A stretch of DNA of 36,275 nucleotides, from positions 1 to 36,275 of the forward strand of contig JAFAJV010000101.1 in assembly GCA_019235995.1 (NCBI GenBank), given 5' to 3'. A program made the position numbers and the translations under genes. This document shows positions 1 to 36,275 of this stretch, piece by piece. The DNA is from Vulcanimicrobiota bacterium. Its GTDB lineage: Bacteria > Vulcanimicrobiota > Vulcanimicrobiia > Vulcanimicrobiales > Vulcanimicrobiaceae. The notes beneath the pieces were generated by a model. That model was not told where the DNA came from. It saw only the letters and a list, made by a program, of their open reading frames with translations, and ran no database searches. Within the stretch, counting starts at the first letter, position 1. Every line of letters begins with the position of its first letter.

Positions 1-1
1 G

Positions 2-265
2 GGCGGCAATGCCGCCGAGTGGCGGCGCGCCTCGGCGATCTGGTATGCGCGTGACGTCACGACGCCGGTGCTTATTCTCTCCGATAGCGGCGACAACCGC
101 GACCCGTTCGCGACGTCTTCAATGTACTGGCGGGCGCTCCGCGACAACGGCAAACCGGCGACGTTACGGGTCTGGCCCGTCCAGGGGCACTTCCCCAGCG
201 ATCCGGTGCGAACCGCCGACGTCTTTCACTACTGGATCGATTTCATCGCCGAGCATTTTCGCTGA
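2..265 (+). CDS. S9-family (prolyl oligopeptidase-like) peptidase, C-terminal fragment
   Basis: The reading frame is open from the window edge, so only the last 87 residues are present. The fragment looks like the end of an alpha/beta-hydrolase domain of serine peptidase family S9. It has a TPVLILSDSGDNRDP segment, where the family has its strand plus acidic catalytic residue, followed by a GHFPSD segment that would carry the catalytic His, and then the usual final amphipathic helix (FHYWIDFIAEHF). The nucleophilic Ser and the beta-propeller would lie upstream of the window. It ends 11 bases before the stop of the convergent prenyltransferase gene. Family assignment rests on these two motifs only; another alpha/beta-hydrolase is possible. 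Confidence 0.7.
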   Translation, partial: GGNAAEWRRASAIWYARDVTTPVLILSDSGDNRDPFATSSMYWRALRDNGKPATLRVWPVQGHFPSDPVRTADVFHYWIDFIAEHFR

Positions 266-276
266 CGGCGTAACGA

Positions 277-969
277 TCAAGTGCCGTAACGGCGCTGACG
301 CGCCGCGTAATCGGCGAGTGCGGCATGCAGCTCCGCCTCGCCGAAGTCCGGCCAGTACGTTTCCGTCGCCCAGAACTCGGCATATGCTGCCTGAAACAAG
401 AGAAAATTCGAAAGCCGCAGCTCGCCGCCGGTCCGGATCACGAGATCCGGGTCCGGCAGTCCCGCCGTGTAGAGGCGACTGCCCACGGCGTGCTCGTCGA
501 TCGAGTCGACGTCTCGCATACCCGCGCTAACCTCGCGCACGAGCGCGCGGACCGCGTCGCCGATCTCGCGCCGGCCGCCGTAATCGATCGCAAGGTTCAG
601 CGTCACGGCCGAGTTGTCGGCCGTCCGCGCGACCAGGTCGGCCAGCGCCGCGCGCGCCGCGGCGGGCAGCCGATCGTCCCGCCCGCACAGCCGCACGTGC
701 ACGCCTTCGTTTGCGAGGGCGCGCAGCTCGCCGCGCGCCGCCCGCACGCACAGCGCCATCAGCAGATCGACTTCCGTCGAAGGCCGGTTCCAATTCTCTT
801 CCGAGAACGCGTAGGCCGTTACGACCGGGATTCCGGCGCGGCGCACCGCACGCAACGTTCGTCGCAACGCCGCGATGCCGCGGCGATAGCCGCACGCGAC
901 CGGCAACTTGCGCTCGCGCGCCCAGCGGCGATTCCCATCCATGATGATCGCGATATGTCGTGGCGTCAC
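277..969 (-). CDS. uppS: Isoprenyl (cis-prenyl) transferase, UppS-like
   Basis: A 230-residue protein of usual family length. It begins almost directly with the diphosphate-binding signature IAIIMDGNRRWA (catalytic Asp11), and carries YAFSEENWNRP in the middle and the second signature RTGGELRLSNFLLFQ near the C-terminus. These are the hallmarks of cis-prenyltransferases, which condense isopentenyl diphosphate onto an allylic starter; the housekeeping member makes the undecaprenyl carrier for cell-wall synthesis. The GTG start at 969 is chosen because it overlaps the upstream stop as GTGA; an upstream extension of the frame does not resemble the family. The first signature reads NRRW where most bacterial UppS have NGRW, and no cdsA, dxr or frr is adjacent, so a second enzyme with a different chain length is possible. 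Confidence 0.93.
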   Translation of the reverse strand: MTPRHIAIIMDGNRRWARERKLPVACGYRRGIAALRRTLRAVRRAGIPVVTAYAFSEENWNRPSTEVDLLMALCVRAARGELRALANEGVHVRLCGRDDRLPAAARAALADLVARTADNSAVTLNLAIDYGGRREIGDAVRALVREVSAGMRDVDSIDEHAVGSRLYTAGLPDPDLVIRTGGELRLSNFLLFQAAYAEFWATETYWPDFGEAELHAALADYAARQRRYGT

Positions 970-1331
970 GTCGTAGCCAGCTTTGCCTTCGGCGCGGCTC
1001 CGAGCGACCGTTCGTGCACGTCGCGCACGACGGACTCGAGCTCGTCCACGTACGCGAGAAACCGCTGCCGCCCGCGCTTGGTGATGCGGTAGACGGTCAG
1101 CGGCCGCCCGGCACCACGCTGTTTGTCCGTCGCGAGGATGCCGACCTCGGCCAGCACGTGAAGGTGCCGGTTCAGATTCCCATCGGTCAGGTCGCAAGCA
1201 CCCTGAAGCTCGGTGAAGCTCAGGCCCTCGGGGTGAGCGATCAGGCACGTGCAAATTGCGAGGCGCCCGCGTTCGTGGAAGACTCGCTCCAGGCCGGGAT
1301 ACGAAAAAGGCGCCTGATTTGCGTTTGCCAC
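966..1331 (-). CDS. Winged-helix transcriptional regulator (MarR/ArsR-like)
   Basis: A 121-residue protein whose core LAICTCLIAHPEGLSFTEL ... NLNRHLHVLAEVG ... GRPLTVYRITKRGRQRF fits a small winged helix (PF13601-like): a first helix, a recognition helix around the NLNRHL segment and a beta-wing ending in the YRITKRG strand. It probably binds DNA as a dimer, and I see no sensor domain. The GTG start at 1331 lies one base after the stop of the upstream membrane-protein gene, and its own stop overlaps the prenyltransferase start, so the three genes should be translated together. The palindrome at 1936-1950 over the operon promoter is the obvious candidate operator, suggesting autoregulation. 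An ATG start farther upstream (1385) would overlap the preceding gene by 53 bases and adds no recognisable domain. Confidence 0.85.
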   Translation of the reverse strand: MANANQAPFSYPGLERVFHERGRLAICTCLIAHPEGLSFTELQGACDLTDGNLNRHLHVLAEVGILATDKQRGAGRPLTVYRITKRGRQRFLAYVDELESVVRDVHERSLGAAPKAKLATT

Positions 1332-1332
1332 G

Positions 1333-1929
1333 TCAGGAGCGCTCGCGCCAGATGAGGTAGCCGATGCCGAGCTGACCGATCCCAAACCCGACCGGCATCA
1401 CCCACCACGCGAGTGCCGCCGCCGTCATCGGCGTCACGAGAAAAATGAGCGCTAGCGCCGCGAACCCCACGGTGATCGCCATCGTGGAGCTCGGTATCGC
1501 TCCGCGCGACGCAAAAAGGCCGATCGCATAGAACGCGAACCAAGTGCCGGGCAATAGAGCGTACGCGCCGTGATCGATGAGACCGAGACTGAGCGCCCCG
1601 CCGAGCACGACGCTCGGCGCGATCGATATCGCCGCGGTACGGAAGCGGCTTCGCTCTCCCGGGGTCCGATGTTTGAGCAACCACGCCGCTGCCGCGCCGT
1701 AGTTCAGCACCAACGCGACGGCTAGGCATCCCAGCCAGATCGTGAGGTAGGTGTGGAAGGCGTCCGCGGTTTGAGGGAGCGGAACGAGCCTCTGCTGGAT
1801 CGCCGCGGCCACGAGCGCCCCGAAACCGCTCGCCGCCGCGGCAGCGCCCGAGTAACCCTCGAAACGCTGCAGGTGCGCGAGCCGTTCGCGAACTTCCGCC
1901 AGGTCGGAGAGGGCGCGCTGCAGCTCCAC
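1333..1929 (-). CDS. Multi-pass inner-membrane protein of unknown function
   Basis: A protein of about 198 residues. A short helical N-terminus (LQRALSDLAEVRERLAHLQR, possible coiled coil) is followed by about five hydrophobic segments (roughly residues 28-46, 57-77, 100-120, 127-150 and 155-175), separated by short charged loops; the protein ends in an RERS tail. I do not recognise the family. The GTG start at 1929 is preferred over the farther TTG at 1965: a TTGCTT-17-TACAAA promoter and a palindrome lie between the two, and the -10 ends seven bases before the GTG, which suggests leaderless translation. First gene of the regulator/prenyltransferase operon; membrane protein plus winged-helix regulator pairs often have the regulator control the pair, but no substrate can be inferred. 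Confidence 0.72.
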   Translation of the reverse strand: MELQRALSDLAEVRERLAHLQRFEGYSGAAAAASGFGALVAAAIQQRLVPLPQTADAFHTYLTIWLGCLAVALVLNYGAAAAWLLKHRTPGERSRFRTAAISIAPSVVLGGALSLGLIDHGAYALLPGTWFAFYAIGLFASRGAIPSSTMAITVGFAALALIFLVTPMTAAALAWWVMPVGFGIGQLGIGYLIWRERS

Positions 1930-1935
1930 GATTAA

Positions 1936-1950
1936 CTTTGTATCACAGAG
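1936..1950. promoter_or_regulatory. Operator-like palindrome over the operon -10 box
   Basis: CTTTGT-ATC-ACAGAG is an inverted repeat of two 6-base arms with one mismatch and a 3-base centre. It overlaps the proposed -10 box at 1942-1937, so a dimeric regulator bound here would block transcription. The winged-helix protein encoded in the same operon is the natural candidate. It also lies upstream of the divergent phosphoesterase gene and might affect that one too. Confidence 0.4.
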
Positions 1951-1965
1951 CTTTGAGGAAAGCAA
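1937..1965 (-). promoter_or_regulatory. Candidate sigma70-type promoter of the membrane protein/regulator/uppS operon
   Basis: On the minus strand TTGCTT (1965-1960), a 17-base spacer and TACAAA (1942-1937) form a moderate match to a sigma70 promoter. Seven bases separate the -10 box from the GTG at 1929, so transcription would start at or next to the start codon. The match is only partial (TTG of the -35, four of six in the -10), so this is a proposal. Confidence 0.4.
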
Positions 1966-2036
1966 TGCTGGGGCGCCGAGGAGCCCAGCGAACGCTCGCG
2001 AAAGCTGACACTACGTATTCCTTCGAAGGTCCCTGC

Positions 2037-3386
2037 ATGAAGCGAGCGCAGCCTTTATGGCTCGTCCTTCTTGTTGTCTTGGCTGGATGTTCGGCGCATC
2101 AGGCGTCGGGCATGACGGCGGCGCCGCCGACGCTGCCCGCATCCGCAAAGGGCGGCCCAAGCTCCAAGATCCAACACGTCGTCATCATCTTTCAAGAGAA
2201 TCGTTCCGTCGACAATCTCTTCCACGGGCTGCCCGGAGCCGATACCGCGTCGTACGGCCTCAACTCCAAAGGCGAAGAGGTCCAACTGCAGCCGATCCCG
2301 CTTACCGAGAAGTACGACATCTCGCACCAGCACAGCGCGTTCCTGACCGAGTATGCGCACGGCCAGCTCGACGGCTTCGATTTGGTGGAGTCACGTTGCG
2401 CGAGGCGCACGAAGTGTCCGCCCGCCAACGTTCGCGCGTACGCCTACGTTCCGCAGAGCGAGGTGCAGCAATATTTTACGCTGGCCGAGCAGTATGCGTT
2501 CGCCGACCGGATGTTCCAGACGAATCAGGGACCGAGCTTCCCCGCCCATCAGTATATCGTGAGCGGGACGTCCACGGTCTCCAACGGCTCGAGTCTTCGC
2601 GCCGCCGAGAACCCGAAGACGCCGGGAGGTAAATTTACCGGGGGCTGCGACTCGCCGCCGGGCTCGCTCGTGACGCTGATCGATCCAAGCGGTAACGAGA
2701 ATCAGCAAGTGTATCCGTGCCTCGACCGCACGACGCTCGCCGATCTCCTCGTCGCAAAGGGGCTATCCTGGTCGTACTACGAGTCCCACGGCGGACCCGG
2801 CCTGTGGAATGCCTTCGACGCGATTTCGCACGTCCGCGACGGCGGCGGCTACCGCAAATACGTCTTTTGGCCGCCCGCAGCCGTCCTCAACGACATCTCC
2901 GCCGGACGCCTGGCGGATGTGGCCTGGGTAACGCCCGTCTTGGCGGACTCCGATCATCCCGGAAACAACGGGACGGGCCCGGCCTGGGTTTCGGAAGTCG
3001 TCAACGCGATCGGTAAGAGCTCGTACTGGAAAAGTACGGCGATCTTCGTCACGTGGGACGATTGGGGCGGATGGTACGATCACGTCAAGCCGCAGCAGTA
3101 CAACTCCTACGAGCTGGGCTTCCGCGTTCCGCTGATCGTGATTTCACCGTATGCCAAGACCGGTTACGTTTCGCACAAGCAGCACGAGTTCGGAAGCATC
3201 TTGAAGTTCGTCGAAGAGACGTTCGGTCTCGGCTCGCTCGGCACGACCGACCAGCGCGCGGACGACCTCTCCGACTGCTTCAACTTCTCGCAAGCGCCTC
3301 GGGCCTTCAGGGCGATCCGTACGCACCTCAGCGGCGACTATTTCCTGCATCTTACGGCGGACCAGAGTCCCGACGACGACTTCTAG
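2037..3386 (+). CDS. Phosphoesterase-family lipoprotein (phospholipase C/acid phosphatase AcpA superfamily)
   Basis: A 449-residue predicted lipoprotein. The signal peptide ends in the lipobox LAGC (Cys18). The mature part has the phosphoesterase-family landmarks in order: HVVIIFQENRSVDNLFHG near the N-terminus (Glu/Asn of the metal site), a GPSFPAHQYIVSG segment holding the Ser/Thr-site region, SDHPGNNGTGPAWV, FVTWDDWGGWYDHV and RVPLIVISPYA. The family hydrolyses phosphomonoesters or phospholipids outside the cytoplasm. The ATG at 2037 is supported by GAAGGT seven bases upstream. It keeps the canonical DHV tripeptide, unlike the three tandem paralogs at 20835-24994. The GT87-like gene follows after 14 bases, so the two probably form an operon. 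Substrate is unknown. Confidence 0.9.
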   Translation: MKRAQPLWLVLLVVLAGCSAHQASGMTAAPPTLPASAKGGPSSKIQHVVIIFQENRSVDNLFHGLPGADTASYGLNSKGEEVQLQPIPLTEKYDISHQHSAFLTEYAHGQLDGFDLVESRCARRTKCPPANVRAYAYVPQSEVQQYFTLAEQYAFADRMFQTNQGPSFPAHQYIVSGTSTVSNGSSLRAAENPKTPGGKFTGGCDSPPGSLVTLIDPSGNENQQVYPCLDRTTLADLLVAKGLSWSYYESHGGPGLWNAFDAISHVRDGGGYRKYVFWPPAAVLNDISAGRLADVAWVTPVLADSDHPGNNGTGPAWVSEVVNAIGKSSYWKSTAIFVTWDDWGGWYDHVKPQQYNSYELGFRVPLIVISPYAKTGYVSHKQHEFGSILKFVEETFGLGSLGTTDQRADDLSDCFNFSQAPRAFRAIRTHLSGDYFLHLTADQSPDDDF

Positions 3387-3400
3387 GAACGTCTGAGCGA

Positions 3401-4831
3401 GTGACGCTGCGGCGCGTCCTGCTCGGAGCGCTCCTGCTGCTGTTGGGCGCCGCCGCACTGCGAGACGTCGCGCGAATCGGCAACGATCTGCCGTGGCGCG
3501 TCATGTACGACTTTCAAGACTTTTACTGCGCAGGCTCCGTGCTCGACGCCCGTCAAGACCCGTACACCTACGAGCCGCTGCGCACGTGCGAGCATCGCGT
3601 CGGCCGCAATCCGTCCTTTCGAACGAATCCGAGCCTCGCGATTCCTGCGCCGCAGCCGCCCTACGACTTCCCTCCGTTCATGGCCCTCTCGCGTCTGAGC
3701 TATGCTGCCGCCCAAGGGTGGTACGCGGCCGCGATCGTCGCCGCCGTGATCGGAAGCGCGATCGTACTGTGGCGCCTCGGCATCCCGCTCGACGTCGCGT
3801 TGCTCGCGCTCGCGCTGGGGCCCGGCTACCTGGAGCTCGACGCCGGCCAGATCGTTCCGTTCGCTTTCTTATTCCTCGTCGCGACGGGCTGGATGCTCGC
3901 GCTTCGGCGCGACGCGGCGGCGGGCGTGTTCGCCGCGCTTTGCGGCGTCGAGCCGCATCTCGGGATCGCCGTTGCGCTCGCCGTGTTCTTCTTCGTACCG
4001 CGCGGGCGCTTCAGCCTCATCGCGACGGCGGTTGGGCTCGCCGCGATCGCGCTCGTCGTCGCCGGACCGAGCGGCGTGGCGACGTACGCGACGCGGGTGC
4101 TCTGGGCGCAGGCGGCCTCCGAGGTCACCTTCCCTCCGCAATACAGCCTCACGTACCTCCTGCACGCGTTCGGCACGCCCGACGCGCTTGCGCTGGCGCT
4201 CGGCACGCTGTCGTTCTGCCTCTTCGTCGCGGCGGGGCTCGTCGTCGCTCCGCGCCTCGCCGCGCGCGTCGGGCGCCGCGAGCTGCTGGCCTTCCTTCCC
4301 GCCGCGACCGCGATCATGGGCGGGGCGTACGTCCACGTCGTCGAGCTGTGCCTCGCGATCCCCGCGGCGCTCGTCCTCGCGTGTTTCGCGCGCGGCGCCG
4401 GCCGCAGCGTCGCCGCCGCGGCGGCATGTCTGCTGACCGTTCCGTGGATCGCCGCCTGGGGAACGAAGAAGCTCTTTCTCGCCTGCGTCTTCGTCTGCGC
4501 CGCGCTGCTCTACCGGCTGGGCGTGTCGCGTGCGTTCGGGATCGCGACGGTGCTCGCGATCGCCGTCGCGCTCTATCTGCTCGAGCTGCATCCGCCGTGG
4601 TTGCCGCCGGCTCCCGGTTTGCCGGCGGCGAGCTTTGCCGCGCACGCGCTGGTTCAGACGGAATGGAAGAGCGTGGCGCGAGCGCTGGACTCGCACGACC
4701 CGCTCTGGCTCGCCGTCAAGCTGCCCGGCTGGATCGGCCTCGCGGCGGTCCTGTCCGTCGCGCTCGCAGAGAGCAGTGCTACGGTGCCGGGTCCCGGGCG
4801 AGCAGCCGTCCCAAGGCGTACACGAGCTTGA
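3401..4831 (+). CDS. Polytopic membrane protein, probable GT87/DUF2029-type glycosyltransferase
   Basis: A 476-residue protein with about ten hydrophobic helices. After a first transmembrane helix there is a soluble loop with YDFQDFYCAGSVL and ARQDPYTYEPLRTCE, then APQPPYDFPPF and a helix pair. This DF.xxY-type first loop plus a PPF segment resembles GT87/DUF2029 glycosyltransferases, which use polyprenyl-phosphate sugars at the membrane. The sugar and acceptor cannot be read from sequence. Start is the GTG at 3401, 14 bases after the preceding stop. Its last 53 bases overlap the 3' end of the convergent GH125 gene; the hydrophilic, Pro/Arg-rich tail (VPGPGRAAVPRRTRA) is encoded there and may be a recent read-through extension. 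Confidence 0.75.
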   Translation: MTLRRVLLGALLLLLGAAALRDVARIGNDLPWRVMYDFQDFYCAGSVLDARQDPYTYEPLRTCEHRVGRNPSFRTNPSLAIPAPQPPYDFPPFMALSRLSYAAAQGWYAAAIVAAVIGSAIVLWRLGIPLDVALLALALGPGYLELDAGQIVPFAFLFLVATGWMLALRRDAAAGVFAALCGVEPHLGIAVALAVFFFVPRGRFSLIATAVGLAAIALVVAGPSGVATYATRVLWAQAASEVTFPPQYSLTYLLHAFGTPDALALALGTLSFCLFVAAGLVVAPRLAARVGRRELLAFLPAATAIMGGAYVHVVELCLAIPAALVLACFARGAGRSVAAAAACLLTVPWIAAWGTKKLFLACVFVCAALLYRLGVSRAFGIATVLAIAVALYLLELHPPWLPPAPGLPAASFAAHALVQTEWKSVARALDSHDPLWLAVKLPGWIGLAAVLSVALAESSATVPGPGRAAVPRRTRA

Positions 4832-6161
4832 ACCGGTCCGTCGCCTGCGTCCAGACCGGAGTTATCGTCGGGATTTGGCTCTGCCGCTCGTCCGGAACCA
4901 TCGTGCTCAGGAGTCCGAGCGGCGTCGCGGGATAGCCCGCGACCGTCCGAAAGAGCAGGTCTGCCCAGAACGCATTGGCCCATCCAAACTCCGGTCGCGT
5001 GAATTGCCGGGGATTGTTCGGATTGACGGATTCGTGCATCAGGCCGTTGAGCGTATCGCTCTCGTCGAGCATCGCGATCGCGTTTGCGATCGTCTGCCGC
5101 GTCGTCGCGGTGAGCGCCGCGGCGATGATGCCGAGGGGCCAGACCCAGCCCCCCGGCGTGTGCGCGCTGCCGAGCCCCGTGGCATACTTGCCGGAGTAAT
5201 AATACGGGTCGTCCGAGCTCAACGTGAAGCGCCGGGTGTTCAAATATATCGCGTCGTTGGTGGCGCACCAGCCGATATAGGGCATGGCGGTGAGGTTGGG
5301 GATATTGGCATCGTCCATCATCTTCGAGTGGCCGTAGCCGTCGGTCTCATACGCGTACATCCACCCGCCGTAACGTCGGCTGAAGACGCGTCCGTATTTC
5401 TGGATGCCGCTCTCCACCTGCGAGGCAAGCGTCGTCGCGCTCTGCGCGAGCCGGTCATCCTTGAACGCGTCACGCGCGAATGCCGCCACCAGGCGCATCG
5501 CGACCACGGCGATCGCGTTCTGCGGAACGTTATAGCGATAGGTGACGGGGTCGTCCGAGGGCCGGAATGCGCCCCAGATCATGCCCGTGTAGGGGTTGTA
5601 ACCGTCGTGCGTGGGCACGGGGTCGGGCCACTCGTAGTGGCTGCACGCCTTGTGGCGCTGCTCGCAGCGCAGCGTCGCTACGATCGTGCGCAGCGCCGCG
5701 TGCAAAGTCGGAGTGAAGATCGTGCGGTCGCGCGTGTTGGCATAGTAGACGAAGACCAGCAGGATGGGCCACGCGAGCGAATCGATCTCCCACTTGTCTT
5801 CCCAAACGCGATAGTTTGCGCTGAACGCCTCGGCATATGGGTCGACCAGGATGTTTTTGGCGTCGCGCTGGATCACGCCGAAGAAGGTCTTACGGAGCTG
5901 CGGATAGGTCGAAACGAAGCGGATGTAGGGGATCGTCTGGGCCGCCGAGTCGCGCAGCCACATCGCCGGAATGTCACCTGTCTGCACGTACGTCGTGCCG
6001 TCGTTTTCGTGGAAGAAGTCTGCGAAGAACTCGTGAAAGAGCGTCGCCGTGTCGATCGGCCGAATCCGCGACTCCACCGGGATGTTGAGCACCTGCGCCG
6101 GACCCGGCACGGCGAAGGCGAGGGCTACCACGAGGCCGAGAAGCGCTCGGGCGACCCTCAC
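4779..6161 (-). CDS. Glycoside hydrolase family 125, exo-alpha-1,6-mannosidase-like
   Basis: A 460-residue secreted protein with an N-terminal signal segment (about residues 4-23, ending GPAQ). GH125 signatures run in order: TGDIPAMWLRDSAAQ (61-75), DPYAEAFSANY, WEDKWEIDSLAWPI (120-133), GMIWGAFRPSDDP (193-205) with the Asp203/Asp204 pair that should contain the general acid, and LMHESVNP (374-381) whose Glu377 matches the proposed base. FTRPEFGWANAFW closes the domain. Characterised members remove alpha-1,6-linked mannose from N-glycans or fungal mannan by inversion, without metal. The GTG start at 6161 overlaps the stop of the glycosylasparaginase gene as GTGA, so expression is coupled to an enzyme that cleaves the same type of glycan. 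Confidence 0.92.
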   Translation of the reverse strand: MRVARALLGLVVALAFAVPGPAQVLNIPVESRIRPIDTATLFHEFFADFFHENDGTTYVQTGDIPAMWLRDSAAQTIPYIRFVSTYPQLRKTFFGVIQRDAKNILVDPYAEAFSANYRVWEDKWEIDSLAWPILLVFVYYANTRDRTIFTPTLHAALRTIVATLRCEQRHKACSHYEWPDPVPTHDGYNPYTGMIWGAFRPSDDPVTYRYNVPQNAIAVVAMRLVAAFARDAFKDDRLAQSATTLASQVESGIQKYGRVFSRRYGGWMYAYETDGYGHSKMMDDANIPNLTAMPYIGWCATNDAIYLNTRRFTLSSDDPYYYSGKYATGLGSAHTPGGWVWPLGIIAAALTATTRQTIANAIAMLDESDTLNGLMHESVNPNNPRQFTRPEFGWANAFWADLLFRTVAGYPATPLGLLSTMVPDERQSQIPTITPVWTQATDRFKLVYALGRLLARDPAP

Positions 6162-7135
6162 CCCAAGAAGGGCGGCGCCGTATGAATGCTCCCCGAGCCG
6201 TTCTTCCACAGGGCGTATTGGAGCGGCTGCTTCGAATTCATCGACGCTGCTCCGATCTCACCGTTCGCAGCGATCGCGATCACGCAGTACATGTCCTCGT
6301 GAAGCTGGGGCGCCGTCCTGGCCATGAAACGCATCAGGTCGTTGCAGGCCTCTTGCGGATGCGCACCCCCTGCCATCCGGTTAACGATGAAAAACGACGT
6401 GCAGTAGTTCGCCATCACGTCGCCGTTGCCGGTCGCAGAGGCCGCGCCCGCTGCGTCGTCGGCGTAGTACCCGCAACCCACGAGAGGTGAGTCGGCGACG
6501 CGGCCCGGGAGCTTCCAGGCGAGGCCGCTCGTCGAGCACCCGGCCGCGACCTTGCCTTTCCCGTCGGCGCCGAGCATTCCGATCGTGTCGTGGTGTTCGC
6601 GGTCGATCCAGAATGTCGAATGATTTGGCGTGTTTTTCCATTTGAGCCATTCGGTAAGGCTTTTCGGCGTGAGCAGCTGTTGCGGCGTGAACCCCATTTC
6701 GATCGCAAAACGTAACGCTCCGTCGCCGGCCATCGTCGTGTGGAGGGTCTTCTCCATCAGGAGACGCGCCACCGAAATCGGATTCTTGATCTTATGTAGG
6801 TTGCAGATCGAGCCGGCACGATGCGACGTTCCGTCCATGATCCCCGCGTCCAGCTCGACCTCTCCCTCGGAATTCGGAAGGCCGCCGTAGCCGACGCTCG
6901 TCACGTTCGGATCGTCTTCGACGACGTTGACGCCCTTCTCGATCGCATCCAGAAGGGATCCGCCCGCTGCGAAGACCTCGGCGGCGCGCCGATTCGCCTC
7001 GGCGCCGAAATCCCACGTCGAGAGGAATACGGCGCCGGCGTCCGATTGCGCCGGCGCCCCCGCCGTCGTAGCCAGCGCTGCCGCGGCGGCGCCGGTAGCT
7101 GCAAGGAACGCGCGTCTATCGAGCGGTTCCGTCAC
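6158..7135 (-). CDS. N4-(beta-N-acetylglucosaminyl)-L-asparaginase (glycosylasparaginase), Tat-exported
   Basis: A 325-residue Ntn-hydrolase. It starts with a twin-arginine signal (LDRRAFLAATGAAAAA), so it should be exported folded to the periplasm. The alpha subunit runs to His182-Asp183; autocleavage before Thr184 in HHDTIGMLGADG would expose the nucleophilic Thr. Downstream AGCSTSGLAWKLPGRVADSP and GCGYYADDAAGAASATGNGD match the substrate-binding part of family glycosylasparaginases rather than plant-type isoaspartyl peptidases. The reaction releases Asn-linked GlcNAc as aspartate plus the amino sugar, the last step of N-glycoprotein breakdown. The GTG start at 7135 overlaps the upstream stop (GTGA), and its own stop overlaps the GH125 start. 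Confidence 0.92.
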   Translation of the reverse strand: MTEPLDRRAFLAATGAAAAALATTAGAPAQSDAGAVFLSTWDFGAEANRRAAEVFAAGGSLLDAIEKGVNVVEDDPNVTSVGYGGLPNSEGEVELDAGIMDGTSHRAGSICNLHKIKNPISVARLLMEKTLHTTMAGDGALRFAIEMGFTPQQLLTPKSLTEWLKWKNTPNHSTFWIDREHHDTIGMLGADGKGKVAAGCSTSGLAWKLPGRVADSPLVGCGYYADDAAGAASATGNGDVMANYCTSFFIVNRMAGGAHPQEACNDLMRFMARTAPQLHEDMYCVIAIAANGEIGAASMNSKQPLQYALWKNGSGSIHTAPPFLG

Positions 7136-7629
7136 CTCGTGCAGACGCTGTCGAACACCGCCTGCGGACCGCTGCCGACCACGACTTCATGCACCATCAC
7201 CTTGTTCGGCGCCGCCCTCGTGTAGGTCACCGTGTCTTGTGCGTTCATCGGCCCCATCGAGGTCGTTCCGGTGTAGCTCTTGCCGTCCGTCGACGTAAGA
7301 AAGCTGTGCCCTCCGACGCTGTCGGCGGACGTCTGCCAAAACGAGCTCATCCTCGTGCTGTAGCCGAAGTAAAAGTCGCCTGAATAGTTCGGCGTAGCAA
7401 CGTGATTGTGAACCACGTTTCCCGGCACGACCTCGAAGGTCGCGGTGCCCTGGTCGGTATGCGCCGGCTGCCCACCCATTGCCGGCACATTCGTCGTGCA
7501 GTTCCACGCGGCACCTACAAGATAGCTGAACGGCGCCATCTGGCCGCTCAGCGCTTGCGCGTCTGCGGAGAGGGGCGCAGTGAGCGCCGCCGCCATCGCG
7601 AGAGCGCAGCCCGTTACAATAGGTCGCAT
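7132..7629 (-). CDS. Secreted protein of unknown function, DUF1579/lipocalin-like
   Basis: A 165-residue protein with a clear signal peptide (MRPIVTGCALAMAAALTAPL, likely cleaved after SADAQA). The mature part is rich in beta-prone segments: FSYLVGAAWNCTT, GTATFEVVPGNVVHNHV, DFYFGYSTRMSSFWQT and KVMVHEVVVGSG. It opens with a FSYLVGxW-type motif seen in DUF1579-like and lipocalin-like small secreted proteins. ATG 7629 is preferred because AAAGGA lies nine bases upstream; a second in-frame ATG is at 7650. First gene of the glycosylasparaginase/GH125 set and overlapping it by four bases. Role unknown; a binding protein for the same substrate is a guess. Its start is only 19 bases from the divergent beta-helix gene start. 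Confidence 0.78.
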   Translation of the reverse strand: MRPIVTGCALAMAAALTAPLSADAQALSGQMAPFSYLVGAAWNCTTNVPAMGGQPAHTDQGTATFEVVPGNVVHNHVATPNYSGDFYFGYSTRMSSFWQTSADSVGGHSFLTSTDGKSYTGTTSMGPMNAQDTVTYTRAAPNKVMVHEVVVGSGPQAVFDSVCTR

Positions 7630-7648
7630 GATGCAGTATCCTTTCAGC

Positions 7649-9175
7649 ATGAAAAACGGTGATCGGCCACGGTTTCCGCCAGCAAAGTTGCCGATCCTAC
7701 TCTGCGTAATAATGGCCGCCGCAGCGACGGCGGTGACGCCGGCCTCGAGCGCTAGCGAGTTCGACGTCCGGGCTTTCGGGGCGGCCGCCGATGGGCGCAC
7801 CGACGACTCGCGCGCCGTACGCGCGGCCCTCGCGGCCGCCGCGTCGGCGGGCGGCGGGATCGTGTATTTTCCGCCGGGCGTCTATGTCATCGATCCGGCC
7901 TCCGGGCCGTTCCCGGTGAACAGCGGCATGACGATCGCCGGCAGCGGCCCCCGCTCGGTCCTCCGAGTCCGCGACAACGCGGGGCGCTACAACCTCATCT
8001 TCGGACAACCGGCGCGCCGCATCCGCGACGTCGCCTTCGAGCGCCTTCGCATCGATCAGAACCTCGCCGGCAATCCTCACTCCGACATCAACCCCGCTAC
8101 CGACGCCGAAAACGCCATCCAGCTCTACGACTTCGACGGCGTGACCATCTCCCGGGTCGCATTCGATCCGGAACCTGGAATTCAGGCGGTCGTTCTCGCC
8201 GGCCCGGGCGCGACCGGCGTTACGATCGAGGACTGCGGCTTTGAGTTCCGGCGCGGCGCGTCGTCCAATCCCTTCTACGACAACTCTTCGGTCTACACCG
8301 AAGCCGCGAACGTGAGGATACTCGGAAATCAGTTTTCGTCGACCAACGCGCAGAATGCCGTCACGGCCATCGAGGTTCACGGCGGCCCAAACGTCGAGAT
8401 CGCCGACAACGAGTCGTCCGAGTATCAGATCGGCATGAACATCGTCAATTCCACCAAGGGGTATCCCGACGTGGAGCGCGCGCGCGTCGCGGCTCACGAC
8501 AACCGGATCCTGCAGACGACGCAGGCCTTCGACCTGTGGTCCGTGACCGGGAGAACGCTTCGCGACGTCGTCATCGGCCGCAACCTCGTGACGATGGCGC
8601 GGCACCGGCAGTACGACGGCGTTTGGCTCGGCGTCAGCTTCGTGCGCGGATCGAAACAGGCCGGGATCGACGGCGCATTCGATGCGGTGACGATCGACGA
8701 CAACACGTTCGATTTTCGCGCGCTCTACGGCGAGCGCATCGCGACGTTGGAGGCCGCCGGCGTCGATGTCGCGCCGAAGGGCGCGCTGCACGATCTCGTG
8801 GTGACCGATAACGACATCGTCGCGCCGCCCGCCGGCGGCCTGCGGATCGGCAGCGCGTCGGACGCTCCGCGACTGGACGACCTGGAGTTCACGCGCAATC
8901 GCATTTCCGATGCGGGGTGGGACCCGCACGCGCCTGCTCGGTCCCGCTCCGCCGTCCGCGTGGAGGCCGCGCCGCTCACGGACGTCCATGTTGATGACAA
9001 TGCGATCGTCGGCACGGGTCGTTACGGCGATCTGCGCGACGTCTTCTCGGCCTGGGCGCATCCGCTTGGCACCAGCCGCAACGTCACGCTGCGCGACGAC
9101 CGCATCGACCCCCACGGAGTCATGCGCTTCTCCGTGGACCGCCGCGTCGTCGACGTCCGCGGCACCCGCCCTTAG
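7649..9175 (+). CDS. Secreted right-handed beta-helix protein (pectate lyase 3-like)
   Basis: A 508-residue protein with an N-terminal signal segment (LPILLCVIMAAAATAVTPAS). The mature N-terminus FDVRAFGAAADGRTDDSRAVRAAL and the nearby IVYFPPGVYVID are the classic opening of the pectate-lyase-3/GH28-like beta-helix fold. They are followed by many turns of the type VTIDDNTF, VTDNDIV and VHDNRIL, repeating about every 20-30 residues to the C-terminus. Such proteins bind or cleave polysaccharides; no lyase or hydrolase catalytic residues can be assigned, so activity is open. Start is uncertain among ATGs at 7628, 7631 and 7649, none with a good ribosome-binding site; 7649 gives the best signal peptide. 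Divergent from the N-glycan operon and convergent with the TonB receptor. Confidence 0.85.
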   Translation: MKNGDRPRFPPAKLPILLCVIMAAAATAVTPASSASEFDVRAFGAAADGRTDDSRAVRAALAAAASAGGGIVYFPPGVYVIDPASGPFPVNSGMTIAGSGPRSVLRVRDNAGRYNLIFGQPARRIRDVAFERLRIDQNLAGNPHSDINPATDAENAIQLYDFDGVTISRVAFDPEPGIQAVVLAGPGATGVTIEDCGFEFRRGASSNPFYDNSSVYTEAANVRILGNQFSSTNAQNAVTAIEVHGGPNVEIADNESSEYQIGMNIVNSTKGYPDVERARVAAHDNRILQTTQAFDLWSVTGRTLRDVVIGRNLVTMARHRQYDGVWLGVSFVRGSKQAGIDGAFDAVTIDDNTFDFRALYGERIATLEAAGVDVAPKGALHDLVVTDNDIVAPPAGGLRIGSASDAPRLDDLEFTRNRISDAGWDPHAPARSRSAVRVEAAPLTDVHVDDNAIVGTGRYGDLRDVFSAWAHPLGTSRNVTLRDDRIDPHGVMRFSVDRRVVDVRGTRP

Positions 9176-9185
9176 TCGGGCCGCG

Positions 9186-12100
9186 TCACAGCTTCACCTG
9201 TACCGAGAAGTAGAGGTTGAGCGCGAGCGGATAGTTGAACGAGTTCGTGTCTCCGTACGACGGCGCGAACGACTGCGCGAAGTAGGGGTTCTCGGGCACG
9301 CCGTTGGCCACCACGTCGTACGGGCTCGAGCCGTTGTAGTAATGCCCGCCGTTGTAGAACGTGTTGGCGACATATCCGCAGATGACGCCGCTTGGCGGAT
9401 ACGCCGCGGTCCACGGCTCCGACGAGCCGCCGAAACACCGGTTCACCAGGTTCGTCACGGTGACGCGCCCGGAGACGCGCGGGGTGAAATCGTACGACAT
9501 CTGCAGGCCGAGATTGAACTGCCACGGCTGGCGAAACTGCCCGAAGGTGTCGAACGTGCCCGTCTGCGGATTGGGGATGTAGAGCGTTCCGGGGCTCGAG
9601 CCGTCGCTCGTCAGCGCGGAGGCGCAGGACGTGTAGTCTGCGGCGAGCGGATTGTTTGTCGGAATCTTGCTGCTCATCTGATTCGAGGTACAGGCGCGCG
9701 GGTCCAAGCCCTGCACGTCGGACGGGTTACCGTAGGTCGTGCCCTCCTGCAGCGACATGGCGGGCGTCACCGCCAGCTTGCCGTGCCGATAGTTGAGCAC
9801 GAGCGCAAACGTGTTCGGCGAAAGGTACGGAAAGTCGAGACCCGGCGTGTACCAACCACGCGGATCCAATAACGGCTGGGGCGCCATCGTGTAATATGGA
9901 TTCGCGATTGAGTGCGCGGGGCAGGTTGGCGCCGGCACCCCCGTCCCGGTATTGCGATAGCACGCCGCACCGCCGCCGGCCTTCGTCAGCGCGTTGAACT
10001 CTTGAATGTCCTGATTGTACTGGTCGACCGGGCCTACCGTGCTGTTGGGATAGTTGCTCCACTTCTCGGCGGCGTTCGTGTAGGTGTATGAAAGCACGCC
10101 CGAGAGGCCGTTCTTCTCGAAGTCTCCCTTCGTGATCTGCAGCTCCACTCCGTCGACGCGCAGCGTCCCCGCATTGAAGGAAGGCGACACGCCGAGGCTC
10201 GGCAGGTTTACCGACTCATACAGCTGGTTGGTCCCCCAGCGATAGAACGGGGTGAGCTTAATGCCGAGATCGGTGCCTCGAAAGTGATGTTCGTACGAGA
10301 CATCGTAGTTGTCGGAGAACTGCGCCTGCGCCTGATGCAGCGGCGAATCGAAGCCGAAGGGGATGAAGCCGAGGAGCGCGGACGCGAGGTTCGGCTGAAC
10401 GGTGTTGTACTGGATCTCATAGTTTTGCGGTTGCTGCGCGTACCGGCCGGCCGAGGCGCGGAGCACGGTATCGGCGTTGACCGTGTACGTTGCCGAGAAC
10501 CGCGGTTCGACGTACGACTGAGCGTACGACGACGGATATACGTTCGTCAGCAGAATGCCGTCGGTTCCGTCGGGATGGACGGTCTGGATCGGCGTTCCGG
10601 TCGAGCGATCGATCGGGCACTTGAACGTGGCCACCGGCGTGAAGAAAAAGATGCTCTGCGGCGGCTGCGGGACGAAGATTGGCTGCCGCGTCACGGGGTT
10701 GACGCAGAACTCGCGCTGCGCAGCCGCGAACCAGAAGTTCGTCGCAGGGTTATTCGTGTTCGCCAGGCCGTAGGCGTCGTTCTCGAAGCGGACGCTGCCG
10801 TTGACGTTCCAGCGGTCGTTCGGCCGCCACTGGTCGGCGATCGAGGCGTCGGTCAGCTTGGGCACGACTGCGTTAATCTCCGCCTGGTTACCGAGAAACG
10901 TCAGCTCCATGGACGCGCCCGCCTCGCACGCCGGCGTATCCGGCGAGATGTCGCCCGCCGCGCAAGGATCCTGGGAGCCGAAGTGGCCGTATGGCAGGCC
11001 GAAGGTGCCCTGTGAGTAGACGGAATTGCAAGGGGCCGGGTAGCCCTTGCGATAGCGGCGCGTATTCTTCGTCGAGTAGCAGAGCGAACCGTTCGTGAAG
11101 TTGCTCACCTGCTGCGAATCGGTGTTGAAGTAGTTGTCGTTGAAGTAACGCAGCGTGTTGGACGTGATGTATGACACCATTCCCGACAGAAGGTGCTGGC
11201 CGGACAGCTGGTCGGCGAGTTGCAGCTCGAGGCCGCCCGTGTGCGCGGTGACGACGTACTGATAGTTCGTCACGCCGAGCGAGGTATTGTTGCCATAGCC
11301 GTTGCCGGTGGCGCGGTTGGTGTTCGAGTAGAACACGTACCCGAAGACCCGCGCGTAGGCGGAGGAGCCGAAATTCTTTTGATATTGCAGCTTGCCGATG
11401 CTCGCCGTGTCCCAGCGCCCGTCGCGGTAGTTGCTCGGGATCTGAACCTGGATCTGGTTGCCGTTGGCGTCGAGCGGGCACGTGTTCGGAACGGTGGTCC
11501 AGCCGAGCGGATAGACATTGGCACAGCGCGCGCCGGGCGATCCGGGATACATGTACGGGATCGGCGTCGTCGATGCCGGAGCCAGCCAGCGGGTATTGCC
11601 GGAATATGTATAAAAGTCGGGCCACTGATTCGTGTTCCCGCAATAGAAGTCGGGCTTGGAACAGAAGCCCGGCAACAGGCCGTCGTTCACGATCCCGAGG
11701 CCGAGCGCGCCGGCGTCGTCGAGGCTCGAATAGTCCTGTTGAAAGTTGGCGGACGACATGTAGAGCAGCTGGACGTCGTCGCGTCCGCCGTCGTGGCGAT
11801 GCGGAATTCCGACGTGAAAGTTGGCGACGACGTCGCGGCCTGCGATATTCGACGCCTGGCTATAGTTCGAGGGATACGATCCGAAACAGCCCGGGTCGGA
11901 GATGTTGTATTTCGTTACGGCGGGATTCGTGTAGGTGAAATTATTGCTGCACGTCGGATAGACGGCCGGATAGAAGGGCAGGAACGTCGTAATGTGGGCC
12001 GGCCAATAGCCGTACGGGATCGTGTCCGTCAGGCTGGCGCCGTTGTATTGATCGAAGTAGCGGAAGTCTTGGTTCGTGCCGCTCAGGCCGACGTAGTACG

Positions 12101-12932
12101 AAAACATGCGATCGGGCGTCGATCCGCCGGCTTCGACGCGCGCGTCGTGATAGAACGTCGGCGTACCGACGGCCAATCCGCCGACGGCATATCCTGGGAA
12201 CGTTCCGGTCTTGATGACCTGATTGATGAAGCCGGCCAGACCCGTGGCATTAGCGTCGGCCTCGCCGCCGCCCGTGTAGATCTGAAGCTCCTGCTGGCCC
12301 AGCGTGCTTTCCGAGTTACCTGGATAGTTGTCGAAGGAGCGGTTGATCGGCACGCCGTCGTACTCGTATCCGATTTGATCGTAGTAACCGCCGCGAATAT
12401 AGACGGTTTGATTGACGCCGACCTGGTTGGGCGGGACGTACGACCCGGGCATCGCCGCAATCGCGGAGTATGCGTTGTTCAGGCCGCCCCCGCCGCCGAG
12501 CGTGGCGGCGGCGCTCGTGAGCGCGGGATTCACCGAGTACACGTCCGTGCCGGTGCCCGGTCGAACGGGGCTGAGCGACGAGCGCGACGCGACGCGCGCG
12601 ATCGTCTTGAGGCTGCGTTGCAACGCGATCGGAATCGTCTGGCTTTGATCGGCGAAGACGGAGATGCCGGCGATCGAAAGGATCTCGAACCCGGTGCGCT
12701 CGATCGTGACCGTATACGTGTCGGGTGCGAGCGAGATGAACGCAAAACGCCCCGCAGAATCGGTCGTCACGCTCGCGACCTGTGACGGGCTCGTCGCCGT
12801 GACGCTCGCGCCGGCAATGGGTGCCCTCGTCGAGGCATCCACGACGGTCCCCACCAGCGACCCGGTCGTGCCGGCAACCCCATCTTGGCGCCACAGTATC
12901 AGCGCCGCGCAAAGAAGCAACGCGTACTTCAT
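9186..12932 (-). CDS. TonB-dependent receptor with N-terminal carboxypeptidase-regulatory-like domain
   Basis: A 1248-residue outer-membrane receptor. A signal peptide (MKYALLLCAALILW...) is followed by an immunoglobulin-like CarboxypepD_reg domain (SLVGTVVDASTRAPIAGASV, about residues 24-105) and a plug domain with VYIRGGYYDQIGYEYDGVPI and GQQELQIYTGGG. The rest is a long barrel rich in aromatic residues and alternating strands, ending LNLYFSVQVKL. The N-terminal domain is typical of receptors for large or polymeric substrates. ATG 12932 has GGAGGG six bases upstream. The length is greater than ordinary siderophore receptors (700-800), with large extracellular loops containing many Cys, Tyr and Asn. 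It is the last gene of a scavenging region, convergent with the beta-helix protein. Substrate unknown. Confidence 0.93.
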   Translation of the reverse strand: MKYALLLCAALILWRQDGVAGTTGSLVGTVVDASTRAPIAGASVTATSPSQVASVTTDSAGRFAFISLAPDTYTVTIERTGFEILSIAGISVFADQSQTIPIALQRSLKTIARVASRSSLSPVRPGTGTDVYSVNPALTSAAATLGGGGGLNNAYSAIAAMPGSYVPPNQVGVNQTVYIRGGYYDQIGYEYDGVPINRSFDNYPGNSESTLGQQELQIYTGGGEADANATGLAGFINQVIKTGTFPGYAVGGLAVGTPTFYHDARVEAGGSTPDRMFSYYVGLSGTNQDFRYFDQYNGASLTDTIPYGYWPAHITTFLPFYPAVYPTCSNNFTYTNPAVTKYNISDPGCFGSYPSNYSQASNIAGRDVVANFHVGIPHRHDGGRDDVQLLYMSSANFQQDYSSLDDAGALGLGIVNDGLLPGFCSKPDFYCGNTNQWPDFYTYSGNTRWLAPASTTPIPYMYPGSPGARCANVYPLGWTTVPNTCPLDANGNQIQVQIPSNYRDGRWDTASIGKLQYQKNFGSSAYARVFGYVFYSNTNRATGNGYGNNTSLGVTNYQYVVTAHTGGLELQLADQLSGQHLLSGMVSYITSNTLRYFNDNYFNTDSQQVSNFTNGSLCYSTKNTRRYRKGYPAPCNSVYSQGTFGLPYGHFGSQDPCAAGDISPDTPACEAGASMELTFLGNQAEINAVVPKLTDASIADQWRPNDRWNVNGSVRFENDAYGLANTNNPATNFWFAAAQREFCVNPVTRQPIFVPQPPQSIFFFTPVATFKCPIDRSTGTPIQTVHPDGTDGILLTNVYPSSYAQSYVEPRFSATYTVNADTVLRASAGRYAQQPQNYEIQYNTVQPNLASALLGFIPFGFDSPLHQAQAQFSDNYDVSYEHHFRGTDLGIKLTPFYRWGTNQLYESVNLPSLGVSPSFNAGTLRVDGVELQITKGDFEKNGLSGVLSYTYTNAAEKWSNYPNSTVGPVDQYNQDIQEFNALTKAGGGAACYRNTGTGVPAPTCPAHSIANPYYTMAPQPLLDPRGWYTPGLDFPYLSPNTFALVLNYRHGKLAVTPAMSLQEGTTYGNPSDVQGLDPRACTSNQMSSKIPTNNPLAADYTSCASALTSDGSSPGTLYIPNPQTGTFDTFGQFRQPWQFNLGLQMSYDFTPRVSGRVTVTNLVNRCFGGSSEPWTAAYPPSGVICGYVANTFYNGGHYYNGSSPYDVVANGVPENPYFAQSFAPSYGDTNSFNYPLALNLYFSVQVKL

Positions 12933-13028
12933 GCTCCCTCCGAGAACGGTTCGTCGCGTAGAAAGGCTCTTAGTAGCTTCGCGCTGTATGCTCCTGCTCA
13001 CACTTGTTGCGCAATAAGGAGTCGTGCA

Positions 13029-13556
13029 ATGGAGAACTTGCCTCTACAAAGAGCGATCGGCTTGGCAATTGCGGCGCTCGCCTGGACCGCCTGCGGCGGA
13101 AGCAGCAGCGTGGCACCGCCGGCCGCAGCGCTACGGGTGCCCGCGATAGCGACCGGCGACGCGAGGATCTACAACGTCAGCGGCCAGTATGCCGGCACGG
13201 TGAAGGACAGCGTCTACGGTAGCGGCAAGGCCATCGGCGGTTTGGCTCAGTATCGCAACGCCGCAGGCGGAGTGCTGACGACGACATACGCCTCTAAAAC
13301 CATCACCCTTAGCCGGGTCTTTTCGCTCAGCGGGACGTCGCTGACTGGGACGGCCTCCGGGACCGCCGGCAAGCTCTCCTGCGTCTTTGACGAGAGCGCG
13401 ACGTACGAACCGTCCACGCACCGCCTTACCGGATCGTACCGCTCCTTCCACAATTGTGGCGGCGTGACCGAGAAGGGCACGTTCGACCTCAAGCAGCGCT
13501 GTTTTTACGCGCGCAACTGGGCGCGCAACGACGCCGGCGGCGTCAAGCAGTGTTAG
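13029..13556 (+). CDS. Small secreted protein, probable lipoprotein, unknown function
   Basis: A 175-residue protein. The N-terminus MENLPLQRAIGLAIAALAWTAC ends in a Cys22 followed by GGSSS, which looks like a lipoprotein signal, although WTAC is a weak lipobox. The rest is beta-rich (YNVSGQYAGTVKDSVYGSG, SLTGTASGTAGKLSCVF, HRLTGSYRSFHNCGG, KGTFDLKQRCFY) and has four further Cys that may pair. I do not recognise a family. Start is firm: AAGGAG at 13016-13021 lies seven bases before ATG. Divergent from the TonB receptor with a 96-base shared promoter region, and its stop overlaps the stop of the cyclase/NB-ARC gene by four bases (TTAG). Confidence 0.8.
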   Translation: MENLPLQRAIGLAIAALAWTACGGSSSVAPPAAALRVPAIATGDARIYNVSGQYAGTVKDSVYGSGKAIGGLAQYRNAAGGVLTTTYASKTITLSRVFSLSGTSLTGTASGTAGKLSCVFDESATYEPSTHRLTGSYRSFHNCGGVTEKGTFDLKQRCFYARNWARNDAGGVKQC

Positions 13557-16240
13557 GAAACCTCTGAGGCCTGCGCCACGGCTTGCTCCTCGCTCCACGC
13601 GGCGCCTTCCTCGAGCAGCCGCGTGACCTGCGACTTTTCGATCGTTCCGTAGAGCCGCTCGAAGAGGCGATCTACCAGCTCGCGCTCGTAGGGAACCAGC
13701 TGCCATTCCACGGCCCGCAGCTCCTCGCCGGCGTAGCCCATGAGCCGGGCCGCGCGGCTCGGATTGCGTCGCCCTTCGATCACGGCGAGATAGGTAATCG
13801 AGAGCGCGGTTAGAACGCGATGTCGGCCTTTGACCGCCGCCGCGAGCGACTGCCGCGCCGCCGCGTGCGCCCGGTCGAACTCGCCGGCAGCGAGCCAGTA
13901 GCCCGCGGCGTCGCTTGCCGTAAACATCGTCGCGGCATCGCGGCTGTCGAGGCGAATGGCCTCGTGCATCAGCTCGGCGGCGGCTCGAAAATCGCCCACC
14001 TCGGCTTCCCACTGCGACCACCACCCTAGTGCGCGGGCCGTCTCGTCGTCCCTCCCGAGCGCGCGAAAGAGCGCGACGCTCTGGTCGAAGCGCTCGCGCA
14101 CGGCATCTTGCCCCTCGCCGCCAAATGCCTGAGCGCATCGCCGCAGAGTGTCTGCCAAGAGCCGCCGATCCCCGCTGTCGCGCGCGAGGAGCAGCGCTTC
14201 CCCCGCCGCGGCTCCGGCTTCGTCGTAGCGCGCCTGCAGCGCGCAGCGCGCCGCGACCTGCGACAGTGCGCGGGTAAGGCCGCGCGCGTCGCCGGCCTCA
14301 CGGAAGAGCGCGGTCGCGAGCAATGCCTGTTCCAGCACCTTCTTGTTGGCGGCGAGGTTGCTGTAGAGCATCGATAGGCCGTATCGCAGGCGTGCCTGGA
14401 CGTCTATGCGCATCGCCGATTCATCGGAGAGAACTCGCTCGCACCACGCGCACCCCTCGTCGAGGAGAGCCAGACGCAGGAACGACGGCGCCGAATCCGC
14501 CGCCAAACGCGCTCCCAAGTCGCGATCGTTTCCCTCTTCGACGCTCCAGCGGAGCGCCGCGCGAAGGTTGGGAAGATCCCGCTCTGCGCGCGCGAGCCAA
14601 TCGGGCCGTGGGCCGAGATCCCACTCCGCATACGACGCGGCCGTAACCTCGCCGAAGGCGCGCGCGTGGCGGAGCGCGAGTTCGTCCGACTCTCCGCTCG
14701 CGCGAAGCTTTTCGGCGGCATACTCGCGAATCGGCTCGAGCAGCCGATAGCGCCGCCCCGGCTCTGCCGATTCGAGGACGATCAACGATTTATCGACGAG
14801 CGAGGAGAGGAGCTCGAGGACGGCCCATTTGCCGCTTCCGTCGTCGCAGACGCTGTTTGCGACATCGAGCGAAAAATCGCCCGCGAAGACCGAACAGCAG
14901 CGCAGGCAGCGCCGCTCCTCATCGGCGAGCAGATCGTAGCTCCAGTCGATGAGCGCGCGCATGGTCTGCTGACGCGGCCGCCGGTCGCGCCCTCCCGCGA
15001 GCATCGGCAGCTCCAAGCGCCGCGAGAGGTCCGCGAGCGACATCGTTCGCACGCGCGCCGCGGCCAGTTCGATGGCGAGCGCGATCCCGTCCAGCCTCGC
15101 GCAAATCGCCTCGATGCTCCGAGCGCCGGCGACGTCGTCGAAGTTCGTATCCGCGGCCCGGGCGCGATCCGCGAACAGGCGCGACGCCGCGACGAGATCC
15201 AGTGTCGATAAACGATACACGCGCTCGCCGGACACATCGAGCGGCTCGCGGCTCGTCGCCAGAACCTCGACGTGTGGACACCGGGCGACGACGCCGGCGA
15301 CGACTGCGGCGACGCCGGAGAGCAGATGCTCGCAGTTGTCCAGCACCAGGAGCAGCTGCCGCCTGCCCAAGTGGTCGAAAAGATCCTCCGCCGGCTCTCG
15401 GCCGGGAGAGGCCTGTGCCCCGAGGGCGGCGACGATCGCGCCGGGAACGAGCGCCGCGTTCGTGATCGCCGAAAGGTCGACGAACCAGGCACCGTCGCGC
15501 TCGTCGTTGAGCCGGCTCATCGCGACTTCGAGGGCGAACCGCGTCTTGCCGATGCCGCCCGCGCCGACGATCGTCACGACGGGGCCTGCGTCGAGGAGCG
15601 CCTCTGCGCGCGCGACGTCGTCCTCACGGCCGACGAAGCTGGTGGCCTGACGGGGAAGGTTGTTCGGTGGAGTCTCAAGCGCGCGCAGCGGTTTGAAATT
15701 GGAACGCAGTCCCGGCGCGATCGCCTGGAAGACGCGCTCGGGTTCCTTGAGGTCGCGCAGCGCGAGGGTGCCGAGGTGGCGCAGCGTCACTCCAGGCGGA
15801 AGCGTCGCCATCGCCATATCCGCCGCCAATCCCGAGAGCAAGATTTGGCCGCCGTGCCCCGCGGAGAGGAGCCGCGCCGTACGGTTGACCGAGGGGCCGA
15901 AGTAGTCCCCGGATCTTTCGTCCGCGTCGCCGGCGTGAATCGAGATTCGCACCAGGATCCCCGCGACGGCGCTGAAGTCCTCGCGGTCGAGTCGGCGCTG
16001 GATTTCTACGGCGGAATCAAGAGCTTCGCCGACGCTCGAAAAAGCCGCGCAAAATGCGTCGCCGATCGTCTTGAACACGTATCCGCGGCGTCGTTCGATC
16101 TCGTCGCGCAGGATCGCGTCGTGGCGCCGCAGCGCGTCGCGCATCGCCTCGCGCTCGGAGTCCCAACGCCGAGTGCTGCCTTCGATGTCGGAGAACAAGA
16201 AGGCGACCGTGCCCGTGGGAAAACCGTTCTCGCCGTTCAT
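13553..16240 (-). CDS. Class III adenylate cyclase / NB-ARC ATPase / TPR signalling protein
   Basis: An 895-residue cytoplasmic protein of three parts. Residues about 10-178 are a class III nucleotidyl cyclase. Metal Asp18 (FSDIEGST) and Asp61 (KTIGDAF), substrate-selecting Lys57 and Asp112 (GDYFGPSVNRTARL), and Asn119/Arg123 are all present, so it looks catalytically complete and ATP-selective. Residues about 196-470 form a STAND/NB-ARC ATPase with Walker A GAGGIGKT (226-233) and Walker B LLLVLDNCEHLL. The remainder is helical TPR-like repeats. This is the architecture of predicted cyclase-STAND regulators, in which the repeats would sense a ligand. I see no DNA-binding domain. ATG 16240 follows the aquaporin stop by 47 bases on the same strand, so the two may be co-transcribed. 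Confidence 0.9.
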   Translation of the reverse strand: MNGENGFPTGTVAFLFSDIEGSTRRWDSEREAMRDALRRHDAILRDEIERRRGYVFKTIGDAFCAAFSSVGEALDSAVEIQRRLDREDFSAVAGILVRISIHAGDADERSGDYFGPSVNRTARLLSAGHGGQILLSGLAADMAMATLPPGVTLRHLGTLALRDLKEPERVFQAIAPGLRSNFKPLRALETPPNNLPRQATSFVGREDDVARAEALLDAGPVVTIVGAGGIGKTRFALEVAMSRLNDERDGAWFVDLSAITNAALVPGAIVAALGAQASPGREPAEDLFDHLGRRQLLLVLDNCEHLLSGVAAVVAGVVARCPHVEVLATSREPLDVSGERVYRLSTLDLVAASRLFADRARAADTNFDDVAGARSIEAICARLDGIALAIELAAARVRTMSLADLSRRLELPMLAGGRDRRPRQQTMRALIDWSYDLLADEERRCLRCCSVFAGDFSLDVANSVCDDGSGKWAVLELLSSLVDKSLIVLESAEPGRRYRLLEPIREYAAEKLRASGESDELALRHARAFGEVTAASYAEWDLGPRPDWLARAERDLPNLRAALRWSVEEGNDRDLGARLAADSAPSFLRLALLDEGCAWCERVLSDESAMRIDVQARLRYGLSMLYSNLAANKKVLEQALLATALFREAGDARGLTRALSQVAARCALQARYDEAGAAAGEALLLARDSGDRRLLADTLRRCAQAFGGEGQDAVRERFDQSVALFRALGRDDETARALGWWSQWEAEVGDFRAAAELMHEAIRLDSRDAATMFTASDAAGYWLAAGEFDRAHAAARQSLAAAVKGRHRVLTALSITYLAVIEGRRNPSRAARLMGYAGEELRAVEWQLVPYERELVDRLFERLYGTIEKSQVTRLLEEGAAWSEEQAVAQASEVS

Positions 16241-16287
16241 GCCTACCGCCGGAGGATTCCGCCGCCTATCGGACAGCTCCGCCGCGC

Positions 16288-17007
16288 TTACTCGCCGCTG
16301 CCGGCCTTCCGCTCGCCCTGACGGGGCCGCACCGACAAGAACTGCATCGCCCCTCCAGCGAGCGCGGCGCCGACGCACGGGCCCGCAGCATAGATCCAGC
16401 TCAATCCGCTCAAGCCTCCGAGCAGCTGGGGCGGTATCGAGCGCGCAGGATTCATCGACGCACCGCTGATCGGCCCCGCGAAGAAGCCGCACGCCGCCAC
16501 CGTCAGGCCAACGGCGAGCGCCGCCTGCTTCCCGATGACCGACTCTTCCTCGGCGCACGTAAGGATCACGATCATCAACAAAAACGTCAGAACGATCTCG
16601 GCGACAAACGCCTCGAACTGCGTGTATTGCGGTCCCGGATGACTGGCCCCGAGGGCCAACTCCCTGCTCCACAGCGCCATCGCGAGCGCGGCCGCCGCAA
16701 AGCCGCCTGCAAACTGCGAAAGCCAATACCAGAGCATCTGCGCTGTCGGCATCGCTCGCCGTACGGCGAAGCCCAACGAGACGGCGGGGTCGATGTGTGC
16801 GCCCGAAATGTCCGAGAACGCGTAGATCATCGCTATGGTGACGAAGCCTCGCGCCAGCCAGCGGGAGACGTAATCCACGTGGCCGCCCGAGTAGTATCCC
16901 ACGTCCACGCCGGTCGCGACGAGCGTCACGAAAAACGTGCCGAGGAACTCCACGCCGGCCTTCTGCGGCAGCGATGGCTTGCCGGCATTAACCACCCTCC
17001 GTCCCAT
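16288..17007 (-). CDS. MIP-family aquaporin with a DPA first signature box
   Basis: A 239-residue protein with six hydrophobic segments plus the two re-entrant loops of major intrinsic proteins. The first loop reads SGAHIDPAVSLG (Asp73 where aquaporins have Asn of NPA) and the second reads SGASMNPARS (Asn186, with the pore Arg189). The GAC codon for Asp73 is at 16791-16789. MIP proteins pass water, glycerol or other small neutral solutes across the inner membrane; the paired NPA Asn residues cap the half-helices and help exclude cations and protons, so an Asp here is notable. ATG 17007 has only a weak purine stretch upstream. The next gene downstream is the cyclase/NB-ARC protein, which hints at osmotic or solute sensing, but that is inference. 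Confidence 0.9.
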   Translation of the reverse strand: MGRRVVNAGKPSLPQKAGVEFLGTFFVTLVATGVDVGYYSGGHVDYVSRWLARGFVTIAMIYAFSDISGAHIDPAVSLGFAVRRAMPTAQMLWYWLSQFAGGFAAAALAMALWSRELALGASHPGPQYTQFEAFVAEIVLTFLLMIVILTCAEEESVIGKQAALAVGLTVAACGFFAGPISGASMNPARSIPPQLLGGLSGLSWIYAAGPCVGAALAGGAMQFLSVRPRQGERKAGSGE

Positions 17008-17067
17008 TCCAAAGGTCTTCTACCCGCGACCCTATCGTCTAAGCGTTTGGCGGCGGTGCAAACGGGA

Positions 17068-17643
17068 ATGAAAGCGCCCATGACGCACCATCAACCGCTC
17101 CACGGCGTTCGCGTGGCGATTCTCGTGGAGAACGGCTTCGAGCAAGTCGAGCTCACTGCGCCTCGCGACGCGCTGCGCGAATCCGGCGCAACGACGACGC
17201 TCGTTTCACCGCAGACGAGGACGGTTCGCGGCTGGAACGGCGACGAAAAAGCCGATGCATTCGACGTCGACGTCACGATAGCGGATGCCAAGCCTCTCGA
17301 GTTCGACGCTCTGCTGCTGCCCGGCGGCGTCCAGAGCGCCGATCGGCTGCGCGCGGACAATAAATCCGTCCTCTTCGTCCATGCCATGCAGATCGCGAAG
17401 AAACCGATCGCCGTGATCTGCCACGGGCCGTGGATCTTGATCGAGACCGACTACGTTCGGGGGCGCCGGATGACGTCGTGGCCGTCCCTGCGTACCGACA
17501 TCCTCAACGCGGGCGGCGATTGGCTGGATCGCGCGGCCGTAACTGACGAGCTTCTCGTGTCGAGCCGGAAGCCCGATGACATTCCGCAGTTCAACGACGC
17601 GATGATCGCGCTCTTCACGCGGCGCGAACGAAGCGTCGCTTAG
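17068..17643 (+). CDS. DJ-1/PfpI-family protein
   Basis: A 191-residue protein with the type-1 glutamine-amidotransferase-like fold of the DJ-1/PfpI family. It has VRVAILVENGFEQVEL (with the conserved acidic residue of the E-site), LLLPGGVQSADRLR, and the nucleophile elbow AVICHGPWIL with Cys118 and the adjacent His. Members act as proteases, glyoxalases/deglycases or chaperones; the sequence does not discriminate. Start could be ATG 17068 or ATG 17080. The gene is divergent from the aquaporin (60-base gap) and its TAG stop overlaps the stop of the LuxR-type gene by four bases. Length is normal. Confidence 0.9.
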   Translation: MKAPMTHHQPLHGVRVAILVENGFEQVELTAPRDALRESGATTTLVSPQTRTVRGWNGDEKADAFDVDVTIADAKPLEFDALLLPGGVQSADRLRADNKSVLFVHAMQIAKKPIAVICHGPWILIETDYVRGRRMTSWPSLRTDILNAGGDWLDRAAVTDELLVSSRKPDDIPQFNDAMIALFTRRERSVA

Positions 17644-19175
17644 TTCGTGCGGCGGATCAACGGGACGACGGGCCGGGAGAGCACTGCGACCAGCTCCGCC
17701 CGGCTCTTGACGTTGAACGTCTGGAAGAGCTGCGCGAGCTGATTACGCACGGTGTGCGGGCTTCGCCCGAGCACACGCGCGATCTCAGAGTTCCGCCGGC
17801 CCGCACGCACGAGCTCCAACACCTCACGTTTTGCAGGCGGAATACGCTCCAACGGGACTACGGCTGCGCTGCCGGCTTCCGCGATGCGACGCGCGATCCA
17901 GCTGCGCGGCCACGGATCGATCTTCCGAGCGGCACGGTGAACCCATCGTCGATCCCGCGTGGCCTCGAAGAGTCCGAGCGCGCAGAGCGCGGCGCGCCAC
18001 GCGTAGTTGAAATCCTCGAAGATGTCCCAGGCCTCGGTCAATGCCGCCTTCCCCTCACCGGCATCGCCGAGGCGCAGCCATGCGACGCCCTGCGAGTATG
18101 CCTCGAACCCCCGAACTCGAGGGTCTGTGCCGTAAGAGAGGAGCGGGATGACGGACGCGGTTAGCGACCGGAAGCGCGCGAGATACTGCTCCGCGATCGC
18201 GGCGTTCTCGTAGGCGAACAGCTCGGCCAGGACGAGCAGCGCCGAGCGCTCCTCGCCGGTGACCTCGTTCCAAGAGACGCGCTGTGCGATCTCATGCGCA
18301 TCTTGCAGCTGCTCGGCCGCGAACGCCGTCTCGCCCGTGTTTTTCGCAAGGAGCGCTCGATCCAGGAAGCAGAGCACGCTCCAGTGCTCGGACGGGGCAA
18401 GACGTGTCGCCTTCTTGAAGCCCGCAAATGCGGCTAGCTCGTTGCCTTCCAACTCCTCCATCGCGGCGATGAAGCGCGTGATCTGGAAGTGCGCGAGCTG
18501 GAGACCCGGCGTCCACGGCATCGCATCGAAGATGCTGCGCACGCGCTCGGCGACGTCGCGTAGCGGCAGCTCGCGGCATAGCAGCGCGAGCGTGAACAAG
18601 GCGTTTGCTCGAAAATATTGGTCGGGCTCGGGTGCGACGTCGAGCTCATCGAGCGCCTTCTGCAGCTCATCGACCTGCCGTAGGACCTCGCCGCGCCGCA
18701 AGGCGATCCAGGAAAGCACGATGCGGGCGCGCGCGCGATTGTTCGGATCGGAGGAGTTCAGCTGCACGGTTGCGGCGTCTTCGGCTTCGCGATGCTCGTG
18801 CTGCATCCACGCGATGGCCGCCTTGTGGTAGAACGCTTCGTCGTAGAGCGGGTCGCCCGGCGCGAGATCGTTGAGCGCCCGGTCGATCAGCCGGCGACCG
18901 GCGACGTAGTCTCGCGTCGAGCCCAGTGCCGCGCCGAGCAGCACGTCGCGCTCCGCGCGCATCGCTACCGGAGCCGCTGGGAACTCCGAGAGCGCTCCGA
19001 TAACGTCAACGAACCGCCGCTCGCGGATCGCGAGTCGAGCGGACGCGAGCGCTCCTTCGAGCGCATCGCCCGCCTGAATTAGGTCACGACAGCGCTCATA
19101 ATCTGCGGCCTTGAGCGCACTCTCGAATTCGTCGTGGTCGAAACCCGGACGAGCCTGTCTAACGGTTATGTGCAT
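17640..19175 (-). CDS. LuxR-type regulator with a helical-repeat N-terminal sensor region
   Basis: A 511-residue protein. The C-terminal 65 residues or so are a LuxR-type helix-turn-helix (PPAKREVLELVRAGRRNSEI ... LGRSPHTVRNQLAQLFQTFN ... RAELVAVLSR). The first 430 residues are almost wholly helical and rich in Ala/Leu/Arg, with helical pairs about 34-40 residues long that look like TPR/MalT-type repeats (FYHKAAIAWMQHEHREAEDA is one). There is no receiver domain or Walker motif, so it would be controlled by binding a ligand or peptide to the repeats. ATG 19175 has GGGG seven bases upstream. The 86-base gap to the repeat lipoprotein upstream on the same strand allows co-transcription. Convergent with the DJ-1/PfpI gene. 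Confidence 0.87.
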   Translation of the reverse strand: MHITVRQARPGFDHDEFESALKAADYERCRDLIQAGDALEGALASARLAIRERRFVDVIGALSEFPAAPVAMRAERDVLLGAALGSTRDYVAGRRLIDRALNDLAPGDPLYDEAFYHKAAIAWMQHEHREAEDAATVQLNSSDPNNRARARIVLSWIALRRGEVLRQVDELQKALDELDVAPEPDQYFRANALFTLALLCRELPLRDVAERVRSIFDAMPWTPGLQLAHFQITRFIAAMEELEGNELAAFAGFKKATRLAPSEHWSVLCFLDRALLAKNTGETAFAAEQLQDAHEIAQRVSWNEVTGEERSALLVLAELFAYENAAIAEQYLARFRSLTASVIPLLSYGTDPRVRGFEAYSQGVAWLRLGDAGEGKAALTEAWDIFEDFNYAWRAALCALGLFEATRDRRWVHRAARKIDPWPRSWIARRIAEAGSAAVVPLERIPPAKREVLELVRAGRRNSEIARVLGRSPHTVRNQLAQLFQTFNVKSRAELVAVLSRPVVPLIRRTN

Positions 19176-19260
19176 TAGTCCCCGTGTGGTGGATTCAAAG
19201 CATGATACAAGGGCCCGACGGTAACCCGCCGGACGGCGCCTTTTCTATTGTCGGGGCGCG

Positions 19261-19521
19261 TTAGCCTCCGCGATGTTTCGGTAGGCCGCCGCCGACCGAG
19301 TCGAGATGATGCATCCGAAGATCCGTCTTCGGCAAGCCACCCCCGACGGAGTCGAGGCGGTGCACCTTCGAGTCGCCCTTCGGCAGGCCGCCCCCGACGG
19401 AATCGAGCGAGTGCAGCCGTGCGGCCGGGAGCAGCGATCCGCCGCCCATGGAACCCCCGGCACACCCGCCGAGAACCGCCGCACAGAGGACGAGGGAGAG
19501 CGCCGCAATGCTCTTACGCAT
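19261..19521 (-). CDS. Small lipoprotein with three 17-residue LDSVGGGLPK repeats
   Basis: An 86-residue protein. MRKSIAALSLVLCAAVLGGC is a textbook lipoprotein signal (lipobox LGGC, Cys20). A short Gly/Ser spacer follows, and residues 36-86 are three exact-length 17-residue units with the pattern [LVM]-H-x-LDSVGGGLPK, the first two continuing [GT]-D-x-[KR] and the last ending HRGG. The core is identical in all three units although codons differ. A good ribosome-binding site (AAAGG, about 10 bases before ATG) supports translation. I do not recognise the family. Possible roles are a surface anchor, a binding scaffold, or a precursor of repeated peptides released by a Lys/Arg-specific protease; none is proven. 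The LuxR-type regulator follows 86 bases downstream. Confidence 0.8.
   Translation of the reverse strand: MRKSIAALSLVLCAAVLGGCAGGSMGGGSLLPAARLHSLDSVGGGLPKGDSKVHRLDSVGGGLPKTDLRMHHLDSVGGGLPKHRGG
19264..19416 (-). repeat. Three tandem 51-bp coding repeats (LDSVGGGLPK units)
   Basis: Units at 19416-19366, 19365-19315 and 19314-19264. Within the ten-codon LDSVGGGLPK core, units 1 and 2 differ at three codons and units 2 and 3 at five, all silent. That pattern points to selection on the peptide rather than a fresh DNA duplication. Confidence 0.85.
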
Positions 19522-19563
19522 TATTCTTACCTTTCAACGCCAGGAGGCGCCAGGAAGCACAAA

Positions 19564-19585
19564 TAGTAGTACGAATATACTAGTA
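19564..19585. other. AT-rich imperfect inverted repeat in the divergent intergenic region
   Basis: TAGTAGTA-CGAATA-TACTAGTA: two 8-base arms with one mismatch around a 6-base loop, in an AT-rich stretch between the repeat lipoprotein and the HAF-repeat gene. It could be an operator or a hairpin in a leader. No known regulator motif is recognised. Confidence 0.35.
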
Positions 19586-19612
19586 CCAAAAAGCCTCCAA
19601 GGATAGGGCCGC

Positions 19613-19640
19613 TTGGCACACTTTGCATCACTACTAATAA
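19613..19640 (+). promoter_or_regulatory. Candidate promoter of the HAF-repeat lipoprotein gene
   Basis: TTGGCA (19613-19618), a 16-base spacer and TAATAA (19635-19640) resemble a sigma70 promoter. It would give a leader of about 125 bases that contains the stem-loops at 19678-19735. Confidence 0.4.
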
Positions 19641-19677
19641 ACCTAGCGGAACGATGATTGCCATCAGAGCAAGGGCG

Positions 19678-19735
19678 AGAGGCCCAGAGCCTCTTCGGGT
19701 TTCCCTCAGCGAACACGACCTTGGTCGTGGGGCCT
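19678..19735 (+). promoter_or_regulatory. Structured 5' leader with competing stems
   Basis: Three perfect pairings are visible. AGAGGC (19678-19683) pairs with GCCTCT (19689-19694). CACGACC (19714-19720) pairs with GGTCGTG (19723-19729). AGGCCC (19680-19685) pairs with GGGCCT (19730-19735). The first and third share bases and cannot form together, so the leader can adopt two folds. It matches no riboswitch class I recognise. Confidence 0.4.
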
Positions 19736-19773
19736 GCAATCCGTTCTCCTATTTATTTTCAGAGGATCTTCAC

Positions 19774-20799
19774 ATGTCTTACTCCTTTTTCGGAACGCGA
19801 AAGGGGCGGTATGCCTCTGTCCTCGTGGCTATCTGTGCCGCCGTCGTGGCGGCCTGTAGCGGACCGTCGCCCCTCACGCCCTCCCAGCAGACCGCTTCGG
19901 GCCTAAGGGCCGTCCCGGCGACCAAGCCGTCGCCCACGCCGTATTCCTTCTCGTTCACCACCGTGGACGACCCGGGGAGCACCTCGTTCAACTGGGCCAC
20001 CAGCATCAACGAGCTCGGCGCGATCTCCGGCAATTACGGAACCGGCTCGACGAGCGACCCCAGCCATGGGTGGACCACGATGCCGCCCTATACCAAGTTC
20101 CGGCAGCTGGACTACCCCGGTGCCGTCAACACCTACCTGATGTCGATGAGCACCGACCATCTCCGTGCCGGCTATTTCCTCGACAACACGCAGCAGCACA
20201 ACACGTGGGGGTTCGTCCAGAATCGCGGCATCTTCACGCTGTACAAGGACTTCAAGACGCCGAAGGAGCCCGGCTTCATCGACCAGCTCCTCAGCATCAA
20301 CGGCTCGGACATCGCCGTCGGCTATTATGAGGATGAGTACGGCAACGATCAGCCCTTCGAGCTCATCGTTGCGCTGAACAAGTACACGCCGTTAACGCCT
20401 CCCGACGCGCTGAGCGCTCAGCCGAACATCGTCAACCTGCGCGGCGACATCGCCGGGACCGAGACGACGAAGGGCGGAGTCACCCAAGGCTGGCTCCTGC
20501 GCGGCGGCAAGTACACGACGTTCTCCTATCCGGGCTCGACGAGCACGCAGGCGATCGGACTCGACTTCGAGGAGCAGGTCGTCGGATCGTACGTCGATAG
20601 CGGCGGCGCGACCCATGGATTCATTCTGACCAACCCGATGAGCCCAAGCGGACAGTACTGGCAATCGGTGGACGAGCCCGGCGCGGCCGGTACCACCGTC
20701 ATCACCAGCATTAACGCGCAGCACGCGCTCGCCGGGTGGTACGTCGACTCCGCGGGCAATCGCCACGGATTCACGGCCGTCGTGAGCGGCAGCAAGTAG
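19774..20799 (+). CDS. HAF-repeat lipoprotein, unknown function
   Basis: A 341-residue predicted lipoprotein (signal ending VVAAC, Cys28). After a Pro/Thr/Ser-rich linker the protein is made of repeated units around 40-50 residues, containing motifs such as DDPGSTSFNWATSINELGAI, TSINAQHALAGWYVDSAG, and HGFILT or HGFTAV. That matches the extracellular HAF-type repeats found in soil bacteria, which probably fold as a beta-propeller. No catalytic motif is seen. ATG 19774 has AGAGGA eight bases upstream. It is preceded by a long structured leader, unusual in this compact region, so post-transcriptional control is plausible. Convergent with the phosphoesterase array. Confidence 0.85.
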   Translation: MSYSFFGTRKGRYASVLVAICAAVVAACSGPSPLTPSQQTASGLRAVPATKPSPTPYSFSFTTVDDPGSTSFNWATSINELGAISGNYGTGSTSDPSHGWTTMPPYTKFRQLDYPGAVNTYLMSMSTDHLRAGYFLDNTQQHNTWGFVQNRGIFTLYKDFKTPKEPGFIDQLLSINGSDIAVGYYEDEYGNDQPFELIVALNKYTPLTPPDALSAQPNIVNLRGDIAGTETTKGGVTQGWLLRGGKYTTFSYPGSTSTQAIGLDFEEQVVGSYVDSGGATHGFILTNPMSPSGQYWQSVDEPGAAGTTVITSINAQHALAGWYVDSAGNRHGFTAVVSGSK

Positions 20800-20834
20800 C
20801 ACTCCGAAGCGACGCGCGCGCGGGTTGGCACGCG

Positions 20835-22184
20835 TCACTCCGCGTCGACGACGTGATGGTCGGGCGGCTGCCGTAGGAAGTAGCCGCGGTCGTAAGGACT
20901 CTGAATCGGAACGAACTTCCGCGGCGGCGCGTTGAAGTCGAAGCAATCTTGCGCCGGGGAGTTGGCGCGCGCGTCGCTCGCGCTGAGCCGGCCTAACCCG
21001 AACGTATCCTCGGCGAACTTCAGAATGCTTCCGTGCTCGTACTCCACGTGCGAGATGCGCCCGTGCCGAGCGTAGGGTGAGATGACGAGCAGCGGGAGGC
21101 GCATGCCGAGGCCATCGTAATCGGCATACGGCTGCGGGACCGGGTCGTACCAGCCGCCGTAGTCGTCCCAGAAAACGAAGATCGCGCTCGAGTTCCAGTA
21201 CTGCGACTCACCGACCGCGTTGACGACCGACGCGACCCACGACGGACCCGTGTTGGAGTTGTTGCCGGCATGGTCGGAGTTGGTCCAGGTCGGAGTCACC
21301 CAGCTGACCGAACGCAGCTTGCCGTTCGCGACATCGGTCAAGAATTGCGAGGGCTGCGTGATGACGTCTTTCTTCCAGTCGGGACCGCCATAGATGTGGT
21401 TGATCGCCTGGTACGCGCTCCAGATGCCGGGGCTGCCGCTCGAGTATCCGACCGCGTAAAACGCCCACGAGACGTGCGCCGCGTCGAGCTCGTCGCCGAG
21501 CGTGGTCGGATCCCAGCACACGGCTTCGGGTTTGCTGTAGAGGATCTGCCGCTGCTGGCCGAGCGTGTAGATTTGGTCGCTCGGGCCCCCGGGGCAGCCC
21601 CAGGCGGTGTCCGGGAAATTGACGGCGGACTCCGCCTGACCCGCGATGATGTACTGATGTGAGATGAAGCTGCTCGCGTCGAAGTTCGAGGCGAACATGT
21701 GGTCGGCGAGCACCCACTCCCGGGCCATGTCGAAGTACGGCTTGGTCTCGGCGTGCGGCACATAAGCGTACTGCGGGTGCTTGTTCGGGCAGCCGAGACC
21801 GCAGCGAAGTCCCTCCCGATTGAAACCGTTGTTCTTGCAGTGCGTGCCCGGGATGCTCCCGGTGCCGTTGCACGCCTCGATGTCGCCGTAGGAGTCGTGC
21901 TCGACGTCCCACGACGTCTCGAGCGGAATGGGCCGCAGCTCGATCTTGTCGCCGTTGGTGTCGTAACCGTACTTGGCGGTCGTCGCGCCCCTGTAGCCGT
22001 AGAAGAGATTGTTGAAGCTGCGGTTTTCTTGAACGACGACGATGATGTGCTTGATCTTGCCGCTCGCTACGCGCGGTTTCGCCCGGTCTGCCAGCGACAC
22101 GCCGGGCGACACCGCCGGGCCGCCCGCGTTGCAGGCGGCCAGCAGCAGCGTCGCGGTAGCACAGGCGAGGGCACGTTTCGTCAC
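20835..22184 (-). CDS. Phosphoesterase-family lipoprotein, tandem copy 3 (distal)
   Basis: A 449-residue lipoprotein (lipobox LAAC, Cys18) of the phospholipase C/AcpA phosphoesterase superfamily. It has HIIVVVQENRSFNNLFYGYR, FASNFDASSFISHQYIIAG, TNSDHAGNNSNTGPSWV, FVFWDDYGGWYDPV and LPLLVISPYA in family order. Cys pairs in the ACNGTGSIPGTHCKNNGFN region and the CGLGC motif are shared with its two neighbours and likely form disulfides outside the cytoplasm. The canonical DHV after the DD-containing motif is DPV here. GTG 22184 overlaps the stop of copy 2 by four bases (GTGA), so it depends on translation from upstream. The short mature linker has lost the Gly-rich spacer seen in copy 2. Confidence 0.9.
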   Translation of the reverse strand: MTKRALACATATLLLAACNAGGPAVSPGVSLADRAKPRVASGKIKHIIVVVQENRSFNNLFYGYRGATTAKYGYDTNGDKIELRPIPLETSWDVEHDSYGDIEACNGTGSIPGTHCKNNGFNREGLRCGLGCPNKHPQYAYVPHAETKPYFDMAREWVLADHMFASNFDASSFISHQYIIAGQAESAVNFPDTAWGCPGGPSDQIYTLGQQRQILYSKPEAVCWDPTTLGDELDAAHVSWAFYAVGYSSGSPGIWSAYQAINHIYGGPDWKKDVITQPSQFLTDVANGKLRSVSWVTPTWTNSDHAGNNSNTGPSWVASVVNAVGESQYWNSSAIFVFWDDYGGWYDPVPQPYADYDGLGMRLPLLVISPYARHGRISHVEYEHGSILKFAEDTFGLGRLSASDARANSPAQDCFDFNAPPRKFVPIQSPYDRGYFLRQPPDHHVVDAE

Positions 22185-23584
22185 TCGGCGTCCACGACGT
22201 GGTTGTCGGGAGGCTGATGCAGGAAGAACGCCCTTCCGTACGGCGCCTGGATCGGAACGAACGAGCGCGGCGACTGTGCGAAGTTGAAGCAGTCGCGTGC
22301 CGGCGACTTCGCACGCGCGTCGCTTTTCGACAGGCGCCCCAACCCGAACGTGTCCTCGATGAACCGTAGCAGGCTCCCGTGCTCGTAATGAACGTGCGAG
22401 ACGTAATTTTGCTTTGCGTACGGCGAGATGACCAGCAGCGGCAACCGCATCCCGAGGCCGTCATAATCGGCGTATGGCTGCGGCACCGGATCGTACCAGC
22501 CGCCGTAATCGTCCCAGAAGACGAAGATTGCGCTGGAGTCCCAGTACTGCGATTGGCCGATCGCGTTGACGACGGACGTCACCCACGACGGCCCCGTGTT
22601 GGAGCCGCTGCCGGCGTGGTCCGAGTTCGTCCACGTGGGCGTCACCCAGCTGACCGAGCGCAGGTTGCCGTTGGCAACGTCGGTGAGAATCTGCGACGGC
22701 GAGTGCATGATGTCGGTGCCCCAGTCCGGACCGTTGTAGATGTGGTTGATGGCCTGATAGGCGACCCAGAGCCACGGATTCCCCGAGTAAAACTGGCCGT
22801 AGAACGCCCATGAGACTTTCGCGTTGTCGAGCTCGTCGCCGAGCGTCGTGGGATCCCAGCAGACCGTTTCGGGCTTGCTGTAGAGAATTTGCCGCTGCTG
22901 CCCGAGCGTATAGATTTGGTCGGATGGACCGCCGGGGCAGCCCCAGGCGCCGCCGGGATAGTTGACGGCCCCCTCGGCCTGAGCCGAGATGATGTACTGG
23001 TGTGAGATGAAGCTGCTGGCATCGAAGTTGGAGGCAAACATCCGGTCGGCTAGCACCCATTCCTGCGCCATCTCGAAGTACGGCTTCGTCTCGCTCTGCG
23101 GCACGTAGGCGTACTGCGGATGCGGGATCGGGCAGTTGCTGCCGCAGTAGGCCTGCTCGTTATTGAAGCCGTTGTTCTTGCAGTTCGTGCCCGGGATGCT
23201 GCCGGTGCCGTTGCAGGCCGCGATGTCGCCATACGAGTCGTGTTCGAGGTCCCAAGTCGTCTCGAGCGGGATGGGCAGCAGCTTGATCCTTTTGCCGCTG
23301 GAGTCGTAGCCGTACTTGGCGGTCCTGGCGCCTTTGTAGCCGTAGAAGAGATTATTAAAACTGCGGTTCTCTTGCATGATGATGATGATGTGTTTGATCT
23401 TGCTGCTCGCCCCCCCACGCGGAGCGGGCTCACGTTCGAGTGAGTCGCGAGCGTTCTGCTGGGTCTGGTGGTTCGCGAGCGGCAGGCCGGGCGAGACGCC
23501 GGCGCCGCCGCCGTTACAGGCGGCGAGAAGACCCGCCAGTGCTGCCAACGGCAGCGTTTGGCGGGCACGCTGACTGAAATGCAT
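22181..23584 (-). CDS. Phosphoesterase-family lipoprotein, tandem copy 2 (middle)
   Basis: A 467-residue lipoprotein (lipobox LAAC, Cys23) with the same domain and motif order as copies 1 and 3: HIIIIMQENRSFNNLFYGYK, NFDASSFISHQYIIS, TNSDHAGSGSNTGPSWV, FVFWDDYGGWYDPV and LPLLVISPYA. It is very close to both neighbours through the catalytic core, and differs mainly in the linker after the lipid anchor (about residues 24-58) and in loop residues. ATG 23584 has AAGGAG ten bases upstream and lies 18 bases after the copy 1 stop. The trio therefore reads as one operon made by successive tandem duplication. Substrate unknown; a phosphate ester or phospholipid is likely from the family. Confidence 0.9.
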   Translation of the reverse strand: MHFSQRARQTLPLAALAGLLAACNGGGAGVSPGLPLANHQTQQNARDSLEREPAPRGGASSKIKHIIIIMQENRSFNNLFYGYKGARTAKYGYDSSGKRIKLLPIPLETTWDLEHDSYGDIAACNGTGSIPGTNCKNNGFNNEQAYCGSNCPIPHPQYAYVPQSETKPYFEMAQEWVLADRMFASNFDASSFISHQYIISAQAEGAVNYPGGAWGCPGGPSDQIYTLGQQRQILYSKPETVCWDPTTLGDELDNAKVSWAFYGQFYSGNPWLWVAYQAINHIYNGPDWGTDIMHSPSQILTDVANGNLRSVSWVTPTWTNSDHAGSGSNTGPSWVTSVVNAIGQSQYWDSSAIFVFWDDYGGWYDPVPQPYADYDGLGMRLPLLVISPYAKQNYVSHVHYEHGSLLRFIEDTFGLGRLSKSDARAKSPARDCFNFAQSPRSFVPIQAPYGRAFFLHQPPDNHVVDAE

Positions 23585-23602
23585 GGAAAATCTCCTTGTT
23601 GG

Positions 23603-24994
23603 TTATTCCGCGTCCACGACGTGGTGATCGGGCGGCTGATGCAGGAAGAACGCTCTGCCGTAGGGAGCCTGGATCGGCACGAACGGTCGCGGCGACTGCC
23701 TAAAATTGAAACAGTCGCGCGCCGGAGAGTTCGCGCGGGTGTCGCTGGCCGCGAGCCGGCCCAGCCCGAATGTGTCCTCGACGAACTTCAGAATGCTGCC
23801 GTGCTCGTACTGCACGTGCGAGACGCGCCCGTGCCGAGCGTAGGGCGAGATCACGAGCATCGGTATGCGCATGCCGAGGCCGTCGAGATCGGCGTAGGGT
23901 TGCGGTACCGGATCGTACCAGCCGCCGTAGTCGTCCCAGAAGACGAAGATCGCGGTCGAATCCCAGTACTGCGACTCGCCGATCGCGTTGACTACGGACG
24001 TGACCCACGACGGCCCTGTGTTCGAGCTGCTGCCGGCGTGATCGGAGTTCGTCCAGCTCGGCGTCACCCAGCTCACCGAGCGCAGGTTGCCGTTCGCGAC
24101 GTCGTTGAGGATTTGCTCCGGCGGGCTGATCATATCTTTGCTCCAGTCCGGGCCCGTATAGATGTGTTTGACGGCCTGGTATGCCACCCAGATGAACGGG
24201 TAACCGGAATAGATCTCGCCGTAGAACGCCCACGAAACGCTCGCCTTATCGAGCTCGTCGCCGAGCGTCGTCGGATCCCAGCAGACGACCTCGGAGCCGG
24301 AGGGCTGGCGCTGCGGTCCGACCTCCGAGATCATGTCGCCGGGACCGCCGGGACACCCCCACGGACCGCCGGGGAAGTCGATCGCCTTCTCCGCCCAACC
24401 GGAGATGATGTACTGGTGTGAGATGAAGCTGCTCGCGTCGAAATTCGAAGCGAACATGTGGTCGGCCAACACCCACTCCTTAGCCATGTCGAAGTACGGC
24501 TTGGTCTCACTATGCGGAACGTAGGCATACTCGGGGTGCTTGATCGGACAGCTCCCATAGCATCCGACGCCCTCGAGATTGAAGCCGTTGTTGCGGCAAT
24601 TCGTGCCCGGCAGGCTACCGGTGCCGTCACAGGCCGCGATGTCGCCGTAGGAGTCGTGCTCGACATCCCACGAGGTCTCGAGCGGAATCGGCAGCAGCTT
24701 GATCTTTTGGCCGTAGCTGTCGTAGCCGTAGCGAGCCGTCGTCGCGTTCTTGTAGCCGTAGAAGAGGTTGTTGAAGCTGCGGTTCTCTTGAACGATGATG
24801 ACGATGTGCTTGATCTTGCCGTTCGACGGCCCATGCCCGACGCGCTGGAGCGCCGGCGCTACGCGCGAGTTCGGCTGATTCGGCAGCGGCAGGCCGGGCG
24901 AGACGCTTGCGCCGCCGCCGTTGCTACAGGCTGAGACGGAAAGCACGAGGGCCGCAACGCAGAGCGTCCGGACCCCGAGCGAGATGGAGTGCAT
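23603..24994 (-). CDS. Phosphoesterase-family lipoprotein, tandem copy 1 (promoter-proximal)
   Basis: A 463-residue lipoprotein (lipobox VSAC, Cys23) of the same family: HIVIIVQENRSFNNLFYGYK, NFDASSFISHQYIISGWAEK, TNSDHAGSSSNTGPSWV, FVFWDDYGGWYDPV and IPMLVISPYARHG. The insert near residue 240 reads DMISEVGPQRQPSG where copies 2 and 3 have DQIYTLGQQRQILYSK, a likely substrate-specificity loop. The ATG at 24994 is preceded by AAGGAG, but that site lies inside a strong inverted repeat whose arm ends directly at the start codon (24995-25037). First gene of the operon, so control here would set the output of all three. Confidence 0.9.
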   Translation of the reverse strand: MHSISLGVRTLCVAALVLSVSACSNGGGASVSPGLPLPNQPNSRVAPALQRVGHGPSNGKIKHIVIIVQENRSFNNLFYGYKNATTARYGYDSYGQKIKLLPIPLETSWDVEHDSYGDIAACDGTGSLPGTNCRNNGFNLEGVGCYGSCPIKHPEYAYVPHSETKPYFDMAKEWVLADHMFASNFDASSFISHQYIISGWAEKAIDFPGGPWGCPGGPGDMISEVGPQRQPSGSEVVCWDPTTLGDELDKASVSWAFYGEIYSGYPFIWVAYQAVKHIYTGPDWSKDMISPPEQILNDVANGNLRSVSWVTPSWTNSDHAGSSSNTGPSWVTSVVNAIGESQYWDSTAIFVFWDDYGGWYDPVPQPYADLDGLGMRIPMLVISPYARHGRVSHVQYEHGSILKFVEDTFGLGRLAASDTRANSPARDCFNFRQSPRPFVPIQAPYGRAFFLHQPPDHHVVDAE

Positions 24995-25037
24995 GTAACG
25001 TGTGCTCCTTGCAGCAAAGTAAACTGCTTCACGTTAC
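24995..25037 (-). promoter_or_regulatory. Hairpin that spans the ribosome-binding site of the phosphoesterase operon
   Basis: On the minus strand GTAACGTG (25037-25030) and CACGTTAC (25002-24995) form a perfect 8-bp stem, with a GCAG/CTGC inner stem. The AAGGAG ribosome-binding site is in the 27-base loop and the ATG follows the 3' arm with no gap. Folded, it would hinder initiation; unfolded it would permit it. A DNA-level operator is also possible. Confidence 0.55.
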
Positions 25038-25101
25038 GACGACAAAAAAAGAAAATCCCATATACGCGTCCGAGTACGTCGCATTCGGATGATGACGCCA
25101 A

Positions 25102-25512
25102 TCATCTTTTTTCGAGAAAGGCCGGCCCCTCGAAGGTCATGCTCACGCACGTGCCGCGCGTGGTGTCGATGCGCAGTTGTTGCGCGATCGCGCGAATGAT
25201 GCGAAGCCCGAAGCCTCGGCCCGGAAGCGGCTTGCGACGGATGAACGAGCCTCGATCCGATACATACACCGAGAGTCTTCCTCCGCGGTCGATGCGCGCA
25301 AGCAGCTGGACGTCGCGCGTCTTGCTCGAGCTGCGCACGTACGCATGCTCCACGACGTTCGCCAGCGCTTCTCCCGTGGCGGTCGTCACGTCGTCGCGCG
25401 CGCCGGGGTCGACTTGAAGGGCTTCCAAAAACGCCGCGAGCGCGTGCCGGATCGGCGCGACGTACTGCGACTGCGCCGGGCAGTATAGACGCAGCTCGGA
25501 GCCTGGTTTCAT
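25102..25512 (-). CDS. Anti-sigma factor serine kinase, RsbW/SpoIIAB-like ATPase
   Basis: A 136-residue HATPase_c-type protein. The N box (VTTATGEALANVVEHAY, with the Glu and Asn that bind Mg-ATP), the G1-like VSDRGSFIRR and the GRGFGLRIIRAIAQQL region match RsbW-type kinases. These hold a sigma factor inactive and phosphorylate a STAS antagonist. The G1 motif carries DRGS rather than DxGxG, a mild deviation. ATG 25512 overlaps the stop of the STAS gene as ATGA, so all three partner-switch genes are coupled. No sigma factor is encoded in the window, so the target is elsewhere. Confidence 0.9.
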   Translation of the reverse strand: MKPGSELRLYCPAQSQYVAPIRHALAAFLEALQVDPGARDDVTTATGEALANVVEHAYVRSSSKTRDVQLLARIDRGGRLSVYVSDRGSFIRRKPLPGRGFGLRIIRAIAQQLRIDTTRGTCVSMTFEGPAFLEKR

Positions 25513-25841
25513 TCCGTGTCGCTCCGCGCGAGGTAGGCTAGGGCGGCGTCGCGGTCGCCGAAGATCTTGAATGCCCCTGCGAGCCCGGCGTATTGCACGA
25601 CCCGGGCGAACTGCGGCGTTCGAACCACCAGCGCCACGGGGATGGCGTCGTGCGACGACGACACGCAAAACCGCAGGAGCTCTGTCAAGGCCACCGAGTC
25701 GGCATACGTCACGTCCGAAAGGTCGAGGAGGACGGCGCGATCGCTCCCCGAGCGTTGCAGGGCCGTTCGTATCTCGTCCTTGCGGCCGATCTCCAGCTCG
25801 CCGCCGAGGCGGATCGTCTTGATGGACTCGCCGTCGCTCAT
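25509..25841 (-). CDS. STAS-domain anti-sigma factor antagonist (RsbV/SpoIIAA-like)
   Basis: A 110-residue single STAS domain. The segment VLLDLSDVTYADSVALTELL contains the Ser49 expected to be phosphorylated by the cognate kinase, and the preceding Asp-rich strand LDLSDV is typical. Dephosphorylated antagonist binds the kinase and frees the sigma factor. ATG 25841 overlaps the phosphatase stop (ATGA), and its own stop overlaps the kinase start. Gene order on the transcript is phosphatase, antagonist, kinase. Confidence 0.92.
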   Translation of the reverse strand: MSDGESIKTIRLGGELEIGRKDEIRTALQRSGSDRAVLLDLSDVTYADSVALTELLRFCVSSSHDAIPVALVVRTPQFARVVQYAGLAGAFKIFGDRDAALAYLARSDTE

Positions 25842-27286
25842 GCCGTTCTCTGCAGTACGGCGGCGTCGGGGACTGCGGCGGCCGCAGCGGGGCTCATGAA
25901 ATGAATCGTGAGGATAGCGATATCGTCCGAGACCCGATGGCGGTCGAAGATCACGTCGCGAATGTCTCTCGCCGGGTCTTCGCCCGCCCTCCGCGCCGCC
26001 GCCTCGACCGCCTCGAGCAGCAGGCTCTCTCCAGAGAGAACGTCATGCGAATGTTCGATGACGCCGTCGGTGTACAGCACGAGCATCGCGCCCGGCACGC
26101 TCTTCACGCGGTGCGTCGCGTACGCGGCGTCGGGACTGATTCCCAGCGGCAGCTCGCCGACCTCGAGGAATCGCGCCCTGCGGCCCGGCTCGAAGAGCAC
26201 CGGCGCGGGATGGCCCGCGGCCGCGTAACTGAACTCGAACGCGCGCGCGTCAACGAGACCGGCCAGCGCGGTGATCATCGGGAAGTTGGCGGCGATCAGC
26301 TCCGCGTTGACGCGCTCGAGCATGCTTCCCGGCGTCGGATCGACGAGCGCGCTCGAAATCAGCATCTGCCGCGTCTTGTTCATCGCGACCGCCGCTTCGA
26401 TCCCGTGACCCGCGACGTCTCCGATGGCCAGGAGCACGCGATCGTGCGGTAGTTGCACGGCGTCGTACCAATCGCCGCCGATCTTCGCCTCCTCAGTGGC
26501 GGGCTCGTACGTGGCGCTCAGGCGCACGCCCGGCAGCTCGGGGAGAACGCGCTGCGCGAATGCGTCCTGCAGCGTATCGGCGATGCGCTTTTCCGCCTCG
26601 TAGGCGGCGCGACTCTCTGCGGCGCGCCGCCGCTGCTCTTCCGAGGTCGCGCGCTCCTGCTCGAGTCGGACGGCGAGCCGGTACTGCTGGATCGTGAAAA
26701 GCGCCGCGGCCACGATCACGGCGACGACCGCGCCGATCGCAAAGACGTTGGCCAAGCCGATGGCGCGCTGCGCGCGCGCGTCGCCCTGGCGCTCGCGGCG
26801 AAGCAGCGCGGCGTCGATCGCGGCCAGGTCGTCGCGGAAGCGATCGACGAGGATCTTCCCGTGCAGCTCGAGCACATGGCCGTTGCGTCCCTTGACCAAA
26901 AGCAGCGGTCGGGCGACCTGCCGCAACCACCGGCGGTTTGTCGCGTCCGCGTCGGCGACGAGCCGCCGCGCATCGTGGAGTCCGAGCGTTTCACCGGCCG
27001 ACCGCAGGCGCCGCAAGAGCGACGGCAGGACGGCGCGACCGCGGAAATACGGCTGGAGCAGCAGCGGATCGCGCACCGCGGAAAAGCCGCGGACGCCCGT
27101 CTCCTCGTCGAGTTGCGCGCGGACCGCGTCGCCCGCGGCGATGCGCGCCGCCCGCACGTACTCGGCGTCGGCGTACGACGACGTCAGGATGGAGCGCACC
27201 AGCACGCCGCCCGCGATCAGCAAGGCCACCAGCAGGGCCAGGAAGCCGAGCGTGAGGACCAGCGGTACGGAAAGGCGGCGAGTCAT
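25838..27286 (-). CDS. Membrane SpoIIE/RsbU-type serine phosphatase with CHASE3-like sensor
   Basis: A 482-residue protein. One transmembrane helix (about residues 6-30) precedes an extracytoplasmic region with DEETGVRGFSAVRDPLLLQPY, the CHASE3 signature, to about residue 170. A second transmembrane helix (about 175-197) and a coiled-coil linker (EQERATSEEQRRRAAESRAA) lead to a PP2C/SpoIIE domain. That domain has the metal Asp residues in KIGGDWYDAV, LAIGDVAGHG and VSDDIAILTIHF. It should dephosphorylate the STAS protein encoded next, in response to a periplasmic signal. ATG 27286 is chosen over an upstream ATG that adds only a low-complexity extension. First gene of the operon. Confidence 0.92.
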   Translation of the reverse strand: MTRRLSVPLVLTLGFLALLVALLIAGGVLVRSILTSSYADAEYVRAARIAAGDAVRAQLDEETGVRGFSAVRDPLLLQPYFRGRAVLPSLLRRLRSAGETLGLHDARRLVADADATNRRWLRQVARPLLLVKGRNGHVLELHGKILVDRFRDDLAAIDAALLRRERQGDARAQRAIGLANVFAIGAVVAVIVAAALFTIQQYRLAVRLEQERATSEEQRRRAAESRAAYEAEKRIADTLQDAFAQRVLPELPGVRLSATYEPATEEAKIGGDWYDAVQLPHDRVLLAIGDVAGHGIEAAVAMNKTRQMLISSALVDPTPGSMLERVNAELIAANFPMITALAGLVDARAFEFSYAAAGHPAPVLFEPGRRARFLEVGELPLGISPDAAYATHRVKSVPGAMLVLYTDGVIEHSHDVLSGESLLLEAVEAAARRAGEDPARDIRDVIFDRHRVSDDIAILTIHFMSPAAAAAVPDAAVLQRTA

Positions 27287-27462
27287 CGCAAGTCGCTCTT
27301 TCCCACGCGCGAGTGGCGGCCCTCCGGCGCTTAGTGGCCCAGATGCCAACCGTGCTGCTCGCAGCGATAGGGACGCAGGCCTCTGGACGTCCGCGGAATC
27401 GCGCGCAGCGCCAGGCGTCGCGTCGCAAAGGCGGCCTTCGGCGCTCCGCTCTCTTTATAACA

Positions 27463-27490
27463 GGAGCGCGGACCGCCGCTGCGGCGCTCC
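27463..27490 (-). terminator. Stem-loop after the cupin gene, possible terminator
   Basis: GGAGCGC (27463-27469) and GCGCTCC (27484-27490) form a perfect 7-bp GC stem right after the cupin stop on the minus strand. The following bases (TGTTATAAAG) are not a proper T-run, so it may only be a weak or Rho-assisted terminator. The rest of the 205-base gap to the phosphatase start shows nothing clear. Confidence 0.35.
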
Positions 27491-27491
27491 G

Positions 27492-27971
27492 TCATTCCTC
27501 CCCGTCGAAGTAATCGAGCGGCTCGGAACGGATGTTGCGGCGCTCGGGTATCGGGACGCCCCACTTGCCGCTGTCGGGATAGTACCATGCCTCGCCGATC
27601 GGATTGTCTGCGACGACGTAGAGAACGAGATCCTTGGCGCCGTCGTTGAAGAATTGGTGCGCCTGTCCCGGCTCGAAGATGCACGCATCGCCCTCGACCA
27701 CGCGTGCCGTACCGCCCTCGTGGCGGACGGTCCCGCTTCCTGAGATGACGTGATAGAACTCCCACTGCGCGCTGTGCGAATGATACGGGTACGGCGCCTT
27801 CCCCGCGGGGATGCGCAGAATCTCGACGTCAAAAGGATGGCGCTCGCGAAGATCCGTCGAGCGCGGCTTGCGCCCCAGCGCCTCCGACACCTCGATCCCC
27901 TGACCGGCCATCGTTCCCTTTGGCGAAGACCATTTTATAGGCTCGATTTTTTTCGTGTTGACGATCAGCAT
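27492..27971 (-). CDS. Cupin-domain protein
   Basis: A 159-residue single-domain cupin. Motif 1 is represented by YPYHSHSAQWEFYHVISGSG (two His and a Glu for metal) and motif 2 by CIFEPGQAHQFFNDG (the third His). The region after the barrel (IGEAWYYPDSGKWGVP) is conserved-looking but unassigned. Cupins range from sugar isomerases to dioxygenases and small-molecule sensors; the sequence does not say which. ATG 27971 is chosen because the frame upstream of it does not resemble a cupin. The cupin is the upstream gene on the minus strand, with a stem-loop after its stop and a 205-base gap before the phosphatase start, so it is probably a separate transcription unit from the partner-switch operon. 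Confidence 0.88.
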   Translation of the reverse strand: MLIVNTKKIEPIKWSSPKGTMAGQGIEVSEALGRKPRSTDLRERHPFDVEILRIPAGKAPYPYHSHSAQWEFYHVISGSGTVRHEGGTARVVEGDACIFEPGQAHQFFNDGAKDLVLYVVADNPIGEAWYYPDSGKWGVPIPERRNIRSEPLDYFDGEE

Positions 27972-28063
27972 GCTCGTTTCCGACCTCGCCGGCTCGGTTC
28001 GCCGCAACGCCCGCCAGGGCCGCTTCCCAGCGCCCGCGAATTGGCGTGACACGGAGAATCGCC

Positions 28064-28933
28064 ATGCTGACGACACGATCGCGCACGACACCGATGTTGG
28101 CGTTGCTTCTCGCCGGCTGCGTCTTTCGTGCGGGAGCTCAGCTGCCCGGCATTGCTTCGGCCGACGTCACGCCGCTCGCCGGACCGCACGGCTCTCACGT
28201 GACGATCGTGCTGATGGAAAACAAAGATTATCACCGAGTCGTCGGAAACGTGGAGGCGCCGTACCTCAACACCACGCTGATTCCGCAGGGCGCTCTACTG
28301 CGAAATAGCCACGCGATCGGACATCCCAGCGAGCCCAACTATCTCGCGCTCTTTTCCGGCTCGACGCAGGGCGTCGACGGCGACCAATGCCCGCTGTATT
28401 TCACCAGAACGAACGTCGCGTCTGAGCTGATCGCTGCCGGCAAAACCTTCTCCGGATATTCCGAGTCGATGCCGCGGGACGGCTACAAGGGCTGCTATCA
28501 CGGACTCTACGATCGCAACCACAACCCGTGGGTCGAGTTCAAGAACGTGCCGGATAACGACAACCTCGTATATCGAGGCTTTCCGAAGCACGTCGCGTCG
28601 TTCGTGTGGATCACGCCGAATCTGTGCCACGACACTCACGACTGCCCGGTCGACATAGGCGACAAGTGGCTTTCGAAAAACCTTCCACCGATCATCGCGT
28701 GGGACAAGACACACGACGGGCTTCTGATCCTGACGTGGGACGAGGCCGCTCCGGATATCGACCGGAAGAACCACATCGCAACCGTGCTCGCCGGTCCGAT
28801 GATCCGGCCCGGAGTCACGAACACGGAGAACGTCGATCACTACTCGGTTCTTCGCACGATCGAGAAGATCCTGAACGTTCCGTGCATCAACCACGATTGC
28901 AGCGCGCCGCTCTTGAGCGGCATCTGGAATTAA
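28064..28933 (+). CDS. AcpA-like acid phosphatase/phosphoesterase lipoprotein
   Basis: A 289-residue lipoprotein (lipobox LAGC, Cys19). VTIVLMENKDYHRVVGN is the N-terminal metal motif (Glu-Asn), GHPSEPNYLALFSGSTQG holds the Ser/Thr site, and DGLLILTWDEAAPDIDRKNHI plus AGPMIRPG close the domain. This is the short AcpA-type branch of the phosphoesterase superfamily, distinct from the longer proteins at 2037 and 20835-24994. ATG 28064 is supported by GGAGA six bases upstream. It is the fifth lipid-anchored phosphoesterase in 36 kb. Divergent from the cupin with a 92-base gap. Confidence 0.88.
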   Translation: MLTTRSRTTPMLALLLAGCVFRAGAQLPGIASADVTPLAGPHGSHVTIVLMENKDYHRVVGNVEAPYLNTTLIPQGALLRNSHAIGHPSEPNYLALFSGSTQGVDGDQCPLYFTRTNVASELIAAGKTFSGYSESMPRDGYKGCYHGLYDRNHNPWVEFKNVPDNDNLVYRGFPKHVASFVWITPNLCHDTHDCPVDIGDKWLSKNLPPIIAWDKTHDGLLILTWDEAAPDIDRKNHIATVLAGPMIRPGVTNTENVDHYSVLRTIEKILNVPCINHDCSAPLLSGIWN

Positions 28934-28963
28934 GGAACGGCGGGTGCGTAGGTGTGGCTGAAT

Positions 28964-28986
28964 GGGCGAGCGAACATCCCTCGCCC
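28964..28986 (+). other. Stem-loop between the phosphatase and NHL-protein genes
   Basis: GGGCGAG (28964-28970) and CTCGCCC (28980-28986) form a perfect 7-bp stem with a 9-base loop, 16 bases before the ribosome-binding site of the next gene. There is no T-run after it. It may attenuate transcription between the two genes or stabilise the second mRNA. Confidence 0.35.
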
Positions 28987-29014
28987 CACTTAAGTCACCT
29001 CGGAGGATTCACTC

Positions 29015-30013
29015 GTGAAAACCGCATCTTTGACGACTGTATTAGCGGCAGCCGCGGTCGTTCTATTCGCCGGGTGCTCGGGCGGATCGCAAGGCTCGAA
29101 CGCCGGAGCGTCCGCCGTCCCGGCGGCGTACCACGGCCTTCCCGGATATCTGCTGCCGACGGGCAACGACGCCCGCTTCACCGGCGAGTCGCGTTTATCG
29201 TCGCGGTTCTTTTCGCCGCAGCTCGTTCCGGACCGCAAGAAAAAGAGAATCGAAAAAGACTTCTTCATCTCCGATACGGGAAGCAACGTGTTCGTCTTCA
29301 AGAACTCGACGTACACGAAGGTCGGCGACATCACCAGCGGCCTCAGTGATACGGACGGCGTCTGGGTAGATAAACTAGGCAACGTGTACGTCGCGAACGT
29401 CACCGGTCCAAACGTGACGGAGTACAAGAAGGGCGCCGGGTCGCCGATTTGCACGTATTCGTCCGGACTGTCCGATCCGATCGGCGTGACGGCGGATAAC
29501 TCCGGTAACGTCTACGTCGCCGATTTTGGCGGCAACGCGGTTCGCGAATATGCGCAGTGCAGCAACTCGGTCAAGACCTCGATCAGCATCAATCTGCCCG
29601 AAGGCGTTGCGGTGGACGCCAGAGGCGACCTCTTCGTCTCCTACTTCGGGAACAACGGCGGCAACTTCGAGGAGTTTACGAACGGCACCGGAACGGTGCT
29701 CGGCGCGAGCATCTCCACGCCGGCGGGCCTCATCCTCGACAAGAACGGCAACCTGATCGCCGACGATCAGAGCGGTAACATCGACCTTATCAAGCCGCCC
29801 TATTCGTCGGCCACAGTGCTCGTGAGCGGGCTCTCGGATCCGTTCCGCTGCGCGCTCAATAAGGCTGAGACCCTGCTGTTCAACGCGAACCATGGCTCTG
29901 CCACGGTCACGGTCTACAGCTACCCGTCCATGACGCTGGTGCACACGATCACCACGAGCGACGGGATCGATGGCGCGGAGGGCGTTGGAGAGTCGCCCGA
30001 CGCCACCTTCTAA
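29015..30013 (+). CDS. NHL-repeat beta-propeller lipoprotein
   Basis: A 332-residue lipoprotein (lipobox FAGC, Cys21). After a linker of about 60 residues rich in Gly, Ser and Arg there are repeated blades of the NHL type: FFISDTGSNVFVF, VWVDKLGNVYVANV, VTADNSGNVYVADFGGNAV, VAVDARGDLFVSYFG and LILDKNGNLIADD. They fold as a six-bladed propeller in related proteins. Binding partner unknown. Start is a GTG at 29015 with GGAGG eight bases upstream. The gene ends just before a strong bidirectional terminator. Confidence 0.9.
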   Translation: MKTASLTTVLAAAAVVLFAGCSGGSQGSNAGASAVPAAYHGLPGYLLPTGNDARFTGESRLSSRFFSPQLVPDRKKKRIEKDFFISDTGSNVFVFKNSTYTKVGDITSGLSDTDGVWVDKLGNVYVANVTGPNVTEYKKGAGSPICTYSSGLSDPIGVTADNSGNVYVADFGGNAVREYAQCSNSVKTSISINLPEGVAVDARGDLFVSYFGNNGGNFEEFTNGTGTVLGASISTPAGLILDKNGNLIADDQSGNIDLIKPPYSSATVLVSGLSDPFRCALNKAETLLFNANHGSATVTVYSYPSMTLVHTITTSDGIDGAEGVGESPDATF

Positions 30014-30035
30014 CGTACCGCGGACTAAAGAAAAT

Positions 30036-30067
30036 GCGTGCGCCCCGTTCGCAGGGCGCACGCTTTT
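30036..30067. terminator. Bidirectional intrinsic terminator between NHL gene and dnaE2
   Basis: GCGTGCGCCC (30036-30045) and GGGCGCACGC (30054-30063) form a perfect 10-bp GC stem with an 8-base loop. TTTT follows on the plus strand, and on the minus strand the stem is followed by ATTTTCTTT, so it can stop transcripts from both convergent genes. dnaE2 ends at its edge. Confidence 0.9.
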
Positions 30068-33000
30068 CATTGGAAGCTGTGGATCGCGACGGTCCGCGTT
30101 ATCCCCTCGTCGCTGAAGGCCCAGATCTTCTTCGCGATGACGTCGATGCAGCCGCTCTCCTTCTGCAGCGTCCCCTCGACGATCAGCGTCGGCGACGAAC
30201 GGATCGGACGGCGAAACCTCTCATAAACGTCGGGGCGCACGACCACGTTCACGAGCCCCGTCTCGTCCTCCAGCGTCAGGAAGACGAAACCCTTGGCCGT
30301 GCCGGGGCGCTGGCGCGTGATCACCAATCCGCCGACGCGGCATGCGCTGTTGCGAGGCAGCTCGCGCAGCTTCGCGGCGGGGACAACGCGCTCCGCGGCG
30401 AGCCGGTCGCGAAAGTGCTCCATCACTTGACTGCCGGCGGTGACGCCGGTCGACCATAGATCGAAGGCCGCGAGCCGCTTCGGAGCCACTGCTTCGAACT
30501 GGACGGACGGCTCGTCAACGTCCATCAGGGATCCGAGCTCGCCGCGCGCCTCGCGCTCGTCGAGGCCACGCAGCGCCCACATCGCCTCGCGGCGCGATCC
30601 GTACCAGGGCGCGAAGGCCCCGGCGATCGCGAGGTTCTCCAGCGTCTCGCGCTGGAGCCGCGTTCGTTGCGCGAACGCCAGCACGTCCTTAAACGGGCCC
30701 TGCGCGATGGCGTTTTCCAGGCACTTCTTCTGCACCTCGCCGAGTCCACGCACGAGATGGAATCCCAGCCGCAGCGCGCCGTCGCTCTGCACGTGCGACC
30801 AATAACCGCTGGCATTGACCTCGACCGGATCGACCCGCACGCCGTGGCGGCGCGCGTCGTTGACGAGCACCTCGGTCGAGTAGAAGCCCATTGGCTGCAC
30901 GTTGAGGATCGCCGCCGCGAATACGGCGGGCAGATGACACTTCAGATACGCCGACGCGTACGCGAGGAGCGCGAAGCTGGCGGCGTGCGATTCGGGAAAG
31001 CCGTAGTCGGCGAAGCCCTCCAGCATGTGGAACAGCTGCTCGGCGGCGCTCGCGTCGATGCCGTTGCCGACCATGCCGTCGATGAGCTTCTTGCGCATCG
31101 CCTGCATGCGCTCGCGCGAACGTTTGTGTCCCATCGCGCGGCGCAGCTCGTCGGCCTCCCCGCCGGAGAATCCGGCCGCCTCGATGGCGAGGCGCATCCC
31201 CTGCTCCTGAAAGAGCGGCACGCCGAGCGTCCGTTCCAAGACGGGCTTCAACTTCGGGTGTGGATAGGTCACCGCTTCTTCTCCCGAGCGGCGCCGCAGG
31301 AACGGATGGACCATCTCTCCCTGAATCGGGCCGGGGCGAATGATCGCCACCTGCATCACGATGTCGTAAAAGCAGGCCGGCTTCATGCGCGGCAGCATCG
31401 ATTGCTGCGCGCGCGACTCGATCTGAAAGACGCCGATCGTATCGGCGCGTCCGATCATGTCGTACGTCGCCGTGTCGTCCGCCGGAATCGTGTGCAGCTG
31501 GAGGCCGCGCGCTACGGCTGGCGGCAGCCAGGCGTCGTCGCGCTCGACACAGCCGCGATAGAGCGTGAACGCCTCGCGCAAGAGCGAGAGCATCCCCAGG
31601 CCGAGCAGGTCGATCTTGATCAGGCCCAGGTCCTGCAGATCGTCCTTGTCCCACTGAATGACGTTGCGGTCGCGCATCGTCGCCCACTCGACCGGTGCCA
31701 CGCACACCAGCGGGTCGCGGGTGATCAGCATGCCGCCGGAGTGGATCCCCAGATGGCGCGGAAAGTTGGCGATTCGCCGGCAGATCGCGAAGAGGAGCTC
31801 CGGACCGGCCTCGTCGGGAAGCTCCTCACGTGCATCGTACTCGCGCGCGATCGCGTCGACTTGCACGAGGCTCAGCCCCAGCGCCTTCCCGACGTCGCGG
31901 ATCGCGGAACGCGTACGATACGTAATTACTTCGGCCACCATCGCGGCGTTCGTGCGGCCGTAGCGTTCGTAGACATACTGAATCACGAGCTCGCGGTCCT
32001 GATGCGCGAAGTCGATGTCGATGTCGGGGATTTCGCGCCGCTCCTCCGACATGAACCGTTCGAAGAGCAGGTTCATTCCGATCGGATCCACCGCAGTGAT
32101 GCCGAGGGCGTAGCAGACGGCGGAGTTCGCCGCCGATCCGCGGCCCTGACAGAGAACGCCGAGCCGCGCCGCCTCGCGCACGATGTCCCAGACGATCAAG
32201 AAATATCCGGCGAGGTCCAGCTTGGCGATCAGGCCGAGCTCGTATTCGAGCTGCCGCTCCACGCGCGTCTCGAGCGGCATCCCGTAGCGCCGCGCGGCGC
32301 CCTCGTAGACGAGCTCGCGAAGATGACTCTGCGGCGAGCGGCCGTCCGGCACCGGAAAGAGCGGAAACTGACCGCTCTGACGCTCCAGCCGAAAGCGGCA
32401 GCACCGCGCGATCTCGACGCTGCGCTCGACCGCCTCCGGATACTCCGCGAAGAGCCGGCGCATTGCCGCCGGCGTCTTGAGATGAAACTCCGCGTTGGGG
32501 CGCAGCGCGTTGGCCGCTCGTGCCGTCTGCAGCGTCGTGCCCTCGCGCACGCAGGAAAGCACGTCGGCCACCAGCGCGTCGTCCGCGCCGGCGTACACGA
32601 CCCCATTGGTCGCAACGCAGGGTAAGCGGCACTCCCGCGACAGCCGCACCAAATCCAGGTTGCGGTGTGTCTCGCGCGGGGTGAGATGCTGCTGGAGCTC
32701 GAGATTGAACCGCTGATCGAATATCTCGCCCAAACGCCGCGCTTCGCGCGCCGCCGCCTCTCGGCCGTCGCGTGCGAGCGCGCGTTCCACGCGACCGAAC
32801 GAGCCCCCCGACAGCGCGATCAATCCCTCAGAGCCTCTCTCGAGATCCTCCATGTGCAGACGCGCGTCGCCCTTGCTGCCCCGCATCTGCGCCGTCGAGA
32901 TCAGCCGGCAAAGGTTCGCATAGCCGCGCTCGTCTTCCACCAGCAGCACGATGCGCGCGCCGTCCTCGAAGGTGAGCTCGCTCCCGATGATCGCTTCGAG

Positions 33001-33192
33001 GCCGCGCCGGCGCGCGTAGATCGAGAAGCGCACCGCTCCATAGAGGCCGTCGCGATCGGTCAGTGCGAGCGCGTCCAGTCCCAGCTCGGCTGCGCGTTCT
33101 ACTAGCTCTTCCGGATGCGACCCGCCTTGCAAAAAACTAAAATTCGACCACGCATGCAACTCCGCATAGCCCTTGATCTCAGGCTGAGGCAT
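30067..33192 (-). CDS. dnaE2: Error-prone DNA polymerase DnaE2
   Basis: A 1041-residue C-family DNA polymerase, usual DnaE2 length. A PHP-domain N-terminus (YAELHAWSNFSFLQGGS, GLDALALTDRDGLYGAVRF) is followed by the palm, whose catalytic Asp pair is in REIPDIDIDFAHQDRE (about residue 385) with the third Asp in LIKIDLLGLGMLS. Helix-hairpin-helix and OB-fold regions (VGGLVITRQRPGTAKGFVF) end the protein. DnaE2 does lesion bypass and induced mutagenesis together with ImuA and ImuB, encoded immediately upstream (14-base gap). It lacks the extra tail of the replicative DnaE. Expected to be induced by DNA damage through the LexA-type palindrome at 35206-35223. Confidence 0.95.
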   Translation of the reverse strand: MPQPEIKGYAELHAWSNFSFLQGGSHPEELVERAAELGLDALALTDRDGLYGAVRFSIYARRRGLEAIIGSELTFEDGARIVLLVEDERGYANLCRLISTAQMRGSKGDARLHMEDLERGSEGLIALSGGSFGRVERALARDGREAAAREARRLGEIFDQRFNLELQQHLTPRETHRNLDLVRLSRECRLPCVATNGVVYAGADDALVADVLSCVREGTTLQTARAANALRPNAEFHLKTPAAMRRLFAEYPEAVERSVEIARCCRFRLERQSGQFPLFPVPDGRSPQSHLRELVYEGAARRYGMPLETRVERQLEYELGLIAKLDLAGYFLIVWDIVREAARLGVLCQGRGSAANSAVCYALGITAVDPIGMNLLFERFMSEERREIPDIDIDFAHQDRELVIQYVYERYGRTNAAMVAEVITYRTRSAIRDVGKALGLSLVQVDAIAREYDAREELPDEAGPELLFAICRRIANFPRHLGIHSGGMLITRDPLVCVAPVEWATMRDRNVIQWDKDDLQDLGLIKIDLLGLGMLSLLREAFTLYRGCVERDDAWLPPAVARGLQLHTIPADDTATYDMIGRADTIGVFQIESRAQQSMLPRMKPACFYDIVMQVAIIRPGPIQGEMVHPFLRRRSGEEAVTYPHPKLKPVLERTLGVPLFQEQGMRLAIEAAGFSGGEADELRRAMGHKRSRERMQAMRKKLIDGMVGNGIDASAAEQLFHMLEGFADYGFPESHAASFALLAYASAYLKCHLPAVFAAAILNVQPMGFYSTEVLVNDARRHGVRVDPVEVNASGYWSHVQSDGALRLGFHLVRGLGEVQKKCLENAIAQGPFKDVLAFAQRTRLQRETLENLAIAGAFAPWYGSRREAMWALRGLDEREARGELGSLMDVDEPSVQFEAVAPKRLAAFDLWSTGVTAGSQVMEHFRDRLAAERVVPAAKLRELPRNSACRVGGLVITRQRPGTAKGFVFLTLEDETGLVNVVVRPDVYERFRRPIRSSPTLIVEGTLQKESGCIDVIAKKIWAFSDEGITRTVAIHSFQ

Positions 33193-33206
33193 GCTTCATA
33201 AGAAAA

Positions 33207-34496
33207 TTACTCATACACTCCCCGTAAATACCAGTGCGAGCCTTGGCGGTAGATGCGCGCGAAGGTTCCGTCTTCGAGCACGACGTCGTACTCGTCGCGC
33301 CCTTCGACTCGGCTCAGGGCAGGCTCCAAATTGTAGGGACGTTCGGCGATGCGCCAGGGGCCCACGCACTGCCGCACCGGCCGTCGATCGACGATCGCCG
33401 GCTCACCACCGCGCAGTTGCACCGGAACCTCGCGCACTTGGAGCAGGCGCAGCTGCGGCACGACCCCGCAACCGCACTCCTGAGCGACCTCCGCGCCGTT
33501 GTGCTCGGTACGAGCCGGCGTGAAGGGTTCGTAGGCGAATCGCTCTTCGAGCAGATGCGCTTCGCGTGTTTTCGCGCGAGCGATTCTTTCCCCAAGCACC
33601 GCTTCGAGTCGGGCAATCGTCACCCCGACGCGCTGCGAATCGAAGTCGTCGGCTGCAAAGAATGCTTGGGCTTCACCTCCTTCCTCGAGCTGGAGCGCCT
33701 GCAATCGCAGGCCGACGATGGGGGCGCCGAACGTCGCACCCTCGAGCTTTGCGCGAAGCATGTCGAACATCGTGCGTTCGTGCGCCGTCGGAATTGCGAG
33801 CGGCACGTCGAAACCGCACGCGTCGGCGTCTTCCAGCTCCACCGACAGGCGCAAGGCGCCGGCGCGCTTGCCGCAGCAGTCGAGGTCGGCGCAGATGCGC
33901 GCCAGCAGCATGCGCAAGGCGAAAAACACCTGGGTCTCGGCCGCCGCATGTCCCTCGCCGAAGATCGAGGCCTCGATCGCGACGGCTTGGCCGCGCGGCG
34001 TGAACTGCCGGCGGTCGATGCCGCGCGCGAGCTCGTGCCAATCCGCGGCCGCGGCTCCGAAGCGGCGCACGAACGGTCCGTGCGGCAAGCGCGCCAGCTC
34101 ACCCAGCTGCCGGACGCCGAGCAGCGCAAGCCGCTCGATCGTCTCCGGTTCGATGCCGAGCAGCGTCAGCGGAAGGGCGGCGAGCATCTCGCTTTCCGTG
34201 CCGGGCTCGCAAACGGTTCCGTCGCCCACGTGGGTCGCGGCCAGCGCGGCGATCTTGTTCGATCCAGCACCGAGCCGCGACGAGTTTCCAAAACGAGCCA
34301 GTGCCGCGCGCGCCTGCGCCATCCACTCGCGCGCATCGCCACCGATGCCGTGCATGTCGAGAAATGCTCGGCCGAGACCGGCATCCTCGACCAGCGGCGA
34401 CACCGCGTCGAACGCGTCGAGCATCTCTTCCCATAGCGTGAGGCTCTGCGGCTCTCCCTCGAGCCAGCCTCCGGCGACCTCAACGCAGAGCAGCAT
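33207..34496 (-). CDS. imuB: ImuB-like Y-family polymerase homologue, short N-terminus
   Basis: A 429-residue protein. AVSPLVEDAGLGRAFLDMHG, GAGSNKIAALAATHVG and LALLGVRQLGELARLPHGPF are the palm/finger and HhH regions of ImuB, and GPWRIAERPY...RDEYDVVLEDG...WYLRGVYE is the typical C-terminal block. ImuB is a catalytically inactive adaptor that ties DnaE2 and ImuA to the beta clamp. The usual first 60-80 residues (LWLP...-type start) are missing; the frame begins with MLLCVEVAGGWLEG and overlaps imuA by 17 bases, leaving no room. No clear QLxLF-type clamp motif is seen. A dispersed palindromic repeat (33301-33327) adds LEPALSRVEG in the C-terminal block. Confidence 0.88.
   Translation of the reverse strand: MLLCVEVAGGWLEGEPQSLTLWEEMLDAFDAVSPLVEDAGLGRAFLDMHGIGGDAREWMAQARAALARFGNSSRLGAGSNKIAALAATHVGDGTVCEPGTESEMLAALPLTLLGIEPETIERLALLGVRQLGELARLPHGPFVRRFGAAAADWHELARGIDRRQFTPRGQAVAIEASIFGEGHAAAETQVFFALRMLLARICADLDCCGKRAGALRLSVELEDADACGFDVPLAIPTAHERTMFDMLRAKLEGATFGAPIVGLRLQALQLEEGGEAQAFFAADDFDSQRVGVTIARLEAVLGERIARAKTREAHLLEERFAYEPFTPARTEHNGAEVAQECGCGVVPQLRLLQVREVPVQLRGGEPAIVDRRPVRQCVGPWRIAERPYNLEPALSRVEGRDEYDVVLEDGTFARIYRQGSHWYLRGVYE
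33301..33327. repeat. Dispersed palindromic repeat, copy A (inside imuB)
   Basis: CCTTCGACTCGGCTCAGG and the next nine bases match copy B at 24 of 27 positions. Its translation in imuB is LEPALSRVEG. The element is inserted in frame in the loop of the C-terminal domain, keeping the flanking RDEYDVVLEDG intact. Confidence 0.75.
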
Positions 34497-35190
34497 GTCG
34501 CCCGTAAATCCTGTGTTTGTGCTTTCGGACGTCGATACGGAGTTCGAAGCCGTCGAACGTTCCCCAGAGGCCATGGGTGCCGTGCATCGTGATGCGCTCG
34601 AGCTCGCAGTGCAGGCGAAGGCCGGCCACGGCACTCAGCGACGCGCCGGCCTGCGGCGCCATCACGATCAAGATCCCGCCCCCGCGATGCGCGAGTGTCG
34701 CCAGCCGCGTCCAAACCGAATCGCGCAAGGCCATCGCCGGCATGAGCACGAGCCGGCAGATGCGCGAGCGCAACAGGATGTCCACCGCGCGCACGATCGC
34801 GAGCGCCGTGCCGGCCGGCACGATCAAGACGCGTTCGAGGCGGACACCGGCCTCCGCCAGCGCCGGCGGGTAGAGCTTGCCGTCATCGAGGATCGCGACC
34901 AAGCTGCGGCGGGTCACGCCGGCCATCAGTCGCGCGGCGACGCTCCAGCGCCCGGTCGCACCCTCGAGCGTCGCCACCGTGCCGCGAGGCAGGCCTCCAC
35001 CCAGAAGCCGGTCCAGCTCCGGAATGGCGCTCGGCACGAGCCCGGCGGCGGGTAAAGAAGGAAGCGGGTCGGCGCTCAGGCGGGCTTTGAGGGCCTCGAA
35101 CACCCGCTGCCGATCACCCTTCGCCGTGCCATCCTGAGCCCTTCGACTCCGCTCAGGACAAGCTCCGCAGAAGGACGCAAGCACCGCCAT
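34480..35190 (-). CDS. imuA: ImuA-like RecA-related protein
   Basis: A 236-residue RecA-fold protein. VPSAIPELDRLLGGGLPRGTVATLEG is the usual ImuA/SulA-like opening (split here as AIPELDRLLGGGLPRG). The Walker A position reads LEGATGRWSVAARLM, without the GKT, as in ImuA proteins that do not need tight ATP binding. ILDDGKLYPPALAEAGV and ILIVMAPQAG follow. ImuA helps recruit the ImuB/DnaE2 mutasome to DNA damage. The N-terminal ACPERSRRAQDGTAKG is the translation of a dispersed repeat (35133-35166), not ImuA sequence. ATG 35190 has no ribosome-binding site and lies nine bases after the -10 box, suggesting a leaderless mRNA. First gene of the cassette. Confidence 0.88.
   Translation of the reverse strand: MAVLASFCGACPERSRRAQDGTAKGDRQRVFEALKARLSADPLPSLPAAGLVPSAIPELDRLLGGGLPRGTVATLEGATGRWSVAARLMAGVTRRSLVAILDDGKLYPPALAEAGVRLERVLIVPAGTALAIVRAVDILLRSRICRLVLMPAMALRDSVWTRLATLAHRGGGILIVMAPQAGASLSAVAGLRLHCELERITMHGTHGLWGTFDGFELRIDVRKHKHRIYGRHAALR
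35133..35166. repeat. Dispersed palindromic repeat, copy B (inside the 5' end of imuA)
   Basis: CCTGAGC (35133-35139) and GCTCAGG (35151-35157) are perfect inverted arms; the 27-base block 35140-35166 is the match to copy A. It encodes CPERSRRAQD in imuA, a peptide string I recognise from unrelated proteins of many environmental genomes, which supports a mobile or spreading element. Confidence 0.75.
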
Positions 35191-35199
35191 GGGAGATTC

Positions 35200-35228
35200 A
35201 TCCTAATCGAACATATGTTCGATGTCAA
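35200..35228 (-). promoter_or_regulatory. Sigma70-type promoter of the imuA-imuB-dnaE2 cassette
   Basis: TTGACA (35228-35223), a 17-base spacer and TAGGAT (35205-35200) are close to consensus. The predicted transcript start (about 35193) is only a few bases from the imuA ATG at 35190. Confidence 0.8.
35206..35223. promoter_or_regulatory. LexA-type SOS box in the promoter spacer
   Basis: ATCGAACATATGTTCGAT is a perfect 18-bp palindrome. Its core CGAACATATGTTCG fits the CGAAC-N4-GTTCG type of LexA site known from Bacillus and actinobacteria, not the CTGT-N8-ACAG type of E. coli. It fills the whole spacer between the -35 and -10 boxes, so bound LexA would block polymerase. Confidence 0.85.
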
Positions 35229-35264
35229 GATGGTCTCTGCGCCGGGTTAGGCTCTGGAGTCCGG

Positions 35265-36206
35265 TCAGCTTCCTAGGCGCTCGCGGCCGTGCGGCGCGGT
35301 CAGATCCATCAGCGGGCCGATGGGGACGATCCGGGTCGGGTTGATGTCCTCATGGGTGACGTAATAGTGGCGTTTGATGTGATCGAAATTGACGGTCTCG
35401 GCAATGCCGTCGAGTTGATAGAGGTCGCGCAGATAGCCGGAGAGGTTCGGATAGTCCACGATCCTGCGAAGGTTGCACTTGAAGTGGCCGTAATAGACGG
35501 GATCGAAGCGCACGAGCGTCACGAAGAAGCGCCAGTCGCTCTCGAGTGGCCGCGATCCGAAGAGGTAACGTCGCTTTTCGAGGCGCGTATCCATTGCGTC
35601 GAGCGTTTCGAAGACGCGCACCGCCGCCCGCTCGTAAGGAGCCTGCGCCGTCGCGAACCCGGCGCGATAAACGCCGTTGTTGAACGTTTCGTAGAGGTGA
35701 TCGTTGAGCTCGTCGATCTCCGCGCGCATCTCGCGTGGGTAGAGATCGAGTCGCGGGTTGCCGGCAAAAGCGTCGAATTCGCTTTCGAACATGCGCATGA
35801 TGTCGTCGTCGGAATTGTTGACGATGCGCCCGAGCTTCTTGTCCCAGAGGACCGGAACGGTGACGCGGGCGCGGTATCCGGAGTCGCTGGCGAAGTATGC
35901 CTCGCTGAGATAGGCCCAGCCGTTGAGCGTATCCGGTTCGGCCGGATCGAAGCGCCAGCCGCGCTCGTCGCGGATCGGATCGACGACCGTCATGCCGACC
36001 GCCTCTTCCAAACCCTTCAGCTTGCGTACGAGGATCGTGCGATGCGCCCACGGACACGCGAGCGAGACGTAGAGGTGATAGCGTCCGGCCTGCGCGGGAT
36101 AGCGAGACGCGCCGTCCGCTCGCACCCAGTCGCGAAATGCGTCCTCTTGCCGGTGGAAGCTGCCGTCGTCGGTCTGCTCGTCCGGGAATTGCGCCTTGAC
36201 TGTCAT
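35265..36206 (-). CDS. Glutathionyl-hydroquinone reductase (Xi-class glutathione transferase)
   Basis: A 313-residue protein, usual size for the Xi class. LYVSLACPWAHRTILVRKLK has the catalytic Cys51 with the CPWA motif. RVTVPVLWDKKLGRIVNNSD is the thioredoxin-fold binding segment for glutathione, and ETFNNGVYRAGFATAQAPYE plus FKCNLRRIVDYPNLSGYLRD are the C-terminal helical domain hallmarks. The enzyme removes glutathione from hydroquinone conjugates. It lies upstream of imuA on the same strand, with the SOS promoter in the 74-base gap, so it should not be part of the SOS transcript. No strong ribosome-binding site precedes ATG 36206. Confidence 0.92.
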   Translation of the reverse strand: MTVKAQFPDEQTDDGSFHRQEDAFRDWVRADGASRYPAQAGRYHLYVSLACPWAHRTILVRKLKGLEEAVGMTVVDPIRDERGWRFDPAEPDTLNGWAYLSEAYFASDSGYRARVTVPVLWDKKLGRIVNNSDDDIMRMFESEFDAFAGNPRLDLYPREMRAEIDELNDHLYETFNNGVYRAGFATAQAPYERAAVRVFETLDAMDTRLEKRRYLFGSRPLESDWRFFVTLVRFDPVYYGHFKCNLRRIVDYPNLSGYLRDLYQLDGIAETVNFDHIKRHYYVTHEDINPTRIVPIGPLMDLTAPHGRERLGS

Positions 36207-36219
36207 GGGTCTGACAACC

Positions 36220-36275
36220 CTAGGGCGGCGGCTTGAGATACGTTAGGCCGGCCCGCTCGAGGATCGTCCGGCCGC
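36220..36275 (-). CDS. C-terminal end of an unidentified protein (truncated by the window)
   Basis: Only about 17 codons are seen; read on the minus strand they give GRTILERAGLTYLKPPP and then TAG. The stop lies 13 bases before the GST start, on the same strand, so an operon is possible. The composition is protein-like but far too short to name a family, and chance is not excluded. Confidence 0.35.
   Translation of the reverse strand, partial: GRTILERAGLTYLKPPP

Follow-up and report, generated by a model that had tools for sequence, protein, structure and literature searches.

Peptide quorum sensing through intracellular receptors has been described as a Firmicutes trait (PMC10075063, PMC9765709). 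RRNPPA regulators, surveyed in Firmicutes, carry an N-terminal HTH or a three-helix bundle (PMC9765709), repeated Phr cores are known (PMC5199041), and RRNPP systems have been given a five-criterion signature (PMC10075063). Here we analyzed a 36,275-nucleotide stretch of DNA (the window) whose host belongs to Candidatus Eremiobacterota, as does the record holding the best-matching locus. We consider it likely that a repeat lipoprotein and an adjacent regulator encoded in the window form a two-gene peptide-signalling unit, precursor plus TPR-LuxR receptor, and that this unit is one of a family of RRNPP-like private channels. The candidate precursor has the following features:

19261..19521, reverse strand: gene of the putative precursor lipoprotein, 86 aa (translation; orthologues in at least 13 genomes of the same genus)
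19462..19521, reverse strand: signal sequence and lipobox, MRKSIAALSLVLCAAVLGGC (sequence; lipobox conserved in orthologues)
19378..19407, reverse strand: repeat core 1, LDSVGGGLPK
19327..19356, reverse strand: repeat core 2, LDSVGGGLPK (three silent codon differences from core 1)
19276..19305, reverse strand: repeat core 3, LDSVGGGLPK (five silent codon differences from core 2)

The export signal was judged from sequence and hydropathy, and comprises a hydrophobic signal and the lipobox LGGC. The three identical cores start at residues 39, 56 and 73, a period of 17 residues, and a 51-bp array at 19277-19415 was found independently by Tandem Repeats Finder. Neighbouring cores differ in eight codons in total, every difference being silent. 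A preliminary description, made from the letters alone, had placed the reading frame, the lipobox and the spacing of the three units correctly to the base, and its count of silent differences was exact. It had also recognised no family for the protein, which holds for Pfam and NCBIfam: neither a structural lipoprotein family, a match it had set against a signalling role, nor any other family matched there.

The reading frame is genuine: it is preserved, together with the lipobox and the repeats, in an orthologue of 72% identity and in no fewer than 12 other homologues from the same genus; a chance or non-coding ORF was ruled out on the same grounds. Same-genus orthologues conserve the signal, the lipobox and an SLLP spacer, carry 2-13 copies of a [DT]SVGGGxP-like core that differs by species (DSVGGGLPK, DSVGGGPP, SVGGSIPS, VVGGGPTPAG), and reach lengths of up to 203 aa versus 86 aa in the window. 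The terminal lysine or arginine that had been read into the units is not conserved, K/R after the core being absent in most homologues. Inside precursors, pS between copies was mostly about 0.25-1.0 and replacement changes were almost nil. Locating the copies by their peptide pattern pushes pN down and partly builds in pN = 0, so that pS is the informative number. The high pS shows that the copies are old and that the peptide has been kept; such strong divergence at silent sites also rules out a recent slippage artefact.

Next on the same strand, beginning 85 bp downstream of the lipoprotein gene, is the LuxR-type helical-repeat regulator that the preliminary description had pointed out, here termed P0002:

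17640..19175, reverse strand: TPR/LuxR regulator P0002, 511 aa, proposed receptor (adjacent in 11 of 11 orthologous loci)
17868..19136, reverse strand: predicted TPR superhelix of P0002, residues 14-436 (AlphaFold2 pLDDT 91; profile match to consensus TPR chains, 9e-33)
17682..17828, reverse strand: LuxR/GerE DNA-binding domain of P0002, residues 450-498 (Pfam GerE, 1.5e-8)

The AlphaFold2 model of P0002 (55 homologues) predicts an all-helical superhelix over residues 14-436 followed by the HTH, with a mean pLDDT of 91. Foldseek with P0002 returned many TPR proteins, among them Rap bound to the pheromone CSF (4gyo, rank 24), a match consistent with a peptide receptor but unspecific among TPR folds. 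Pfam detected HTH domains only and no ATPase domain in P0002, its NCBIfam MalT match is restricted to the HTH, and plasmid relatives gave HTH-domain matches only. In all 11 orthologous loci where the contig continues, the regulator stands directly downstream of the repeat lipoprotein; at L057, L058 and L060 the contig stops inside or just after the repeats, and the regulator sits at the edge of another contig. Motif homologues lacking a neighbouring regulator, which had been named beforehand as an outcome against signalling, did not occur among these loci.

Other genes surround the pair. A regulator with an adenylate/guanylate cyclase domain and an NB-ARC-like ATPase (13553-16726, reverse strand) lies downstream of it in most orthologous loci, and an aquaporin (MIP family) gene (16288-17007, reverse strand) lies between the two regulators. 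A divergent secreted protein of about 340 aa with no Pfam match (19777-20799, forward strand) is conserved in six orthologous loci. Three tandem secreted phosphoesterase-type proteins, one confirmed as PF04185, are encoded at 20835-24994 (reverse strand); copies recur beside the lipoprotein in relatives, and these proteins could be targets of the system.

The 5' region of the lipoprotein gene is more conserved among orthologues than the protein tail, and contains the following elements:

19530..19535, reverse strand: Shine-Dalgarno sequence GAAAGG (sequence; conserved in 13 orthologues)
19531..19557, reverse strand: predicted 5'UTR hairpin over the Shine-Dalgarno sequence (RNAalifold, 13 orthologues: 9 pairs, 2 with two-sided changes)
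19567..19587, reverse strand: conserved promoter block GGTACTAGTATATTCGTACTA, direct repeat GTACTA-N8-GTACTA (near-invariant in 13 orthologues)
19609..19649, reverse strand: conserved inverted-repeat block CCGCTAGG...CCAAGCGG, possible operator

The GGTACTAGTATATTCGTACTA block is present as a single exact copy in the genome, with no second copy at up to 3 mismatches. A known RNA element upstream of the lipoprotein gene was ruled out, since Rfam gave no match for the upstream region or the 5'UTR hairpin. The unique conserved promoter block also suits a simpler arrangement of regulator and target, in which P0002 controls the adjacent surface lipoprotein and the Gly/Pro repeats are structural or ligand-binding and carry no signal to the regulator. 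Adjacent pairs of this kind are common, and a surface role suits the lipid anchor.

The peptide-signalling reading was assessed at paralogous loci, because orthologous neighbours alone would be no evidence, given general genomic synteny. The survey covered Eremiobacterota, where distant homologues of P0002 (23-38% identical) occur across the class, including other genera and a further family of the order; the DNA upstream of them was examined independently of the lipoprotein sequence. Most distant regulators are immediately preceded by a short ORF that encodes a signal peptide or lipobox and that ends in or repeats a motif of its own, built on the pattern D-[STG]-x-GG-x-[PM]. Paralogous regulators whose upstream sequence is unrelated also carry short secreted D..GG ORFs, a test that the preliminary description had not foreseen. 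The motifs, with their loci, are as follows:

TDGGGSMP, twice: L083-085
NDSGGIMTGD: L090, L092 and L094
DTSGGPM, three times: L089
DTPGGPIP, three times: L100
MDSVGGMSGG: L087
GDSVGGGPG: L093
STHGGAVD, eight times: L108
DTIGGGF, three times: L181
EGSHPPY, three times, and DGTLPPY, twice: L078 and L080, another family of the order

L085 (G000:C131) is a second pair in the same genome as the window. Putative precursor ORFs span 35-200 aa, and the two that were scanned had no curated family match. In the single-copy precursors L087, L088 and L093 the motif is at or near the C-terminus. At L104, an ORF lying some 300 bases upstream of the regulator has a tail built on an entirely different repeat, IASWGAIIVG, present twice; L024/L091 were readable only partly, owing to masked bases.

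One fixed scan was applied to the distant regulators, to other genes, to antisense regions and to other LuxR genes. An upstream signal ORF was present at 33 of 45 distant regulators versus 12 of 109 other locus genes, 4 of 56 antisense regions and 5 of 38 other LuxR genes; a signal ORF with the D..GG motif was present at 27 of 45, versus 3 of 109, 0 of 56 and 1 of 38, respectively. The low rates at other LuxR genes rule out a general property of such genes. Since the first set had been inspected before the motif was defined, only the rates from a held-out set are clean. Among 48 held-out loci from previously unused genomes, with the rule unchanged, 24 had the signal ORF and 21 the motif (antisense: 4 and 1). 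The held-out motif rate exceeds that at other LuxR genes with a Fisher p of 9e-6, calculated on loci that are phylogenetically related.

Several regulators lacked a detected precursor: the subclades L068/70/71/82, L075/77/79 with relatives, and L106/110/112, and the same-genome paralogue G000:C2. L067, which has no upstream ORF, has a precursor-like convergent ORF about 80-320 bases downstream that ends in KPMDTAGGDPG; it was the one ORF found in a downstream scan of 12 precursor-less loci, five of which had fewer than 400 bases downstream. About a dozen of the held-out negatives form one subclade (L158-L165, L168-L173), whose regulators have a larger secreted-protein gene, encoding a carboxypeptidase-like tail, immediately upstream and no short precursor. 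No family member was found in G025, a complete 3.5-Mb one-contig genome.

Motif type follows the regulator tree. When the window orthologues were collapsed, the Mantel correlation was -0.60, a value that 0 of 5000 permutations reached; among regulators less than 45% identical it was -0.34, which 1 of 5000 reached. This co-variation shows a stable pairing of motif and regulator, short of proof of contact. It also argues against the regulator-and-target arrangement, since motif divergence tracks the regulator. In addition, the precursors L087, L088 and L105, which fit a signal sequence and a single C-terminal motif into 38-65 aa, are too small for a structural role, and many precursors are not lipoproteins (L083-085, L089, L100, L108). 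We therefore regard that arrangement as unlikely, though as the strongest of the alternatives. The suggestion in the preliminary description that the repeats bind a shared ligand is likewise the poorer fit, given precursors of as little as 38 aa that hold a single C-terminal motif.

A secretion-monitoring arrest peptide was also considered, in which the Gly/Pro motif stalls the ribosome and the export state sets translation of the regulator, as SecM does for secA. The signal peptide, the GG.P/PP motifs near the C-terminus and the fixed position upstream of a controlled gene would fit such a device. SecM-type peptides, however, have a single arrest motif, and a lone arrest site would have no use for as many as 13 tandem copies. 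Often the motif also lies well away from the stop codon (L095, L097), the gene that follows encodes a regulator and not an export factor, and the L067 precursor is downstream and convergent. We consider this explanation very improbable. Least probable by a small step is a modified, RiPP-like or antimicrobial product whose multiple cores are secreted under the adjacent regulator: multi-copy cores and saturated silent divergence also occur in multi-core natural-product precursors, but no maturase or immunity gene was recognised among the inspected clusters common to orthologous loci (regulator, cyclase/NB-ARC regulator, phosphoesterases, lipoproteins), and most RiPPs do not typically carry a Sec/lipoprotein signal.

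In the peptide-signalling system that we propose, the lipoprotein would be a Sec-exported, lipid-anchored polyprotein precursor whose tail holds several copies of about DSVGGGLPK. Proteolysis in the envelope would cleave the precursor and release the peptide, and an oligopeptide transporter would return it to the cytoplasm; such import is possible because the host genome encodes ten SBP_bac_5 peptide-binding proteins. The peptide would then bind in the groove of the P0002 TPR superhelix and alter the activity of the C-terminal LuxR DNA-binding domain. P0002 would probably also control the precursor's own promoter, and the circuit may serve density sensing. A lipid anchor is an unusual starting point for a freely diffusing signal. 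The preliminary idea that the repeat peptides are read by the helical-repeat regulator gains support from the 11/11 adjacency and the paralogous loci; release and binding are what we infer. Since the arrangement recurs in dozens of Eremiobacterota paralogous pairs with clade-specific peptides, the pairs would constitute a family of private channels.

We found no paper in open-access PMC that describes this system. With somewhat less assurance than for the signalling unit itself, we lean towards an undescribed pheromone family, with intracellular TPR-LuxR receptors, lipid-anchored or Sec-exported D..GG polyproteins and several private channels per genome, in a diderm and evolved separately from RRNPP. 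If this is true, Eremiobacterota possess a second version of the design, rearranged in structure, which would suggest that the design has multiple origins and operates across two membranes. One of the least studied soil phyla would also gain a predicted communication code, testable with synthetic peptides. Similar systems may be missed elsewhere, because the precursors are 35-200 aa ORFs and the two scanned fall in no curated family.

Among known regulators, MalT-type LAL proteins resemble P0002 in joining a superhelix of helical repeats to a GerE HTH at the C-terminus. MalT binds a sugar and is not known to have a precursor encoded next to it, and P0002 differs in having no N-terminal ATPase domain detected by Pfam. 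Fungal alpha-type pheromone precursors are likewise polyproteins in which one peptide recurs several times and is conserved at the protein level; they are eukaryotic and read by a surface receptor, so the likeness is an analogy only. Closest are the RRNPP/RRNPPA systems (Rap-Phr, NprR-NprX, PlcR-PapR, Rgg-SHP, PrgX, AimR), with which the pairs share a small exported propeptide gene adjoining the gene of a cytoplasmic TPR protein, a C-terminal and sometimes repeated peptide, a DNA-binding or effector output of the TPR protein, and paralogous expansion with clade-specific peptides. Four of the five elements of the RRNPP signature (PMC10075063) are found here: a propeptide of 10-100 aa (86 aa, some orthologues being longer, up to 203 aa); its export, for which a lipoprotein tag counts at the 'relaxed' level; adjacent propeptide and receptor genes (85 bp, and 11/11 orthologous loci); and a TPR superhelix, predicted from the AlphaFold2 model, TPR profile matches and Foldseek TPR matches including Rap-CSF. 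The fifth, a receptor of 250-500 aa, is marginally exceeded by the 511 aa of P0002. Unlike in RRNPP, the host phylum is the diderm Eremiobacterota, within which the survey was made, rather than Firmicutes; the HTH of the window regulator is LuxR/GerE-type and C-terminal (residues 450-498); and the precursors are lipoprotein or Sec substrates with up to 13 copies of D..GG peptides, nearly always encoded upstream. We conclude that the precursor/TPR-LuxR pairs work like RRNPP systems but are not RRNPPA members, because their HTH is LuxR-type and C-terminal, as opposed to the N-terminal HTH or three-helix bundle of RRNPPA, and because the phylum differs.
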